Shown: piece after piece, positions 1-64,000 of the stretch | Numbering within the stretch: position 1 is the stretch's first letter | Layout: each line of letters opens with the position of its first letter | Origin: an uncultured Agathobacter sp. | Lineage (GTDB): Bacteria; Bacillota; Clostridia; Lachnospirales; Lachnospiraceae | Length of the DNA stretch: 64,000 nucleotides | Direction of reading: 5' to 3' | Assembly (NCBI GenBank): GCA_934365945.1 | Contig: CAKRNE010000010.1 | Location: 21,449-85,448 of the forward strand | Position numbers and translations under genes: made by a program | The notes under the pieces: model-generated | Databases searched by the model: none | The model's input: only the letters and a program-made list of their open reading frames with translations | What the model was told of the DNA's origin: nothing

Positions 1-1113
1 TGCCACATCCATGCCGTTGCACTTTGTGGTCTTCATAACTATATTGAGCGCATCCTCATCAGTATCGTTGCTGATAAAGGTTCCTATACCGAATGCAACC
101 TTTGCCTTATCCTTGAAATAATCATACAATGCTGTCGCACGCTCAAAGTCGAGGCTGTCGCTGAATAAAAGCGTCTTTGTCCTTGGATTGATTCCCAGAC
201 TGTTGTAGTGGGCTATCATCTTGTCTCCCCACTCGTACGGATCTCCGCTGTCATGGCGCACTCCTGAGAAAAGCGTCGCATAAGTAAGCTGAAAATCACG
301 CAGAAAACAGTCTGTTGTTATGGTATCCGTAAGCGCAATACCGTTTAATATACCATACTCCTTGACCCATGCATCGAGTGCGTACCAGTTTGAATAAGCC
401 GGATTATGCTTATGATTGCCCTGTCCTGTACACATAATCCACTCATGTGCCATGGTTCCTACCGGCTTTAAATTAAATTTCTTTGCCAGATATACGTTTG
501 ATGTACCAATAAAGTGTGAATCCTCCGGCAGCTCAACCTCTGCAAGTGCCTTTATAGCCATCTCCTGAGCTTCGGCAGACAGCCGGCGCCTTAATCCAAA
601 TTCACTGAAATCGCTAAGTCTGTAGGTATCCTCCTCGAGTAAACGCACCTTCTCATCAAGCCTGCGCTTAAACTGCTTAAGGAGCACGTCATAATCATAT
701 GCCATACGGAAGTACACTTCATTTACAATAGCAAGCACAGGAATCTCATACATCGAAGTATTGAGCCATGTGCCGGCTGCATCGATTGCCAATCCGCACG
801 GTGCATCTGTTGTGATGGTAAACTCCTCATATCTTGGCTGCCAGAGTCTTAAAAAATCAACATATGTGCCCTTTATCCAGGTGATGTTATCAAGATATTC
901 AAGCTCCTCCTCTGTAAAACGAAGCTGACAGAATGCCTGCACCTGCTCCTTTATCTCCTCTACCATCTCATCCGTGAAATGCACGTCTTTATTTCGGCAC
1001 TTGAAGGTCCATGTCGTTTTGTAGCTTGTGAACTGATGAAAAATCGTCTGTCCCATGCTGAATTTATACATGTCAGTCTCAAGGAGGCTGTTTATTATTT
1101 GTGGCAATCTCAT
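1..1113 (-). CDS. pncB: Nicotinate phosphoribosyltransferase (3' end outside window)
   Basis: Makes nicotinate mononucleotide from nicotinate and PRPP in the NAD salvage pathway; cytosolic. The visible 371 residues cover most of the enzyme. The N-terminus has the family-typical LLETDMYKFSMGQ segment, and GTMAHEW holds the histidine that is autophosphorylated in this family. A LFSGVRHDSGDPYEWGDK stretch matches the phosphoribosyl-binding region. The start is the ATG at 1111-1113, chosen because an AGAGGA ribosome site lies about 11 bases upstream and homology begins directly. The gene runs off the left edge with no stop. It has its own promoter (1176-1204) and follows the purL terminator, so it is probably a separate transcription unit. 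Identity is confident from the motifs. Confidence 0.93.
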   Translation of the reverse strand, partial: MRLPQIINSLLETDMYKFSMGQTIFHQFTSYKTTWTFKCRNKDVHFTDEMVEEIKEQVQAFCQLRFTEEELEYLDNITWIKGTYVDFLRLWQPRYEEFTITTDAPCGLAIDAAGTWLNTSMYEIPVLAIVNEVYFRMAYDYDVLLKQFKRRLDEKVRLLEEDTYRLSDFSEFGLRRRLSAEAQEMAIKALAEVELPEDSHFIGTSNVYLAKKFNLKPVGTMAHEWIMCTGQGNHKHNPAYSNWYALDAWVKEYGILNGIALTDTITTDCFLRDFQLTYATLFSGVRHDSGDPYEWGDKMIAHYNSLGINPRTKTLLFSDSLDFERATALYDYFKDKAKVAFGIGTFISNDTDEDALNIVMKTTKCNGMDVA

Positions 1114-1175
1114 TTGTTTTATGTCCTCTTTTCTTTTTCTTTCAAAACTATTTACTACAGATAATTTTAGTCTTG

Positions 1176-1204
1176 ATTTTACCACTGTAACTATCAAATA
1201 TCAA
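1176..1204 (-). promoter_or_regulatory. Sigma-A-type promoter for pncB
   Basis: On the minus strand a -35 of TTGATA (1204-1199) and a -10 of TAAAAT (1181-1176) are separated by 17 bases, about 65 bases before the pncB start. No operator is obvious. Confidence 0.6.
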
Positions 1205-1266
1205 GCAGGCGCAAGTGTTTAATCAGCTTTAATTTATTTACTTTACCGTCCGCATATGCGCAAACT

Positions 1267-1318
1267 CCAAAATAAAAGCTCCCATGAAAGCCACTATCCG
1301 TGACCTCCATGGGAGCTT
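1267..1318 (-). terminator. Rho-independent terminator of purL
   Basis: A perfect 11-bp inverted repeat (1276-1286 with 1308-1318) follows the purL stop codon by 21 bases and is followed on the minus strand by TTTTATTTTG. The loop is 21 nt. It separates purL from pncB. Confidence 0.85.
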
Positions 1319-1339
1319 AATTGCTTATTATGATATGAA

Positions 1340-4300
1340 TTACTTAAAGTACTTCACACCGCTTTCGAATATCTTCATATCCTGCTCGCCGTAGATATTG
1401 ATTGCTACTGACTCGCCACGGCGCTCTGAATGAGCCATCTTGCCGAAAATTCTTCCGTCAGGAGATGTGATACCCTCGATAGACATGTATGAGCCGTTTA
1501 CGTTCCACTCCTCATCCATTGATACATTTCCGTCCAGATCAACATACTGTGTGGCAACCTGTCCGTTTGCAAAGAGCTTATCAAGCCACTCCTTTGGTGC
1601 TACGAAACGTCCCTCGCCGTGTGATGCAGGGTTGCAGTAGGTCTGACCAAGCTTTGCCTGTGCAAGCCATGGGCTCTTGTTTGAAACAACCTTTGTATAA
1701 ACCATCTTTGAGATATGGCGGTTGATTGTATTGTATGTGAGTGTAGGTGACTGTGCATCCTGCTGTCTGATCTCTCCATATGGTACAAGACCAAGCTTGA
1801 TAAGTGCCTGGAAACCGTTACAGATACCAAGTGCAAGTCCGTCACGCTCATTGATGAGCTTTTCAACAGCCTCTGTCATCTTTGCATTTCTGAATGCTGT
1901 TGCAAAGAACTTAGCTGAACCCTCAGGCTCATCTCCTGCTGAGAATCCGCCAGGGAACATGATTATCTGTGATTTGTCGATTGCCTTTACAAACTCATCA
2001 ACCGAATCACGGATATCCTCTGCTGTGAGGTTCTTGAATACCTTGACGATTGTGTCAGCACCGGCTCTTTCAAATGCCTTAGCACTATCGTACTCACAGT
2101 TTGTTCCAGGGAATACCGGAATAAATACTGTAGGCTTAGCCACTTTATTCTTGCATACATAGATATTCTTTGCATCGTAAAGACCGCTATCCACCTTGCT
2201 TGTATCATCTGTTGCCTTTGTATGGAAAACACCCTCAAGCTTTGCTGTCCATACCTTGACAGCATCCTCAACAGGAAGCACCATATCGTCACACTCGATA
2301 GTCTGCTTGTCGTTTACATATCCGACTACAGAGGCTGCATCTGAAATACCTGCTGCATCAATGACCTCTCTGACCTTTGAAAGTGCATCAACAGGAACCT
2401 CTGCTACGATATTACCAAAGCCAGGTGCAAAGAGTGTATCGCTTGTCACCTCATCCTCGATTGTTACACCAAGCTTGTTACCAAATGCCATCTTGGATAC
2501 TGCTGCTGCGAGTCCTTTTCCGTCAAGTGCATATGCTGAAACGATTGCACCAGCCTGGATAAGATTTCTGACTGCTGTATAAAGTGTCATGACCTGATCG
2601 TATTTTGGAAGATCAAACTCATCCTTGTCTATTGTAAAGAGAACAAGCTGGTTGCCTTCCTTCTTAAGCTCAGGTGTGATGATATCCTTTTCCTTTGCCA
2701 CATCCACTGCAAATGATACGAGTGTTGGCGGTACATCAATATCATTGAAGGTACCTGACATAGAATCCTTTCCACCGATTGAAGGAAGTCCGAAACCAAT
2801 CTGTGCATCATATGCTCCGAGGAGTGCTGCAAACGGCTGGCTCCAACGCTTTGGATCCTCGTTCATTCTGCGGAAGTACTCCTGATATGTCATACGGATT
2901 TTGCTGTAATCTCCGCCTGCTGCAACGATTCTTGAGATAGACTCAAGCACTGCATATATAGATCCGTGGTATGGGCTCCATGATGAAAGATATGGGTCAA
3001 AGCCGTAAGCCATCATTGTGACTGTATCGCATTTGCCCTTTAATACAGGAAGCTTTGCAACCATGGACTGTGTCTCTGTGAGCTGGTAACGTCCACCATA
3101 TGGCATATACACACTGCCTGCTCCGATAGAGCCGTCAAACATCTCAACAAGACCCTTCTGTGAACATACGTTAAGGTCTTCAAGCTCTGCCTCCCATGCT
3201 CCCTTCATATCTCCTGCCTCAACCATCTTTGCAACAGCAGGTGTGCTGATTTTGTCAAGATAGTTGTCGCTCTCACAAGGCATCTCAACCTCAACATCTG
3301 TCTCCTGGTGAGCTCCGTTTGTATCAAGGAATGCACGAGAGATATTTACTACCTCTTTACCTCTCCACTCAAGCACAAGTCTTGGATCCTCTGTAACTAC
3401 CGCAACCTCTGTTGCCTCGAGATTTTCCTCCTTTGCGTATGCAAGGAACTGCTCAACATCGGAAGGTGCAACTACAACTGCCATACGCTCCTGTGACTCT
3501 GAGATAGCAATCTCTGTTCCGTCAAGACCTGCGTATTTCTTTGGCACCTTGTCAAGCTCTATGCGAAGTCCGTCAGCAAGCTCTCCGATAGCAACCGAAA
3601 CTCCGCCGGCACCGAAATCGTTACATTTCTTGATGATATGGCTGACCTCTTCTCTTCTGAAAAGTCTCTGGAGCTTTCTCTCTGTAGGTGCATTACCCTT
3701 TTGTACCTCAGCTCCGCAGACTGATGTAGACTTTGTATTGTGCGCCTTTGACGAACCTGTAGCTCCACCGATTCCGTCACGTCCTGTGCGTCCTCCGAGA
3801 AGAATGATCTTATCTCCCGGATCAGATGTAAGTCTCTGGACAGCACGTCTTGGAGCTGCACCCATAACCGCACCTATCTCCATACGCTTTGCTACGTAAT
3901 TTGGATGGTAAACCTCCTTGACATAGCCTGTTGCAAGTCCGATCTGGTTTCCGTAAGAGCTGTAGCCGTGAGCTGCCTCTCTGACAAGCTTCTTCTGTGG
4001 AAGCTTTCCTTCAATTGTCTGTGAAACCGGTACTGTAGGATCTGCTGCACCTGTTACACGCATTGCCTGATATACATATGTACGTCCTGAAAGAGGATCA
4101 CGGATTGCTCCGCCAAGGCATGTGGCAGCACCACCGAAAGGCTCGATCTCTGTAGGATGGTTGTGTGTCTCGTTCTTGAAGTTTACAAGCCACTCCTCTG
4201 TCTTTCCGTCCACCTCAACAGGTACCACGATAGAGCATGCGTTGATCTCATCAGACTCCTCCTGATCATCAAGCTTGCCCTCTGCCTTTAATCTCTTCAT

Positions 4301-5143
4301 GGCAAGAAGTGCAAGATCCATCAGGCAGACAAATTTGTCATTTCTGTCCTTGTAGATATTGGAAAATGTATTGAGATAATCCTTGTATGTATTTTCAATC
4401 GGAGTGCGGTAGAAGCCATCGTCAAACTTGACATTCTTAAGCTCTGTAGAGAATGTGGTATGACGACAGTGATCTGACCAGTATGTATCGAGCACGCGGA
4501 TTTCTGTCATTGAAGGATCGCGCTTTTCCTCATTCTTAAAATAGTTCTGGATATGAAGGAAATCCTTGAAGGTCATGGCAAGGTTCAATGATGAGTAAAG
4601 CTCCTTAAGCTTGTCCTCTGCCATATCCTTGAAGCCGTCAAATATGATGACATCAGCAGGGTCCTCAAACTCCTGCACCAATGTTTCCGGCTTTTCCATG
4701 CCGATAGCACGCGAATCAACAGGGTTGATGCAATGCTTCTTGATAGCTGCAAACTGCTCATCTGTGATATTTCCCTCAATCACATATGTGATAGCACTTC
4801 TGATGATTGGCTCCTCATTCTCATTGAGAAGCTTCACACACTGCTCAGCAGAGTCAGCTCTCTGGTCGAACTGTCCCGGTAAAAACTCTACTGTAAATAC
4901 TTTTGCATCACCATAGTCAAATGTCTCCTCGTAGATACCATCTACAGGCGGCTCTGAGAAAACTGTATACAAGGCTTTCTTGTATGTCTCCTCTGATATA
5001 TTTTCCACATCATATCTGATTAATACACGAACTGCTTCCACAGTTGTGATTCCCAGATAATGCTTGATTTCATGCTTTAATTCCTTTGCCTTTACCGCAA
5101 AGTCAGGTTTTTTCTCTACATATACACGACGTACGTTACTCAT
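1340..5143 (-). CDS. purL: Phosphoribosylformylglycinamidine synthase, single-chain form
   Basis: Converts FGAR, glutamine and ATP to FGAM in purine synthesis. At 1267 residues this is the large one-chain enzyme, not the separate PurS/PurQ/PurL set of Bacillus. The middle carries the two AIRS-like synthase halves, with the NETHNHPTEIEPF and IGGKDSMSG segments. The last ~260 residues are a class I glutamine amidotransferase: FPGTNCEYD at its start, the nucleophile Cys in LGICNGFQALI, and the His/Glu of HGEGRF. The start is the ATG at 5141-5143, preceded by AAAGGAG; a TTG five codons upstream is in frame but would lie on the ribosome site itself. Monocistronic, with its own terminator. A LysR gene is divergent from it and may control it. 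Confidence 0.96.
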   Translation of the reverse strand: MSNVRRVYVEKKPDFAVKAKELKHEIKHYLGITTVEAVRVLIRYDVENISEETYKKALYTVFSEPPVDGIYEETFDYGDAKVFTVEFLPGQFDQRADSAEQCVKLLNENEEPIIRSAITYVIEGNITDEQFAAIKKHCINPVDSRAIGMEKPETLVQEFEDPADVIIFDGFKDMAEDKLKELYSSLNLAMTFKDFLHIQNYFKNEEKRDPSMTEIRVLDTYWSDHCRHTTFSTELKNVKFDDGFYRTPIENTYKDYLNTFSNIYKDRNDKFVCLMDLALLAMKRLKAEGKLDDQEESDEINACSIVVPVEVDGKTEEWLVNFKNETHNHPTEIEPFGGAATCLGGAIRDPLSGRTYVYQAMRVTGAADPTVPVSQTIEGKLPQKKLVREAAHGYSSYGNQIGLATGYVKEVYHPNYVAKRMEIGAVMGAAPRRAVQRLTSDPGDKIILLGGRTGRDGIGGATGSSKAHNTKSTSVCGAEVQKGNAPTERKLQRLFRREEVSHIIKKCNDFGAGGVSVAIGELADGLRIELDKVPKKYAGLDGTEIAISESQERMAVVVAPSDVEQFLAYAKEENLEATEVAVVTEDPRLVLEWRGKEVVNISRAFLDTNGAHQETDVEVEMPCESDNYLDKISTPAVAKMVEAGDMKGAWEAELEDLNVCSQKGLVEMFDGSIGAGSVYMPYGGRYQLTETQSMVAKLPVLKGKCDTVTMMAYGFDPYLSSWSPYHGSIYAVLESISRIVAAGGDYSKIRMTYQEYFRRMNEDPKRWSQPFAALLGAYDAQIGFGLPSIGGKDSMSGTFNDIDVPPTLVSFAVDVAKEKDIITPELKKEGNQLVLFTIDKDEFDLPKYDQVMTLYTAVRNLIQAGAIVSAYALDGKGLAAAVSKMAFGNKLGVTIEDEVTSDTLFAPGFGNIVAEVPVDALSKVREVIDAAGISDAASVVGYVNDKQTIECDDMVLPVEDAVKVWTAKLEGVFHTKATDDTSKVDSGLYDAKNIYVCKNKVAKPTVFIPVFPGTNCEYDSAKAFERAGADTIVKVFKNLTAEDIRDSVDEFVKAIDKSQIIMFPGGFSAGDEPEGSAKFFATAFRNAKMTEAVEKLINERDGLALGICNGFQALIKLGLVPYGEIRQQDAQSPTLTYNTINRHISKMVYTKVVSNKSPWLAQAKLGQTYCNPASHGEGRFVAPKEWLDKLFANGQVATQYVDLDGNVSMDEEWNVNGSYMSIEGITSPDGRIFGKMAHSERRGESVAINIYGEQDMKIFESGVKYFK

Positions 5144-5230
5144 ATGTTCTCCTTTCAATTCGAGAGTATGTAACCCATTATTCGTTACCGTCCGGCTTTT
5201 TGCACAATCGGACTTTTAAACTATGGTTGT

Positions 5231-5249
5231 AGTATAACACTTTAGTTAT
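5231..5249 (-). promoter_or_regulatory. Candidate purL -10 and overlapping inverted repeat
   Basis: A -10-like TATACT (5236-5231, minus) overlaps an inverted repeat ATAAC-N6-GTTAT (5234-5249) about 90 bases before purL. No good -35 is present at 16-18 bases, which would fit an activated promoter. The position between purL and the divergent LysR gene makes it a candidate regulator site; this is inference. Confidence 0.3.
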
Positions 5250-5286
5250 GATAAGTATAATTAATATATTTAATTTGTTTTATAAG

Positions 5287-5315
5287 TTGCGTTAATTATA
5301 GTTTTCTTATATAAT
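5287..5315 (+). promoter_or_regulatory. Promoter of the divergent LysR gene
   Basis: TTGCGT (5287-5292) and a consensus TATAAT (5310-5315) are spaced by 17 bases on the plus strand, about 95 bases upstream of the LysR start codon. Confidence 0.6.
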
Positions 5316-5331
5316 AGTAGTCAGAAAATAT

Positions 5332-5363
5332 ATTGCTATTCACACCATAGCTTAAATAGCAAT
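5332..5363 (+). promoter_or_regulatory. Perfect inverted repeat in the LysR leader
   Basis: ATTGCTATT and AATAGCAAT (5332-5340, 5355-5363) form a perfect 9-bp inverted repeat with a 14-nt gap, in the untranslated leader between the promoter and start of the LysR gene. It could be an autoregulatory operator or an RNA stem. There is no T-tract after it, so it is not a terminator. Confidence 0.4.
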
Positions 5364-5409
5364 TATAAAAACAGATGCAAATAATCATATTTATACGGAG
5401 GATAACGAA

Positions 5410-6300
5410 ATGGATATAAATTATGAGCTTTACAAAGTCTTTTACTACGTGGCAACATCCCTAAGCTTCTCTGAAGCCAGCAAGAAGCTGTTTATTTCAC
5501 AGTCTGCGGTAAGCCAGTCGATTAAGACTCTCGAAAAGAAGCTTGGACAGACTCTTTTCATCAGAAGCACGAAAAAGGTACAGCTCACCGCAGCCGGTGC
5601 ACTGCTTTTAAAGCACATCGAGCCTGCCATGAATCTGATTGCCCGCGGTGAAAGCCAGCTTTTAGACTCGGGCACACTTGGACTTGGCCAGCTTCACATT
5701 GGCGCAAGCGATACCATATGCCGTTATCTGCTGGTTCCTTACCTAAAGCAGTTCCATCAGAGGTTCCCAAATGTGCCTATCAAGGTCACAAATGCCACCT
5801 CCATCCAGTGTGTGGAGCTTTTGGAGCAAAGGAAGGTCGACCTGATTGTCACGAATTTTCCAAACTCGCACCTCAATCACTCATACAGACAGAAAACCAT
5901 ATGCAACTTTTCCGATGTTTTTGTGGCAAATCCCAATTATTTCAAGCTGCGCAAGCAGGAAATCGCCTTTTGTGAGCTCAATAAGTATCCTATCATGATG
6001 CTCGACCGAAACAGCACCACAAGTGAATTCCTGCACAATCTGTTTTTACAGCACCAGCTTGACCTGATTCCTGAGATTGAGCTAAGCAGTAACGATCTGC
6101 TCATAGACCTTGCCAAAATCGGACTTGGTATCGCATTTGTGCCTGACTACTGCATCAACCATGAAAACAAGGAGCTCTTTGTGCTGAAAACAAAAGAAAA
6201 GATGCCGCCACGCCAGATTGTTGTGTCCGTAAACACCACAATGCCCGTGTCAGCATCCACTGAGGAGTTTTTAAATCTGCTCCCAGAAGTCGGCAACTAA
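5410..6300 (+). CDS. LysR family transcriptional regulator
   Basis: DNA-binding regulator of 296 residues, the usual LysR length. The N-terminal winged helix-turn-helix is clear (SFSEASKKLFISQSAVSQSI, about residues 17-36), followed by the linker helix and a periplasmic-binding-protein-like effector domain from about residue 90. A GGAGGATA ribosome site precedes the ATG. It is divergent from purL, the classical arrangement for a LysR regulator and its target, so purL is the first candidate target; the effector cannot be read from sequence. Its 3' end overlaps the convergent helicase gene by 30 bases. Confidence 0.9.
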   Translation: MDINYELYKVFYYVATSLSFSEASKKLFISQSAVSQSIKTLEKKLGQTLFIRSTKKVQLTAAGALLLKHIEPAMNLIARGESQLLDSGTLGLGQLHIGASDTICRYLLVPYLKQFHQRFPNVPIKVTNATSIQCVELLEQRKVDLIVTNFPNSHLNHSYRQKTICNFSDVFVANPNYFKLRKQEIAFCELNKYPIMMLDRNSTTSEFLHNLFLQHQLDLIPEIELSSNDLLIDLAKIGLGIAFVPDYCINHENKELFVLKTKEKMPPRQIVVSVNTTMPVSASTEEFLNLLPEVGN

Positions 6301-8649
6301 TTTTCCGACATTTGCTATATTACAGGGCTTTCTGTCACTCCACTCGCGTGGATAGAGCAGATCATAGTCTCTCTGCCAGAATCTCTCATCCAATAGCAAA
6401 ATGATACCTGTGTCCTCCGTCGTTCGGATTACTCTTCCGGCCGCCTGGAGGACTTTATTTATGCCCGGATACCTGAAGGCATAGTCAAAGCCGCTGCCAT
6501 TTTCGGCATCGTAGTAATCCTTCAATATAGTCCTCTCATTGCTGATCTGCGGAAGCCCGGTTCCGACTACAATCGCACCTATCAGCCTGTCATTTTTCAA
6601 ATCAATGCCCTCGCCGAATATGCCTCCCATGATGCCAAAGGCCACAAGTGCTTTGTCCGATTCCTCACTAAATCTGTCCAGAAATTCCTCCCTCTCAGCC
6701 TCTGACATATTACTTTTCTGCAGCATAAGCTCTGTTTCGTCTGCATATTTTTCGCAGTAAATATCAGCCACATCATTCATCATCTTATATGACGGAAAGA
6801 AAACCATATAGTTTCCTGTCTTTTGCATGACAACAGCATTAATATACCCTGCAATCCGCTCATACTCACTTTTTGAGCGTCTCGTGTACCTCGTGCTCAC
6901 ATCGGTTGCCATCGCAAGCAGCCTCTTTTTACTGTCAAACGTGCTGTCAGCATATATGGCATAGTTATCCTTTTTTGTGCTCAGCAGGCTCTTGTAATAG
7001 TTTACAGGCAAAAGCGTCGCCGAGAAAAACACAGCCGACTTTCCCTTATCCAGCCTCTTTTGTATATTAAGCGACGGATCCACACAAAAAAGCTTCAGCA
7101 TAAATCTGCCATCAGCCTCAAGCTCTGAATACATCACGTAGTGCTCGTCCACCAGATCATAGATGCTTAGGAAATTGCGAAGCTCAAAATAAAAATCCAT
7201 AACATCCTTTTTCCCCGGAAACTCATTAGCCTTCTGCAAAAACTCATCCAGAAGAGTCATAAGCCGCATAAAGGAAAATACCATATTGCCAAGCGTATCA
7301 TACACAGTATAATTCTCACACTCGCGCTTCAGCTCAAGCAGTATCTTATTGCACCGGTCCAGTGCTTTCTCAATAGAGCGGCTGTGCTCCTTCATGATGC
7401 GCTTTACCGTAAGGAAATCCTCCTTATATATCTGTGCACTGTACATCTGTCTGCTTCTTTCGACCATATTGTGTGCCTCATCAATGAGAAAAATATAGTC
7501 TCCCTTTATCCCCTCCTGAAAGAATCTCTTAAGATAAACATTCGGGTCAAATACATAGTTGTAATCGCAGATGATATTATCACACCAGCTCGCCGTATCA
7601 AGACAAAGCTCAAATGGACAAACGGTATATTTATCCGCCTGAGACAAAATATCATCACGCTCAATCATATCGCACCTGCAAAGCAGATCAAAAACCGCAT
7701 CATTTACTCTGTCAAAATGCCCCTTTGCATACGGACAGTTCACCGGATTGCACTCCATCTCATCACACAGGCATAGCTTTTCCTTTGCCGTTATCTGAAT
7801 AGTTTTTGCCCTGTAACCGTTTTTCCCAAGAAGTGCAAACGTTTCCTTTGCTACCGTTGCGGTAATCGTCTTTGCTGTCAGGTAAAAGATTCTGTCTGCT
7901 AACTCCTCACCAACTGCCTTCACTGCCGGAAAAATCGTAGAGATGGTCTTTCCGACCCCTGTAGGAGCCTGCATAAAAAGAAGCTTCTGTCTCATGATTG
8001 TCCTATAGACATCAGAAACAAGCTTTTTCTGCCCCGGTCTGTACTCAAACGGGAACCCCAGTTCTTTGATTGAAGCCTGCCTTTGATTTTTCATTTTGCA
8101 CTGAAAGGTTGCCCATTTGCCGTACTCTTCCATCAGGTCATCAAACCATTTTTTTATCTCTTCAAATGAAAATTCCTCACGAAAATACTTAGTCTGCTCC
8201 GTCTCCAGATTACAGTAGGTCATCTGTATGCCAATCGTTTCCATATTATTTTGAAGAGCAAAAATATATGCATAGCACATAGCCTGTGCACGATGCACAA
8301 AAACCGGCTTTTCAAACAGCTCAACCCTTCTGTACATTCCCTTAATCTCATCAACAAAGCACTTGTCATCCTCCGTAAAAATACCATCTGCCCTGCCCTC
8401 AACAGTCAGCTCATACAAATCACCCTCAACAACATGTGAAAGCGGCACCTCTGCCTGATACTCCTTTCCCATGCTGCCCTGGATTTTCCTGTGAATGCGC
8501 GTGCCCTCCATCATGGCATCCGCGCTCATTGCCCTGGATGACCGGTTGTCTATATCGCCCTCCCTGAAGATAAACTCCACCAGGTTTCTGACCGAAATAT
8601 GTAATTGTGTTTTCTTCTTGCAACTATTATTAATCTCATTTTCCATCAT
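6271..8649 (-). CDS. PD-(D/E)XK nuclease fused to DinG/XPD-type Fe-S DNA helicase
   Basis: A 792-residue superfamily 2 helicase of the XPD/DinG class with an N-terminal RecB-like nuclease domain. In the nuclease part (about 1-190), GRADGIF, VDEIKG and a following Q-x3-Y (QAMCY) give the D...ExK and QxxxY pattern. The helicase part has Walker A (APTGVGKT, about residue 230), four-cysteine Fe-S candidates in the CLCDEMECNPVNCPY and TVCPFELC segments, a DEAH box, and motif VI QAAGRVIRTTED. DNA repair or processing of branched DNA is the likely role, by family. GGAG lies 7 bases before the first of two tandem ATGs. It overlaps the end of the convergent LysR gene. No CRISPR array or cas gene is nearby, so a Cas4 role is not supported. 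Confidence 0.85.
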   Translation of the reverse strand: MMENEINNSCKKKTQLHISVRNLVEFIFREGDIDNRSSRAMSADAMMEGTRIHRKIQGSMGKEYQAEVPLSHVVEGDLYELTVEGRADGIFTEDDKCFVDEIKGMYRRVELFEKPVFVHRAQAMCYAYIFALQNNMETIGIQMTYCNLETEQTKYFREEFSFEEIKKWFDDLMEEYGKWATFQCKMKNQRQASIKELGFPFEYRPGQKKLVSDVYRTIMRQKLLFMQAPTGVGKTISTIFPAVKAVGEELADRIFYLTAKTITATVAKETFALLGKNGYRAKTIQITAKEKLCLCDEMECNPVNCPYAKGHFDRVNDAVFDLLCRCDMIERDDILSQADKYTVCPFELCLDTASWCDNIICDYNYVFDPNVYLKRFFQEGIKGDYIFLIDEAHNMVERSRQMYSAQIYKEDFLTVKRIMKEHSRSIEKALDRCNKILLELKRECENYTVYDTLGNMVFSFMRLMTLLDEFLQKANEFPGKKDVMDFYFELRNFLSIYDLVDEHYVMYSELEADGRFMLKLFCVDPSLNIQKRLDKGKSAVFFSATLLPVNYYKSLLSTKKDNYAIYADSTFDSKKRLLAMATDVSTRYTRRSKSEYERIAGYINAVVMQKTGNYMVFFPSYKMMNDVADIYCEKYADETELMLQKSNMSEAEREEFLDRFSEESDKALVAFGIMGGIFGEGIDLKNDRLIGAIVVGTGLPQISNERTILKDYYDAENGSGFDYAFRYPGINKVLQAAGRVIRTTEDTGIILLLDERFWQRDYDLLYPREWSDRKPCNIANVGKLVADFWEQI

Positions 8650-8740
8650 GTACTCACTCCTACATCTTCCGGATTATGCTGCCGGTTTATGTATTCCTAC
8701 AATAGCTTCAGTCTACACCGTCATTTTAATATATCCTGAC

Positions 8741-8776
8741 CAAAAGAAAAAAGGAGAGCTCCAAAAGGAACTCTCC
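8741..8776 (-). terminator. Rho-independent terminator of the HPr-like gene
   Basis: A stem GGAGAG/CTCTCC extended by TCC/GGA across one mismatch (8753-8776), with an AAAA loop on the plus strand, is followed on the minus strand by TTTTTTCTTTTGG. It begins 22 bases after the stop codon. Confidence 0.85.
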
Positions 8777-8798
8777 CAAACAATCTTATTCAATTGTA

Positions 8799-9032
8799 TT
8801 ATGCTACAGTGAATTTACCAACCACATTATCAAATGCTTTGTCATCGCCCATATAGCAGACCTTAAAATCATTATTTGTACCAATTCCAATCACTCCAAG
8901 AAGTGATTTCGCATCAATAAGAATCTGTCTATATTTGAGATCAATGTCAAAATCGCACTTAGAAGCAGCTCCAACAAATTCCTGAACATCATCCAATGTG
9001 TTAAGTCTGATTACTGTTTCCTTGTTGTACAT
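8799..9032 (-). CDS. Crh-like HPr domain protein lacking the active-site histidine
   Basis: A 77-residue single-domain HPr-fold protein. In place of the GLHARPA loop with His15 of true HPr there is only NTLDDVQEF, so it cannot carry PTS phosphate on His. The regulatory serine is kept: DAKSLLGVIGI (Ser43) aligns with the NAKSIMGVMSL segment phosphorylated by HPr kinase. This resembles Crh of Bacillus, which has Gln at position 15 and acts as a CcpA co-regulator. The start is the ATG at 9030-9032, after an AAGGTGG ribosome site; an upstream in-frame extension lacks a ribosome site. Strong promoter and terminator on either side make it a monocistronic gene. Function in carbon catabolite control is inferred. 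Confidence 0.8.
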   Translation of the reverse strand: MYNKETVIRLNTLDDVQEFVGAASKCDFDIDLKYRQILIDAKSLLGVIGIGTNNDFKVCYMGDDKAFDNVVGKFTVA

Positions 9033-9097
9033 AGTCAACACCACCTTTATAATCTGAAACACAGTGCTCTCGCACAATCTAATTAATTATCTTGCTT

Positions 9098-9125
9098 ATT
9101 ATATCATCTGATATTTATATGTCAA
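9098..9125 (-). promoter_or_regulatory. Near-consensus promoter of the HPr-like gene
   Basis: TTGACA (9125-9120) and TATAAT (9103-9098) on the minus strand are both perfect consensus, with a 16-base spacer. A short GTGC/GCAC hairpin lies in the leader. The remaining ~180 bases up to 9309 are AT-rich and hold no gene that I can see. Confidence 0.8.
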
Positions 9126-9133
9126 AAAATCAT

Positions 9134-9153
9134 AATCCGTCATTTTCCGTCAA
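9134..9153 (-). promoter_or_regulatory. Tandem TGACGGA repeats just upstream of the -35
   Basis: The minus strand reads TTGACGGAAAATGACGGATT: two TGACGGA units 10 bases apart, one helical turn, ending 9 bases upstream of the -35 of the HPr-like gene. Position and phasing suit an activator site; the factor is unknown. Confidence 0.35.
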
Positions 9154-9309
9154 ATTATAACAGATTTTTTAATAAATTACTATTGCGTAACCGTTTTTTC
9201 ACTATATTTTCATGCATGTTTTTTCAAAAAAACAATATAACTGTGAATTTCTTATAAAAAATGGTGTGCTATTTAATTATTTTAATTTCACTTTTTACAA
9301 TTTTTTCAT

Positions 9310-10215
9310 CTACAAGACCATATTCTCATAGTTCTTTAATGCATCTATATATATTTCACCGAGCTTGCTAAGCTTCGTGCCCTTGTGCTTGATATAGCCA
9401 ATATGCATTTTTTCGCTCTCCTTCAGCGGAACAGCAGCATAATCATCACCATTCAAATCCTCCGAGATGATACCCGAGCACAGTGTAAAGCCGTTGAGTC
9501 CCACCATGAGATTGAGCATCGTGGCTCTGTCGTCTGCCTTTATGACACGCTTGTACTCGTATGTGCTCATCATCTCCTCCGCATAATAAAAGGAATTGTT
9601 CACACCCTGTTCAAAGGTCAGACATGGATACTCCTGCAAATCGTCAAGTGTAATCTCTTTTTGATCTGCAAGCGGATGTTTTTTCCAGAGATACACATAT
9701 GTATTACATGTGAAAAGCTCCTTAAACTCGATATCGCATTCCTTAAAAAGCTTTCTTAAAACCTTTTCGTTAAAATCACTTAAATAAAGCACTCCAAGCT
9801 CACTCTTTAAGTTCTTTACGTTGTCTATTACCTCTTTCGTCTTTGTCTCGTGGACAGCAAACTCGTACTCATCCATGCCTACCTCTCTGGCAAGCTGTAC
9901 AAAAGCCTTTACCGCAAATGAATAGTGCTGCATGGAAACCGAGAATTTCTTTTTGGACTCTACATTCAGATAGCGGTTCTCAAGCAGATGATACTGCTCC
10001 ACGACCTGTTTGGCGTATCCTAAAAACTCCTCACCCTCTGCGGTGACTGTGATTCCACGGTTATTTCTCATAAACACCGTGATTCCAAGCTCATCCTCCA
10101 CCTCTCGTACTGTGGCGGATAAATTGGGCTGTGAAACAAAAAGCTTCTTTGCTGCCTCGTTCATGGAATTGGATTCTGCAATTGTAAGTACCTGTCTGAG
10201 TTGTTGAAGTGTCAT
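9310..10215 (-). CDS. LysR family transcriptional regulator
   Basis: A 301-residue LysR protein. The N-terminal helix-turn-helix (SMNEAAKKLFVSQPNLSATV, about residues 17-36) is typical, and the rest is a two-lobed effector domain. GGAGAG precedes the ATG. It is only distantly like the first LysR gene. A 31-base sequence in its leader (10275-10305) recurs in the ilvA leader, a hint of shared control. It sits downstream of rnhB with a ~100-base gap, and I see no terminator on either side. Target and effector unknown. Confidence 0.9.
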   Translation of the reverse strand: MTLQQLRQVLTIAESNSMNEAAKKLFVSQPNLSATVREVEDELGITVFMRNNRGITVTAEGEEFLGYAKQVVEQYHLLENRYLNVESKKKFSVSMQHYSFAVKAFVQLAREVGMDEYEFAVHETKTKEVIDNVKNLKSELGVLYLSDFNEKVLRKLFKECDIEFKELFTCNTYVYLWKKHPLADQKEITLDDLQEYPCLTFEQGVNNSFYYAEEMMSTYEYKRVIKADDRATMLNLMVGLNGFTLCSGIISEDLNGDDYAAVPLKESEKMHIGYIKHKGTKLSKLGEIYIDALKNYENMVL

Positions 10216-10274
10216 TTTCTCTCCTAATATGAATCATGAACTGCCGGATTTTAGCAGAATGTGGAACTTTTCTA

Positions 10275-10305
10275 AACCATCCCACACACATTCGCAAAAC
10301 CGCAC
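10275..10305 (-). repeat. 31-base sequence shared with the ilvA leader
   Basis: Matches 19375-19405 at 28 of 31 positions, with core ATTCGCAAAA flanked by CCCACACA and CGCAC on the plus strand. Both copies lie shortly upstream of a minus-strand start codon, here about 60 bases. The flanking hairpin arms seen at ilvA are absent here. Confidence 0.6.
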
Positions 10306-10317
10306 AATTGTAATATA

Positions 10318-11079
10318 TTAAATAAAATTGTGTATAAACGACGCCCTGTGTATTGGTGAAGGTCCTATCTCTTTTAGCGCCTTGATATGCTCTGCCGATC
10401 CATAGCCCTTGTTTGAAGCAAATCCATAGCCTGGGTATATGTTATCGTACTCAACCATCATCCTATCCCTTGTGACCTTGGCCACAATACTGGCTGCCCC
10501 TATTGATATGCTTTTTGCATCTCCCTTTATGATCGGGACCTGCTTTATATCCACTCCGGGGATTGTAACTGCATCGTTGAGTGTCAAATCCGGTGCCGGA
10601 TCAAGCTTTCCAATTGCCTGTCTCATCGCCTCATATGTAGCCTGCAGTATATTTATCTCGTCTATCCGCTCGTGCGATGCCATGCCTATTCCAACAGAAA
10701 CCGCCTTTTCCATTATGACATCGTAAAGCTCATCACGCTTTGCAGCCGTAAGCTTCTTGGAATCATTGATATATAAAATATCACAGTCCTTTGGCAGAAT
10801 CACCGCGCATGCGATCACCGGACCTGCAAGCGGCCCGCGTCCCACCTCGTCTATTCCGCAGATATGGGCATATGATGCGTACTCGCGCTCATATTTCTTG
10901 AGAGCTTCTGTGCGGATAAGCTCCTTCTCGTACTTATCCAGACGCTTTTTGGCGCTGTCTACAAGCTTAATCACTCCGCCTCTGTCATCTGAGCCATATG
11001 CTTCGATGAAGTGTCCAAGCTGTGAATCTGTGGTGTTTTTCAGTTGTTCCTTAATATCGCCTATTTTTTCTGCTGACAT
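10318..11079 (-). CDS. rnhB: Ribonuclease HII
   Basis: Cleaves RNA of RNA-DNA hybrids and single ribonucleotides in DNA. The catalytic domain starts near residue 70 with ICGIDEVGRGPLAGPV (first two acidic residues); INDSKKL gives the third acidic residue region, and ASIVAKVTRDRMM and YGSAEHIKAL follow. The ~70-residue N-terminal charged extension resembles that of Bacillus RnhB. At 253 residues the length is normal for Firmicutes. AGGACA precedes the ATG. It follows rbgA in the conserved rplS-lepB-rbgA-rnhB order, separated here by a repeat-rich 125-base gap. Confidence 0.93.
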   Translation of the reverse strand: MSAEKIGDIKEQLKNTTDSQLGHFIEAYGSDDRGGVIKLVDSAKKRLDKYEKELIRTEALKKYEREYASYAHICGIDEVGRGPLAGPVIACAVILPKDCDILYINDSKKLTAAKRDELYDVIMEKAVSVGIGMASHERIDEINILQATYEAMRQAIGKLDPAPDLTLNDAVTIPGVDIKQVPIIKGDAKSISIGAASIVAKVTRDRMMVEYDNIYPGYGFASNKGYGSAEHIKALKEIGPSPIHRASFIHNFI

Positions 11080-11097
11080 ATTCTTGTCCTATCGTCT

Positions 11098-11198
11098 ATT
11101 CTTTGCAACTATTCTTCAGAATATTTCTTCTTAATTATTCTTCGTAACTTTTCTTAGTAATTATTCTTCGCAATTATTATTCGTAACTATTATTTTAA
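11098..11198. repeat. Degenerate short tandem repeat between rbgA and rnhB
   Basis: About eight imperfect copies of a 12-14-base unit close to ATTATTCTTCGTAACT fill almost the whole rbgA-rnhB gap. Copies differ by substitutions and one- or two-base slips. They contain no open frame or hairpin. Confidence 0.6.
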
Positions 11199-11204
11199 TA
11201 CATT

Positions 11205-12044
11205 CTACGGTCTCTCAAGGGTGATATTGCCAAGCTTGCCACTTCTGAAATCATCTATGATGAGCGCAGCCGCCTTGCTGTAATCAGGCTCTCCGCCCTT
11301 TGAAAGACATTTTCTGTTGACAGCTACAGCACTTATAAGATCTATGATATCGTTTTCCTCGCTCACCTCGTATCTTTGTGCCAAAAGCCCCGGATACTCT
11401 GCTTTTAGGAACTTTACAAGCTCCACGGCAAGCTCATCAACATTTAAAATCTCATCCTTTATCGAGCCGATAAGCGCAAGCCTTAGTCCCACTGACTGAT
11501 CCTCAAATTTCGGCCACAGTATACCCGGAGTATCGAGGAGCTCAACACTTTTATTGAGCCTGATCCACTGCTTACCCTTTGTCACACCAGGCTTGTTTCC
11601 GGTCTTGGCGCAGGCTTTTCCGGCGTATGAGTTGATAAATGTGGACTTTCCGACGTTTGGAATACCAACCACCATAGCTCTGACCGGTCTGTTTTTGATG
11701 CCACGCTTTCTGTCTCTTTCAATCTTTTCCTTACATGCCTCCATCACGATATCTGTGATGCTCTTCATGCCGGACTTGCTTCTTGCATCAAGACTGAATA
11801 CAAAAAAACCCTTTTCCTTGAAAAATGCACTCCACTCCCTGGTGCGCTCCCTGTCTGCCAGATCCGCCTTGTTCATCAGAATGAGCCTGTATTTATTTTT
11901 CCCAAGCTCATCAATGTCCGGATTACGGCTGGAAAGCGGAATTCTTGCATCCACAAGCTCTATAACCAGATCTATTAGTTTAATGTCCTCCTGCATCTGA
12001 CGCTTTGCCTTTGTCATATGCCCAGGGTACCACTGAAAATTCAT
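11205..12044 (-). CDS. rbgA: Ribosome biogenesis GTPase RbgA (YlqF)
   Basis: Circularly permuted GTPase needed for late assembly of the 50S subunit. Motifs appear in permuted order: G4 NKADL (about residue 57), G1 GIPNVGKST (about 127), G3 DTPGILWP (about 172). The N-terminal FQWYPGHMTKAKRQM matches the family signature, and the C-terminal ~90 residues are the helical RNA-binding (ANTAR-like) part. At 279 residues it is full length. Neighbours lepB, rplS and rnhB match the conserved Firmicutes cluster. Confidence 0.94.
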   Translation of the reverse strand: MNFQWYPGHMTKAKRQMQEDIKLIDLVIELVDARIPLSSRNPDIDELGKNKYRLILMNKADLADRERTREWSAFFKEKGFFVFSLDARSKSGMKSITDIVMEACKEKIERDRKRGIKNRPVRAMVVGIPNVGKSTFINSYAGKACAKTGNKPGVTKGKQWIRLNKSVELLDTPGILWPKFEDQSVGLRLALIGSIKDEILNVDELAVELVKFLKAEYPGLLAQRYEVSEENDIIDLISAVAVNRKCLSKGGEPDYSKAAALIIDDFRSGKLGNITLERP

Positions 12045-12084
12045 AATTTACCTATCCTTTATCTGTATATGTTATTAATATCTG

Positions 12085-12672
12085 CTACTTGATGGTTCCA
12101 AAGCTTCCAAAGCCTGAAAATCTAAACCATGCCTTGCCGATGATATAGTCTCTCTTTACATTGCCAATATTGGCATAGCGGCTGTCCTCACTGTTGTTAC
12201 GATTGTCTCCAAGCACAAAATACTCATCTTTTTCAAGCTTAATAGCATCAGAAGCAATGCCTGCATCCTCCATAGAAGCGACATCTGTGGATTCCTTATA
12301 GAGCTCATCATTCACATACAGTGCGCCGTCCTTTATCTGAACAGTATCTCCCGGCACTGCTACCACTCTCCTGACATAATAATGAGATTTCTTATTGCCA
12401 TTTGGAAGAAATACAATAACATCCCCCTGCTTGGGTTTTGATATGATGTATGCAAATTTATTCACAAGAATATCATCATCATTTTCAAGTGTCTGCTCCA
12501 TTGCCTGACCTACAACATTTGTACGGATACCGAAAAATGATACCAGCACATATGCCAGACCTATTACCACCACAATTTCAACTATCCATGACAGCACTTC
12601 CCTGACCAATGGCAGATTAATCTTTTTTCTCTGTCTTCTAAAATTAAGTCCTGCTCTTCTTCTACCCATCAT
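12085..12672 (-). CDS. lepB: Signal peptidase I homologue with catalytic Ser and Lys replaced
   Basis: A type I signal peptidase (S26) by fold: one N-terminal membrane segment (about residues 27-47), then the catalytic boxes. Box B reads VVGQAMEQTL where active enzymes have the pattern GxSMxPT, so the nucleophile is Ala57 (codon GCA). Box D reads YVRRVVAVPGD where the general base lysine is expected, giving Arg101 (codon AGG). Box E, GDNRNNSEDSR, is intact. The protein is 195 residues and in frame throughout, so it looks maintained and not decayed. The start is one of two tandem ATGs (12672 or 12669) after GAGG. It lies in the rplS-lepB-rbgA-rnhB order, after the rplS terminator. Likely a membrane pseudoprotease; a role in chaperoning or binding precursors is speculation. 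Confidence 0.85.
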   Translation of the reverse strand: MMGRRRAGLNFRRQRKKINLPLVREVLSWIVEIVVVIGLAYVLVSFFGIRTNVVGQAMEQTLENDDDILVNKFAYIISKPKQGDVIVFLPNGNKKSHYYVRRVVAVPGDTVQIKDGALYVNDELYKESTDVASMEDAGIASDAIKLEKDEYFVLGDNRNNSEDSRYANIGNVKRDYIIGKAWFRFSGFGSFGTIK

Positions 12673-12742
12673 CAAACCTCATTTACCATAAAAATCATGT
12701 ATTTTCTAATTATATATGGTTTTATAAATTCATGCAAGAGTT

Positions 12743-12780
12743 ACAAAAAACCACCTCGTTACGATTTCTCGACGAAGTGG
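12743..12780 (-). terminator. Rho-independent terminator of rplS
   Basis: A 9-bp stem (12751-12759 with 12772-12780, one wobble pair) starts 18 bases after the rplS stop and is followed by TTTTTTG on the minus strand. Partial readthrough would be needed to express lepB from the rplS promoter. Confidence 0.85.
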
Positions 12781-12798
12781 TCTCTTTCGCGTAAAATA

Positions 12799-13152
12799 TT
12801 ATTTTACAAGCTCTTTAACCTTAGCAGCTTTTCCGATACGGTCTCTTAAGTAGTAAAGCTTAGCACGACGTACTTTACCTTTACGTACAATCTCAACCTT
12901 CTCTACGTTTGGTGAGTGGAGTGGCCATGTCTTCTCAACACCTACGCCGTTAGAAAGCTTTCTAACAGTAAATGTTGTACGGTTTGATCCGTTCTGCTTT
13001 TTGATAACTGTTCCCTCAAATACCTGGATACGCTCACGGTTACCCTCTTTGATTTTTCCGTGTACCTTTACAGTATCTCCTACAGAAAACTCAGGTACCT
13101 CAGCCTTTAACTGCTCGTTCTCGATGCTCTTAATAATTTCACTTGCGTTCAT
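12799..13152 (-). CDS. rplS: 50S ribosomal protein L19
   Basis: A ribosomal protein at the 30S-50S interface, 117 residues, full length. Typical segments are [31 protein letters not shown] and the C-terminal [20 protein letters not shown]. An AGGAGGT ribosome site lies 7 bases before the ATG. It has its own promoter (13239-13267) and terminator, so it can be made independently of trmD and rimM upstream. Confidence 0.97.
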
Positions 13153-13238
13153 TTTGTGACCTCCTAATTATTTTGACGTTCTTAATGCTACTACTATTTT
13201 CACAACAGAGGACCATCTCTTTTATTCACAACATTGGT

Positions 13239-13267
13239 ACTTTACCACAGATTCAAGGGATTTGCAA
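13239..13267 (-). promoter_or_regulatory. rplS promoter and leader
   Basis: TTGCAA (13267-13262) and TAAAGT (13244-13239) on the minus strand with a 17-base spacer. The ~85-base leader that follows may be a Firmicutes L19 leader RNA, as known for this gene; I could not establish the fold by eye. Confidence 0.6.
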
Positions 13268-13317
13268 GTATTTTTTACTATCTTTATTATCTGTCTTTGT
13301 TGCCGGTGTTACTGTTC

Positions 13318-14958
13318 TCACCTAACAGTAATATTATTATTAGTCATCCAGTATACAGATGACTTTGAAAAATGCAGTCCCATACGCTCCTGCAGCCTCA
13401 TAGATGCCTCATTGCCCACGATTATCTGTCCATATGGTATCCAGCCATTTTCCAGCGCCCTGTTAAAGGCATATGTTTCAAGTGCTGTGGCAAGCTTTTG
13501 ATGCCTGTACTGTGGCTTTACATAAAGCATGCCTATGCTGCCCTCCTCATGGATTCCTATAATTCCTGCGAGGGCATTATCGGCATTATCAGCAGTATTA
13601 TCACACAAAAAAGCCCCGTAGACAGCCCCTGCCTCTATCCTTTCTATGATATAGTCCGGATCATCAAAGCCAGGATACATTGGCGCAGCCTCCTGTATAT
13701 CGAGCGCATCCAGCTTTCTTATAACCAAGCCATTTGGCATCGGCTTTCCATCCGGTCTGTACAGTCCACTTACTGAGAGCTTTTCTTTGTTTGTATACAC
13801 CGCCTGTCTGCACTCTACAGTCTCCTTAAAGCCATTTGCCTCAAAAAGCCCAACATACCTTTGCTGGTGAAGCACTATGCCATTTGTAATCTGCTCTGTA
13901 ATGGTTGCCGGAATATGTTGACTGCTATGTTTATCGACCAGCCCAGTTGCATCTTCCGCTGTCAAATCCAAAAGCTTCGACTCACCCTCATCCGGTCTGG
14001 TATGAAAGCACACCTTTGAAACCATATCTCGAAGCAGATATTCCCCATCTGCCTCAAAAATTATCTCTGCATAGCCCCTGTTTATAAGCTCTATCATATC
14101 AATATGAAGCAGCTTATTTTTCATAAGAAACTCTCTGCAGTTGTCAAGTCTTTTAAACTCGGCATACAAATCCGGTCTGCGTTTTCTTGTTCGCTCAATA
14201 GATTTTTCAATGCGCCATGCATCAATCTTTTTCTGATTGCCCGACATGAGTACTTCAGGCACCTTTTTGTCATGCCACTCCACAGGACGTGAATACTGAG
14301 GATATTCAAGCAGATTGCCATGAAACGACTCTGTCTCTGCCGAAATATCATTGTGCAATACCCCCGGAACCAGACGTGAAATTGCATCTATCATCACCAT
14401 TGATGGCAGCTCTCCGCCTGTTAGAACATAGTCACCGATAGAAACATAATCTGTTACTGTCTCCTCCAGCACGCGCTCGTCAATACCTTCATAGTGTCCA
14501 CATAGAAAAATGAGGTCATCACACTTTGCAAATTCCGCTGCCATATGCTGGTTGAACACGCGGCCCTGTGGCGTAACGTAAATTAGACGCGCATTGTGAT
14601 TTTTTATTTCTTCTGCTGTATTTTTATATGATATATTTTCATATGATGTATTTTCATATAATATATTTTCACCGGCGATATTTTTCTCGGAATTATCACC
14701 TGAGTGGATCTGATTACATTTATTGATCTGACTCACCACACTGCTCACAGCCTGATACACTGGCTCTGCCTGCATAAGCATTCCCGCGCCGCCACCATAT
14801 GTGTAATCATCAACCTTATTGTGCTTATTGTGCGCAAAATCCCTGATATTTACAGTATTGAGTGATATAATATTCTGTTTTAAAGCCCTGCCTGTGATAC
14901 TCTCTGACAGTCCCTGTTCTATCATCTGCGGGAATAAAGTCAGCACATGAAATCTCAT
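13318..14958 (-). CDS. trmD: tRNA (guanine37-N1)-methyltransferase fused to GNAT acetyltransferase
   Basis: A 546-residue fusion. Residues 1 to about 280 are TrmD, which methylates G37 of tRNA to prevent frameshifting: FHVLTLFPQM start, YGGGAGM, the knot motifs TPQGRVFNQ, LCGHYEGIDERV and SIGDYVLTGGELP. Between helix EPVYQAV and RLIYVTPQG there is a ~35-residue insertion (80-118) containing five pentapeptide repeats. From about residue 285 the protein continues without a break into a GNAT-type domain (GSIGMLYVKPQYRHQKLATALE is the acetyl-CoA loop, about residue 480). Normal TrmD is about 240 residues. AGGAGATA precedes the ATG. Downstream of rimM as usual. The acetyltransferase substrate is unknown. 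Confidence 0.9.
   Translation of the reverse strand: MRFHVLTLFPQMIEQGLSESITGRALKQNIISLNTVNIRDFAHNKHNKVDDYTYGGGAGMLMQAEPVYQAVSSVVSQINKCNQIHSGDNSEKNIAGENILYENTSYENISYKNTAEEIKNHNARLIYVTPQGRVFNQHMAAEFAKCDDLIFLCGHYEGIDERVLEETVTDYVSIGDYVLTGGELPSMVMIDAISRLVPGVLHNDISAETESFHGNLLEYPQYSRPVEWHDKKVPEVLMSGNQKKIDAWRIEKSIERTRKRRPDLYAEFKRLDNCREFLMKNKLLHIDMIELINRGYAEIIFEADGEYLLRDMVSKVCFHTRPDEGESKLLDLTAEDATGLVDKHSSQHIPATITEQITNGIVLHQQRYVGLFEANGFKETVECRQAVYTNKEKLSVSGLYRPDGKPMPNGLVIRKLDALDIQEAAPMYPGFDDPDYIIERIEAGAVYGAFLCDNTADNADNALAGIIGIHEEGSIGMLYVKPQYRHQKLATALETYAFNRALENGWIPYGQIIVGNEASMRLQERMGLHFSKSSVYWMTNNNITVR
14611..14685 (-). repeat. Five in-frame 15-bp repeats inside trmD
   Basis: Five consecutive 15-base units, core GAAAATATATCATAT on the minus strand, encode KNIAG, ENILY, ENTSY, ENISY and KNTAE. 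Period 15 keeps the frame, so copy-number change would alter protein length without frameshift. Confidence 0.85.
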
Positions 14959-15036
14959 TTTCCTATATCTCCTGTTATCATCCTGTTTTACAGTTTTACG
15001 ATTTTAAATGTATGATTCTTGCAGTTTAATATATAA

Positions 15037-15543
15037 CTATCTCAAGCCTGCAAGCAGATGCACCTTCATCGTGCCATTTTCCACATCAACGTCCAGTATG
15101 CAGTCCTTTATCGCAGGGATTAGAAGATCACTTGCTCCCGCCTTCTTAACAACATACACATCGTTGGCACCGGTCTGGAGCACATCATCTATGACTCCAA
15201 GCTCCTCTCCCTCGTCAGATGTGACTGAAAGCCCGATAAGATCAGCTATAAAGTACTCGTTTTCCTCAAGCGGCACCGCATTTTCCCTTGTCACAAAAAG
15301 AGGTGCCTTTTTATATTTTTCTACATCATTTATGTCATCTATGCCCTTAAATTTCAAGATAACCTGGTTCTTGAAAAATTTGACAGAAGTTATTTCCAAA
15401 TCCCTGCGCTCTTTGCCATTATCCAGAATGACATTTTTAAGCTTTTTAAAACGAGCAGCATCGTCAGTGGTTGGGAACACCTTTACTTCACCGCGAATGC
15501 CATGTGTGCTCGTAATCACACCTACCTGTAGTAAATCTTCCAT
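15037..15543 (-). CDS. rimM: 16S rRNA processing protein RimM
   Basis: Assembly factor for the 30S head that binds protein S19. 168 residues, full length: an N-terminal RimM beta-barrel ([24 protein letters not shown]) and a C-terminal PRC-barrel from about residue 95 ([11 protein letters not shown] to [13 protein letters not shown]). CAGGAGA lies just before the ATG. It leads the rimM-trmD unit; a terminator separates it from khpA upstream, so it should have its own promoter in 15544-15680, and that leader holds two hairpins. Confidence 0.94.
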
Positions 15544-15568
15544 TCTCTGTCTCCTGATATTAACGATA

Positions 15569-15644
15569 TGAGGTTCAAAAGGTATTTTGCCCCCTCATTT
15601 ATGATTAATCAGATTACTACATGCTATGCATTCCCGTAATCTGA
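15569..15644 (-). promoter_or_regulatory. Two leader hairpins upstream of rimM
   Basis: First, TCAGATTAC pairs perfectly with GTAATCTGA (15609-15617 with 15636-15644). Second, nearer the gene, a nested hairpin TGAGG/CCTCA enclosing CAAAA/TTTTG (15569-15597) ends about 25 bases before the start. Neither has a T-tract. They look like a structured leader that could set translation of rimM-trmD; this is inference. Confidence 0.45.
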
Positions 15645-15673
15645 CTCCACCTTGAATAGTTACTATAAATCAT

Positions 15674-15702
15674 AAAAAAACAGGCATCTCATAAGAGATG
15701 CC
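15674..15702 (-). terminator. Rho-independent terminator after khpA
   Basis: A perfect 8-bp stem GGCATCTC/GAGATGCC with a 4-base loop, 6 bases after the khpA stop, followed by TGTTTTTTTATG on the minus strand. It ends the ylxM-ffh-rpsP-khpA unit. Confidence 0.9.
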
Positions 15703-15708
15703 TTTATG

Positions 15709-15939
15709 TTACTGTACTATTTCAACAATAACCTTTTTGTCTTCTTTAGAGGCTGCGGCCTTAACAACTGAACGAATAGCCTTAGCAATACGTCCCTGCT
15801 TGCCGATCACTTTGCCCATGTCAGACTGTGCAACACGTAATTCCAAAACAATTGCTTTCTCGTTTTCGGTCTCAGTTACATTAACCTCATCCGGATAATC
15901 AACTAAAGATTTTGCAATTACTTCAACTAATTCTTTCAT
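15709..15939 (-). CDS. khpA: KH-domain RNA-binding protein KhpA (YlqC)
   Basis: A 76-residue protein that is a single KH domain. The GxxG RNA-binding loop is in MGKVIGKQGRIAKAIRSVV. In Firmicutes KhpA partners with KhpB (Jag) and affects cell division and RNA. AGAGGTGG precedes the ATG. It follows rpsP by 17 bases, the conserved arrangement, and is closed by a strong terminator. Confidence 0.93.
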   Translation of the reverse strand: MKELVEVIAKSLVDYPDEVNVTETENEKAIVLELRVAQSDMGKVIGKQGRIAKAIRSVVKAAASKEDKKVIVEIVQ

Positions 15940-15956
15940 TACGCCACCTCTTTATC

Positions 15957-16202
15957 CTATTTCTCGATACCAGCACTCTTGAAGATTCTAGCTACTGTCT
16001 CAGTTGGCTGTGCGCCGTTTGATAACCATTTCTTAGCTAATTCCTCATTTACATGATACTCGCTAGGATCCTTAGTTGGATCGTATGTTCCGATCTCCTC
16101 GATGCATCTTCCATCTCTTGGTGATCTAGAGTCTGCAACTACGATTCTATAGAAAGGAGCTTTCTTCTGTCCCATTCTTCTTAATCTGATCTTTACTGCC
16201 AT
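15957..16202 (-). CDS. rpsP: 30S ribosomal protein S16
   Basis: 81 residues, full length. The [24 protein letters not shown] start and the GTYDP segment are diagnostic. AGGAGGT lies upstream of the ATG. It is in the ffh-rpsP-khpA unit; the 110-base gap from ffh contains short direct repeats of TCTTTAATGAAAT and no clear terminator. Confidence 0.97.
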
Positions 16203-16312
16203 TTTGTTTCACCTCCTCATAGGTTTATTGAATAATATATATCAAAAGTAAAATAAATACTTTTGTTAACAAAACATGAAATTCTTTAATGAAATTTCTT
16301 TAATGAAATCCA

Positions 16313-17689
16313 TTAAAATGGAAGTCCTTTGAATAAGCCTCCAAGACCGCCGCCTCCACGGCGTCCTTTTTTGCCGCCCATCATGCCGGGCATCTGCTTC
16401 ATGAACTTCTTTGTCTGCTCAAACTGCTTTACAAGTCTGTTGACCTCTGATACATCTACGCCTGCGCCTCTTGCAATACGGGCCTTGCGGCTTGGATTTA
16501 GAAGCTTAGGATTTCGTCTTTCCTCAGGTGTCATGGAATAGATGATTGCCTCTGTGCGGGCCATGCCCTTTTCGGCTTCATCTGTATCAATATCCGGCAT
16601 CTTGCCTCCACCGATACCCATGCCCGGCATCATGCCCATCACGCTTGAAAGACCGCCCATCTTCTTCATCTGACTCATCGAATCAAGGTACATCTCAAAG
16701 TCAAACTCATTTTTGCGCATCTTCTGCTCAAGCTTCTTGGCCTGTTCCTCATCAATGTTTTCCTGTGCCTTCTCAATCATGGAAAGCACATCGCCCATGC
16801 CAAGGATTCTTGAAGCCATACGCTCCGGATAGAATTGCTCAAGGTCTGAAAGCTTCTCGCCCATACCGGCGTAAAGTATCGGCTTTCCTGTAACGGCTCT
16901 GATTGAAAGTGCCGCTCCACCTCTGGTGTCACCATCAAGCTTTGTGATGACAACTCCGTCAATTCCTATCTTTTCATCAAAGGTACCTGCTACATTTACC
17001 GCATCCTGACCTGTCATGGCATCAACCACGAGTATGGTCTGGAAAACATCAGTAGCTTCTTTTATCTCAATAAGCTCTGCCATCATATCCTCATCAATAT
17101 GAAGACGTCCGGCAGTATCGATGATAACAACATTGAAATCGTTTTTCTTAGCATGCTCCACAGCAGCCTTTGCGATGTCGGCAGGCTTGTTTTTGTCACC
17201 CATTGAGAAAACCTCAACGCCCTGCTTCTCGCCGTTTATCTTTAACTGCTCAATCGCAGCCGGGCGATACACATCACAGGCTACAAGCAGTGATTTCTTG
17301 CCCTTGCTCTTAAGCTTCCCGGCAATTTTTGCTGTGGTGGTTGTCTTACCGGCTCCCTGAAGACCTACCATCATGATAACGGTAAGCTCCTTGCCCGGCC
17401 TGAAAGCAATCTCTGTTGTCTCAGAGCCCATAAGCTTAATCATCTCTTCGTTTACGATTTTGATGACCATCTGACCGGGATTGAGACCATTCATGACATC
17501 CTGTCCGATTGCTCTCTCCTGGACACTCTTTGTGAACTGCTTAACAACCTTGAAGTTAACATCGGCCTCAAGGAGTGCCATCTTAACCTCTTTAAGAGCA
17601 GCCTTTACATCATCCTCAGTAAGCTTTCCCTTGCTGCGGAGATTCTTGAAAACGTTCTGCAGTTTTTCTGATAAACTGTCAAATGCCAT
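16313..17689 (-). CDS. ffh: Signal recognition particle protein Ffh
   Basis: SRP54 GTPase that binds signal sequences and the SRP RNA for co-translational targeting. 458 residues: N domain (1-90), G domain with G1 GLQGAGKTTTTAK, DTAGRLH and TKLDGD, and a methionine-rich M domain from about residue 300 with SVMGMMPGMG. The tail is glycine- and lysine-rich. It starts one base after the ylxM stop, so the two are translationally coupled. Its receptor ftsY lies nearby, beyond ilvA. Confidence 0.97.
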   Translation of the reverse strand: MAFDSLSEKLQNVFKNLRSKGKLTEDDVKAALKEVKMALLEADVNFKVVKQFTKSVQERAIGQDVMNGLNPGQMVIKIVNEEMIKLMGSETTEIAFRPGKELTVIMMVGLQGAGKTTTTAKIAGKLKSKGKKSLLVACDVYRPAAIEQLKINGEKQGVEVFSMGDKNKPADIAKAAVEHAKKNDFNVVIIDTAGRLHIDEDMMAELIEIKEATDVFQTILVVDAMTGQDAVNVAGTFDEKIGIDGVVITKLDGDTRGGAALSIRAVTGKPILYAGMGEKLSDLEQFYPERMASRILGMGDVLSMIEKAQENIDEEQAKKLEQKMRKNEFDFEMYLDSMSQMKKMGGLSSVMGMMPGMGIGGGKMPDIDTDEAEKGMARTEAIIYSMTPEERRNPKLLNPSRKARIARGAGVDVSEVNRLVKQFEQTKKFMKQMPGMMGGKKGRRGGGGLGGLFKGLPF

Positions 17690-17690
17690 A

Positions 17691-18035
17691 TTACAGCTCC
17701 TCTAGTATCTGATTCGAAATAGCTTCGATTTCATTCATTAATAGCTCATTATGTGATTTCTTAAAATCATTCGTCAGCTCATGAATCCTTCGTATGTCAC
17801 TCTTTATGGACATAAACTTGTCAACGAGATGAAGCTTTGCCTCATAGTCAAACAACTTCTTATTGCATCTCTTAATCAGATCGGCAACACCCTGACGGGA
17901 AATCCCCTCCTCGGATGCAATCTCTCCAAGTGACAAATCATTGAAGACAAAATCCTCATATACCTGACGCTGATGCTCATTCAAAAGCTCACCGTAGAAA
18001 TCATATAAATATGCCTGTTCAAGTTTTTCTTCCAT
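17691..18035 (-). CDS. ylxM: YlxM family helix-turn-helix protein
   Basis: A 114-residue protein of the UPF0122/YlxM family, sigma-70 region 4-like. The helix-turn-helix is around residues 20-60 ([20 protein letters not shown]). In other Firmicutes YlxM is linked to SRP function and its gene always sits beside ffh, as here. The C-terminal half is a charged helix. First gene of the ylxM-ffh-rpsP-khpA operon, behind a good promoter. Confidence 0.92.
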
Positions 18036-18069
18036 ATCAAGTATCCTCTTTTTCCCTCGAACCTATGGT

Positions 18070-18098
18070 AGAATAACACATAGTTTGCCCGGTGTCAA
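18070..18098 (-). promoter_or_regulatory. Promoter of the ylxM-ffh-rpsP-khpA operon
   Basis: TTGACA (18098-18093) and TATTCT (18075-18070) on the minus strand with a 17-base spacer, about 35 bases before ylxM. The -35 sits in the arm of a small hairpin (TCAAGTA/TACTTGA) that follows the ilvA stop codon. Confidence 0.8.
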
Positions 18099-18123
18099 GT
18101 AAAAATACTTGATACTTTTATTT

Positions 18124-19335
18124 TTATATCATAGTGCGTACAATTCTTGGCTTATAGCCCTTCTTCTCAAGTGCAGCCATAATCTTTTCCTTGTGCTCTG
18201 TGCCAAAGCACTCAAGCGTGATTCTAAGCTCAACAGCCGCACTTCTGTTTGTAGTGACAAACTGGTTGTGCTCAAGCTTTATTACATTTCCCTGTACATC
18301 GGCGAGAGTCTGCGCAACCTTTGCAAGCTCGCCCGGCTTATCAGGCAGAAGCACTGAAACAGTAAAGATTCTGTCTCTGAAAATAAGGCCCTGCTGTACA
18401 ACTGATGACATAGTGATGACATCCATGTTGCCACCGCTTAAGATAGAAACCACTCTCTTGTCCTTTACACCGAGATGCTTAAGAGCAGCTACAGTGAGAA
18501 GACCTGAGTTTTCGACTATCATCTTGTGATTCTCCACCATATCAAGGAAGGCTACGATAAGCTCATCATCCTCCACTGTGATGATATCATCAAGATTTTT
18601 CTTTATGTATGGGAAAATATTTGAGCCCGGTGTCTTTACAGCTGTTCCGTCTGCAATGGTATTTACACTTGGTAAAGTGGTCACTTTGCCGTTCTTAAAC
18701 GACTCCTGCATACAATTGGCGCCTGCCGGCTCCACTCCGATAACCTTAATCTTTGGATTTAAGAGCTTTGCAAGTGTAGAAACACCTGTTGCCAGTCCGC
18801 CTCCTCCGATTGGAACAAGGATGTACTCAACAAGAGGCAGCTCCTTGAATATCTCCATGGCGATAGTTCCCTGTCCTGTTGCGACAGCTAAATCATCAAA
18901 CGGATGGATGAATGTGTAGCCCTCTTTCTCTGCGAGCTCATATGCCTTGGCACATGCCTCATCATACACATCTCCGTAAAGCACTACCTCAGCGCCGTAG
19001 CTCTTTGTACGGTTTACCTTGATAAGAGGTGTGGTGGTAGGCATCACGATGACAGCCTTGCAGCCATAGCACTTTGCCGCATATGCAACACCCTGCGCAT
19101 GGTTTCCTGCGGATGCTGTGATGAGGCCCTTTGCTCTCTCCTCATCTGTGAGTGTGCTTATCTTGTAGTAAGCGCCTCTGACCTTGTAAGCTCCGGTAAA
19201 CTGCATATTTTCAGGCTTAAGATATACTTTATTGCCTGTCTGGTCACTTAAAAAATCACTGTAAATGAGCTTTGTCTCAAGGGTGACCTCCTTGACCTTC
19301 TCACTTGCTTCTTCAAATTTATCTAATGTCAGCAT
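18124..19335 (-). CDS. ilvA: Threonine ammonia-lyase with ACT domain
   Basis: PLP enzyme that deaminates threonine to 2-oxobutyrate, feeding isoleucine synthesis or threonine catabolism. 403 residues: the PLP lysine is in FTGAYKVRGAYY (about residue 47), the phosphate-binding loop is GGGGLATG, and an ACT domain (about 325-400) follows. The start is the ATG at 19333-19335, with AAAGGAAG 7 bases upstream; upstream in-frame codons lie in the structured leader. Its place between ylxM and ftsY interrupts the SRP cluster. The leader forms a 12-bp hairpin. Single-ACT domain suggests the shorter, clostridial-type enzyme; feedback behaviour is not readable. Confidence 0.92.
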   Translation of the reverse strand: MLTLDKFEEASEKVKEVTLETKLIYSDFLSDQTGNKVYLKPENMQFTGAYKVRGAYYKISTLTDEERAKGLITASAGNHAQGVAYAAKCYGCKAVIVMPTTTPLIKVNRTKSYGAEVVLYGDVYDEACAKAYELAEKEGYTFIHPFDDLAVATGQGTIAMEIFKELPLVEYILVPIGGGGLATGVSTLAKLLNPKIKVIGVEPAGANCMQESFKNGKVTTLPSVNTIADGTAVKTPGSNIFPYIKKNLDDIITVEDDELIVAFLDMVENHKMIVENSGLLTVAALKHLGVKDKRVVSILSGGNMDVITMSSVVQQGLIFRDRIFTVSVLLPDKPGELAKVAQTLADVQGNVIKLEHNQFVTTNRSAAVELRITLECFGTEHKEKIMAALEKKGYKPRIVRTMI

Positions 19336-19368
19336 ATTTGTTCTTCCTTTCATTTCCTTGGTATAACG

Positions 19369-19451
19369 ATTCAGAACCACCCCACACATATTCGCAAAAA
19401 CGCACGATACTCAGTGGTTCTGAATAGTTATTTTTCATTATATTATACCAA
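19369..19451 (-). promoter_or_regulatory. ilvA promoter and hairpin leader
   Basis: An extended -10, TTGGTATAAT (19451-19442, minus), starts a leader of about 100 bases. Within it a perfect 12-bp inverted repeat (ATTCAGAACCAC with GTGGTTCTGAAT, 19369-19380 and 19414-19425) encloses a 33-base loop. The loop holds most of the sequence shared with the LysR leader at 10275-10305. There is no T-box consensus and no T-tract, so neither a T-box nor a simple terminator is supported. Confidence 0.6.
19375..19405 (-). repeat. 31-base sequence shared with the LysR leader
   Basis: Second copy of the element at 10275-10305 (28 of 31 identical). Here it overlaps the left arm and loop of the ilvA leader hairpin. 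Confidence 0.6.
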
Positions 19452-19533
19452 AAATTCCGTACAGATATATACAAACTGATATACCAGATTATTATAAACA
19501 ATATAACTTATACGTTCAAAGATATTTGCCAAA

Positions 19534-20475
19534 TTATTCCGTTTTTGTGTCAAACAACGCATTCACGAACTCGTCCGAATCAAATTTCTGCAGATCATCA
19601 ATAGTCTCACCGACTCCGATATACTTGACCGGCACTGAAAGTTCTGACTGTATCGCTACAGCGATACCGCCCTTTGCCGTACCGTCCATCTTTGTGAGCA
19701 CGATACCCGATATCTTTGCAACATCAGAAAACTCTCTCGCCTGAACAAGTGCATTCTGGCCTGTAGTCGCATCCAGCACCACGAGTGTCTCTCTGTATGC
19801 ATCCGGATACTCGCTCTCCAATATCTTATTAATCTTTCCTAGCTCATTCATCAGATTCTTTTTGTTGTGTAATCTTCCCGCTGTATCAACAAGAAGCACA
19901 TCAGCATTTCTGGCCTTTGAAGCTGCAACTGCATCATATACAACAGCTCCCGGGTCTGCGCCCTCTGCACCGCCAATCATATCAACTCCGGCACGGTTTG
20001 CCCATTCCTTCAGCTGGTCACCTGCTGCCGCCCTGAAGGTATCGGCACCTGCAATGACCACCTTCTTGCCCTGTTCCTTGAGCTTTCCTGCAAGCTTTCC
20101 GACAGTGGTAGTCTTTCCTACTCCGTTGACACCGATTACAAGCACAACAGACTTTTCATTTTCAAATCTGTAAGCTGTCTCCTCCACCTTCATCTGCTCC
20201 TTGATGCTCTCAATCAAGAGCTCCTTACACTCTGCCGGCTCCTTGATATGCTGCTCCTTAACCTTTCTCTGCAGATCCTCGATGATATTCTCCGTGGCTC
20301 TCACTCCGAGGTCTCCCATGATAAGAATCTCCTCAAGCTCCTCATAAAAATCATCATCTATATGTGAAAATCCACTGAAAAGTGAATCTATGCCGGAAAC
20401 AATATTGTCTCTGGTCTTTGTCAATCCTGAAACGAGCCTCTTAAAAAAGCCCGGCTTCTTTTCTTTTTCTTCCAT
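19534..20475 (-). CDS. ftsY: Signal recognition particle receptor FtsY
   Basis: SRP receptor GTPase at the membrane, partner of Ffh. 313 residues with a short charged N-terminus in place of the long acidic A domain of E. coli. N domain about 20-100, G1 GVNGVGKTTTVGKLAG (about residue 112), DTAGRLHNKKNLM, and TKMDGTAKGG. It starts 23 bases after smc, and the smc-ftsY-(ffh) order is conserved in Firmicutes. GGAGAGATGAA precedes the ATG. Confidence 0.96.
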   Translation of the reverse strand: MEEKEKKPGFFKRLVSGLTKTRDNIVSGIDSLFSGFSHIDDDFYEELEEILIMGDLGVRATENIIEDLQRKVKEQHIKEPAECKELLIESIKEQMKVEETAYRFENEKSVVLVIGVNGVGKTTTVGKLAGKLKEQGKKVVIAGADTFRAAAGDQLKEWANRAGVDMIGGAEGADPGAVVYDAVAASKARNADVLLVDTAGRLHNKKNLMNELGKINKILESEYPDAYRETLVVLDATTGQNALVQAREFSDVAKISGIVLTKMDGTAKGGIAVAIQSELSVPVKYIGVGETIDDLQKFDSDEFVNALFDTKTE

Positions 20476-20498
20476 TTCATCTCTCCATAAATAATATT

Positions 20499-23400
20499 CT
20501 ACTGTGTCAGATCATTCTCTATCAGATTTACCGAAACGAGTGTGGAAACACCCTTTTCCTGCATCGTAATACCATAGAGTCTGTCCGCTGCCGCCATCGT
20601 ACCACGTCTGTGTGTGATAACGATAAACTGTGTGTTCTTTGTAAGCTTGTTCAGATAATTTGCATAGCGAGAAACGTTTGAGTCATCAAGCGCCGCCTCA
20701 ATCTCATCAAGCAGACAAAACGGCGATGGCTTAAGTGCCTGAATGGCAAACAAAAGCGCAATAGCTGTGAGTGCCTTTTCACCACCGGACATCTGCATCA
20801 TATTCTGCAGCTTCTTTCCGGGCGGCTGTGCGATGATTCTGATACCGCACTCAAGTATATCCTCGTCCTCCACAAGCTCGAGCGAACCATGTCCACCACC
20901 AAAAAGCTGCTTGAAGGATTTGTCAAACTCTCTCTGAATCTCGGCAAACTTCTCCGTAAACTGCTTTCTCATGCCACTGTCAAGCTCATCTATAATGCCA
21001 ACCAGAGTCTTTTCAGCCTCTATAAGGTCGTCATGCTGTCCCTTCAAGAACTCATAACGCGTTGAAATCTCTCTATACTCCTCAATCGCGTTGACATTTA
21101 CATCACCGAGACGTCTGATTTCATCCTTTATGCCTGCAATCAGCTTCTTTAATGAAGGCAGATCATCATATGCATCATTTCTAAGCTCTGCTGCTGCATG
21201 CGGAGTAAGCTCATACTCATTCCACATGTAGTTGGTCTGCGTCTCTGAAGCCTCCTTAAGCTTATCTCTCTGGCTGTTCAGTCTGAAAAGCTCCTTATCC
21301 AGATTGGCCTGCTTCTTTGAGACTTCCTCCTGCTTTGCAAAAAAGCCTCTGTAATTCTCAGACATCTTTTCCTTTTTGGCAAGACTCTCTCTAAGCTCTT
21401 CGTCAAGCTTTGAATTATTGTCCTTTGACGCCAGAATGGTCTGTGTTATTGCATCAATATCAGCCTGCTTCTTTTTAATATCATCCTTTGCAGTAGCTGC
21501 ACCTTCCACAAGGCTTTCCTTCTGCTCATCAAATTTTTCTATCTCCGAATTGATACGATTGATATTTTCTATAGCAAATTCTGCCGTCTTTGTGATATTT
21601 GCAAGCTCAAGTGAAATGGCAGCGGCCTTGTGTGAAGCCTCCTGCTCAAGAACACCCTGCTTTTCAAGAATCTCACTGAATGTGCTGTTTTCCTTCTCAA
21701 GCTGCTTTTCACGCTGCTTTGACGCCTCAAGCTGTGCTGCGATATCCTTCTTGCCCTGATTTATCTCTTCGAGCTGTTTTTCAATCTCCGCATTTTCTGT
21801 GCGCAGATCCTCGTAGACATTCGCACTCTCCTTCTTCTGCTGGTCTGCCCTGTCAACTGAAATCTGTGCTGTGTTCTGCTCAATATACTTTTCCTGAAGC
21901 AGTGTCTTTGTGGCTGCTATATCCTCCTCGCCAAGCGCAATAGCAGTCGCGATATCATCCTTTCTGGCTCTAAGCTCTTTAAGCTTAGTCTTAGTCTGAT
22001 CAACTCTCTTTTCAAGCTCCTCAATCTCACGATTTCTCGCAAGCAGATTGGATGAATTTTTAAACGCACCACCGGACATAGAGCCTCCCGGTGCCAGATA
22101 CTCGCCCTCGACAGTCACGATATGGAGTGAATAGTGATTCTTCTTCGCAAGTGCAATAGCATTGTCAATTGTGTCCACCACAATCACCCTGCCAAGCAGG
22201 TAAGCAACAACCTCATCAAACTTCGGGTCACACTTCACCAGCTTATTTGCAATGCCAAGCACACCCTTTTCGCCGAGTGCCGCCTCATTTTTAGTATTCT
22301 TGTTTGCACGCACACTCGTAAGTGGTAAAAACGTAGCTCGTCCAAAATGATTAGTCTTTAAAAAGCCTATCATCTTTTTGGCTGTGGCCTCATCCTCTGT
22401 AACGATATTCTGGATATTACCGCTTAAGGCTGTCTCTATCGCTATCTCATAGCGCTTATCCACCTGGATAAGATCGGAAACTACGCCGAGAAGCCCCGGA
22501 TTTTTGGCCTTCTGCTCCATGACACGCTTGATGCTGTTGCCATAACCGTCATAGCGCTCCGCAATATTTTTAAGTGACTCAAGACGTGAAACAGACTTAT
22601 GATACTCTGTGGAAGCATCCTCCATCAGACGGGCATTCTCCTTAGACTTATCTCTCCACTCCTTAGCCTTTGCCAAAAGAGCCGACTCCTTTTCCTTTAA
22701 TCCTGCAATCTCTTCATTGACAGCCGAAAGCTTCTTATTGGCTTCATCCAATATATCATCAAGCCCTGCTTCCCTTGTCTTTCTATCTAAAAGACGCTTT
22801 GTAAGCTCTGCCTTTCTGATATTAATCTGCTCAAGCATAGTGGCAAAGCGCTGCTGCCTTGACTGGATATTACCTCTCTCCTGAAGCAGGGCAATAAGCT
22901 CATTCTTGCCCTTTTCAAGCCCATCGTTGCAACGGTTGACCTCTGCAAGTACAGCCTCGTGCTCGTTTACTGAAAGCTGTTCCTTTTGCTTCATCTGCTC
23001 TATCTCAGCTTCAAGTGCGGCCTTTTTATCATCATACTCTTTTCTGCTTTCAAGACGCTCAGCCTTTTCCTTTTCGATAGCAAAAAGCCGCGACTGCAGA
23101 TGCTCATCCGTCATTTCAGCCGTGTGAATCTGCTCCTTTAAAAGCTCTATCTGATTCTCAAGCTTCTGTCTGGTGGATGAAGTACTTGTGATGCTCTCAC
23201 GAAGAGACTCAATACGCTCATCCATCTGCTGCATATCATTCCCAAGCCTCTCATACTCTGACTTGATGCTTTCATAGGTGGCATTGGTCTCCTTTAGCTC
23301 GTCATCCGCAATAGTGTATTTCTCATCTGCTGCCTTAAGCTCAGTCTCGATTCGTGCTGACTCGAGTAAAAACATGTTGACATCGTAGGTCTTTAGCTCT

Positions 23401-24059
23401 TCTTTCTTTTTGAGATATGTATGAGCCTTCTCAGACTGTCTCTGTAACGGCCCCACCTGCCTCTCAAGCTCTGTCAGAATATCATTGACACGCACCAGGT
23501 TCTCTCTCTCATTATCGAGCTTCTTTTGTGCTGTAATCTTTCTCTTTTTAAACTTTACAATGCCGGCAGCCTCATCAAACAGCTCTCGCCTCTCCTCCGG
23601 CTTTCCACTTAGAATCCTGTCAATCTGACCCTGTCCAATGATGGAATAGCCCTCTTTACCGATACCGGTATCATAGAAAAGCTCTGAAACCTCCTTGAGC
23701 CTGCACGGATTGCCATTGATGAGATACTCGCTCTCTCCCGAGCGGTAAACACGTCTGGCAACTGTAACCTCGTTGAAATCAATCGCAAGCGAATGATCTG
23801 AATTGTCAAGTGTGATGGCAACATACGCGTATCCAAGCGGCTTTCTGTTCTCAGTGCCTGCAAAAATGACATCCTGCATACTGGCACCACGAAGCTGCTT
23901 TGCACTCTGCTCACCGAGCACCCATCTAACCGCATCTGCGACATTACTCTTTCCACTGCCGTTTGGCCCGACAATACCTGTGATGCCGTTGTGGAACTCA
24001 AAAACAATTTTGTTGGCAAAGGACTTAAAGCCCTGTACTTCCAAGCTCTTTAAATACAT
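20499..24059 (-). CDS. smc: Chromosome segregation protein SMC
   Basis: Condensin ATPase that organises and helps segregate the chromosome with ScpA and ScpB. 1186 residues: Walker A GPNGSGKSNVADAVRWVLGE near the N-terminus, coiled coil to about 500, hinge about 515-640, coiled coil to about 1000, then the ABC signature MSGGEKALTAIALLFAI and Walker B CLLDEIEAALDD. It lies 9 bases after rnc and before ftsY, the standard rnc-smc-ftsY cluster. AGGAG is 6 bases from the ATG. Confidence 0.97.
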   Translation of the reverse strand: MYLKSLEVQGFKSFANKIVFEFHNGITGIVGPNGSGKSNVADAVRWVLGEQSAKQLRGASMQDVIFAGTENRKPLGYAYVAITLDNSDHSLAIDFNEVTVARRVYRSGESEYLINGNPCRLKEVSELFYDTGIGKEGYSIIGQGQIDRILSGKPEERRELFDEAAGIVKFKKRKITAQKKLDNERENLVRVNDILTELERQVGPLQRQSEKAHTYLKKKEELKTYDVNMFLLESARIETELKAADEKYTIADDELKETNATYESIKSEYERLGNDMQQMDERIESLRESITSTSSTRQKLENQIELLKEQIHTAEMTDEHLQSRLFAIEKEKAERLESRKEYDDKKAALEAEIEQMKQKEQLSVNEHEAVLAEVNRCNDGLEKGKNELIALLQERGNIQSRQQRFATMLEQINIRKAELTKRLLDRKTREAGLDDILDEANKKLSAVNEEIAGLKEKESALLAKAKEWRDKSKENARLMEDASTEYHKSVSRLESLKNIAERYDGYGNSIKRVMEQKAKNPGLLGVVSDLIQVDKRYEIAIETALSGNIQNIVTEDEATAKKMIGFLKTNHFGRATFLPLTSVRANKNTKNEAALGEKGVLGIANKLVKCDPKFDEVVAYLLGRVIVVDTIDNAIALAKKNHYSLHIVTVEGEYLAPGGSMSGGAFKNSSNLLARNREIEELEKRVDQTKTKLKELRARKDDIATAIALGEEDIAATKTLLQEKYIEQNTAQISVDRADQQKKESANVYEDLRTENAEIEKQLEEINQGKKDIAAQLEASKQREKQLEKENSTFSEILEKQGVLEQEASHKAAAISLELANITKTAEFAIENINRINSEIEKFDEQKESLVEGAATAKDDIKKKQADIDAITQTILASKDNNSKLDEELRESLAKKEKMSENYRGFFAKQEEVSKKQANLDKELFRLNSQRDKLKEASETQTNYMWNEYELTPHAAAELRNDAYDDLPSLKKLIAGIKDEIRRLGDVNVNAIEEYREISTRYEFLKGQHDDLIEAEKTLVGIIDELDSGMRKQFTEKFAEIQREFDKSFKQLFGGGHGSLELVEDEDILECGIRIIAQPPGKKLQNMMQMSGGEKALTAIALLFAIQALKPSPFCLLDEIEAALDDSNVSRYANYLNKLTKNTQFIVITHRRGTMAAADRLYGITMQEKGVSTLVSVNLIENDLTQ

Positions 24060-24068
24060 TAAAAACTC

Positions 24069-24752
24069 CTATTCCCTGTTCCTGTATAAAAGAAGCGCCT
24101 GATATGCAGCCTGCTGCTCTGCCGCCTTCTTTGTGTGGCCCTCTCCCACGCTGACACGCTCACCGTCCACAAGCACTGCAACAGTAAACTGCTTGTCATG
24201 ATCCGGACCGCTCTCCTCAAGAAGCTCATAGGAAAGCTGCTCATGCCTGCCCTGTATGAGCTCCTGAAGGATAGTCTTGCTATCATAAAAGAGCTGCTTA
24301 TTCTCAATATCAGTCATGATAAACTTAAGCACAAACTCCTTTGCATTAGTAAAACCACCATCTAAATAAATTGCTCCGATCACTGCCTCAAGCGCATCGG
24401 AAAGAATTGACTTTCTCTTTCTTCCACCTGTATGATCCTCGCCCCTGCCAAGACGCAGGTACTTTCCAAGGTCAAGTGGCTTTGTACAAAGTGCAAGAGT
24501 CGGCTCACAAACAATGCTTGCGCGCAGCTTGGTAAGCTCACCCTCAGGCTTTTGCGGATAATTGATAAACAAAAACTCACTTGACACAATCTCCAAAACA
24601 GCATCTCCCAAAAACTCCAGACGCTCGTTATCAGAATGCTTTTTCATGTGTTTTTCATTGGCATACGAACTGTGTGTCAGCGCCTGCTCGAGCAGATGTC
24701 TGTTCTTGAACGTATAGCCTATTTTGCTTTGAAATTCATTTAAATCTGCCAT
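24069..24752 (-). CDS. rnc: Ribonuclease III
   Basis: Double-strand-specific endoribonuclease for rRNA and mRNA processing. 227 residues: catalytic domain with signature NERLEFLGDAVLE (about residues 42-54), a second acidic pair in DALEAVIGAIYLDGG, and a C-terminal dsRNA-binding domain (about 153-225; GEGHTKKAAEQQAAYQAL). First gene of the rnc-smc-ftsY set, following the acpP terminator by about 50 bases. Confidence 0.96.
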   Translation of the reverse strand: MADLNEFQSKIGYTFKNRHLLEQALTHSSYANEKHMKKHSDNERLEFLGDAVLEIVSSEFLFINYPQKPEGELTKLRASIVCEPTLALCTKPLDLGKYLRLGRGEDHTGGRKRKSILSDALEAVIGAIYLDGGFTNAKEFVLKFIMTDIENKQLFYDSKTILQELIQGRHEQLSYELLEESGPDHDKQFTVAVLVDGERVSVGEGHTKKAAEQQAAYQALLLYRNRE

Positions 24753-24803
24753 AATTTCTCCTGTTTTTCTATCTATTTATTCCTATTATTCCGTGACTAC
24801 AAC

Positions 24804-24831
24804 GAAAAGCCCTTATAATAAAGGGCTTTTC
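24804..24831 (-). terminator. Hairpin terminator after acpP
   Basis: A perfect 11-bp inverted repeat GAAAAGCCCTT/AAGGGCTTTTC with a 6-base loop, 14 bases after the acpP stop. The T-run is inside the 3' arm, so it could act in either direction. Efficiency is uncertain. Confidence 0.65.
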
Positions 24832-24845
24832 ATCGGTAAAACATG

Positions 24846-25082
24846 CTACTGCTCGTTTACAGCTTTTTTAATCTGCTCTACGGCATCGCCTACAGTAACA
24901 ATTTTCTCAGCTTCCTCATTAGGAATCTCGATATCGAATTCTTCCTCAATACCCATGATAATCTGGAAAACATCCAGCGAATCAGCACCAAGATCATCAA
25001 TGAAGGTTGACTCCATAGTAACCTCGTTCTCATCCACGTTAAGTACCTCGACAATAATGTCTCTAAGCTTCTCAAATTCCAT
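24846..25082 (-). CDS. acpP: Acyl carrier protein
   Basis: 78-residue carrier of growing fatty acids. The phosphopantetheine serine is in [12 protein letters not shown] (Ser38 or near); the usual DSLDxVEL is slightly altered to DSLDVFQ. Acidic and helical throughout. It follows plsX by 55 bases, as in many Firmicutes, and ends at a hairpin terminator. Confidence 0.95.
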
Positions 25083-25137
25083 TTTTAATACCTCTCATTT
25101 CTGTTTATAGTGACTGATCATACAGCAGCACTGCTGT

Positions 25138-26154
25138 CTAATCAGCCGGTTTATTAATAATATATTCTTTTATTTTATCATTAATCTCTTTTTCCTTAAA
25201 TGTGACACATTGGAAAATAGAGTTAGTGATCTCCTTTGCCTTGGAGCTGCCGTGTGTCTTTACCACAAGACCATTAAGGCCTAAAAGCGGGGCTCCTCCG
25301 TACTCAGTCGCATCAAACGACTTGAGCGTATTTTTAAGAGCCGGAAGCGCAAGTGCCGCGCCTATCTTGCTCTTTAACGTGCTCATGAGGCCTTTCTTGA
25401 TAACTCCGATAAGAGTGGAGCTAAGTCCCTCGTAGAGCTTTAAAATAACATTTCCTGTGAAAGCCTCACAGACGATAACATCAGCATCTCCCTTTGGAAT
25501 ATCCCTTGCCTCAATGCTTCCGACAAAATTGATATCCGTACACTCGCGAAGAAGCGGCATGGTCTCCTTTACCAGGGCATTGCCCTTCTCCTCCTCTGCA
25601 CCGATATTGACCAGTGCAACCTTTGGATTCTTCACACCGACAACGTGCTCCATATAGATAGAGCCCATCTTTGCAAACTGTACCAGATGCTCTGCTCTGG
25701 CATCTACATTGGCTCCACAGTCTATGAGCAAAGACACTCCGCGCTCAGTCGGAATAAGCGGTGCAAGCGGCGGCCTTTGTATCCCCTTTATCCTGCCGAC
25801 TATGACCTGTCCTCCTACAAGTACAGCTCCTGAGCTTCCTGCTGAAACAAATGCATCAGCCTCTTTATTTTTGACCATATTCATGCCGACAACTATTGAA
25901 GACTGCTTCTTGCGCCTGATTGCCACAACCGGCGGCTCGGCCATCTCGATAACCTCCGGCGCATCGACTATCTCTATCTGCCCATCCGGATATGTATACT
26001 GTGAAAGTTCTCTCTCAACAGGCTCCTTCTGTCCCACAAGAAAAATCTTTATATCATCTCTTTTATTAACTGCGTCTACCGCACCCTTAACTACCTCTGC
26101 AGGTGCATTGTCGCCACCCATTGCATCGAGCGCGACCCTTGTTGTACTTTGCAT
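25138..26154 (-). CDS. plsX: Phosphate acyltransferase PlsX
   Basis: Makes acyl-phosphate from acyl-ACP for phospholipid synthesis. 338 residues, full length, starting VALDAMGGDNAP as in the family, with the VSAGSSGAVLVGG and ALVNIGAEEEKGN segments. GGGAGGTCAC precedes the ATG. First of plsX-acpP, behind a promoter at 26196-26224. No FapR-type operator is evident. Confidence 0.95.
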   Translation of the reverse strand: MQSTTRVALDAMGGDNAPAEVVKGAVDAVNKRDDIKIFLVGQKEPVERELSQYTYPDGQIEIVDAPEVIEMAEPPVVAIRRKKQSSIVVGMNMVKNKEADAFVSAGSSGAVLVGGQVIVGRIKGIQRPPLAPLIPTERGVSLLIDCGANVDARAEHLVQFAKMGSIYMEHVVGVKNPKVALVNIGAEEEKGNALVKETMPLLRECTDINFVGSIEARDIPKGDADVIVCEAFTGNVILKLYEGLSSTLIGVIKKGLMSTLKSKIGAALALPALKNTLKSFDATEYGGAPLLGLNGLVVKTHGSSKAKEITNSIFQCVTFKEKEINDKIKEYIINKPAD

Positions 26155-26195
26155 TGTGACCTCCCTGTGCTAATGTTCATGTATGTCTAAAAGAA

Positions 26196-26224
26196 AATAT
26201 ACTATAATTACAAGTAGAAATCAA
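26196..26224 (-). promoter_or_regulatory. Promoter of plsX-acpP
   Basis: TTGATT (26224-26219) and TATATT (26201-26196) on the minus strand with a 17-base spacer, about 42 bases before plsX. An inverted repeat CGATAAA/TTTATCG lies at the end of the preceding acyltransferase gene without a T-tract, so readthrough from the polysaccharide operon is possible. Confidence 0.55.
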
Positions 26225-26237
26225 TACGATAAATAAA

Positions 26238-27329
26238 TTACTTTCTCTTTATCGTAAGCCACAGCCTGCTATGTACAATACAAAAAACAAAGTAAAACAC
26301 CGATATGACAATAATTCTCATAACAACCAGTATGAGACATCCCATAAAAGGATTGCCTTTCCAGTTCTGCGTAAATAAATACCAGGGTATTGCCTTCATT
26401 TCTACTGAATGTATACAAAATACTATCAGAGAACTATTTCCTATTTTCTTTAAAAATTTAAATATATTATTCGAAAATTTATTTAAATAAAGAAAAAAAC
26501 ACAAAATACTATATGCTAAAAATCCATCTGTGAACAAACTAATTATCAGTAAATTCCAATTGCCCTCTGCAATATTATCCATTTGACCTCTGTAAATAAT
26601 CCCTAAAGCATTTATCAACAGAGTAATCGCCAAAATCAAACCAAATAACCAGTTCCATTTTATCTGAAATAATTTTTTCTTTTTGATTAAATATCCTTCA
26701 TAAAAGAAAAACAACCCTGTAAATATCTGTGAGATGCAGAAAACAAATATTTTATAATAGCCCAATATCACTCCCGCAATTGCAATGATAATAACATATT
26801 TCCAAGGCCTTACTCCTTCAAAATTCATTATCAGATTTAACAATATAATACAGCCTATAAGCGCAATAAGATACCAGCCTATACCGCAAGAGTAAAAAAC
26901 AATACCTTTAAATTCCATATTCGAGGACAAAGCAAGGCAAAAACCGACAGCAACCTTAACAGTTTCTTTAATAGCATTTTTGAAATAATGAAAAAAGCCA
27001 AAATGTAAAATAAAATGTAACACAACTGTCACAAATGCCATAACAAAATACGGAACAAGTATTCTTTTAACTTTTTTTCTGACAAAGCTATATTTTTGCT
27101 TTTTAAATCCATATCCACTGATTATAAAAAACGCCGGCATCACTGCTCCGCCAAACAAACAAACCACCATTAACAGTAATTGCGACATAAAATAACTATT
27201 TAATTTTGTAAAATCAAAGGATGATATTGAATGAAAAACAATAACCCCTACAATTCCAATTCCTTTGAACAAATTAAACATACCAATATTAGACTTAAAA
27301 TCCTTATTCTTCAATAATAACATTTTCAT
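26238..27329 (-). CDS. Acyltransferase 3 family membrane protein
   Basis: A 363-residue multi-pass protein with about ten hydrophobic segments and the family pattern: GIGIVGVIVFHS near the start (His of the proposed active site), then FIISGYGFKKQK. Family members transfer acetyl or succinyl groups to extracellular polysaccharide sugars. It is the last gene of the operon, 9 bases after the ABC ATPase gene. AGGAGTG precedes the ATG. O-acetylation of the polymer is the likely role, inferred. Confidence 0.85.
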   Translation of the reverse strand: MKMLLLKNKDFKSNIGMFNLFKGIGIVGVIVFHSISSFDFTKLNSYFMSQLLLMVVCLFGGAVMPAFFIISGYGFKKQKYSFVRKKVKRILVPYFVMAFVTVVLHFILHFGFFHYFKNAIKETVKVAVGFCLALSSNMEFKGIVFYSCGIGWYLIALIGCIILLNLIMNFEGVRPWKYVIIIAIAGVILGYYKIFVFCISQIFTGLFFFYEGYLIKKKKLFQIKWNWLFGLILAITLLINALGIIYRGQMDNIAEGNWNLLIISLFTDGFLAYSILCFFLYLNKFSNNIFKFLKKIGNSSLIVFCIHSVEMKAIPWYLFTQNWKGNPFMGCLILVVMRIIVISVFYFVFCIVHSRLWLTIKRK

Positions 27330-27338
27330 TGTTCACTC

Positions 27339-28544
27339 CTAAATTCTTATATTTCCCCAGGAATTATTTCTCCAATTTAATGTTTGATGAATTTTTTCTT
27401 TTTCCACAATTATGTCTATTCCTCTTACGCAATCAAGATCTATTGATTCATCGTAAGGATCCAGACAAAATAATGTATAGTACGTCTGATAATTTCCATT
27501 CATGACATCACTCAGATTAATGTTTAAAATATTTTTTCCTGTATCCCCTTTATTACCGGAAAAAATGTTATAAAAAACCGAGGTTGCAAATGGCTTGTCA
27601 TCATCTGCCATAAGCTCAACACGCATTCCAACATTTTCAACCTTTGTATTGCACTTCCAACTTATTAAAAGTCTTAACTCATTATCACTAACAATATTAT
27701 CAGACTTATCCGGATATTCTGCAAAGGTAAGTCTCACATCATCTCTGCCAAGCCATCCCGGTCTCATATATTTAGTATAATCCGCATTATGATTTGTCTT
27801 TGTATTAACCCCCATATATAGTTTTGTCGCCTCATTTACACTTCCATCAAAAACCAGCTGACCATGACTCATAACAATACACCTATTGCACAGCTTATAA
27901 ATGGTATCCATATTATGACTCACATAGATAATCGTGCGCCCTTGTGTTCTGGCTATTTCTTTCATCTTATTTAAACACTTGTGTTGAAATTTTATATCAC
28001 CGACTGCTAATACTTCGTCCATTATCATAATATCAGAATCCAGATGAGCAGCTACAGAAAACGCAAGTTTAACATACATTCCGGAAGAATATCTCTTTAC
28101 AGGTGTATCAATAAATTCGCCACACTCCGAAAAATCTATAATCGAATCAAGCTTTTCGTCTATCTCCTTTTTCTTCATGCCTAAGATAGAACCATTTAAA
28201 TAAATATTTTCTCTTCCTGTCAGCTCAGGATGAAATCCTGTTCCGACCTCAAGCATGCTTGCCACCTTACCATTAATATAAATATTGCCCCTGGTTGGAG
28301 CTGTAATTCTTGAAATCAGCTTTAAAAGAGTAGACTTTCCAGCCCCGTTAGAACCGATAAGTCCAATTGTTTCTCCTTTATGTACCTCAAAACTGACATT
28401 GTCCAATGCTGTAAATTTTTTATTAAAAACATCATTTGTACTTTTATTTTTCTTTCGTATTGCATCTTTAAATGTCTGTCCGGTTACAGCACCAAGCATA
28501 TAATCCTTTCCGACATCTTCAATTTTAAGTACTAAATCATCCAT
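27339..28544 (-). CDS. Polysaccharide ABC exporter ATPase, Wzt-like
   Basis: A 401-residue ATPase for export of an undecaprenyl-linked glycan. ABC domain about 1-240: Walker A GSNGAGKSTLLK, signature YSSGMYVKLAFSVA, Walker B DIMIMDEVLAVGD. The C-terminal ~150 residues are an added beta-rich domain like the glycan-binding domain of Wzt. The start is the ATG at 28542-28544 with GGGAGG 6 bases upstream; the 25-codon upstream extension has no ribosome site. The permease gene lies two genes upstream, with a glycosyltransferase between. Confidence 0.88.
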   Translation of the reverse strand: MDDLVLKIEDVGKDYMLGAVTGQTFKDAIRKKNKSTNDVFNKKFTALDNVSFEVHKGETIGLIGSNGAGKSTLLKLISRITAPTRGNIYINGKVASMLEVGTGFHPELTGRENIYLNGSILGMKKKEIDEKLDSIIDFSECGEFIDTPVKRYSSGMYVKLAFSVAAHLDSDIMIMDEVLAVGDIKFQHKCLNKMKEIARTQGRTIIYVSHNMDTIYKLCNRCIVMSHGQLVFDGSVNEATKLYMGVNTKTNHNADYTKYMRPGWLGRDDVRLTFAEYPDKSDNIVSDNELRLLISWKCNTKVENVGMRVELMADDDKPFATSVFYNIFSGNKGDTGKNILNINLSDVMNGNYQTYYTLFCLDPYDESIDLDCVRGIDIIVEKEKIHQTLNWRNNSWGNIRI

Positions 28545-28566
28545 ATTATTCCTCCCTGCCAAAAAA

Positions 28567-29544
28567 TCATAACCATGGTCTAAGCATAAATAAATCAGGA
28601 TTTTCATATATGTCCGCATCTTTATTTTTCAGCCATTTCTTAAACAGCTTTTGCTTTTTCAAAAAATCAATCTGTTCCCTTATCTCATCTATAGATATTT
28701 CATTCATCTTGTGAGATATATGAAAATCCAAAATTCCAATGCATATCATTCTAAAATTTTTTACCAGATATTTGTTTTTTTCCTTTTTAACCTTATCATA
28801 AAATGTAGATATTAAATTAATAATTCTCGGTAAAATTGTCCTCTGATCCAGAGTATGCATAATAGACTCCGGCACCTGTCTGTACTGATAAAAAATATCG
28901 CATAGAAACTGTATACGCTTTACCCATAACAGGTATTCCATTGTAAACAATAAATCCTCTGCAAATATGTCACTGCATTTGGAAAATGTCAGATTATGTT
29001 CCCTGATTATTTTGCCATTATAGCATCTAAAAATAACCTCCCAGCTATCTCTATAAGTAATTAAACGCTTAACATAATAATCGAGCTTTTCCTTATCGTC
29101 ACGTAATAAAATATTTTCATATTCACAATGATAAATTCCATTTTCAATTTTATTACCACACTCATCAATTTTCATCATATTGTAACAATACATATCCGCA
29201 GGATACTCATGAATTTTATTGTATAATTTCGCAAGCATTCCATCAGCCAACATATCGTCACTATCCAAAAATATCAACCATTCACCTGATGCCACTTCTA
29301 AGGCAGAATTTCTTGCACCATCCAGTCCCTTATTTTTCTGATGAATGACCTTAATATGTATATCCCGAATCTCATTATTAATTCTGGCTTCCCACAAATC
29401 ACATATCTTTCCGGATGAATCTGTAGAACCATCATCTACAATTATAATTTCATAATTTCTAAAATCTTGCTCTGTCACAGAACGGATACAGTCATCCAGA
29501 TACTTTTCAACATTATATACAGGTATTATAATTGAAAAAAACAT
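28567..29544 (-). CDS. Family 2 glycosyltransferase
   Basis: 325 residues. GT-A fold N-terminus: SIIIPVYNVEKYLDDCI, VDDGSTDSSGKICD and the metal-binding FLDSDDML (about residue 96). It sits between the ABC permease and ATPase genes, so it may act on the chain exported by that transporter. AGGTG precedes the ATG. Sugar donor unknown. Confidence 0.88.
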   Translation of the reverse strand: MFFSIIIPVYNVEKYLDDCIRSVTEQDFRNYEIIIVDDGSTDSSGKICDLWEARINNEIRDIHIKVIHQKNKGLDGARNSALEVASGEWLIFLDSDDMLADGMLAKLYNKIHEYPADMYCYNMMKIDECGNKIENGIYHCEYENILLRDDKEKLDYYVKRLITYRDSWEVIFRCYNGKIIREHNLTFSKCSDIFAEDLLFTMEYLLWVKRIQFLCDIFYQYRQVPESIMHTLDQRTILPRIINLISTFYDKVKKEKNKYLVKNFRMICIGILDFHISHKMNEISIDEIREQIDFLKKQKLFKKWLKNKDADIYENPDLFMLRPWL

Positions 29545-29561
29545 CTTCTTTTCACCTCGTT

Positions 29562-30404
29562 CTATACGATATCAACAAATGTTTTTTCTGTCTGATTAAA
29601 CATTATTAATGCCAATAGAGTTATTAATATCGTAAAAATAATGCTATAAATAATTGCCCCGGCATTAATAGCTCCGCTTCCTATCATGTAATACCTAAAA
29701 GCTTCAATAAAAGAAGACATCGGATTTATATATACAAGCTTCTGAAGATTTTGTGGAAGCTGGCTTGTAGAATACAATACAGGTGATGCATACAATAATA
29801 GCGACATAGCAATTCCTGTAAGGTGATTAAAATCCCTGTATTTTATTGTCAAACATGATAAAACCAATCCACATGACATCCCCATCAATGCAGTTGCAAT
29901 ACTTATAGGTACAAGCCATAAAATCTTAATCCCACAAAAACAAGCCTCTCCTATATGTAAAAAATATCCCCATACTATTAAACAAACTACAAATTTAATT
30001 GCTGATCTCACAGCTTCAAAAATAACATTTGCAATCGGCATGATCAATCTTGGGAAATAAACCTTGCCATACAGATAACTATTGTCAATAAGTACACTCT
30101 TATTGCTATTAAAGCATGCAGAAAAAAATTCCCACATTAAAGCTCCGGTCATATAAAAAAGGAAATACGGTGAACCATCTGACGAAAATTTTCCCACATA
30201 TCCGAACACAAATGAAAAAATACCTGACGAAAAAATCAATCCAATTATCATCCATACCGGTCCTAAAATTGTCTGTTTATATTGGACCTCATAATTTCTT
30301 TTGACTAATGTGAATATGAGCCCCCTGTATTGTATAATCTCTTTTAGTGGAATATTAAAAATTCCGGTTTTAGGCTTTATAGTAGTTGACCATGTTTTAC
30401 TCAT
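29562..30404 (-). CDS. Polysaccharide ABC exporter permease, Wzm-like
   Basis: 280 residues with six predicted membrane spans and the ABC-2 pattern; the YKQTILGPVWMIIG segment near residue 45 is typical for O-antigen and teichoic acid exporters. Partner of the ATPase at 27339-28544. The start is the ATG at 30402-30404 after AAAGGAG; a TTG one codon upstream is also in frame. Confidence 0.88.
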   Translation of the reverse strand: MSKTWSTTIKPKTGIFNIPLKEIIQYRGLIFTLVKRNYEVQYKQTILGPVWMIIGLIFSSGIFSFVFGYVGKFSSDGSPYFLFYMTGALMWEFFSACFNSNKSVLIDNSYLYGKVYFPRLIMPIANVIFEAVRSAIKFVVCLIVWGYFLHIGEACFCGIKILWLVPISIATALMGMSCGLVLSCLTIKYRDFNHLTGIAMSLLLYASPVLYSTSQLPQNLQKLVYINPMSSFIEAFRYYMIGSGAINAGAIIYSIIFTILITLLALIMFNQTEKTFVDIV

Positions 30405-30416
30405 CAAAAAGCTCCT

Positions 30417-32588
30417 TTACATAAACATTTTCTCTATTTCTTCCAAACGTTTTTCGTATGTAATAATCTTTTTTCTCTCCATAATCCTTTGTTTGTAGTA
30501 TTCATGAAGCTTTGGATTATCAATAACCCTCTTCATTTCCTCGTATATTCCACGAACTGAATTTTCCATTACAATACCATATGAATTATCTTCCAACAAT
30601 TCTCTGACTCCCGACACATCAGTAAGCAGCATTGGCACATCCAATATTGCTGCTTCCTGACTTACCAGTGAATATCCTTCAAATAATGATGACGATATAA
30701 ACCAATCAGCAATAGCCATATATTTATATGGATTTTTTCTGCCTCCAAGAAACTTAACATTTTTAATATTTAATCGTTTCATCTCACAATTCAAACGATA
30801 AGCCTCATCTCCCCAAGGCTCCTTTTCTCCAATGACAAGCACCTCATACTCATATCCGTCGCAATCCAGCATATGACAGGCTTCTAAAAGGTTACCATAT
30901 CCCTTTTGATAATTCAGCCTTCCAACTGTAACAAATCGAACCTTGTTCTTTGAAGCAGTATCTTTAGAAATTCTATCTACACTATCAACATCAACAACCG
31001 GCTCCTTTGCCTTCTCAAGAACATTTCGGATATCAATCGGATTGTATTTAACTACCAGATTACCCGGATCTCCGATTACTGATTTTATGCTTTCCATAAT
31101 ATCTTTTGAGACACAGACAATATTATCGAAGCTTTTCATTATTTCCAGCTCATATTCTTTGGTCTTAAAAATACCTTCTGTATAATAATAAGCATTATAA
31201 TCCGTATGAACCCAGCAAAATTTTTTGATTACCGGAATTCTATAAACATCCAGCATTTTCCAACCTTCTTTTATGGCTATAGCTATATCATACTTCGCAT
31301 TATCAAGCTTCTTTTTTAACAATTTTCTTTTAACTTTTTTAATAGTTTTTTGATATATGAATTTCAAAAAGCCATTTTTAGGTATTTTATAATCCCTCTG
31401 CCAGATATAACTCACATTATCAGGATATAAATCATTAAAGCTATCACTTTTTTCATCAGTCATTATTGTTATATCATACTTATCATGCATAGCCCATGTC
31501 AGGTCATACATCAGCTTTTCAACTCCGCCTCCTATAAGTAAATCATTAACAATTAAAATTCTCTTTTTAATACTCATTTTCCAAAACCTTCTAAAAAATA
31601 ATTCTTCATTTAATACAAAAACAACATACTTGATTTTATCTTTACTCTTTATATATTTTCCATATTTTCTTAAAGCCTGTCTCATTCTTGCTGAAAAAAA
31701 TTTATGGCACTCATCCTTAGATAAATTATATTCACAATAACAAAGCAGGTATTTATTAAGTATATTTCCAAAATAACAATCCGATAATACTCTCTTTAAT
31801 TTCAAATCCGAAATAAGATTGATTCTTTCTTCGTATGCATCAAGTACCTTTACATATTTCCAGGCATCACCTGTTTCTCTTTTATTTCTTGTTATACTTC
31901 CGGTTCTTATTCTGTAATTATATATAATATTGCCGGTCCAGACTATTTTATTACATGATAAAATTAGTGGTACTATCCAAAATTCATCTTCATGAATATA
32001 TCCCTCCTTAAACCGGTTCATTCTTGCAATATCTGCAGAAATAAGTTTATTCCATGCCGTGGTTCCGGCAATAGCATAGTGGTCTAAATATGTCACAGAT
32101 ATTTTATTGATAAGCTCCAAACGTCCTATTTCACCGTCAGAATAGCTTTCTGACTGTCTTTTCCTGTTATATGATGATAATTTTTTTCCATTCACATAGT
32201 CAGACGAAAGGACATTCAAATCATCATCAACTTCTCTATAATCTCCTATTACTAAATCTGCATTATATTTTTTTGCCTGTTTATATAAAACTTCCAGATA
32301 ATTTTTTTCCAAAATATCATCTGAGTCAACATAGCATACATATTCTCCTTTTGCTGCATCTAAACCAGCATTGCGGGCTGCAGACAGCCCTGAATTTTTG
32401 GATAAAGTAATACTTACAATATTCGGGTGTATTAAAACCAATTGTTCTATAATACTGCCCGAAGCATCTGATGAACAATCATTTACTATAATAATTTCAA
32501 AATCTTTATATGATTGATTACATATTGAAGCAATACATTCATTTAAATATTTTTCTGAATTATATACTGGAACAATAACCGATATCAT
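30417..32588 (-). CDS. Two-domain glycosyltransferase (GT2-GT4 fusion)
   Basis: 723 residues made of two enzymes. Residues 1 to about 330 are a GT-A family 2 transferase (SVIVPVYNSEKYLNECI, NDCSSDASG, VDSDDILE). Residues about 345-723 are a GT-B family 4 transferase starting KRILIVNDLLIGGGVEKLM, with VGRLNYQKGYGNLLEA and SLFEGYSLVSQEAA for donor binding. No stop or ribosome site separates them convincingly, although an internal ATG opens the second half. The two may add consecutive sugars. Confidence 0.86.
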   Translation of the reverse strand: MISVIVPVYNSEKYLNECIASICNQSYKDFEIIIVNDCSSDASGSIIEQLVLIHPNIVSITLSKNSGLSAARNAGLDAAKGEYVCYVDSDDILEKNYLEVLYKQAKKYNADLVIGDYREVDDDLNVLSSDYVNGKKLSSYNRKRQSESYSDGEIGRLELINKISVTYLDHYAIAGTTAWNKLISADIARMNRFKEGYIHEDEFWIVPLILSCNKIVWTGNIIYNYRIRTGSITRNKRETGDAWKYVKVLDAYEERINLISDLKLKRVLSDCYFGNILNKYLLCYCEYNLSKDECHKFFSARMRQALRKYGKYIKSKDKIKYVVFVLNEELFFRRFWKMSIKKRILIVNDLLIGGGVEKLMYDLTWAMHDKYDITIMTDEKSDSFNDLYPDNVSYIWQRDYKIPKNGFLKFIYQKTIKKVKRKLLKKKLDNAKYDIAIAIKEGWKMLDVYRIPVIKKFCWVHTDYNAYYYTEGIFKTKEYELEIMKSFDNIVCVSKDIMESIKSVIGDPGNLVVKYNPIDIRNVLEKAKEPVVDVDSVDRISKDTASKNKVRFVTVGRLNYQKGYGNLLEACHMLDCDGYEYEVLVIGEKEPWGDEAYRLNCEMKRLNIKNVKFLGGRKNPYKYMAIADWFISSSLFEGYSLVSQEAAILDVPMLLTDVSGVRELLEDNSYGIVMENSVRGIYEEMKRVIDNPKLHEYYKQRIMERKKIITYEKRLEEIEKMFM

Positions 32589-32600
32589 TTTACAGGCTCC

Positions 32601-34118
32601 TTATGAAAGCTTCAGTTTGTTTAAGATCCTTTTTTTCTCATTACCATTTGTCATAACCAGAGTATGGATTACCATTCCGACTAAGACCATGACACATCCC
32701 ATCAATATAAGAGTTATCCAGTTTGATGGAGTATATATACATGTTAATGCTTTAAATACAATTATCTGTAAAACTACAGATATAATATGACGAATAATTG
32801 TTTTATATAATCTCCACGGATTGATTTTCAGACAATGTGCGCAATATATTGGATTAAATATCAGATTTACGCAGCTCATAATAACAGCGGTTGTTAATAC
32901 AATTGCATAAACTCCAATGTCCGTATACTTTAGCAATATGTACATAGAAACCGTATTTATAAAACCACTGCCTAATGTAACAAAACACGGAATCATCTTT
33001 TTCAGTGTCAACGTATTGACAAAATACATCGGCTGAGCTATTCCTTCTGCAATACTTCCAAATACGGCAATTACAGTTAACAGATACAATACATCAGTAT
33101 CCTGTGATGGAAGCCAGAGCTTATAATATGTCCATCCCAATGCCACAAACCCTGCAAATGCAACATTAGAAAAAAATCCGCATATTTTCATTGATTTCCC
33201 AAGCTCACTAACAAAATCATCTGTACTGCCATTGGAATAGACACGGAGCATTTTAGGCTGAAATGGCTGATTCACAATCTGATACAGCATACTGAACATC
33301 GTTCCTATCGTCTTTACTGCTGCAACCTGTCCGGTTTCAGTTCCAGTAAGCATAAGATTTGATACAATTAAATCAAGCCCGCTGTTAAGCACATTTCCAA
33401 GGCTATTAACTGACTGCCAGATTCCATTGCTCATCATCTCCCATACACGTCTAAACGAAACAAGACGTTTTTTAAACGTAAGTTCCGGAACCAGCCTTCT
33501 TTTCATCCCCCATAATCCTGCTGCCAGCACAAAAGATGAAACTACTGAGCCCAGACCTACTACCCATATACTTGGAACCCAAAGCTTAAAAACTATAATA
33601 AGAACTGCTGCATCAACCAGATATGATATGATTTTTAGTATTCCTGATAAATCCAGCCTGTTCTTTATAAAGCAGCCCGCATTAAGAGGTGTTGTCACCG
33701 TTGTAATAACAAAATTCAAGAACACAAGCAAAAATAATGCTTTAACCGCTTCTGTCAATCCTGCCGGAATTTTTAATATGAATTCAAGCTTTGTGATCAT
33801 TATTATTGCTAAAAGATAAATAATACCGGATAGCGTTACACAGGCCATCACAGAAGATGAATAATAGCTGTTAGCCTTCTCCATCTCACCCCTGTGATAA
33901 CTGATTGAAATATATCTGACTATAAATGTAGTAAGCGCAACCGTAATAATCTGTGCATATGAAACGGCTGTTTTTGCTATCGCAACAAAACCATATGCAT
34001 CAATTCCAACATTTTCTGAAATATATGAAGTCAGAAAGAAATTAATCAGATAACTTATTACTGCTGAAAGTCCGGAAATAATAATTGTTTTTATCAACCT
34101 TTTATTATCATTACTCAT
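32601..34118 (-). CDS. Wzx-like polysaccharide flippase
   Basis: 505 residues with about 12-14 hydrophobic segments, the MOP-superfamily layout. The N-terminus (IKTIIISGLSAVISYLINFFLTSYI) and the loop FVAIAKTAVSYAQI resemble oligosaccharide flippases, which turn lipid-linked repeat units across the membrane. It implies Wzy-dependent assembly, with the Wzy-like protein at 39444-40583. Confidence 0.85.
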   Translation of the reverse strand: MSNDNKRLIKTIIISGLSAVISYLINFFLTSYISENVGIDAYGFVAIAKTAVSYAQIITVALTTFIVRYISISYHRGEMEKANSYYSSSVMACVTLSGIIYLLAIIMITKLEFILKIPAGLTEAVKALFLLVFLNFVITTVTTPLNAGCFIKNRLDLSGILKIISYLVDAAVLIIVFKLWVPSIWVVGLGSVVSSFVLAAGLWGMKRRLVPELTFKKRLVSFRRVWEMMSNGIWQSVNSLGNVLNSGLDLIVSNLMLTGTETGQVAAVKTIGTMFSMLYQIVNQPFQPKMLRVYSNGSTDDFVSELGKSMKICGFFSNVAFAGFVALGWTYYKLWLPSQDTDVLYLLTVIAVFGSIAEGIAQPMYFVNTLTLKKMIPCFVTLGSGFINTVSMYILLKYTDIGVYAIVLTTAVIMSCVNLIFNPIYCAHCLKINPWRLYKTIIRHIISVVLQIIVFKALTCIYTPSNWITLILMGCVMVLVGMVIHTLVMTNGNEKKRILNKLKLS

Positions 34119-34126
34119 TGTATAAC

Positions 34127-35281
34127 TTATTCCCTCCTGAGTATTTTTTTCGCTATTACTTTTGGAAATTGCCTGATTTTCCTCACAATGTATTCATGCT
34201 GTACGGATTTATATATAGTTGCTTTTAAAGCAGCCCCAACTCCGGATTGTGTATATTCCGCCCAAAACAAATCAGATAAATACGATTTATTTTTTGGTGC
34301 TTTAAGCTGTGCATTACCATTTACAGCCTCTATATATTTTCGCTCTGATATCTCAATATCATCACACATTTTCAGCAATTTCTCACCTTTTTTTGTATTA
34401 ACGGCAATCACCGATACTTTACAGCCCGGATTTTTAAATGGCTCATCTCTCCCTATTCCCCAGAAATCTCCAATCGTCAAATCACTTCCTCTTTGTGGTC
34501 CTGCATATCTGCACTGATAACATGAATCATTAAGTATAATTCCCTCATTAAAAGCAGTAAGATAAAAATCCTCCGGTCGTTTTCTCTTCCAGATTATTTT
34601 ATCTTTAGCTTTCATTGTAAGCTCCTCACCATATGCAGAGCGAAATGAAAGATATGTTACTTTTTTCTTTTTAATATCCTCTATGTATTCTACATATTCC
34701 CTGAATATTTTTTGCGACGGAACTCCATGACAAATCAGCTCAACAGTATACAACGCTTCATTCCCATTACATGCATTCCTTGCTGCCTGACACTGGCAAG
34801 GAGTGCCGATAAACAGTACATTATTATTTTCATCAATGACCTTTTTAATTTCACGATAAATTTTTTCCGGTTTAGCCTGTACGTATTTACTTCCTTTAAA
34901 TCCGGCAACATCCTCAAGCGAATGGCTCAGCTTTAATTTTGGAAGTAAATTTTCATCCAGATATGTACCGACAATGTACCATTTTTCAGCTATTGCAGCT
35001 TCATAAAGAGCTGCTGCTACACCCCCCGAGCTGCTGCCCTTCTGCTTTTCCTTGCCCTTACGCCATGCAGCATATGCTGCTTTGGGATTAACAAGCTCAA
35101 CACTATTGTTAGCCGGACATTTTTTTTGACACAATCCACAGTCCACACATTTTTCTTCATCAATTACCGGAATAAAATGACCTGTTATTTTCTTTTCCGA
35201 TAAACTAATTGCAGACTTATTGCAAAGAGAAACACATAGTCCACACCCTGTACATTTTTCCTCACTGCATATTAATTTCAT
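34127..35281 (-). CDS. Ferredoxin/FrhB-like iron-sulfur protein of the polysaccharide operon (first)
   Basis: 384 residues. Two N-terminal 4Fe-4S motifs (CTGCGLCVSLC and CVDCGLCQKKCP), then the N- and C-terminal domains of coenzyme F420 hydrogenase beta subunit (FGTPCQCQAARNAC, CHGVPSQKIFREY, TIGDFWGIG). These occur next to polysaccharide pyruvyltransferases in many surface glycan loci; the reaction is not known. The start is the ATG at 35279-35281; a GTG two codons upstream is also possible. It overlaps the pyruvyltransferase gene by 20 bases, so the pair is translationally coupled. Confidence 0.82.
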   Translation of the reverse strand: MKLICSEEKCTGCGLCVSLCNKSAISLSEKKITGHFIPVIDEEKCVDCGLCQKKCPANNSVELVNPKAAYAAWRKGKEKQKGSSSGGVAAALYEAAIAEKWYIVGTYLDENLLPKLKLSHSLEDVAGFKGSKYVQAKPEKIYREIKKVIDENNNVLFIGTPCQCQAARNACNGNEALYTVELICHGVPSQKIFREYVEYIEDIKKKKVTYLSFRSAYGEELTMKAKDKIIWKRKRPEDFYLTAFNEGIILNDSCYQCRYAGPQRGSDLTIGDFWGIGRDEPFKNPGCKVSVIAVNTKKGEKLLKMCDDIEISERKYIEAVNGNAQLKAPKNKSYLSDLFWAEYTQSGVGAALKATIYKSVQHEYIVRKIRQFPKVIAKKILRRE

Positions 35282-36392
35282 TTTCACACCACTTATCTAT
35301 TACGCTATTAATCTGTTTTCTTTTATCTTCCAATATATTGTTTACAATACTATAATCTATCCTGTCATCCCATTTTTCAACCGTATCCCGGTTTACATAT
35401 CTGCGATTTTTCAATCCTGTAATATTCAAAATATTATCCATTCGTGTACTAAACTTTTTCGGATAAACCACAGCCATCTGTTTATTAAAGTTAATAGAAA
35501 ATGCTGTTCCATGGAATGAATCCGTGACAATAAACTCTGCATTTTTAATCAATGCAAGAAATTCAAATACATCCGGTAACACAAGCTTTTTCCCAACCTT
35601 GATATCCGAATAAGAATATGTCACTCTGATAATATCAAGCTTCTTGTGTTTTGCGATTTTTTTTACCGCATCATCAAAAGATGCATCTGCATGTTCATTA
35701 TGTAACTGATATACAAGCAAATATTTTTTGTTATTATCCATCCTTGGAATATACTTTTCCCAGCTTTCACGTCCAAGCATCAGAGTAGGATCCAAAACCA
35801 GAGATGACTCTATATCATATTTTTTCAGAAGGTCAACTGCTGACTGTTCTCTTAAAGTTATGAGATCGTACTTTCTAATATAGGGGATTATCTCTTTAGC
35901 TTCATTTTCGTCAAATTCTGTTTTTCCTATACTGGTTGCATAGGCAATTCTCTTTTTATCTTCCGGAACATATTCCAGAAAGAAGCTTTTCTCGATTCCC
36001 TGATTCCAGCCACTGTTCCACATCTGATCACTGCCTGTTACATATATGTCTGCTTTCGGGCAATCCTCTTTGAGCTCTTCAAATGAAGAATACGTTTGGG
36101 ACGTAAGGTTGATTTTTTGAGTTATAAATCCACGAAATACCTTTTCTGATGCTTTTATTGACTTTATTTCCAAAAAATCCCTAATTGGTTTCTTTAACCA
36201 TTTCTTTAATGAATCCTTCTTATCCTTTTTTATATTTTCAATTCTGGCCTCTGTTTTCTGATCCTTTCGCCAGTAATCAACAAATTCAACCTCGAATCCT
36301 TTATCTGTAAAATACTTCTGTGTAGCAAATGTCTGTAACGCAGAACCATAATTTACCGTATTTAACACTGTTATAACACTTAGTTTTTTCAT
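35262..36392 (-). CDS. Polysaccharide pyruvyltransferase family protein (first)
   Basis: 376 residues. Matches the family that adds pyruvate ketals to exopolysaccharide or wall sugars: SVITVLNTVNYGSALQTFA start, YVTGSDQMWN, and the C-terminal FIVTDSFHGTAFSINF. It is paired with the iron-sulfur protein just downstream. A second such pair is at 42739-45085. AAAGGAG precedes the ATG. Donor (phosphoenolpyruvate) is from the family; acceptor unknown. Confidence 0.85.
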   Translation of the reverse strand: MKKLSVITVLNTVNYGSALQTFATQKYFTDKGFEVEFVDYWRKDQKTEARIENIKKDKKDSLKKWLKKPIRDFLEIKSIKASEKVFRGFITQKINLTSQTYSSFEELKEDCPKADIYVTGSDQMWNSGWNQGIEKSFFLEYVPEDKKRIAYATSIGKTEFDENEAKEIIPYIRKYDLITLREQSAVDLLKKYDIESSLVLDPTLMLGRESWEKYIPRMDNNKKYLLVYQLHNEHADASFDDAVKKIAKHKKLDIIRVTYSYSDIKVGKKLVLPDVFEFLALIKNAEFIVTDSFHGTAFSINFNKQMAVVYPKKFSTRMDNILNITGLKNRRYVNRDTVEKWDDRIDYSIVNNILEDKRKQINSVIDKWCENEINMQ

Positions 36393-36401
36393 TTTTCTCC
36401 T

Positions 36402-37487
36402 TTAATAATCCAATGGGACCTTTATTCCTAATACTTTTTTTACACGTTTTGCATTTTTTCCAAGTATAAAAGATACTTTTCCTTTTAAAATAAAAAATAT
36501 AAATAAGCAATGATACATTTTGTATTTAATTCCAAAGAGCAAAATACCTTTCACAAAATTTCCGTAATCACTCTTTTTATTTTCCAGATACCTGTAAGTA
36601 TCTTCTTTGCTTATGACACTCAAAAATCTTTTATATCTTAAACTTAAGCTATCTGTATTATCTGACCTTTTAACAAGCTTTGTAATTCTATAATATAGAT
36701 TTACATTTTCCCATTCGAGCCTGAATTTTTCTTCCAGTCCATAATTTTTAAAATATTCATATAAGATGCCATAACGCTCTCTTTCTATTCTGTTGTACTG
36801 TTCTTCATTTCTTTCTATCTTATCAGTAAGACTGCCTGTCACTTTAGTGGCATAAACATATATTCCCTCCGGTTTATTTATTGCACACACATTGTGAACA
36901 TAATTAAAATATTCCATATTGAACAGTAAATCCTCGCACCACTCATATTGAGGTCTGAATCTGATTCCATTGCGTTTTATGATGTCAGTTACATACATCT
37001 TATTCCATAAAACCCCAAAATAATATGTTCTTGGACATCCCGCAAACTTTTCAATTAAAGCCCTGCTATTATAAACCTGTTCACTGATTTCTTCTCCTGT
37101 GAAAATAGGCACTCTCGGAATTGGAATAAAATTACCTATTGCCAATTCTATATTTTTATCAAAAGCTTCTGCAAGATATTCCGTGGAATTTAACGGTACC
37201 CTGTCATCCGCATCCACAAATCTTATCAGTTTTCCGTTGGCATTATCAATTCCGATATTTCTTGCTTTTGATACGCCACCGTTTTTCACTGAAATCACCT
37301 TTATCCTGGCATCTTTTTTTGAAAAATCCTCTAGAATCTGTGGGCTTTCATCATTACTTCCATCATTAATCACAACTATTTCAAGATTTTGATATGTTTG
37401 GTTTGTAACATCTGAAAGAAGCTTATCTAAATATTTTCCGGCATTATAAACCGGTATTATAATACTTATTAATATTTCATTTTCCAT
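36402..37487 (-). CDS. Family 2 glycosyltransferase
   Basis: 361 residues. GT-A N-terminus with SIIIPVYNAGKYLDKLL, NDGSNDESPQILED and FVDADDRVPL. The C-terminal ~130 residues are basic and carry one hydrophobic stretch (FVKGILLFGIKYKMYHCLFIF region), likely membrane-associated. Located between the GH5 and pyruvyltransferase genes. Sugar specificity unknown. Confidence 0.88.
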   Translation of the reverse strand: MENEILISIIIPVYNAGKYLDKLLSDVTNQTYQNLEIVVINDGSNDESPQILEDFSKKDARIKVISVKNGGVSKARNIGIDNANGKLIRFVDADDRVPLNSTEYLAEAFDKNIELAIGNFIPIPRVPIFTGEEISEQVYNSRALIEKFAGCPRTYYFGVLWNKMYVTDIIKRNGIRFRPQYEWCEDLLFNMEYFNYVHNVCAINKPEGIYVYATKVTGSLTDKIERNEEQYNRIERERYGILYEYFKNYGLEEKFRLEWENVNLYYRITKLVKRSDNTDSLSLRYKRFLSVISKEDTYRYLENKKSDYGNFVKGILLFGIKYKMYHCLFIFFILKGKVSFILGKNAKRVKKVLGIKVPLDY

Positions 37488-37499
37488 TTTTTACTCCAG

Positions 37500-39413
37500 C
37501 TAGTTGTTACCATACAGTTCATCTATCTGATTCAATAATTCCTCATTTGGGTTTGATTTTATATCAAGCCCTGATGCAGTATACAGACCATAATTCGGTT
37601 CATGCCATGTAAACCACGTAAAATTACAAGAATTATCTTTTAGCCACTCTAAAATATCATATGACATTTCATCGATATTACGCTCCGTCTGATACACGTT
37701 TCTCGGGATTCCAACCTCTCCATAAAAAACCGGCACATTGTATTTTGTCTGAATATCACTGCAATCCATAATGTGTTCAACATAACTTTTATCTAAATGA
37801 TATATAGTATCTGTATTATATTCCTTTACCGATACCTTCAGACTTGTTGATTTATCTATACCATTATCTGTTTTAGCCATAAAAGAAACCGTATATTTTT
37901 TACCCGGTTCTATGCTGATATACCTGAAATTACTATTATCACTAAAGCTCACATATTGAGTCTCTCCGGATATTCCAATAAAATTATTATTAGCCTTATA
38001 ATCTAAAACACATTTATCACTCTTTGACCAGTATCTATATGTATCATCAATATTGTTTGTCAAATTGTAAATTTCTTTTCCATCACATTTTACCGACAAA
38101 TCCTTTATTTCTATGTCGTTATTTTGTTTTAAATCAGAAATTTCAATAAGAACATATGCATTATTAGCATCTGCACCTGTAAATTCAAAGCTATGGCTAC
38201 TCCACTCTGACGAAATACCATCACTTGATTTTACAGATATAGAAGGCTTATCAACCTCCGTTGAACTATCGTTGTCTCTGTAAGCAACAATATCTTCATT
38301 TCCATAATATAAAAATTCACTTGGTACTTCATCAAAATATCTGTCAACCAGCTTCATCTCTACATTCGGATATTTATGTACCTCCAATACCCAGTTAGTA
38401 TCTTTTACATTTGGATATATGTATTCACGATTCTCTCCGATAGTAGCTCTTTGAATAAAAAGAATATGATTATTGTCGTTTTGCCTTATCCCGTCAATAA
38501 TGTCCGATACCAGTTCATTCCATGCCATGTAATCTCCATTTTCGATATATGGTTCATTTAATATGCCATATGATAGGATTGTTTCATTATCACTATAACG
38601 CTCTGCAATAGCTTTCCACATTTCTATAAGCCGTTTTCTGTTTTCATTATCAGCTTCCCATATATTTTGATTTGCTCCTGTTTCAGGCACACCTCCCTGT
38701 GATAGATGACAATCCAATATAATATGGATTCCATACTTCTTTGCCCATTCAATATTTTCATCAAACCACTTCCAGCCTGACTCTTTATACACATACGGAT
38801 TACTATCATCCTCGAGAATATCATAATTAAACAAAAATCTGACTGTATTTAATCCAAGCTCCTTGATTTCCTGATAATCCTCTTCACTCATCATATTTGA
38901 ATCAGCCTGTTTGGGACTTGATGCCACCGCATTGGATGCAACAACGCCATTAATAACATATTTTTCATTGCCAATATATATGTCCTGCCCGTCGGTGTGT
39001 GCAAATCCACTGTCAACTGCTTCATCCTTCGGCAAATCATATATTTTTCCTATAACATAATACTTTGAAAAGCTTTTATATATTCTCTGCCATCTTATCT
39101 CCTGGCCATCCTTTACAAACTCACTTACATCCGGCTCCTCAACAATATAATTATCCAGACCATCTTCACTATAGTTATTAGATGAGCTGGTACATACTTT
39201 ACCGGTTCCAATTTTTTTACAAATGATATATGAGGCATTTTTACTTGAAATCGATGTATTATTTAAATAAAAGTATGCCTTTGCCGGTCCTGCCAGCGGA
39301 ATATCCTCATCTTCAATTTTTGTATTATTATCCAAAGCACAAAATATGCAGATTATTATAAGCAAAAGAACAATTGCTGCCACCTGTAATTTTCGCGTTT
39401 TACATAACCTCAT
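37500..39413 (-). CDS. Membrane-anchored GH5-type glycoside hydrolase with inserted beta domain
   Basis: About 637 residues. An N-terminal hydrophobic segment (VAAIVLLLIIICIFCAL) serves as signal anchor. A GH5-like (cellulase) barrel starts near 150: GLNTVRFLFNYD, DCHLSQGG, the acid/base Glu in GILNEPYIE (about residue 295), and the nucleophile Glu in VPVFYGEVGIP (about 590). A ~130-residue beta-rich stretch (about 395-530, carbohydrate-binding-module-like) lies inside the barrel before the last strands. Such hydrolases trim or release polymer during export in other loci. Two tandem ATGs (39416, 39413) follow AGAGG; the second has better spacing. Confidence 0.82.
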   Translation of the reverse strand: MRLCKTRKLQVAAIVLLLIIICIFCALDNNTKIEDEDIPLAGPAKAYFYLNNTSISSKNASYIICKKIGTGKVCTSSSNNYSEDGLDNYIVEEPDVSEFVKDGQEIRWQRIYKSFSKYYVIGKIYDLPKDEAVDSGFAHTDGQDIYIGNEKYVINGVVASNAVASSPKQADSNMMSEEDYQEIKELGLNTVRFLFNYDILEDDSNPYVYKESGWKWFDENIEWAKKYGIHIILDCHLSQGGVPETGANQNIWEADNENRKRLIEMWKAIAERYSDNETILSYGILNEPYIENGDYMAWNELVSDIIDGIRQNDNNHILFIQRATIGENREYIYPNVKDTNWVLEVHKYPNVEMKLVDRYFDEVPSEFLYYGNEDIVAYRDNDSSTEVDKPSISVKSSDGISSEWSSHSFEFTGADANNAYVLIEISDLKQNNDIEIKDLSVKCDGKEIYNLTNNIDDTYRYWSKSDKCVLDYKANNNFIGISGETQYVSFSDNSNFRYISIEPGKKYTVSFMAKTDNGIDKSTSLKVSVKEYNTDTIYHLDKSYVEHIMDCSDIQTKYNVPVFYGEVGIPRNVYQTERNIDEMSYDILEWLKDNSCNFTWFTWHEPNYGLYTASGLDIKSNPNEELLNQIDELYGNN

Positions 39414-39443
39414 CATTATCACCTCTTACGTAATATATATTAA

Positions 39444-40583
39444 CTATGGACGTTCTTCCAAATATTTATATACCCCAGTTTCTTTAAAGAACAACCATGG
39501 AAATACCGGAAAAATATCTAAGGCTGTAGATTCAGAAAGACCGAATAAAAATATAGCTGCCATAAGAATTAAATCCAGCTTTTCTCCATGCTTATCTAAA
39601 CTATACGATGTATATATCGCAATTATTCCTACCAATGCTGACGAAATTAATCCATATCGAATCATCAACATCCCCCAGAAATTATCTATATACAAAGTGA
39701 AATATCCAAGCTTAGGAAGAAAAATTTCTTCATTTATGATTTTGTGTCCGCTAAGATTTATCCCATACAAATCATATGCACCTGCAATCATTGTCAATCT
39801 TCCGTTCATAAAATCATCTATCTTCTTTAAAATCCCCAAATCGGGATTATTCAAATATGCCACTGCCAATACTAATACCATTGCCAGACCTATTATAAAA
39901 AGGTTCTTACATATAAACCTGACTGCAAAGGAGCTTTGCAAATTAATTAATATATCAAACAGGATCACCAATACCAAAACTATAGCCACAGTTCTTGTAT
40001 TTGGAAAAATATATATAAATGCACTACCACCAAGAAGTATTAGATACAATATTTTTTTATTGATACTTTTATAATACAGATAAAAAAACATCAGACAAAT
40101 AAAAAGAAAATACAACGAAAACCCATTGGCATGATTGAAATAAAATGAATGTCTCATGCTTACAGTTCCATTTATCTCCCTTGTTTTTGTAACAACTGCA
40201 TTTCCCAAAATAAAATTAATGCCATACCATACAATTGAAAATCCCATTAACGGGGCGGTTACCTTAAATAAGACGTCTATAATATCCATGCATTCTATCT
40301 CCTTTGATGACAGAAGAATCAATATAATTGCAAGAATATTTGTTGACCCCGTAATCTTGTAACTGAAAAATCCATATGCAACAGCACATAATTCAATAAT
40401 AATTAAAGGATTCCACTCAAATCTCATAATTATTGCCAAAACCCAGCAAAAAATGGCACCATACCATAAAAAGGTGAGTATCGGAATAGGGACCGGATAT
40501 GAAGTATAACTGAAGAAGCTTCTAAACACATATAAAATTAATCCACAAAAAAACATATTTCTTTTATCTAAGAACAATTCCAT
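39444..40583 (-). CDS. Wzy-like polysaccharide polymerase
   Basis: 379 residues, almost wholly hydrophobic, with about ten to eleven membrane spans and a larger extracytoplasmic loop around residues 255-300 (NGRLTMIAGAYDLYG). This layout fits O-antigen polymerase/ligase proteins. It should polymerise the repeat units flipped by the Wzx-like protein. Sequence identity among polymerases is low, so the call rests on topology and context. Confidence 0.75.
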   Translation of the reverse strand: MELFLDKRNMFFCGLILYVFRSFFSYTSYPVPIPILTFLWYGAIFCWVLAIIMRFEWNPLIIIELCAVAYGFFSYKITGSTNILAIILILLSSKEIECMDIIDVLFKVTAPLMGFSIVWYGINFILGNAVVTKTREINGTVSMRHSFYFNHANGFSLYFLFICLMFFYLYYKSINKKILYLILLGGSAFIYIFPNTRTVAIVLVLVILFDILINLQSSFAVRFICKNLFIIGLAMVLVLAVAYLNNPDLGILKKIDDFMNGRLTMIAGAYDLYGINLSGHKIINEEIFLPKLGYFTLYIDNFWGMLMIRYGLISSALVGIIAIYTSYSLDKHGEKLDLILMAAIFLFGLSESTALDIFPVFPWLFFKETGVYKYLEERP

Positions 40584-40587
40584 GTAT

Positions 40588-41541
40588 CTATCCTCTTCCC
40601 TTAATTCTCTTAAACAAAGGTTCTGAAACCTTAAGTAATAAAATCTGTAAAAACATATTTCTTGAAATATATTTGCTGATTTTCAACAGCTTTGCTTTCT
40701 TAAGCAAACATACTACCCTGTTATATTGTTTACTATACCTTTCAACCGCATCATGATTTCTATACAACATAAGCAGCAGCCAATAATATACCTTAATCTG
40801 ATTAATCTCAGCCCAGGGCAATAACTTTGGCTTTTCCTTTTTTATAACTCCAAGCATATAATCCGCTACATCAAGTGTGTCAAACCATCTCTCATCAAAT
40901 TTTCTGGTAGCAGATACATCTCGCTGTATATAATTATATTTTGATACATCATAAACTACATACTTCTCTGCCTTCATAAGGGCCTCAAATATAAAAAGCT
41001 TATCCTCATTAATTCTAATTGCCTTGTCATACTCTATCCCTTTAATTGTCTTTGCTTTAAAAAGCTTTGTCCAAACGCCAATATTCACATTGTTTCCTAT
41101 CAGAAAAAACTTAATGGCTTCATCCCTGCTATATGTATATAATTTATTTGTGCCGAATTCTTCTCTGATGACAGCGCCATCCTTTACAATGGCAGCTCCA
41201 CACGAAACAATGTCGGCATTTGTTTCAATTGCCTTTTTATACAAAACACTCAGCATATCCTTATCCATAAGGTCATCAGCGTCTATAAAGATTAAATACT
41301 CTCCATGTGCATGTCTGATACCATTGTTTCTCGCAACACTCACACCTGAATTTTCCTGATTTATAATGTGTATCCTGCTGTCATTGGACTGTAATTGTTT
41401 ACATATGGACAATGAATCATCTGTTGAACCATCATTCACAAGAATAATCTCTATATCTCTATAATCCTGCTCAATTACTGATTGAATTGCAGCCTTTAAA
41501 TATTTTTCTGAATTGTATACCGGAATAATAACACTAATCAT
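40588..41541 (-). CDS. Family 2 glycosyltransferase
   Basis: 317 residues. SVIIPVYNSEKYLKAAI, NDGSTDDSLSICK and FIDADDLMDKDM mark the GT-A domain. The start is the ATG at 41539-41541 with AGGAAA upstream; a further ATG seven codons upstream has no ribosome site and overlaps the preceding gene's stop. Sugar specificity unknown. Confidence 0.88.
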   Translation of the reverse strand: MISVIIPVYNSEKYLKAAIQSVIEQDYRDIEIILVNDGSTDDSLSICKQLQSNDSRIHIINQENSGVSVARNNGIRHAHGEYLIFIDADDLMDKDMLSVLYKKAIETNADIVSCGAAIVKDGAVIREEFGTNKLYTYSRDEAIKFFLIGNNVNIGVWTKLFKAKTIKGIEYDKAIRINEDKLFIFEALMKAEKYVVYDVSKYNYIQRDVSATRKFDERWFDTLDVADYMLGVIKKEKPKLLPWAEINQIKVYYWLLLMLYRNHDAVERYSKQYNRVVCLLKKAKLLKISKYISRNMFLQILLLKVSEPLFKRIKGRG

Positions 41542-41554
41542 ACTTTTTCCTGTT

Positions 41555-42721
41555 CTAACCATCTATTAAAGCCATATATTTTTCAATTTCCTTTTGATTG
41601 CCATATTCTCTTTTCTCAAGATTATGAACATATTGCATCCTGAGTTCCTCTGATTGTATCATCTCAGTAATACCTCCTGCTATGCCCTCTGGACTCATAT
41701 CCACAATCATTCCTTCTATCTTATTTGTGATCTGATCCTTCACTGTCGGATAATCAGTTACAACAATCGGTTTATTTAAAATCTTTGTTTCATCAATTAC
41801 AACCGATTTTCCCTCATAACGCGAGGATTGTACAAATAAATCACAATTCTTTATATAAGCATATGGATTTTCCCTGGTTCCTAACAGGAAGAAACAATCA
41901 CTGACATCGTTCTCTTTGATAAGCGCCTCAAGCTTGTTTCTCAATTCTCCATCTCCGAGCACATACCACTTAAATTTCATATTATTGGATTTCAATATTG
42001 CCGCTGCCTTTACCGCCATATCAAAACCCTTCTGTTCATGCAATCTTCCGATAGATAAAATTTTAAAATCATCCTTCATATACTCTGACGGATAAAACTC
42101 TGACGCTTGTTTTTCCAGCGCAATTGAACTTGTGATATTCTCCAGCATGTACATTTTGGATGCAAACTCTGGAAATTCATCCTTCAATATATCAACGCAT
42201 TCATCTGATATTGATACGATTCCATCCATGTTGACAAGGTGCTTATAATCATACTTTCTCGGATGCATAGCTTTTCTGTAATCATTATGAATCCATACAA
42301 GCTTTCTTTTTGCATCCACCTTTTCATCTACAAAATACAAAACCTCACCTGATATATATGCAATCGCAACATCATATTGTTTGTCCAATTTCTTTATTGT
42401 AGGTCCGTAAAAATACTTCCATCTAAAGCCTCTTTTTGCCCTGCTGTTATTGGTCACAAGATTTGCCACAACATTTCCCAAAAGTCTCCATCCCAGCAAT
42501 ATTCCTGTCTTACTCACAGGTCCATACATTTTTCTGACATCATCAGGAGTTTCTATAACATTAAACTCCTCCGGAACCTGTTTTAAAAACATTCCACTTT
42601 TCTTAAACAGCAAAATATCTATATTATATTTTCCATGAGGCAATTCATTTAAAAAATTGACCAGACTTCTTTCAGCACCTCCGTTATAAAGTGTGGGCAT
42701 GACTATTAATATGTTTTTCAT
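41555..42721 (-). CDS. Family 4 glycosyltransferase
   Basis: 388 residues, GT-B fold. ILIVMPTLYNGGAERSLVNFL at the N-terminus, SIGRLHEQKGFDMAVKA for the donor-domain start, and the SSRYEGKSVVIDE acidic motif. Part of the polysaccharide operon between an iron-sulfur protein and a GT2. Acceptor and donor unknown. Confidence 0.88.
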   Translation of the reverse strand: MKNILIVMPTLYNGGAERSLVNFLNELPHGKYNIDILLFKKSGMFLKQVPEEFNVIETPDDVRKMYGPVSKTGILLGWRLLGNVVANLVTNNSRAKRGFRWKYFYGPTIKKLDKQYDVAIAYISGEVLYFVDEKVDAKRKLVWIHNDYRKAMHPRKYDYKHLVNMDGIVSISDECVDILKDEFPEFASKMYMLENITSSIALEKQASEFYPSEYMKDDFKILSIGRLHEQKGFDMAVKAAAILKSNNMKFKWYVLGDGELRNKLEALIKENDVSDCFFLLGTRENPYAYIKNCDLFVQSSRYEGKSVVIDETKILNKPIVVTDYPTVKDQITNKIEGMIVDMSPEGIAGGITEMIQSEELRMQYVHNLEKREYGNQKEIEKYMALIDG

Positions 42722-42738
42722 ATGATATTATTCCTTTT

Positions 42739-43959
42739 CTATTTGCTAAAAAATTTTCTGATGCTTCTCTTTATGTTCTGAGGCATATATCCTGCAACCT
42801 TATACTTAAGCCTTTCAGCAGGATATTTTCTTGAATAAAATTTTTCCAAACCTATATATCCATACTTGCGGTATGCCTGCATGACTTCATTTCTATTATC
42901 CGGCATTTCTGCCGGATGTTTCAGCTGTTCGTTATATCTGCGTACCTCATCAAACGAGCTCTCTTTTACATAAAAGCTGTCACTGCATTCATTAAAAAAA
43001 GCCTCTCCCTTGTCACTATTAATTAAAATACATGATATTCCCTTTGAAATATCAAAACCTTCTTCATAAGGATAAAAATTATTGAAGCCCCAAAAATCAC
43101 CGATTGTTATATCAGCTGCTCTGTTTTCGCCTGCAAAAGGACATGAATAACAGTTTTCTCTTAATGTTAACGATTTTGAAAACAAAAAAATGTATGCCAT
43201 CTGCTGTCCCGGCTTAATGCATTCCTTATCCTTTCCATCATAAGAAGTATAAACTGTTTTTGTCGTATAGCCCTGACCTTTTGACTTATCACGAAAGAAA
43301 AAACGGCGGATATCACCTTTGAGTTTTAATTGGTAAAACGATATAAAATCCCTGAAAAGCTTTTCATTTGGTACACCATGACAAATAATCTCAACAGAAA
43401 TCAGATTTTCGTAATCTTCTTTCAGGAATTTCTTTAGGGCAGCATTCTGACATGGTGTTCCGGAAAATAAAACCTTTATTCCTGAATCCAGACGCTTTTT
43501 TACCTCTTTAAATATCCCGTTTGTATCACTCTGAACGTATTTGGAACCCTGAAACTGCTCAAGCTCTTGGATTGCAGCAGCACATTTATGATGTACATGC
43601 AGCTTTTGTGTTGAAGGATTTTTCTCCATTACAGCTCCATATACGACGCCACCATCATGAATCACTTTTTTTGCAAGACCATAAAACACACCGCCGGATG
43701 CCGATTTCATAACCTCCGTGTCATTTTTTAATGATGCCGCATATGCTCTTTTCACTCTTTTTATCTCTGCTTTATCCGAGATAATGCATACTCTCTCACA
43801 AGCTCCACAATCAATACATCTATCCTTGTCAACCTTCGGATATATAAAGCCCAGCTCATCCTCAACCATATCAATTGCGTTCACCGGACACGCCTGACTG
43901 CAGGCACCACATCCAAAGCACTTATTTTTTTTCTGTCCAAATACTGTTTTATCTGTCAT
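42739..43959 (-). CDS. Ferredoxin/FrhB-like iron-sulfur protein of the polysaccharide operon (second)
   Basis: 406 residues, same layout as the protein at 34127-35281: two 4Fe-4S motifs (CFGCGACSQACP, CIDCGACERVC), then FSGTPCQNAALKKF, CHGVPNEKLFRDF and CPFAGENRAADITIGDFWGF. It lies 10 bases downstream of the second pyruvyltransferase gene. The constant pairing suggests a joint modification step; the chemistry is unknown. Confidence 0.82.
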   Translation of the reverse strand: MTDKTVFGQKKNKCFGCGACSQACPVNAIDMVEDELGFIYPKVDKDRCIDCGACERVCIISDKAEIKRVKRAYAASLKNDTEVMKSASGGVFYGLAKKVIHDGGVVYGAVMEKNPSTQKLHVHHKCAAAIQELEQFQGSKYVQSDTNGIFKEVKKRLDSGIKVLFSGTPCQNAALKKFLKEDYENLISVEIICHGVPNEKLFRDFISFYQLKLKGDIRRFFFRDKSKGQGYTTKTVYTSYDGKDKECIKPGQQMAYIFLFSKSLTLRENCYSCPFAGENRAADITIGDFWGFNNFYPYEEGFDISKGISCILINSDKGEAFFNECSDSFYVKESSFDEVRRYNEQLKHPAEMPDNRNEVMQAYRKYGYIGLEKFYSRKYPAERLKYKVAGYMPQNIKRSIRKFFSK

Positions 43960-43969
43960 AATATATTCC

Positions 43970-45085
43970 TTATATCATTGATTTTAAAATGTCAATTGAC
44001 CGTTTTCTTTCTAACTCCAAAACTTCATTTGCCTTGCTAAAATCAACTTTTTTGTCAAGTACATGAAAATCTTCAGCGTCTTTAGCAATCTGTCCTGTCA
44101 ATCCCGTAAGCTCCAAAAGACTTATATTTCTGGCGCTCGTTCCTGTCTTTGGCATAAGCGTAACAAACGGTGTATTAAAATTGATTGCAAAAGCAGTTCC
44201 ATGGAAGGAATCAGTTACAATGTATGCCGCATTATTTATATACGTCAGGAAATCACTAAGTTTGGGCACCGCAACAAATTTTCCTCCTTTAAAACACTGG
44301 TGAATCATTGCAGATACTCTTACAAGCGGCAGATTCATTTTTTTTGCAAATTTCTTTGCATAATCTGAAAGCTCTTTATTGTTATGTATCTGATAAATAA
44401 GGACATATTTGTTTTTATTTTTATTATCAGAATAATTTATAAGCTTTTTCCATTCCTGTGCATTAAAAAGCAGTGTTGGGTCTATTACCTGATCAGCATC
44501 AATGTTCCATTCCTTTAATAATCCTACAGCTTGATTTTCTCTTACAGCAACATGATCATATCTGTTCAGTAAGCATTGCATTTTCCTAGCATCCTCACTG
44601 TCAATTTCCATCTTTCCAAACGAAGCCGCGTAAGCAATTTTTTTTCTGCTATCCGGTACAAAATCCAAAAAATATGACCAATCATATCCACCATACAGGA
44701 CAGGACCAAAAACCTGATCGCTTCCTGTCATATAGTAATCAGCGTCTTCAAGCTTGTTTCTTAATTCCTCCTTTGTATGAATACACTCTGTCATAGGAAG
44801 TATTTTTTTTCTCATTTTTTCAAACTTACGGTTAATTATCACATTTTCAGGAAATCTGACAAAACAATACAGCATAAATAAAACAGGATTTTTTCTTATT
44901 CTTTTTTTCGTCTTCGCAATCGTAACCGTACTATTTGCATGATACTCATCTTTACGTATGTAATCTATTATTTTGCATTCATATCCCAAATTTTCTACTG
45001 CCTTTTGCGTTGCAACAGCCTGCAGCAATGAACCGTAATTTGCAATCGCATGTCTTGTAATCACCAAAACCTTTTGTTTATTCAT
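43970..45085 (-). CDS. Polysaccharide pyruvyltransferase family protein (second)
   Basis: 371 residues. VITRHAIANYGSLLQAVATQ start, YMTGSDQVFGP and YIVTDSFHGTAFAINF end match the family and the first copy at 35262-36392, though the two are clearly diverged and not a recent duplication. It overlaps the preceding glycosyltransferase gene by 8 bases. Confidence 0.85.
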   Translation of the reverse strand: MNKQKVLVITRHAIANYGSLLQAVATQKAVENLGYECKIIDYIRKDEYHANSTVTIAKTKKRIRKNPVLFMLYCFVRFPENVIINRKFEKMRKKILPMTECIHTKEELRNKLEDADYYMTGSDQVFGPVLYGGYDWSYFLDFVPDSRKKIAYAASFGKMEIDSEDARKMQCLLNRYDHVAVRENQAVGLLKEWNIDADQVIDPTLLFNAQEWKKLINYSDNKNKNKYVLIYQIHNNKELSDYAKKFAKKMNLPLVRVSAMIHQCFKGGKFVAVPKLSDFLTYINNAAYIVTDSFHGTAFAINFNTPFVTLMPKTGTSARNISLLELTGLTGQIAKDAEDFHVLDKKVDFSKANEVLELERKRSIDILKSMI

Positions 45086-46160
45086 GTTTTATTCCAATCC
45101 TTCTATAAATCATTTCCATAAGCTTATATAATTTTTCCATTCTAATCTGTATGCAGGCTCTGCCATAATCTGCTCTATATAAAGCTTTGAGATATCCTTT
45201 ATATTTCCATGCTGTTTTATATGTTTCATCATAGCATTTACAAATAAACTGTGCCTGTGCTTCAAAAACAAGCTTTTTTATTTCTTCATCCAGCTCTTTA
45301 ACTCTAACCTGATTCAAATAAAACTGTTCGACAATGAGATTAAAGTAATCTGCGGATTTAATATAATCGTCTCCCCAGATTTTTTTTACAGAATTAATCA
45401 TTAAATCCGTAATATAAAACGTATCCAATGCTTTTTTATTTCCTCTTGAAGAAATGGTTATTCCATTTTCATTACTTCTATATGCATATAAACATCCGCC
45501 TACTGATGCAAAATTTTTGATTTGCGGATAAATCAAATGTGCAAGTATGGAATCCTCATACCAGTATCCCTCCGGAAAAATCACATGCTCAAAAAGCTCC
45601 CTTTTAAATGCTTTTGCCCAAAAACAGCCATTTAATAAAGCTTTATCCTGCGAGCCATTGACCTCAAGCTTCTTTATAATCCTTTTATCCCTAAAAGTCA
45701 TATAACCGCATACGGTAAGCTCAAGATTGTTTTTTTGAGCTGTACTGACAAGATTGTTTATATAGTCACCCTCTATGTAGTCATCTGAATCCACAAAAAG
45801 CAGATATGAACCTCTGGATATCCGGATTCCTGAATTTCTGGCACCGGAAAAGCCCTTATTCTCCTGATTAACCACAACCAGGTTAGGGTATTTTTTGGCA
45901 AAAGAATCAAGAATATTTCCTGTACTGTCAGTAGAACCATCATTTACCGCGATAACTTCGTATTTAACATCAGTTGTTTGATTCAAAACTGATTCAAGAC
46001 ATTTTTCCAGATACGCTTCACTGTTATAACATGGAATAATCACTGATGCGTCTAAACTAATTTCATTTTGGAAGATACTGTCGTTTGAAACCGCAGAGCC
46101 CTCCGGTCTTTTAGAATAATTATTTAGCTTAGTCTCAGTCCTTTCATTACAAATTTCCAT
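45078..46160 (-). CDS. Family 2 glycosyltransferase
   Basis: 360 residues. The GT-A domain begins near residue 38 (SVIIPCYNSEAYLEKCLES), with NDGSTDSTGNILD and FVDSDDYIEGDY. The ~37-residue hydrophilic N-terminal extension is unusual, but GAAGGAG stands before its ATG. Sugar specificity unknown. Confidence 0.86.
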   Translation of the reverse strand: MEICNERTETKLNNYSKRPEGSAVSNDSIFQNEISLDASVIIPCYNSEAYLEKCLESVLNQTTDVKYEVIAVNDGSTDSTGNILDSFAKKYPNLVVVNQENKGFSGARNSGIRISRGSYLLFVDSDDYIEGDYINNLVSTAQKNNLELTVCGYMTFRDKRIIKKLEVNGSQDKALLNGCFWAKAFKRELFEHVIFPEGYWYEDSILAHLIYPQIKNFASVGGCLYAYRSNENGITISSRGNKKALDTFYITDLMINSVKKIWGDDYIKSADYFNLIVEQFYLNQVRVKELDEEIKKLVFEAQAQFICKCYDETYKTAWKYKGYLKALYRADYGRACIQIRMEKLYKLMEMIYRRIGIKHE

Positions 46161-46165
46161 ATCTA

Positions 46166-47266
46166 TTACTCCTTCAGATTGTCATATAGATTTTTATAGT
46201 AGTTTTCCAGACATATATAAGCTTTGTCAATATCATATCTGTCATCTAAAATCTCTATATTCTCCCTTTTCGGTGCTCTCTCCAAATTATATAAAATATC
46301 AGATGCCCATTCTTCAGGGGATTTTGCTAATGGAATAAAATATGTACTATCCGTAAACGCAACCTCATCCGGAACCTTATCGGAGAAAAAACAAAGTAAT
46401 TTAGCAAACTGTGCTTCAACACCTACAACCGGCACACCCTCAAAAAAGGATGGCATAACAAATACATCCATTGCCTGATACAGCTCATTTACATCTGTTC
46501 TTTTTCCTAAGAACCTTACTTTATCATTTATTCCAAGAGCGTGAACCTTTTCCCTGATCTCCTGTTCTTTTTCTCCGACACCAATTATCAACAGAATTGA
46601 ATCCGGCTTTTTCTTCACTATATTTGCAAATATTTCCACCAGCATATCATGATTTTTCTGATAAGAAATCCTTCCAACATGACCAAAAACTGTCTCGTCA
46701 GTGATGCCAAGCTCTCTTCTCTTATTCTCTCTTATCAGACTGTCATAAACAAACTTTTTTTTATCTATCGCATTTGGAATCACAAGAGCATCCTTACCCG
46801 GAAACAAAAAATCTCCCGCCTCTTTTCCGCAGGCAAGAAACTCTGTTGCCACAGAAGAAATCCGAGATCTGTAATACATTTTAAGTGGCTTCTTAAAGTC
46901 CTTATCTACTGATGTATTATGACTATGAGCTATTCTTATTGGCACCCCGGCCTTTTTTCCTTCTCTAAGTGGAAGATAGCTCATCGCATCTATATGTGAA
47001 TGCATTATTTTATATTCCGGATGCTCTGCAAAGAATGCATGCATATATTTTGAATATGCATGCATATTTTGTGGATAGAGCCTTGGAGCATGGTAAACTC
47101 TTCCACCAAGCGCCTCAATCTCATCATCATAATCATCCTTTTCAGGACGATGAGTCAGAAAGTCAAACTGAATTATATCTCTGTCAACTCTTCTGTAATA
47201 ATTCATAAGCATTGTTTCAAGCCCTGCTCTATGCATATTATTAACACACTGTAATATCCTGATCAT
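46166..47266 (-). CDS. Family 4 glycosyltransferase, EpsF-like
   Basis: 366 residues, GT-B fold. ILQCVNNMHRAGLETMLMNYYR and DIIQFDFLTHRP are typical of the EpsF group; HVGRISYQKNHDMLVEIF and SFFEGVPVVGVEAQ mark the donor domain. The start is the ATG at 47264-47266, 5 bases after GGAGG; a TTG four codons upstream is on the ribosome site itself. Confidence 0.88.
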   Translation of the reverse strand: MIRILQCVNNMHRAGLETMLMNYYRRVDRDIIQFDFLTHRPEKDDYDDEIEALGGRVYHAPRLYPQNMHAYSKYMHAFFAEHPEYKIMHSHIDAMSYLPLREGKKAGVPIRIAHSHNTSVDKDFKKPLKMYYRSRISSVATEFLACGKEAGDFLFPGKDALVIPNAIDKKKFVYDSLIRENKRRELGITDETVFGHVGRISYQKNHDMLVEIFANIVKKKPDSILLIIGVGEKEQEIREKVHALGINDKVRFLGKRTDVNELYQAMDVFVMPSFFEGVPVVGVEAQFAKLLCFFSDKVPDEVAFTDSTYFIPLAKSPEEWASDILYNLERAPKRENIEILDDRYDIDKAYICLENYYKNLYDNLKE

Positions 47267-47280
47267 TATTTCCTCCAAGC

Positions 47281-48177
47281 CTAAACATGCTTCTTAACAT
47301 ACTTAACAACTATGATAAAAGCCACAATAAAAGCAATACCTGCAAAAACATATCCTACGATACATAACTTATTTATCCCTATGCTGTCATTTTCTTTGGA
47401 ATAGCTGCTTTCTACATTTATTGTAAATTTTCCCTGATCAATGGTGACTTCCTCTCCATTTTCATCAGTATAAACCAGGTTTAGCGCTATGGTCTGTTCA
47501 CCTGTAGCTTTATATATGATATAGCAATCCTTTAATTCCTTTTTGTTTGCAGATATCACTCCTAGATCAATAACCTTTGATTTATCATCCACGTTTCCGG
47601 TAACCTGAAGCTTCGCATCCTTTATTTCATGACCACTAATATTTGTGAGCTCAAAATTAACCAGTGACTTAGCTCCCATTGTTGCATTTTCTGCAATTTT
47701 TATTTCTGAAATATTCAGCGAATATCCTGTTGTTGATGGTATTGCAATAATTACCTGATTTTGAACCACTTTTTCTCCGCTTAAATATGAAAAATCACAC
47801 TCAAGAGGCACCACCTCATCCTTAAAATATTTACTGACATTCATCTTTATACTGTTTGTAACTGTCTCTCCCGGCGCAACTGTGCCTAATACAAGCTGAT
47901 TGTCCTCTCCATATACCGGATATACCACTCCCGATTCTGATTTCAATGTCAGAACAGCATCTGTAGCTGCCATAGCATTGCTTGTATTTGTCACTGAAAA
48001 ATTAATTGTAACGACACTTCCCGGTGTAAGTGCACCCTCGTCAATTGTATAATTACTAATCTGCAGTATCGGAGCCGCTGATACCTCATCAGCTTCAACG
48101 GTTGTTTTGTCAGACAAAGCAAAAAGACAACATATCAATGCACAAAAACATATTATTTTTCTACATGTAGTTTTCAT
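47281..48177 (-). CDS. Secreted, membrane-anchored beta-domain protein
   Basis: 298 residues. Signal peptide (KIICFCALICCLFALS), two repeated ~100-residue beta domains resembling CARDB/NEW3-type modules (GSVVTINFSVTNTS and GAKSLVNFELTNIS open each), then a C-terminal membrane segment (CIVGYVFAGIAFIVAFIIVV) with a basic tail inside. It overlaps the kinase-like gene by 4 bases, so it is coupled to the Wzz/kinase module. Function unknown; a surface scaffold for the assembly complex is a guess. Confidence 0.75.
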   Translation of the reverse strand: MKTTCRKIICFCALICCLFALSDKTTVEADEVSAAPILQISNYTIDEGALTPGSVVTINFSVTNTSNAMAATDAVLTLKSESGVVYPVYGEDNQLVLGTVAPGETVTNSIKMNVSKYFKDEVVPLECDFSYLSGEKVVQNQVIIAIPSTTGYSLNISEIKIAENATMGAKSLVNFELTNISGHEIKDAKLQVTGNVDDKSKVIDLGVISANKKELKDCYIIYKATGEQTIALNLVYTDENGEEVTIDQGKFTINVESSYSKENDSIGINKLCIVGYVFAGIAFIVAFIIVVKYVKKHV

Positions 48178-48905
48178 TTATTCCCTTTTCTCCTTTTCTT
48201 TTTATTGCGTGAATTTTTCACATATTTCTCATCATTAAAATAATCATAATCGCTTCGCTGACGTTTGTATTCCTCCATATCAACTTTGTTTATTATTGTA
48301 CCGATTAAATTTATATTATCATCTGTAAGCATATTTGCTGCCTTGATCAGTCCTTTTTTTGAAGTTTTATTCAATGAAGAAACAAGGATAACAGCATCGG
48401 AATTTACAGCAATCACCTTCGCATCCATCGCTGCATTCACAGCCGGCATATCGTATATAATAAAATCATACTGTTTATCCAGCTGTTCTTTTAATATGTC
48501 CATTTTTTCTGAACATATTGTTCTTAACGGACTGTTTATATATTCTCCGCACGGAATGTATGAAAGGTTTTCAGTTGTGGTTTCGTAAATGATTTCATCA
48601 AGCCCGCATGTTCCGCAGAGATAATTCGATAATCCCTCATGTGTATACTCATTCAGATGCTTGTACGCTCTTTTTTTTCTTATATCACCATCAATGAGCA
48701 GTGTTTTTATTCCTGCGAAAGCAAATGCTGCAGCCAGATTTATTGCAACTGTTGTGGTACCATCTCCGGCCTCACATCCACAGATAACAATTGATTTATA
48801 TCCATACTGTTCTTTTTTCACATGAATATTCATAACCGCCTGTTCAAAAGAATCATTTAATATATTATTATCATTACGATAAATATCTAATTTTTGTTGT
48901 GCCAT
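48174..48905 (-). CDS. BY-kinase-like (CpsD) ATPase lacking the Walker A lysine
   Basis: 243 residues of the bacterial tyrosine kinase/CpsD family. The P-loop reads CGCEAGDGTTTVAINLA; the lysine of the usual GxGK(S/T)T is Thr50 (codon ACC). Walker A' (LLIDGDIRKK) and Walker B (FIIYDMPAV) are present, and the tail has tyrosines (SDYDYFNDEKYV) and then a very basic end. Active relatives phosphorylate a C-terminal tyrosine cluster and control chain length with a CpsC/Wzz partner, here the next gene upstream. Loss of the lysine predicts weak or no ATP hydrolysis. Confidence 0.82.
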   Translation of the reverse strand: MAQQKLDIYRNDNNILNDSFEQAVMNIHVKKEQYGYKSIVICGCEAGDGTTTVAINLAAAFAFAGIKTLLIDGDIRKKRAYKHLNEYTHEGLSNYLCGTCGLDEIIYETTTENLSYIPCGEYINSPLRTICSEKMDILKEQLDKQYDFIIYDMPAVNAAMDAKVIAVNSDAVILVSSLNKTSKKGLIKAANMLTDDNINLIGTIINKVDMEEYKRQRSDYDYFNDEKYVKNSRNKKKRRKGNK

Positions 48906-48916
48906 TTTATCCCTCT

Positions 48917-49627
48917 CTATTTATATTCAGGAATTATTCCTATTACCGGTAATTTTCCTCTGATTGAAGCATCTCTTGTGGTTCTGATATACCTATCAAA
49001 AATCTCAAAAAATACTATCATAAAACAAGTAAGCATACATCCTGCAACAGCAGCAAGAATCCTTATCTTCCATTTTTGAACATTTCCATCCAAAGCGATT
49101 TTAGATGTATACGCTTTGTCAAGCACTTGCACCGAATCAGTTCCCAGAATATCTGCCATTTCCAATACAAACGCGTCCGCAACAGCATCTGCCATCTTCA
49201 TAGATATTTTTTTGCTTTCACAAGTAGCCGTAATTATAATTATTGCTGAATCATTTGTCATATATGAAACAGACGAGGTCTTTGATGAGCTCTCACTCTC
49301 AACAACTTTAATTGATTTCATTACTGTATCAGCATCTATATTTTTGTCCCCAATAATATATGCCGCTCTCTGGCATACCTTATATGAAGTGGCCACGTCA
49401 ACATAGTCATTCATCGCACTGATACCGGTTTTAGATTCAGTGTATGAGCCTGATGAGACAGAATATACCGTCGCCTGGGCACTGTATTTGTTTTCTCTTT
49501 TTCCAAGTGTGCAGGCAACACCTATCAGCAAAAATAATAATGACATTATAATGATCAGTCTGTACTTATTTTTCAAAGCTCTAAAGCATCTTCCTACATC
49601 TATTTCAATTTCATTTCTATATTTCAT
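48917..49627 (-). CDS. Wzz/CpsC-like chain-length regulator
   Basis: 236 residues with two membrane spans (about 24-44 and 195-215) bracketing an extracytoplasmic domain, the CpsC layout in Gram-positives. IEIDVGRCFRALKNKYRLIII at the start matches the family. The short cytoplasmic tail would contact and activate the CpsD-like protein encoded 11 bases downstream. Confidence 0.85.
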   Translation of the reverse strand: MKYRNEIEIDVGRCFRALKNKYRLIIIMSLLFLLIGVACTLGKRENKYSAQATVYSVSSGSYTESKTGISAMNDYVDVATSYKVCQRAAYIIGDKNIDADTVMKSIKVVESESSSKTSSVSYMTNDSAIIIITATCESKKISMKMADAVADAFVLEMADILGTDSVQVLDKAYTSKIALDGNVQKWKIRILAAVAGCMLTCFMIVFFEIFDRYIRTTRDASIRGKLPVIGIIPEYK

Positions 49628-49631
49628 TGCA

Positions 49632-50783
49632 TTATACCTTTTTTATTCTTTCTACATTTAAAATCGTATCAATATAAAGCCTCAGGCTGGCTCCCGTTAC
49701 TTTATTCCAGTCAAAACGTTTATGACAGTAATCCATGATCTCCTGCTTATTTTTAAACTTATCAGGTTCGTCAAGCGCACTCCTTAGTTTTAGCTCCAAA
49801 TCATCTACATCTGATTTTTTAAAATACATTGAGTATTCTTTTGCCGCCTCTCTGTTTTCTGGAATATCACTTGCCAGACATCTTCTGCCATAGCTTAGAG
49901 CCTCCAACAGGCTTATTGGCATACCCTCGACATCACTTGGCAATACATACATATACGCATTACTGAATAATTCAACCAATTCATCTCCCTGGACAAATCC
50001 GGTTAAAATAACCCTTGAATCCTTTTGGGCCTGCTCTTTTATCCTGTCAACATATTCACCTGAATGACTGGCTCCACCGGCAATTACAAGCTTATAATCT
50101 GTATCAAGCTTCGAAAAAGCTTCAAGTAAATAATGAACGCCCTTTTCCGGCACGAGTCTCGCAAGAAAAAGTATATATTTTTCTTTCTCAAGACCATATT
50201 TGTCAACTATAATACCAGGCTCCTTAAACTCTATCGGATTTACTCCATTGGGAATATATATTGTTGTCCTGCCATATTGTTCCAAAAAGTATTGTTGTAC
50301 ATTTCTGGAAAGTACAATTACCTCGTCTGCGTACTTTGCAGCTATCTTCTCACCAAATTTAAGAAATTTTGTCGCAAAACCGCCCCATTTAGCCCTTTGC
50401 CAATCCAAACCATGTATTGTGGCAATTGTTCTGATTCCGAAAAAATGTGGAATAACAAGCATGGCGCATGGTCCTTCTGCATGATAATGAATAACATCAA
50501 AATTATGTGTCACCGCGTGTATTGTGGCCAGGAACGAATATACAATTGCATTGAGCTTTTTATTATTTGGTGTAGGAATCTTAACAAGCCTAATCCCTTT
50601 ATATGTTTTAAGCTTATGAGCTTCCTTATCAGCATTCTTGTCAGAAACATTCTTTCCTGCCCTATTATAGGCATAAACTGTATGTCCCATAATTACAAGC
50701 CGGGTAGAAAGCTCCTCAACCACAATTTCTATACCACCCTCACGAGAGGGTATTCTTTTATGACCTATCATAGCTATTTTCAT
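49632..50783 (-). CDS. Family 4 glycosyltransferase with DUF1972-type N-terminus
   Basis: 383 residues. MIGHKRIPSREGGIEIVVEEL at the start is typical of transferases that add the second sugar after the priming enzyme, e.g. rhamnosyltransferases. FLARLVPEKGVHYLLEAF and PSDVEGMPISLLEA mark the donor domain. The start is the ATG at 50781-50783, 6 bases after TTGGAG. Second gene of the operon, consistent with second-sugar addition. Sugar inferred only by analogy. Confidence 0.88.
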   Translation of the reverse strand: MKIAMIGHKRIPSREGGIEIVVEELSTRLVIMGHTVYAYNRAGKNVSDKNADKEAHKLKTYKGIRLVKIPTPNNKKLNAIVYSFLATIHAVTHNFDVIHYHAEGPCAMLVIPHFFGIRTIATIHGLDWQRAKWGGFATKFLKFGEKIAAKYADEVIVLSRNVQQYFLEQYGRTTIYIPNGVNPIEFKEPGIIVDKYGLEKEKYILFLARLVPEKGVHYLLEAFSKLDTDYKLVIAGGASHSGEYVDRIKEQAQKDSRVILTGFVQGDELVELFSNAYMYVLPSDVEGMPISLLEALSYGRRCLASDIPENREAAKEYSMYFKKSDVDDLELKLRSALDEPDKFKNKQEIMDYCHKRFDWNKVTGASLRLYIDTILNVERIKKV

Positions 50784-50795
50784 AATACACTCCAA

Positions 50796-52190
50796 CTAAT
50801 ACGAATCAGTATGTGCAAAAACAACTGAAACAGTTTTTAACAATAGTTTCAAATCCAACAAAAGATTCCAGCTATCTATATATTCAACATCAAGCCTTAC
50901 AACCTCATTAAAATCTTTTATATTGCTTCTTCCGCTAACCTGCCACATTCCCGTTATTCCGGGCTTGATACTGATTCTCCTCCATTGATTTGTCTGATAC
51001 TTTTCCACTTCATCCAGTGTAGGTGGTCTTGTCCCAACAAAACTCATTGACCCTGATAAAACATTAAAAAACTGTGGCAGCTCATCAATGCTTAATTTGC
51101 GAATTACTCTTCCGACCCTTGTAATTCTTGGATCATTTTTCATTTTAAACATCATTCCATCTTTAACTTCATTTTGACTCAAAAGCTTATGCTTCATTTC
51201 TTCCGCATCAACATACATGCTCCTGAATTTCCAGATCTTAAAATGCCTTCCATTCTTTCCTACCCTGACCTGTTTAAATAACGCAGGTCCTGGCGAGTCA
51301 AGCTTTATTGCAACTACAGTCAAAAGCATAATAGGCGATGTAATTATGATGGCAAGAAGAGAAAAAATAATGTCAAATATTCTTTTAACCAGCAATTCCC
51401 AGTTATTAAGGGAAATAGTATGATATGTAATCACAGGATATGTACCAACACTGCTATTATAGCTGTATGATTTCCTTCTGCGGTATATATCAACTACAAC
51501 TCTGCAGGTCACTCCCATTTGAATACACAAATCTATATATTGCTGTATAACGACAATATCACGTTCACGCTTCTGCATAATATATACCTGATCTATATTA
51601 TACTTTCTGATTATCTTTTCTAATTCGGAAACTGAACCAATATATTCTATTCCGTCATTATTATCATCATAGCTCACATAGCCAATCTCGTTCACCTGCA
51701 TTGTGGTCTTTTTCATAAAATAACGAAACTTGTTGTATGAATCCTTACTGCCCACATAAATGCATCTTGGAATGTATTTCCTGCTGACAAAACGCTCTAT
51801 TAAATTGCGAAAAACCAAAACCCCTAAAATAATTATTGTAAATGATAAAATAAGAAATCCCAAAATGAAATGATATGAAATACAACAGCTCATGCTGTCG
51901 TAATAGACAAAGCTTGTAACAAAGACAGCCAAAACAAAAGACCAAAGCTGCTTTTTTACAATTCGATCCGTGTAGTAAAATAAAGTAACATTATAAACAT
52001 TTGCCACACGGTTAGATAAAATAAAAATGAAAATAAAAACAATAAACAACGCCAATAATGATTTTCTCTGTTCATCTGCCAGATATCGGTCGAAACATAA
52101 CATCGATAATATCAAAGCTAAAATCTGCCCAAAAACATCCATTAAAAGATGCTTAGTATCCATAGATGCGGATACATTTGACTTATTCAT
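50796..52190 (-). CDS. Polyprenyl-phosphate sugar phosphotransferase (priming enzyme)
   Basis: 464 residues. Four to five N-terminal membrane spans, a Rossmann-like middle, and the C-terminal bacterial sugar transferase domain (from about 265) with KRIFDIIFSLLAIIITSP, FKIWKFRSMYVDAEE, RKLSIDELPQFFNVLSG and the PGITGMWQVSGR end. It transfers the first sugar phosphate to undecaprenyl phosphate and starts repeat-unit synthesis. First gene of the 26-kb operon. GGAGG precedes the ATG. Confidence 0.93.
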   Translation of the reverse strand: MNKSNVSASMDTKHLLMDVFGQILALILSMLCFDRYLADEQRKSLLALFIVFIFIFILSNRVANVYNVTLFYYTDRIVKKQLWSFVLAVFVTSFVYYDSMSCCISYHFILGFLILSFTIIILGVLVFRNLIERFVSRKYIPRCIYVGSKDSYNKFRYFMKKTTMQVNEIGYVSYDDNNDGIEYIGSVSELEKIIRKYNIDQVYIMQKRERDIVVIQQYIDLCIQMGVTCRVVVDIYRRRKSYSYNSSVGTYPVITYHTISLNNWELLVKRIFDIIFSLLAIIITSPIMLLTVVAIKLDSPGPALFKQVRVGKNGRHFKIWKFRSMYVDAEEMKHKLLSQNEVKDGMMFKMKNDPRITRVGRVIRKLSIDELPQFFNVLSGSMSFVGTRPPTLDEVEKYQTNQWRRISIKPGITGMWQVSGRSNIKDFNEVVRLDVEYIDSWNLLLDLKLLLKTVSVVFAHTDSY

Positions 52191-52231
52191 AATCTATCCT
52201 CCAAAAACTCATAACAACATTTACAACAAGC

Positions 52232-52261
52232 ATTATACTATTTATGTCGTTAATAAAACAA
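52232..52261 (-). promoter_or_regulatory. Likely promoter of the exopolysaccharide operon
   Basis: TATAAT (52237-52232, minus) is consensus; TTGTTT (52261-52256) is a weak -35 at 18 bases. It lies about 40 bases before the priming enzyme gene, and no other promoter of this quality is obvious at the short gene junctions of the operon. Confidence 0.5.
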
Positions 52262-52330
52262 TAGAAAACAAAAAGATTGGAAGATAACTCATTTTTTTTA
52301 CTAAATCAATTCTTTAATTGTTATTTTTAT

Positions 52331-52378
52331 CCAAAAAATTACGAAAAAGCCATCGTACGAAAGTATCATACGACGGCT
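52331..52378 (-). terminator. Rho-independent terminator of the Lar-like gene
   Basis: A 10-bp stem (52348-52357 with 52369-52378, one wobble) starts 11 bases after the stop codon and is followed by TTTTTCGTAATTTTTTGG on the minus strand. It insulates the polysaccharide operon from the island. Confidence 0.85.
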
Positions 52379-52389
52379 CTATACAAATA

Positions 52390-52614
52390 TCATTCTCCCG
52401 GGCTCATTGAAATAACCTTGCCACAGTTCCATAAATCAGCAGTGCGTTTTGCTGCATCAAGTCTGTCCTCGTCCGACTTGAAATCAATATTCACAGAGTG
52501 ACATCCACACTCAAGGCAAGTCACATAATATGAACTTCCACAGTCCTCCTCAAGTATTCCTGCCCCACCACAGAGGGGGCACTCATAGATTTCAACCAAA
52601 TCGTCTATATTCAT
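52390..52614 (-). CDS. Small zinc-ribbon protein, Lar (restriction alleviation) family-like
   Basis: 74 residues with CPLCGG and CLECGC knuckles forming one zinc ribbon, an acidic linker, and AAKRTADLWN at the end, the layout of the Lar restriction-alleviation family found on prophages and elsewhere. The start is the ATG at 52612-52614 after AAAGGAAC. Whether it alleviates restriction is unknown, and no restriction system is visible in the window. Confidence 0.65.
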   Translation of the reverse strand: MNIDDLVEIYECPLCGGAGILEEDCGSSYYVTCLECGCHSVNIDFKSDEDRLDAAKRTADLWNCGKVISMSPGE

Positions 52615-52741
52615 AATAGTTTGTTCCTTTCTTAGATAATAATATACAAAGAATATGATAACAGATTTTCTATTTAAATCAAGATTATATTTTATATCAC
52701 ATCTGTCCTCATCGCGCAAAGCAAATAGTCAGGTCATGCTA

Positions 52742-54400
52742 TCAGAGATTCTTCACCACACATCTCTTCTTAAAGAAAGAAATACCATAACAGAATACCT
52801 CGTCATAGTCCTCCTCAAACTCCTTTGCATACATGCGACTGTCAATCTGTGCAAGTGCACGGTCGCACTCTTCTTCCAAATTTTCAAACACCCTTGTATA
52901 CTTGGCTTCAAAAACCGCCACACGTGCATTTGCCAAATCATATACCACTATATCGCTTCGGCCCTCTCCGTGCTCCTTATTCGACTCTACCATGTAGCCT
53001 GCACCTGTAAATATTCCTGCAAGAAATGCATGATAGAAATCCTCTCTGTAGTCATGATAGCTGATAGTCTTTCTTAAAAGCCTGTTCATTTCAGCCGAAA
53101 CACCATCACTGTTTCCACTCCAGACTGCATCAAACAAAGCACTCCTATCCCACTTTGCCGTTGAATCATTAAACCATTTAACAACAGTAGTCTCAAAAAT
53201 ATCCTTAATCTCTCTATTAGGAATCATAAGTGCTGTCATATTATCCGGTATATCCTTACATTCTCTTGCCACTGTCAGATACCCGGTGAGATACAGCACA
53301 CTCCACAGATTATCCTCTGAAGAATGCAGATAGTCATATGTCAGATATTCATCAATATGCTGCACTATAAAACCACCTGCCATAAGCTGCTCCAGCTTAT
53401 GTGTGATGCCGCCTCCGGCAAAGTCGATAAATGAGCGTATAACAGCATTGTCACTGGTATTTTTCCAATAGCTGGCAGGCTTGGCATCCTTATTGTACTG
53501 CAGCTCAAACATATAATTCATGACATCCCATGGACAGTAAATATCGTATGCTCCAAAATGATAACCGTCATACCATTCCCTTACAGTGTCAGCATACCTT
53601 ATTGCATCGGCATCGCAAAGCAGCTTATCAACCTCAGCCTGCGTAAATCCGAAGTACTCATTAAGCCTTGAATCAGTTATGGTATCTGACACAAAGTTGT
53701 TCATCCCTGTAAAAATGCTCTCTTTCGCTATCCTGAGACACCCTGTGATGACTGCAAATTTGAGCGACGCATTGTCCTTCATCACCTGCATCAGACCTTT
53801 CATCACATCAAGCATCTCCTTATAATAACCATGGCTGTTTGCCTTTGCCACCGGTACATCATACTCATCCATAAGCAAAATGACAGGCCTGCCATAATAC
53901 TGACGCAAAAGCCTAGTCAAAAGCACCAGGCTATTCTTAAAATTCTTAGCAGAAGGCTCTGCCCGGACAATTGACCGCACAATATCCTTATCAAATTCAC
54001 TTATACTATCACTATCAAGCAGATATAAATGCTCCTTGTACAGATTTGCGATCACAACTGTCATCATGTCATACGCACTATCAAAATTCAGCCCATCAAC
54101 ATTACGGAAAGAAATAAATACAGTAGGAAATTTATTCATCCAATTGTCACAAAGTACAGCATCCCCGGCAATTTCAAGCCCGGTAAAAATTTCTCGGCTG
54201 TTCTTTCGAATATCAAAAAACTCATACAGCATACTCATGCCAAGTGTCTTTCCAAACCTGCGGGGTCTGGTAATCAGAGTCACCTCGGCAGACTTATCTA
54301 TAAGATCAGTTATAAGTCCGGTTTTGTCAATATAATAATACTTTTCCTCACGTATCTTAGCAAAATCAGATATTCCAACAGGAATATTCAGCTTATTCAT
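52742..54400 (-). CDS. AAA-ATPase-like / PD-(D/E)XK nuclease-like protein, copy 1
   Basis: 552 residues. An N-terminal ATPase-like domain with LPVG-type start (NIPVGISDFAKIREEKYYYIDKT in family style), P-loop-like RPRRFGKTLGMS and Walker B ILLMDEYDVP, and a C-terminal nuclease-like domain with GRSDIVVYD and VAVFEAKYTR (the D and ExK of PD-(D/E)XK). The family is multi-copy in gut Clostridia and Bacteroidetes; its job is not established. The start is the ATG at 54398-54400 after GGAGG. Clearly diverged from copies 2 and 3. It follows copy 2 by 43 bases, so the two may share a transcript. Confidence 0.8.
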   Translation of the reverse strand: MNKLNIPVGISDFAKIREEKYYYIDKTGLITDLIDKSAEVTLITRPRRFGKTLGMSMLYEFFDIRKNSREIFTGLEIAGDAVLCDNWMNKFPTVFISFRNVDGLNFDSAYDMMTVVIANLYKEHLYLLDSDSISEFDKDIVRSIVRAEPSAKNFKNSLVLLTRLLRQYYGRPVILLMDEYDVPVAKANSHGYYKEMLDVMKGLMQVMKDNASLKFAVITGCLRIAKESIFTGMNNFVSDTITDSRLNEYFGFTQAEVDKLLCDADAIRYADTVREWYDGYHFGAYDIYCPWDVMNYMFELQYNKDAKPASYWKNTSDNAVIRSFIDFAGGGITHKLEQLMAGGFIVQHIDEYLTYDYLHSSEDNLWSVLYLTGYLTVARECKDIPDNMTALMIPNREIKDIFETTVVKWFNDSTAKWDRSALFDAVWSGNSDGVSAEMNRLLRKTISYHDYREDFYHAFLAGIFTGAGYMVESNKEHGEGRSDIVVYDLANARVAVFEAKYTRVFENLEEECDRALAQIDSRMYAKEFEEDYDEVFCYGISFFKKRCVVKNL

Positions 54401-54443
54401 ATTGCAGTCCTCCAATCTTCTATGACAGCTTATAGCCTTAAAT

Positions 54444-56165
54444 CTATAGCTTCTCTCCAACCACCCTGCACCGCTTCCTGCAAAAAGCAATGCCGTAGGC
54501 TAAAATATCACATCTGCCCTCATCACGGAGCGCCTCATCATAGCGCTTATCCTTAATCTGCGCCATAGCAGCCTCGCACGCTGCGTCAAGCTCCTTCATC
54601 TCCTTAGCATACTTCACCTCTATAACAATTCCAGCATCCGGGTCCTCAGGCATGATTAAAATATCACTGAAGCCATCTCCCGACTCTCGATTGGACTTAA
54701 TAAGCCAGTCCGGATTGCTGCCACGAAGCAGACCAAGAAGCAAGCCATGATAGAAATTCTCCTTCATAGCCTCAGGCGCCTTGGTATCGAGTATGCTAAT
54801 CATGCGGCTCATAACGATATTGAGCTGCCTTGCAATCTGCTGCTCATCCTTATCAATGATAGCTTTTGATAAAAGCTTCATAGTGTCATTTTCATTAGCT
54901 ACAACAGCCTTGAACCACTCCTGAATCTGCAGAACAAAAACCTCGCGTACTTCCTTATTCGGAATCACAAGTCTGTACGCGTAGCTCTCACTGTCAAGCA
55001 CCTTGACCTCACCAATTTTGGTGAGATATCCTGTGGTGAAGAGCACACTCCACAGATTGTCAATAGTATTGTCAATCTCATCATAAGTCAGGTCGAGACG
55101 AAGCTGCTTCTCAACAAATCCACCTGCCACGAGCTTTTCAATCTCATCTCTCGTGGTCTGGTCAGCCTTGTCCACAAAACGCTTCACCATGTCGTTGCCA
55201 CTACTGTTAATCCAGAAAGCACTTGGTCTGGCTGATGGGTCTGAAACAAGCTTCTTCACAAAATTGATCACATCCCACGGACAATAAATATCCGCATTAC
55301 CAAAATGATAGCCATCATACCATTCCTTTACATCAGGGTACCTCTCGCTCCTGTCATAGTCAGAAAGCAGCTTCATGACCTCATCATCAGTGAAGCCAAA
55401 CTGCTCATCATGGTCGATATCCACAATAGAATTGATTTCAAAATTGTTGAGCCCTGTGAAAATGCTCTCTTTCGACACGCGAAGGCAGCCTGTGAGCACG
55501 GCAAATTGCAGAAACTCATTAGTCTTGAGCGCCTTTCCAAAGAGTCCTCTGATAAGTGAAACCATCTCTTTATAGTAACCATTCTGGAATGCCTTATCCA
55601 GAGGGACATCATATTCATCAATTAATATTACAGTTTTTTGTCCAAAATGCTTATATAATAATTGAGATAAAATCTGCAGACTTGATACAAGCGCTTTTTC
55701 ATCCATTGCATTCGTTCCATCCTTCAATGCAATGATCGCCTTGTAGCGCTTTTTTTCATTTTCTGACAAATATTCACTGTCTTCCAAAAAGCTGAATCTT
55801 TCCGCCTCTATTCCTATAAGCTCAGTAATCATATATCTTGCATCGTCAAAGGAACGTCCTTCAACACTCTTGAGTGACAGAAAAATAACCGGGTACTTAC
55901 CCATATGCTCATCACAAAGTGCTTTATTGCCAGAAATATATAAGCCATCAAACAACGATTTATCTGTGCCTATCTCAAAAAAACTCTTGAGCATGCTCAT
56001 ATTGAGTGTCTTACCGAAACGCCTAGGGCGGGTAAAAAGAGTCACCTCGCTCCAGTTTAATAAAAGCTGCTCTATAAGCCTTGTCTTGTCCACATAATAA
56101 AAATCCGATTCGCACAGTTTCCTAAAATCATCAATTCCAACCGGTAACTTCAAATTATTTGCCAT
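54444..56165 (-). CDS. AAA-ATPase-like / PD-(D/E)XK nuclease-like protein, copy 2
   Basis: 573 residues, same layout: RPRRFGKTLNMSML, VILIDEYDVPLDKA, and at the C-terminus GFSDILI with VIEVKYAK. The last ~720 bases match copy 3 (offset 2941 bases) almost perfectly, as does the N-terminal coding part, while residues about 115-175 are unrelated in detail between copies. The start is the ATG after GGAGG, just downstream of a palindromic promoter. The start is confident; the biological role is not known. Confidence 0.8.
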   Translation of the reverse strand: MANNLKLPVGIDDFRKLCESDFYYVDKTRLIEQLLLNWSEVTLFTRPRRFGKTLNMSMLKSFFEIGTDKSLFDGLYISGNKALCDEHMGKYPVIFLSLKSVEGRSFDDARYMITELIGIEAERFSFLEDSEYLSENEKKRYKAIIALKDGTNAMDEKALVSSLQILSQLLYKHFGQKTVILIDEYDVPLDKAFQNGYYKEMVSLIRGLFGKALKTNEFLQFAVLTGCLRVSKESIFTGLNNFEINSIVDIDHDEQFGFTDDEVMKLLSDYDRSERYPDVKEWYDGYHFGNADIYCPWDVINFVKKLVSDPSARPSAFWINSSGNDMVKRFVDKADQTTRDEIEKLVAGGFVEKQLRLDLTYDEIDNTIDNLWSVLFTTGYLTKIGEVKVLDSESYAYRLVIPNKEVREVFVLQIQEWFKAVVANENDTMKLLSKAIIDKDEQQIARQLNIVMSRMISILDTKAPEAMKENFYHGLLLGLLRGSNPDWLIKSNRESGDGFSDILIMPEDPDAGIVIEVKYAKEMKELDAACEAAMAQIKDKRYDEALRDEGRCDILAYGIAFCRKRCRVVGEKL

Positions 56166-56180
56166 AAAAGCCTCCAAAAA

Positions 56181-56226
56181 CCGCTATACTTAACTCTAGT
56201 ATAGCGGATTGCCATGCAAAATACAA
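56181..56226 (-). promoter_or_regulatory. Palindromic promoter of copy 2
   Basis: TTGTAT (56226-56221) and TATACT (56203-56198) on the minus strand, 17-base spacer. The -10 lies in one arm of a 9-bp palindrome CCGCTATAC/GTATAGCGG (56181-56189, 56199-56207) with loop TTAACTCTA (plus strand). The second arm is followed by TTTTT and then the GGAGG ribosome site, so it could be an operator or an attenuator. Confidence 0.6.
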
Positions 56227-56343
56227 TTTAATTCTTCTCTTGTAACTTATATCCTGACTTGCCCATTAATTTCTAAAACTGCTCAACACTTATGTCAGCT
56301 TCATCTGCTACTGTCACTATATCAAGTCTGTCTTTTGCAATTT

Positions 56344-56367
56344 AATGTGTCAGGCACAATGTAAAAC
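56344..56367. repeat. Short dispersed repeat, copy a
   Basis: Contains GTGTCAGGCACAATGTAAAAC. Shared with 59330-59355, and the GTGTCAGGCAC core with 57336-57351. The core is a near-palindrome. It lies at the 3' side of the decayed cyclase-like gene, as copy c does for the intact one. Confidence 0.65.
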
Positions 56368-56368
56368 T

Positions 56369-56492
56369 CATAATTTTCCTACACCATATAAGCATCCACC
56401 AAGCCCTTACCAAAAATCAGTTATTCATCAAGGTAGAAATCCCCCTCTGCAATAACACCTCTCAGAAATACAGGTACTTCCAAATTCTTCAT
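56369..56492 (-). pseudogene. Decayed copy of the cyclase-like gene
   Basis: The start codon and first three codons (MKN) and the upstream ribosome-site region match the intact gene at 59378-60127, then the sequence jumps to the LEVPVFLRG...IAEGDFYLDE part, so about 105 codons are missing. The next codon, CAG in the intact gene, is TAA here (56421-56423). Similarity continues past the stop to 56369, where the 3' end is also missing and repeat copy a follows. It begins directly after the membrane-protein gene's stop, which suggests that the two once formed an operon. The rest of 56227-56343 shows nothing recognisable. Confidence 0.8.
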
Positions 56493-56524
56493 TCTGTACA
56501 TTCCTCTTTGATTTCATTATCAAA

Positions 56525-57208
56525 TTATTTTTTACATTTCATCTCATCCCAATAATATCTCATTATAACCCTTACTTTATATTTAGCATACTTTTTTGTT
56601 CTATAGTAAAAAAGTGCAAAAACAAATAATTCTATGATAATCATTAAAACCGGACATATACTTTTCGTCCCAAATACATAAAATGTATTATCATTAAAAA
56701 AATACGACATTACAGTAAATAAAATAGCTATTAAACTTGAAAGTGCCAAGCTTCTACTCATTCCATATATAGAATTAATTCTGCTTATCTTAGAATTGTC
56801 TGAGTGACGTTCTAAATATGTTTTAGCTCTAAAATGAAATAACTCATTATCTTTTTCAGATAATATTGATTTATGTAATTTCTTTTTTGCCAATTTTCTG
56901 TATAGTATTAGCTCCTCATCATTTTTAATTATGTTATTATTATCATTCAAAAAACTTTTTCTGGCGTTTATTCTAAATTTCAGCATTTTATCATCTAAAA
57001 TACTGCTTACTTCTTGTAAAATCAATCCAACAATATAACAAATAATATAGAAAATAACCCAATTTACATCGCTCTCATTATTCCTATATAAAAGGGCATT
57101 TATATATTTACTTCCTGATGCAAAAGACCAAATAATAACCGAAATTATTCCCGCACCCAATACCGTAAACATCTCGTATATTCCCATTTTTTCAATAACT
57201 TTATCCAT
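56525..57208 (-). CDS. Hypothetical four-span membrane protein
   Basis: 227 residues. Two hydrophobic spans near the N-terminus (FTVLGAGIISVIIWSFA and VIFYIICYIVGLIL), a ~80-residue charged cytoplasmic-type middle, and two spans near the C-terminus (ALSSLIAILFTVMSYFF and PVLMIIIELFVFALFYY), then a basic tail. I do not recognise the family. GGGAGAG precedes the ATG. A decayed cyclase-like gene follows at once, so by context it could be a nucleotide-responsive membrane effector such as those in Pycsar systems; that is inference only. Confidence 0.7.
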   Translation of the reverse strand: MDKVIEKMGIYEMFTVLGAGIISVIIWSFASGSKYINALLYRNNESDVNWVIFYIICYIVGLILQEVSSILDDKMLKFRINARKSFLNDNNNIIKNDEELILYRKLAKKKLHKSILSEKDNELFHFRAKTYLERHSDNSKISRINSIYGMSRSLALSSLIAILFTVMSYFFNDNTFYVFGTKSICPVLMIIIELFVFALFYYRTKKYAKYKVRVIMRYYWDEMKCKK

Positions 57209-57335
57209 AACTACTCTCCCTTTCTTTGATATCTATAATCTGACTAAAAACTTTACTGTAACTCTATCCCAATTGCTTCATATATCTCTGCCTATTTATT
57301 AAGCATTTCACCGCTCTGTAGTGAATGATTTGCTT

Positions 57336-57351
57336 TAATGGTGTCAGGCAC
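57336..57351. repeat. Short dispersed repeat, copy b
   Basis: TAATGGTGTCAGGCAC, sharing the core of copies a and c but with a different right flank. It lies just downstream of copy 3 of the ATPase/nuclease gene. Confidence 0.55.
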
Positions 57352-57384
57352 ATACATGTGTAACATAATAGTCCTTCTCTGTGT

Positions 57385-59085
57385 CTATAGCTTCTCTCCA
57401 ACCACCTTGCACCGCTTCCTGCAAAAAGCAATGCCGTAGGCTAAAATATCACATCTGCCCTCATCACGGAGCGCCTCATCATAGCGCTTATCCTTAATCT
57501 GCGCCATAGCAGCCTCGCACGCTGCGTCAAGCTCCTTCATCTCCTTAGCATACTTCACCTCTATAACAATTCCAGCATCCGGGTCCTCAGGCATGATTAA
57601 AATATCACTGAAGCCATCTCCCGACTCTCGATTGGACTTAATAAGCCAGTCCGGATTGCTGCCACGAAGCAGACCAAGAAGCAAGCCATGATAGAAATTC
57701 TCCTTCATAGCCTCAGGCGCCTTGGTATCGAGTATGCTAATCATGCGGCTCATAACGATATTGAGCTGCCTTGCAATCTGCTGCTCATCCTTATCAATGA
57801 TAGCTTTTGATAAAAGCTTCATAGTGTCATTTTCATTAGCTACAACAGCCTTGAACCACTCCTGAATCTGCAGAACAAAAACCTCGCGTACTTCCTTATT
57901 CGGAATCACAAGTCTGTACGCGTAGCTCTCACTGTCAAGCACCTTGACCTCACCAATTTTGGTGAGATATCCTGTGGTGAAGAGCACACTCCACAGATTG
58001 TCAATAGTATTGTCAATCTCATCATAAGTCAGGTCGAGACGAAGCTGCTTCTCAACAAATCCACCTGCCACGAGCTTTTCAATCTCATCTCTCGTGGTCT
58101 GATCAGCCTTGTCCACAAAGCGCTTCACCATATCATTACCACTGCTGTTTATCCAGAATGCACTTGGTCTGGCTGTCGGATCTGAAACAAGCTTCTTGGC
58201 AAAATTTATCACATCCCATGGACAATATATATCTGCATTACCGAAATGATATCCATCATACCATTCCTTTACATCCGGGTACCTCTCACTCCTGTCATAG
58301 TCAGAAAGCAGCTTCACGACCTCATCATCAGTGAAGCCAAACTGCTCATCATGGTCGATATCCACAATGGAATTAATTTCAAAATTGTTGAGCCCTGTAA
58401 AAATGCTCTCTTTCGACACCCTGAGGCAGCCTGTGAGCACAGCAAACTGTAAAAACTCATTGGTCTTGAGCGCCTGCCCGAAAAGCCCCCTGATGAGAGA
58501 AACCATCTCCTTGTAATAGCCATTCTGAAAAGCCTTATCGAGTGGAACATCATACTCATCTATGAGAATAACTACCTTCTGACCATAGTGCTTATACAAC
58601 AGCTGTGAAAGCATTCGTATACTATCCTCAATATTGTCATCCTGCCCATGAAGCATTTTTGTAAACAGTGTTCTGTCCTCATCAGTCAATACATCACTTG
58701 TTTTCAAGTAATAGTGTCTACCTATTTCACGATCTATGATAGTACATAGCATTCTTTTTGCTGACGCAAACCCTAATCCCTCCACACCTTTGAGTGAAAG
58801 AAAAATAACCGGATACTTCCCCATATATTCATCACAAAGCGCTTTATTATCCGAAATATATAAGCCATCAAACAAAGACTTATCTGTGCCAATCTCAAAA
58901 AATCTCCTTAGCATGCTCATATTGAGTGTCTTACCGAAACGCCTAGGGCGGGTAAAAAGAGTCACCTCACTCCAGTTTAATAAAAGCTGCTCTATAAGCC
59001 TTGTCTTGTCCACATAATAAAAATCCGATTCGCGCAGTTTCCTAAAATCATCAATTCCAACCGGTAACTTCAAATTATTTGCCAT
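57385..59085 (-). CDS. AAA-ATPase-like / PD-(D/E)XK nuclease-like protein, copy 3
   Basis: 566 residues. Near-identical to copy 2 in the N-terminal ~110 residues and in the C-terminal ~400, with one clear difference at the very end (RCKVV for RCRVV). Residues about 113-170 differ strongly (GFASAKRMLCTIIDREIG in this copy). P-loop-like RPRRFGKTLNMSML, IDEYDVPLDKA and VIEVKYAK are all kept. The start is the ATG at 59083-59085 after GGAGG. The palindromic promoter upstream differs from copy 2 mainly in loop orientation. Confidence 0.8.
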   Translation of the reverse strand: MANNLKLPVGIDDFRKLRESDFYYVDKTRLIEQLLLNWSEVTLFTRPRRFGKTLNMSMLRRFFEIGTDKSLFDGLYISDNKALCDEYMGKYPVIFLSLKGVEGLGFASAKRMLCTIIDREIGRHYYLKTSDVLTDEDRTLFTKMLHGQDDNIEDSIRMLSQLLYKHYGQKVVILIDEYDVPLDKAFQNGYYKEMVSLIRGLFGQALKTNEFLQFAVLTGCLRVSKESIFTGLNNFEINSIVDIDHDEQFGFTDDEVVKLLSDYDRSERYPDVKEWYDGYHFGNADIYCPWDVINFAKKLVSDPTARPSAFWINSSGNDMVKRFVDKADQTTRDEIEKLVAGGFVEKQLRLDLTYDEIDNTIDNLWSVLFTTGYLTKIGEVKVLDSESYAYRLVIPNKEVREVFVLQIQEWFKAVVANENDTMKLLSKAIIDKDEQQIARQLNIVMSRMISILDTKAPEAMKENFYHGLLLGLLRGSNPDWLIKSNRESGDGFSDILIMPEDPDAGIVIEVKYAKEMKELDAACEAAMAQIKDKRYDEALRDEGRCDILAYGIAFCRKRCKVVGEKL

Positions 59086-59103
59086 AAAAGCCTCCAAAAA
59101 ATA

Positions 59104-59151
59104 ATCCGCTATACTAGAGTTAAGTATAGCGGATTGCCATGCAAAATACAA
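59104..59151 (-). promoter_or_regulatory. Palindromic promoter of copy 3, loop inverted
   Basis: TTGTAT (59151-59146) and TATACT (59128-59123, minus) with a 17-base spacer. Arms ATCCGCTATAC/GTATAGCGGAT (59104-59114, 59124-59134) enclose TAGAGTTAA on the plus strand, the exact reverse complement of the copy 2 loop. Beyond it, 59159-59330 is AT-rich with no gene that I can see. Confidence 0.65.
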
Positions 59152-59329
59152 GTTACAGCCCTTTTAAAATCATTACATTGTCTGCACAATTTATTCAACG
59201 GAATACATAGTAATCATTATTTCCCACTTGGACATGATATTCTTCATCAATGAAAAAAAATCTCTTCCAAATTCAAGAAGAAATTTTTTCATATTTTTCA
59301 AAATTGTTTTCTTTAAGTTATATTCTTTA

Positions 59330-59355
59330 TAATGGTGTCAGGCACAATGTAAAAC
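59330..59355. repeat. Short dispersed repeat, copy c
   Basis: Contains GTGTCAGGCACAATGTAAAAC, 22 bases after the intact cyclase-like gene's stop on the minus strand. The GTGCCTGACAC core resembles motifs seen next to REP-associated transposases in other bacteria; no such transposase is in the window. Confidence 0.65.
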
Positions 59356-59377
59356 TTATCCGGAAATATTATCCTAA

Positions 59378-60127
59378 TTATACCATCACTATATTATTGT
59401 CATACTCTAAATTATGCTTAATACGCTCCAACTCTTGCCTAATCCATATATACTTCTCACGTAAATGACTATCTGCATATCCTTGAAGTCTTGAATCAAC
59501 ACACTGTCTTATCTTTTTAACCTGTCCGTTTGTCACAAACTCACCCAGTGTTTTACATTGAAAGTAACGTTCAAGCGTATTTATATAAAAATATCCATCT
59601 TTGTCTCTTGGTAACTTTTTCCATTCTGAATCAACAGATACCGTTTTCCCTTTAACCACAGCGTCAGAAACAATAATTCTCGGATATACTGCATAATTTT
59701 CCTGCGCCACATAAGCATCCACCAAGCCCTTGCCAAAAATCAACTGTTCATCAAGGTAGAAATCCCCCTCTGCAATAGCGCCTCTCAGAAATACAGGTAC
59801 TTCCAAATCATATAACTGTTCCTGAATCACGTCGCATATGTCAATCACAACGGCTAATGCTTCCGGATACCCAACAGGTGCTGCTATAATAATACTATCC
59901 GACATAATATGCATCTTTGTCTTGCTTAAAACGTCATTATACTGATTCAGAACTATATCATCATCATATGCTGCACGTCCCAGTGCCAAGCAAAAATCAC
60001 TCTGCGGAATAACATTTGAAAATATCTCTCTGATTTCTTCAAATGCTTTAGTATTAATCATATTTTTAAAGCCTAAAATATCCAAAAACGCTACTATACA
60101 TTTGCTATACGTTTCCATATTCTTCAT
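59378..60127 (-). CDS. Class III nucleotide cyclase-like protein (Pycsar PycC-like candidate)
   Basis: 249 residues, one domain. The pattern fits class III cyclases: CIVAFLDILGFKNMI with a first metal-binding Asp (about residue 16), then IMSDSIIIAAP with a second Asp (about 77), FLRGAIAEGDFYL, and IFGKGLVDAYVAQENYAVYPRIIVSD. Stand-alone proteins of this shape are common in defence islands, and the Pycsar cyclases that make cCMP or cUMP belong to the same superfamily. GGAGGAACG precedes the ATG. Neighbours are a HEPN-like gene upstream and, beyond copy 3, a membrane protein with a decayed second copy. Nucleotide product cannot be read; it could be inactive or serve another role. Confidence 0.55.
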   Translation of the reverse strand: MKNMETYSKCIVAFLDILGFKNMINTKAFEEIREIFSNVIPQSDFCLALGRAAYDDDIVLNQYNDVLSKTKMHIMSDSIIIAAPVGYPEALAVVIDICDVIQEQLYDLEVPVFLRGAIAEGDFYLDEQLIFGKGLVDAYVAQENYAVYPRIIVSDAVVKGKTVSVDSEWKKLPRDKDGYFYINTLERYFQCKTLGEFVTNGQVKKIRQCVDSRLQGYADSHLREKYIWIRQELERIKHNLEYDNNIVMV

Positions 60128-60160
60128 TCTATACGTTCCTCCTTAATTTCATTATCAAAG

Positions 60161-60192
60161 ATTTGTCTGTGCCTATCTCAAAAAAGCTGTCT
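60161..60192 (-). pseudogene. Fragment of an AAA-ATPase/nuclease gene
   Basis: On the minus strand this stretch encodes FFEIGTDKSL, the same peptide and nearly the same DNA as codons of copies 2 and 3 (around 55955-55990). It abuts the region upstream of the cyclase-like gene. The rest of 60193-60338 holds no clear gene. Confidence 0.6.
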
Positions 60193-60338
60193 GATTGAAG
60201 TTTTAAACTTTGTTATCTCACGCTGTGCCAACAGATTAATTTTGTTATCCGATATAAAATGTAAATTTGCCGTTTCACACGCCAAAAACTGCAGTTCCAG
60301 CAAATGCTGGCAGAAAAATATTATATCCCCCAGATATA

Positions 60339-61319
60339 TCAATCATTGAATATTTCACAAGCAACAACATCCCACAACAACTGAAACATAATGGCTACAA
60401 TACCAATATTTAAATAATCAAATGTTTCTCCTAATCCATGCATTATACAGTTTCTAATATTAAGTTTACAAAATATAATATCAATAATTTTCATATATTC
60501 TGATAAAATTTCTTTTTTTGCAAAATCAGTTTTAATTAAAGCTCCTAGTGTCCTGTCTAATCTTCTTCCCTTATTATGCCCCACACCAGTCAATATCATT
60601 TCATTATCCATTGACGGTTCTAATACTCCCTCACTTACAAAAAGAGCATACATTTTCCCCATCACATAACTTTCCTTTGCATTAAACAGCACATTATTAT
60701 CTTTATTACTTAAAAAGATTTTGATATATTTATCCTCCTCATCATCAAGAGGTCTTTTTAATTCTTGCAGATTCAGTAATCTGTATATGCTTTTAAATAA
60801 CATTCTATTTTGTAGATTCATTCCTAATCCACGCTCTATCAATGACGGTAAAGCAAAACTTGCTATTATAGCATGACGTTTTTTGTTAATAATTGAATCC
60901 ACATAATCTTCCATAGCCCTTATATAAATTTCATTATAATCTATCATACAATTATCTAATTGTATGATAGGTAACGTGCCATTCTTATTATATAAAAATA
61001 TATGATATTTTTTATAAACTCTTCCTAAATACTGAACCGTATCTTGTAATAATATCTTCTTGCTTATCAGTGCCGTTTTTTCATTCTCGCTTTCAAAATG
61101 TCCAATTGGTTCAGGAAAATCCGCATCTTGAATATCAAAAGAACACACCGAATAAAAATCTCTTAGAACAGCTATCTTTTCCTCATGAAGCTCATCTATA
61201 CTTCTAGCACCTGTTAAATGATTTAACATCTCATCACAGTGTGCTACAAGCGGCTCCGAATTATCCAGATAAACTGTTAAATCTGGATTCATTTTATAAA
61301 TTTTATGATATAACTCCAT
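60339..61319 (-). CDS. Hypothetical protein with C-terminal HEPN-type RNxxxH motif
   Basis: 326 residues, mostly helical by eye. Not a family that I can name with certainty. The C-terminal helix pair contains RNCIMHG (Arg289-His294), the RNxxxH pattern of HEPN ribonucleases, followed by a hydrophobic helix (NIGIVAIMFQLLWDVVA); DUF4209-like proteins end in a similar way. The N-terminal ~100 residues are acidic. GAAGGTG precedes the ATG. Placed between an IS66 remnant and the cyclase-like gene. A toxin or effector RNase role is possible but unproven. Confidence 0.6.
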   Translation of the reverse strand: MELYHKIYKMNPDLTVYLDNSEPLVAHCDEMLNHLTGARSIDELHEEKIAVLRDFYSVCSFDIQDADFPEPIGHFESENEKTALISKKILLQDTVQYLGRVYKKYHIFLYNKNGTLPIIQLDNCMIDYNEIYIRAMEDYVDSIINKKRHAIIASFALPSLIERGLGMNLQNRMLFKSIYRLLNLQELKRPLDDEEDKYIKIFLSNKDNNVLFNAKESYVMGKMYALFVSEGVLEPSMDNEMILTGVGHNKGRRLDRTLGALIKTDFAKKEILSEYMKIIDIIFCKLNIRNCIMHGLGETFDYLNIGIVAIMFQLLWDVVACEIFND

Positions 61320-61337
61320 AAAAATACACCTTCAATT

Positions 61338-61540
61338 GTAAACGCTCAATATTCCAACGCTAGATTTTAATTAACACTTGCATCATCTTTGCTAGATGCA
61401 AGCGTTTTACTACATTTTAGTTTTTGCAAACATTTTGAACTTCTTTGCTCCACAGAGTCAACTCCTCGAGCTGTTCATCTGACATATCTTCACTTGGACG
61501 ATGTTACAAAAGATATGACATCAAAAAGCTTTGAACAGAT
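61338..61540 (-). pseudogene. IS66-family remnant (right end and transposase C-terminus)
   Basis: GTAAACGCTCAATATTCC at 61338 matches the IS66-type end GTAAGCGCTC of the copy at 63736. Next comes a hairpin, then on the minus strand the last ~35 transposase codons (HRPSEDMSDEQLEEL ... QNVCKN, stop at 61417-61419), broken by an in-frame TAA. Similarity to 63736-63930 is high across ~190 bases. From 61541 to 61653 I see nothing recognisable. Confidence 0.75.
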
Positions 61541-61653
61541 CATTTGTACTCTTGATGCTCTCATAGCTTTTACGTCATAATAATTAGAGTAAAATGCTAG
61601 CATTTCCTGATACTTATTATGTGTTGATAATTAACTTGTTGTAATCCGTCGAA

Positions 61654-63351
61654 TTATTTTGCGCTTACATCTAAAAAATTAATAACATACGTTTTTCCAG
61701 GACATTCAGAACTATCCAAGTCAATTTCAACATCAATATATTTATAGAATCGCTTTGTTAATTTTACCGTTTTGATAAAATCTGGCATAACATTTGTAAT
61801 TATAATAGTTGGAATTTTATTTTCCTTTGCAACTTTAACCAACCTCTCCACTTTATCAATATTGTCCTCTATTTCCAAAACCTCAAGCGATGCGTGAAGT
61901 GAAATTATCAACCATTCATATCGTCCTTCAATAATTTTCCTTATATATGTATCAACCAATTCATTTTCTTTAAGGATTTCATTAATAGATATATTTTCTA
62001 CTTCGTTATATGACGAAATATCTTCCATATAACGCAACATTAAAATTTTTTCTTCATGTGAAATACATTTACAAACCAGACTTCTTAAAAACCCTATTGA
62101 ATCAGTCCTATTGTTAGCAGAAATTAACATACTCTTCTTTTCTCGGAATGCTATATCGGTATCACGTAGAAAAATATCATTATTAAAAAAAGTACAAAAT
62201 TCTTTTACTTCTGAATTCTCTATTCTAAGTTCCATGCATCTATTATATGAGCATTCGGAAAAATTAAGAAAAAATACGTGATCCAATAATGATTTTATTC
62301 CTCCATATATTTCACGGCTATCGTTTTCTAGTGCCTTCTCACATTTATTAAAATCATATAAATTAATATTATCAAAAGTGTGCCATCCCATTTTGGCATG
62401 GATTTTAAATTTATCTTCTTCTATAAAAGCAGTATATATCGGCATTCTTAACATACAGCTAATAAATTGATACTTGCGCTTACTTAAAAGATACTTATTC
62501 ATTATTTCTATAACGTAATTTTTAGGTCCTCTTATTTTAGCTATTTCATAGCATTTATCATACAACTCTTCTGCAGATATTGTATAAATTTCTTGATCAT
62601 TATTTTCATTAAGAATATAATCGTTATATATGTCAATTATATCTTGAAAAAAATGCCTTTCTATTTTTTCATTAAGAGTATTCGTCAAAAAAAATTCTTC
62701 TTCACATTTTATATATATAGGGTTCTGAAAATATTTTTTATTAACATCATTTTTTTTACAGCATATAGCCTCATATATATCGGAAACTGAATGCTTATAC
62801 CTAGAACTAGCTTCACAAAAATTTTCATAGAAAAAATCTGTATTATATGCAGGATTATACAGTGCAGTAGCATAAATTTGAGCAATAACATTTCTTTCAT
62901 CACATTTGTTTTTGTCTAATAATGATTCATTCAACTTTGACGTTTCTTTCGTCCTACAAGCATTGCAAACTAATAAAACATTTTTAGTTTTATAAACATG
63001 CTCTGTAATATTATTTAAGTCATACAATTTGTAAAAATCTTCATAAAAAGATGAATCAATATTTTTTTGTATATCACAATCAGAATCAACACACACAATA
63101 AAATTTCTTCCATCACAATGACAGCCATGACCTGTATAATAAATAACAGCAGTATCCGATTTTGAAATATCCTTTAAAAAATCATTTACGTCATCCTTTA
63201 ATATAGCATATCCTTGATTCACTACTTCTGTAATTTCGTATTCCATTGTTTTAAAAGTATCGTGTACCTTTTCTATTTCTTTTTCAATTCCTGATAAATT
63301 CATATTACAATTCTTATATTTATAATTAGCAATCAATAATAACTTATTCAT
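61654..63351 (-). CDS. Caspase-like (C14) protease with uncharacterised C-terminal region
   Basis: 565 residues. The N-terminal ~210 residues fit the caspase/metacaspase fold: KLLLIANYKYKN start, IYYTGHGCH with catalytic His75, and VLLVCNACR with catalytic Cys132 (the usual DACR is NACR). The remaining ~350 residues are lysine- and glutamate-rich with no motif known to me; the last ~100 end in an alternating beta-alpha pattern (WLIISLHASLEVLE, IPTIIITNVMP). Bacterial caspases act as proteolytic effectors in several defence systems. AT-richer than the housekeeping genes. The start is the ATG at 63349-63351, 4 bases after AGGAG. Confidence 0.75.
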   Translation of the reverse strand: MNKLLLIANYKYKNCNMNLSGIEKEIEKVHDTFKTMEYEITEVVNQGYAILKDDVNDFLKDISKSDTAVIYYTGHGCHCDGRNFIVCVDSDCDIQKNIDSSFYEDFYKLYDLNNITEHVYKTKNVLLVCNACRTKETSKLNESLLDKNKCDERNVIAQIYATALYNPAYNTDFFYENFCEASSRYKHSVSDIYEAICCKKNDVNKKYFQNPIYIKCEEEFFLTNTLNEKIERHFFQDIIDIYNDYILNENNDQEIYTISAEELYDKCYEIAKIRGPKNYVIEIMNKYLLSKRKYQFISCMLRMPIYTAFIEEDKFKIHAKMGWHTFDNINLYDFNKCEKALENDSREIYGGIKSLLDHVFFLNFSECSYNRCMELRIENSEVKEFCTFFNNDIFLRDTDIAFREKKSMLISANNRTDSIGFLRSLVCKCISHEEKILMLRYMEDISSYNEVENISINEILKENELVDTYIRKIIEGRYEWLIISLHASLEVLEIEDNIDKVERLVKVAKENKIPTIIITNVMPDFIKTVKLTKRFYKYIDVEIDLDSSECPGKTYVINFLDVSAK

Positions 63352-63420
63352 TCTACTCCTATTATGTTTTTCATCTAATGCATTATTTTTACTTTTATAT
63401 ATATACACCACTTTACAACT

Positions 63421-63735
63421 TTATAGATGACTCATATTTTGCCCAAATGCCTGTTTTAAGGCATTTATCACAGAGGTTGATTTTATTTGGGTTTCGACTT
63501 TCTGCACGAAAGTGGCAAAAAATACCTGGCTGCGAATTCCTTCGCTTAAGGCGAATCTGAAATCCTGAACACTTTTATTTCTGCAACCGGCAAATTTGTC
63601 ATCGACATAAGGCAAAAGCTTTATTGCGGAATAGCTGATATTTATCAGATTGATCAGCATTTCGATTCCTTTGCAGCTGCGCACCATGTAACTGCATAAA
63701 TACCAGAATGTTTTCTGCTCATAGTAACTTATTTC
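63421..63735 (-). pseudogene. Probable transposase C-terminal fragment cut by IS66
   Basis: An open frame of about 105 codons that enters from inside the IS66 end and has no start of its own. The peptide (FWYLCSYMVRSCKG, LINLINISYSAIKLLPYVDD, QDFRFALSEGIRSQVFFATF) resembles the tail of DDE transposases, as far as I recall them. It stops exactly where the IS66 terminal repeat begins, so IS66 probably inserted into it. The family assignment is tentative. Confidence 0.45.
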
Positions 63736-64000
63736 GTAAGCGCTCAATATTCCAACGCTAGATTTTAATTAACGCTTGCATCATTTTTGCTAGATGCAAG
63801 CGTTTTACTACATTTTAGTTTTTGCAAACATTTTGAACTTCTTCGCTCCACGGAGTCAATGCCTCAAGCTGTTCATCTGACATGGCTTCACTTGGACGAT
63901 GCTCCAAAAGATATGTCATCAATGTGTCTTTCCGGTTTTGGGCATACTTCACCGCTGTCTCGAAACGGCTTCCCTTACGTGGCTTCTGCTCGTCAAGCCA
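63736..64000 (-). mobile_element. IS66-family element, right end (continues outside window)
   Basis: GTAAGCGCTC at 63736 is the typical IS66 terminus. A perfect inverted repeat (ACGCTTGCATC/GATGCAAGCGT, 63771-63805 region) lies between it and the transposase stop codon and may be its terminator. The transposase fragment fills the rest. Confidence 0.75.
63815..64000 (-). pseudogene. IS66 transposase C-terminus with internal deletion
   Basis: 62 codons run in from the right edge to a TAA at 63815-63817. The first part, WLDEQKPRKGSRFETAVKYA then QNRKDTLMTYL, is the IS66 TnpC region just before the DGR-SNN motif. Here it joins directly to the family's far C-terminus, LLEHRPSEAMSDEQLEAL. The intervening ~60-70 residues including the DDE glutamate region are missing, so this copy should not be active. 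Confidence 0.7.

Follow-up and report, generated by a model that had tools for sequence, protein, structure and literature searches.

SipA of Streptococcus pyogenes has neither the Ser nor the Lys of the signal peptidase catalytic dyad but, as the accessible part of its description relates, retains the cleft and is essential for pilus polymerisation (PMC4049620). The same portion of that report records that binding of peptides or pilin was not detected in vitro, and that residues D48 and K83 are neither conserved in the homologues of other species nor needed. SpsA of Staphylococcus aureus, also without the two conserved catalytic residues, is dispensable according to the available part of the corresponding paper (PMC12445088). 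In titles and abstract openings, a scope outside which most subscription papers lie, no description was found of the pseudo-signal peptidase considered here.

This gene, lepB1, lies within a 64,000-nucleotide stretch of Agathobacter DNA (the window, to which all coordinates refer). Its features are as follows.

12085..12672, minus strand: lepB1, a predicted pseudo-signal peptidase I of the S26A fold, 194-195 aa (open reading frame, profiles and structure model)
12616..12669, minus strand: basic cytosolic N-terminal tail MGRRRAGLNFRRQRKKIN, with L8, F10, R14 and N18 invariant in the clade (clade alignment)
12532..12615, minus strand: single N-terminal helix, residues 19-46, presumed transmembrane anchor (helix from the structure model, transmembrane nature from the sequence)
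12502..12504, minus strand: Ala56 codon GCA, at the box B nucleophile site (alignment; Ala in 31/32 clade rows)
12370..12372, minus strand: Arg100 codon AGG, at the box D general-base site (alignment; Arg in 32/32 clade rows)
12178..12210, minus strand: box E, GDNRNNSEDSR, intact and fitting GDNxxxSxDSR (translation and clade alignment)

The reading frame is open and gives 194 aa if translation begins with the ATG at 12669, or 195 aa with that at 12672. Its product matches both the Peptidase_S26 profile (PF10502; 1.8e-40) and TIGR02227, the NCBIfam equivalog for signal peptidase I (1.3e-40; 138.9 bits, against a cut-off of 47). The structure model contains the N-terminal helix, a putative membrane anchor, together with the beta-fold of signal peptidases. 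In an alignment to solved signal peptidases, A56 (in GQAM) falls on the nucleophilic Ser and R100 (in YYVRR) on the general-base Lys. In the same alignment 4wvg, a solved SpsB chain, also has Ala at the nucleophile position. Of the elements that mark an enzyme, the box B Ser and the box D Lys are absent and box E is present. The earlier note had described just such a protein, with Ala as nucleophile, Arg as base and the remainder of the fold, including GDNRNNSEDSR, intact and in frame, and this description stands in each part. Mutants of the Escherichia coli enzyme lead one to expect that exchange of the base Lys for Arg is inactivating. That lepB1 is without catalysis is as certain as sequence allows.

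The extent to which this pair is shared was assessed in one GTDB genus, that of the nearest relative (genome G001, carrying L001, 97% identical to lepB1). The query protein finds a match in 61 of its 62 genomes, and 60 have an orthologue of more than 50% identity, with dyad states of Ala/Arg (A/R) in 30, Ser/Lys (S/K) in 27 and Ser/Arg (S/R) in 3; the A/R orthologue of G014 is 90% identical. Strain mutation and sequencing error are ruled out by the occurrence of the same pair in 30 of the 60 genus genomes, which also supplies the shared Ala/Arg that the earlier note had looked for among orthologues. The strain-specific change that it named as refuting its reading did not turn up: those orthologues that are S/K belong to sister lineages. 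The best 120 of 7501 homologues, which are the nearest and mostly near-identical sequences and hence a biased sample, comprise 116 A/R and one each of A/K, T/R, G/R and S/R. The pair is not absolutely fixed, if the rare variants are not read errors, since G004 and P0115 combine Ser with Arg, and P0037 (A/K), P0047 (T/R) and P0053 (G/R) vary at one site. At 46 public-genome loci, the best-matching gene is S/K in 38, A/R in 4, G/K in 2, S/R in 1 and incomplete in 1, and all 32 additional S26 rows from these loci are S/K. A family survey with an S/K query covered 397 genomes, of which 187 matched at E <= 1e-48; the 109 newly fetched loci that were read comprise 104 S/K, two A/R (G001 again, and G384), two S/R (G268 and G230) and one A/K (G119). 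Both rplS and rbgA lie in the fetched stretch for 102 of these 109 loci, and one of them in the other 7.

A 133-row tree, calculated with both catalytic columns removed and without L046 and the duplicates L001-L005, gathers 31 rows with A/R, together with the S/R row G004, in a single group (SH-aLRT 87, not starred). L031, also A/R, is found elsewhere, beside an S/K row (98, starred). The B1 and B2 labels in this tree follow gene position, and are wrong for L022, L041 and L042. In a 188-row tree, from which most lepB2 rows, L041, L045, L164 and family-survey S/K rows below 49% identity were excluded, the S/K label requires 8 changes, at least 7 of them forced by starred branches. The A/R lineages counted are the Agathobacter clade, G384 and L031; those with a single residue lost are L035 with L039 (G/K), G043 with G009 (S/R), G268 (S/R), G230 (S/R) and G119 (A/K). 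An unrooted tree alone cannot separate gain from loss, but as S/K is general in the family, the direction is taken to be loss. These trees suggest that one or both dyad residues have been lost from lepB1 in about 8 lineages, three times as the same A/R pair. Single-residue losses seen in single genomes could be assembly errors, an explanation that is unlikely for the A/R doubles. The lepB1 of the clade is, to judge from its sequences, a descendant in place of S/K orthologues.

Both replacement residues are encoded by varied codons. Across 31 A/R rows, Ala56 is encoded by all four GCN codons (GCA 12, GCC 8, GCG 7, GCT 4) and Arg100 by all six available to it (CGC 7, AGA 6, CGG 6, CGA 6, AGG 3, CGT 3); one S/K row with an unread base was omitted from the codon tally. 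The dN/dS of lepB1 (NG86) ranges from 0.042 to 0.112 in the 9 of 11 A/R clade pairs for which it was computable, one of them including G004, and from 0.039 to 0.137 in 8 of 11 S/K pairs, dS being saturated in the remaining pairs of both groups. Because silent changes accumulate while the residues stay unchanged, and dN/dS is within the S/K range, this implies that selection holds Ala and Arg. The mean column entropy of the whole protein is, however, higher in the A/R group than in the S/K group (0.96 vs 0.71 bits), which indicates that constraint has loosened somewhere in the A/R protein.

This loosening is not uniform. The S1-S3 groove residues given for an E. coli model (PMC2259416, in its accessible part) correspond to residues 50-54, 57, 61, 67, 86 and 97-99 of lepB1, and were compared over rows thinned to below 90% identity (29 A/R-group, 24 S/K). 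With the p values to be read in the light of a mapping made by counting along the boxes, and of columns and species that are not independent, the 12 groove columns average 0.26 bits in the A/R group against 0.34 in S/K, compared with a loosening of 0.31 for 101 comparable ectodomain columns (p 0.0027); the S1 subset has 0.05 against 0.30 bits (p 0.0003), the S3 columns alone 0.40 against 0.44 (p 0.023), and five alignable prime-side columns, at 0.63 against 0.16, loosen as the background does (p 0.75). In S3, column 51 is less conserved in the A/R group (1.65, against 0.50 in S/K); a 10-column groove test omits S3 columns 50 and 51, and the 12-column version is weaker with the same sign. Taken together, the groove and prime-side columns imply that the signal-peptide side has been spared the loosening and the alignable part of the mature-protein side has not.

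The reading favoured here, with a probability of roughly 0.55, is that lepB1 is a maintained, membrane-anchored pseudoenzyme that binds export signals without cutting them and leaves cleavage to an S/K paralogue. Hydrolysis would have been lost through the changes of Ser to Ala and Lys to Arg, and the signal-peptide side of the groove, box E and the basic N-terminal tail would have been retained. Both substitutions are chemically conservative, and should preserve the shape of the groove and its positive charge but remove catalysis. The protein would then bind signal peptides, or hydrophobic stretches within exported proteins, with no cleavage. It would either hold them or, as a partner, shield them or set when they are released to the true signal peptidase, which would be a paralogue of the '(V/I)P(T/S)GSMENTI...KRVIGLPG' type, such as L049. 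A role for lepB1 in secretion is what we infer, with the holding of export signals without cutting its probable form.

The conservation of the N-terminal tail raises an alternative. In this explanation, which we consider unlikely but worth weighing, the basic cytosolic tail makes contact with a cytosolic partner, such as the ribosome or SRP/SecA, and the ectodomain mainly provides a fold. The tail motif, approximately RRRxGLNFxRRRKKxN, has L8, F10, R14 and N18 invariant in 32/32 A/R-clade rows, and the column entropy of the tail (columns 2-18; 0.86 bits) is close to that of the ectodomain (0.85) and below that of the anchor helix (1.34). The motif is mostly common to the S/K orthologues, and was not seen in any of the printed tails of S/K paralogues; the proximity of lepB1 to ffh, rpsP, rimM, trmD, rplS and rbgA would also suit such a contact. 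Left unexplained, however, are the groove columns that escape the loosening of the ectodomain, and the holding of Ala and Arg themselves.

The neighbourhood of the gene is organised as follows.

12799..13152, minus strand: rplS, ribosomal protein L19 (Pfam/NCBIfam)
12745..12786, minus strand: terminator-like hairpin and T-run between rplS and lepB1 (-21.9 kcal/mol, z -4.2)
12709..12737, minus strand: promoter-like TTGCAT-17-TATAAT directly upstream of lepB1 (motif scan, 9 of 12)
11205..12044, minus strand: rbgA/ylqF, ribosome biogenesis GTPase (TIGR03596, 1e-109)
10318..11079, minus strand: rnhB, RNase HII (Pfam); no lepB2 lies between rbgA and rnhB, unlike in many relatives

Pfam and NCBIfam profiles identify the neighbours of lepB1 as L19, YlqF/RbgA, RNase HII, TrmD, RimM, S16, Ffh and a LysR regulator. 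TrmD, at 13318-14958 on the minus strand, is a single frame of 546 aa with a C-terminal GNAT acetyltransferase domain (tRNA_m1G_MT plus Acetyltransf_1), and a comparable TrmD-GNAT-like frame of 547 aa is present with L001. The ribosomal-cluster setting previously claimed for lepB1 is correct in that the gene stands beside rplS, and is here qualified by the hairpin between the two. A consensus promoter and terminator scan called neither site ahead of lepB1, the promoter-like site falling below its threshold. In a survey of 31 A/R stretches (window included) and 27 S/K stretches, similar hairpins were found in 26/27 A/R and 9/12 S/K stretches containing rplS, and in 3/3 S/R stretches likewise. 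As these hairpins occur in both groups, lepB1 probably has its own transcript start in A/R and S/K relatives alike, and probably does not depend mainly on transcription from rplS. Separate promoter scans used other rules (TTG required), with shuffles that preserved base composition only. They detected a TTG-type promoter-like site upstream in 15/30 A/R and 1/27 S/K stretches (shuffle expectation 2.5 and 1.1), and a cruder scan in 14/30 and 2/27, counts whose Fisher value is not a fair probability as the species are related and GC differs (0.37 A/R, 0.43 S/K). The enrichment of this site in the A/R group may mark a change of expression that accompanied the loss of catalysis.

If lepB1 does not cut, another enzyme would have to do so. 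All 46 paralogue rows fetched from the genus are S/K, and the separate LepB with Ser and Lys suggested by the earlier note is present, on the evidence of relatives' genomes, in 27 of the 30 A/R genus genomes, which are all of those with a paralogue fetched. Of the remaining three, two (G018 and G030) have further matches outside the fetched set, and G020, a 1.5 Mb assembly, has only the A/R match. An S/K copy is also retained in the other genomes with dyad losses (G006, G007, G008, G384, G268, G230, G119, G043 and G009), among them G006, the source of the A/R gene L031. G001 contains only two S26 matches, lepB1 and L049; L049 would therefore process all Sec pre-proteins there, provided that the assembly is complete. 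Searches of the 64 kb window with lepB1 and L049 (tblastn) found no other S26 gene. In many Lachnospiraceae rbgA is followed by another S26 gene, lepB2, which lies about 1.4 kb downstream of lepB1. lepB2 was rejected as an obligatory stand-in, being beside lepB1 in only 2/30 A/R genus genomes (G013 and G031), a count from which contig ends may hide some. G384, which has an independent A/R lepB1, also encodes a third S26-like gene (L285) with Asp/Gly at the aligned dyad sites, like S. pyogenes SipA.

The persistence of the S/K paralogue wherever it was fetched, in the genus, in G006 alongside L031 and in G384, would also be expected were lepB1 a regulatory partner, forming a heteromer with the paralogue or competing with it for substrate and so tuning signal-peptide cleavage; a separate promoter-like site would permit the level of lepB1 to be set independently. 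However, relatives with an S/K lepB1 have the same type of S/K paralogue, and no specific co-loss or co-gain is apparent, making this a rather improbable explanation.

That lepB1 is still a protease, acting through unusual residues, is very improbable. The candidates beside box D, K94, S95 and H96, are invariant in the A/R clade, but about equally conserved in the S/K orthologues (27/27, 26/27 and 26/26 readable rows, respectively), and an Arg at the position of the base would be expected to leave the enzyme dead. Among the Ser, Thr, Cys, Lys and His columns of the alignment, none is newly fixed in the A/R group as a substitute nucleophile or base, which speaks against the alternative active-site Ser and Lys that the earlier note had named as refuting it. 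With A/R orthologues shared, an S/K signal peptidase alongside and no substitute residues, its "maintained pseudoprotease" is supported. A decaying pseudogene or neutral relic, which the higher entropy of the A/R group might suggest, is close to refuted, neutral decay being ruled out by low dN/dS and by synonymous codon turnover at the conserved Ala and Arg, with box E and the groove conserved and no stop inside any listed lepB1 match of the genus genomes.

A broader form of the favoured reading can be put forward tentatively. The rplS-linked signal peptidase of Lachnospiraceae may have been converted repeatedly into a non-cleaving signal-peptide receptor, three times by the identical pair of Ser-to-Ala and Lys-to-Arg changes. 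In Agathobacter it would by now be fixed as an export factor, expressed from a promoter of its own, and would keep signal peptides bound until the paralogue cuts them, with Ala and Arg selected for this function and not simply losses. One housekeeping locus that has repeatedly arrived at the same dead pair, with the dyad intact in sister species, amounts to a natural experiment on a non-cleaving signal peptidase, and lepB1 offers a testable model for the idea that bacterial protein export includes a step of holding or timing. There is also a consequence for annotation. As the TIGR02227 score is far above the cut-off, automatic annotation tends to call lepB1 an enzyme, and a search for the true signal peptidase of these gut bacteria may consequently settle on the wrong gene. 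Near-identical proteins (e.g. P0020 and P0029) are named signal peptidase I by their sources.

Compared with the systems described above, the closest likeness is to SipA (PDB 4n31, 4k8w), which is the best VIA-align match of the lepB1 model and shares with it the S26A fold and the replacement of both dyad residues; the cleft is kept in SipA and, to go by its conserved groove columns, may also be kept in lepB1. By contrast, SipA has Asp/Gly (D48/G85) at these sites and belongs to a pilus cluster with sortase and pilin genes, so far as its accessible description goes, whereas lepB1 has A56/R100, held clade-wide, and sits in the rplS-rbgA locus among housekeeping neighbours. SpsA, in the available part of its report (PMC12445088), resembles lepB1 as an inactive signal peptidase homologue whose genome also encodes a working one, but lepB1 differs from it in locus. 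The S/K LepB1 orthologues, such as those of Roseburia inulinivorans (L005/L087), are of the same family, with 65% identity and a similar N-tail motif; they differ in having Ser and Lys, an S1 groove that is less conserved and other ectodomain columns that are more conserved than in the A/R group, and a promoter-like site upstream in only 1/27. L049 of G001 ('PSGSMENTI...KYIKRVIGLPG') is also a signal peptidase I by TIGR02227, with 36% identity to lepB1, but has the full dyad and no such basic tail motif, is presumed to be the working enzyme, and occupies another locus, adjoining an ORF that by eye resembles a cation transporter. Pseudo-signal peptidases are thus known, as SipA and SpsA; what is new in lepB1 is the housekeeping locus, the A/R pair held across a clade, and the recurrence of that pair.
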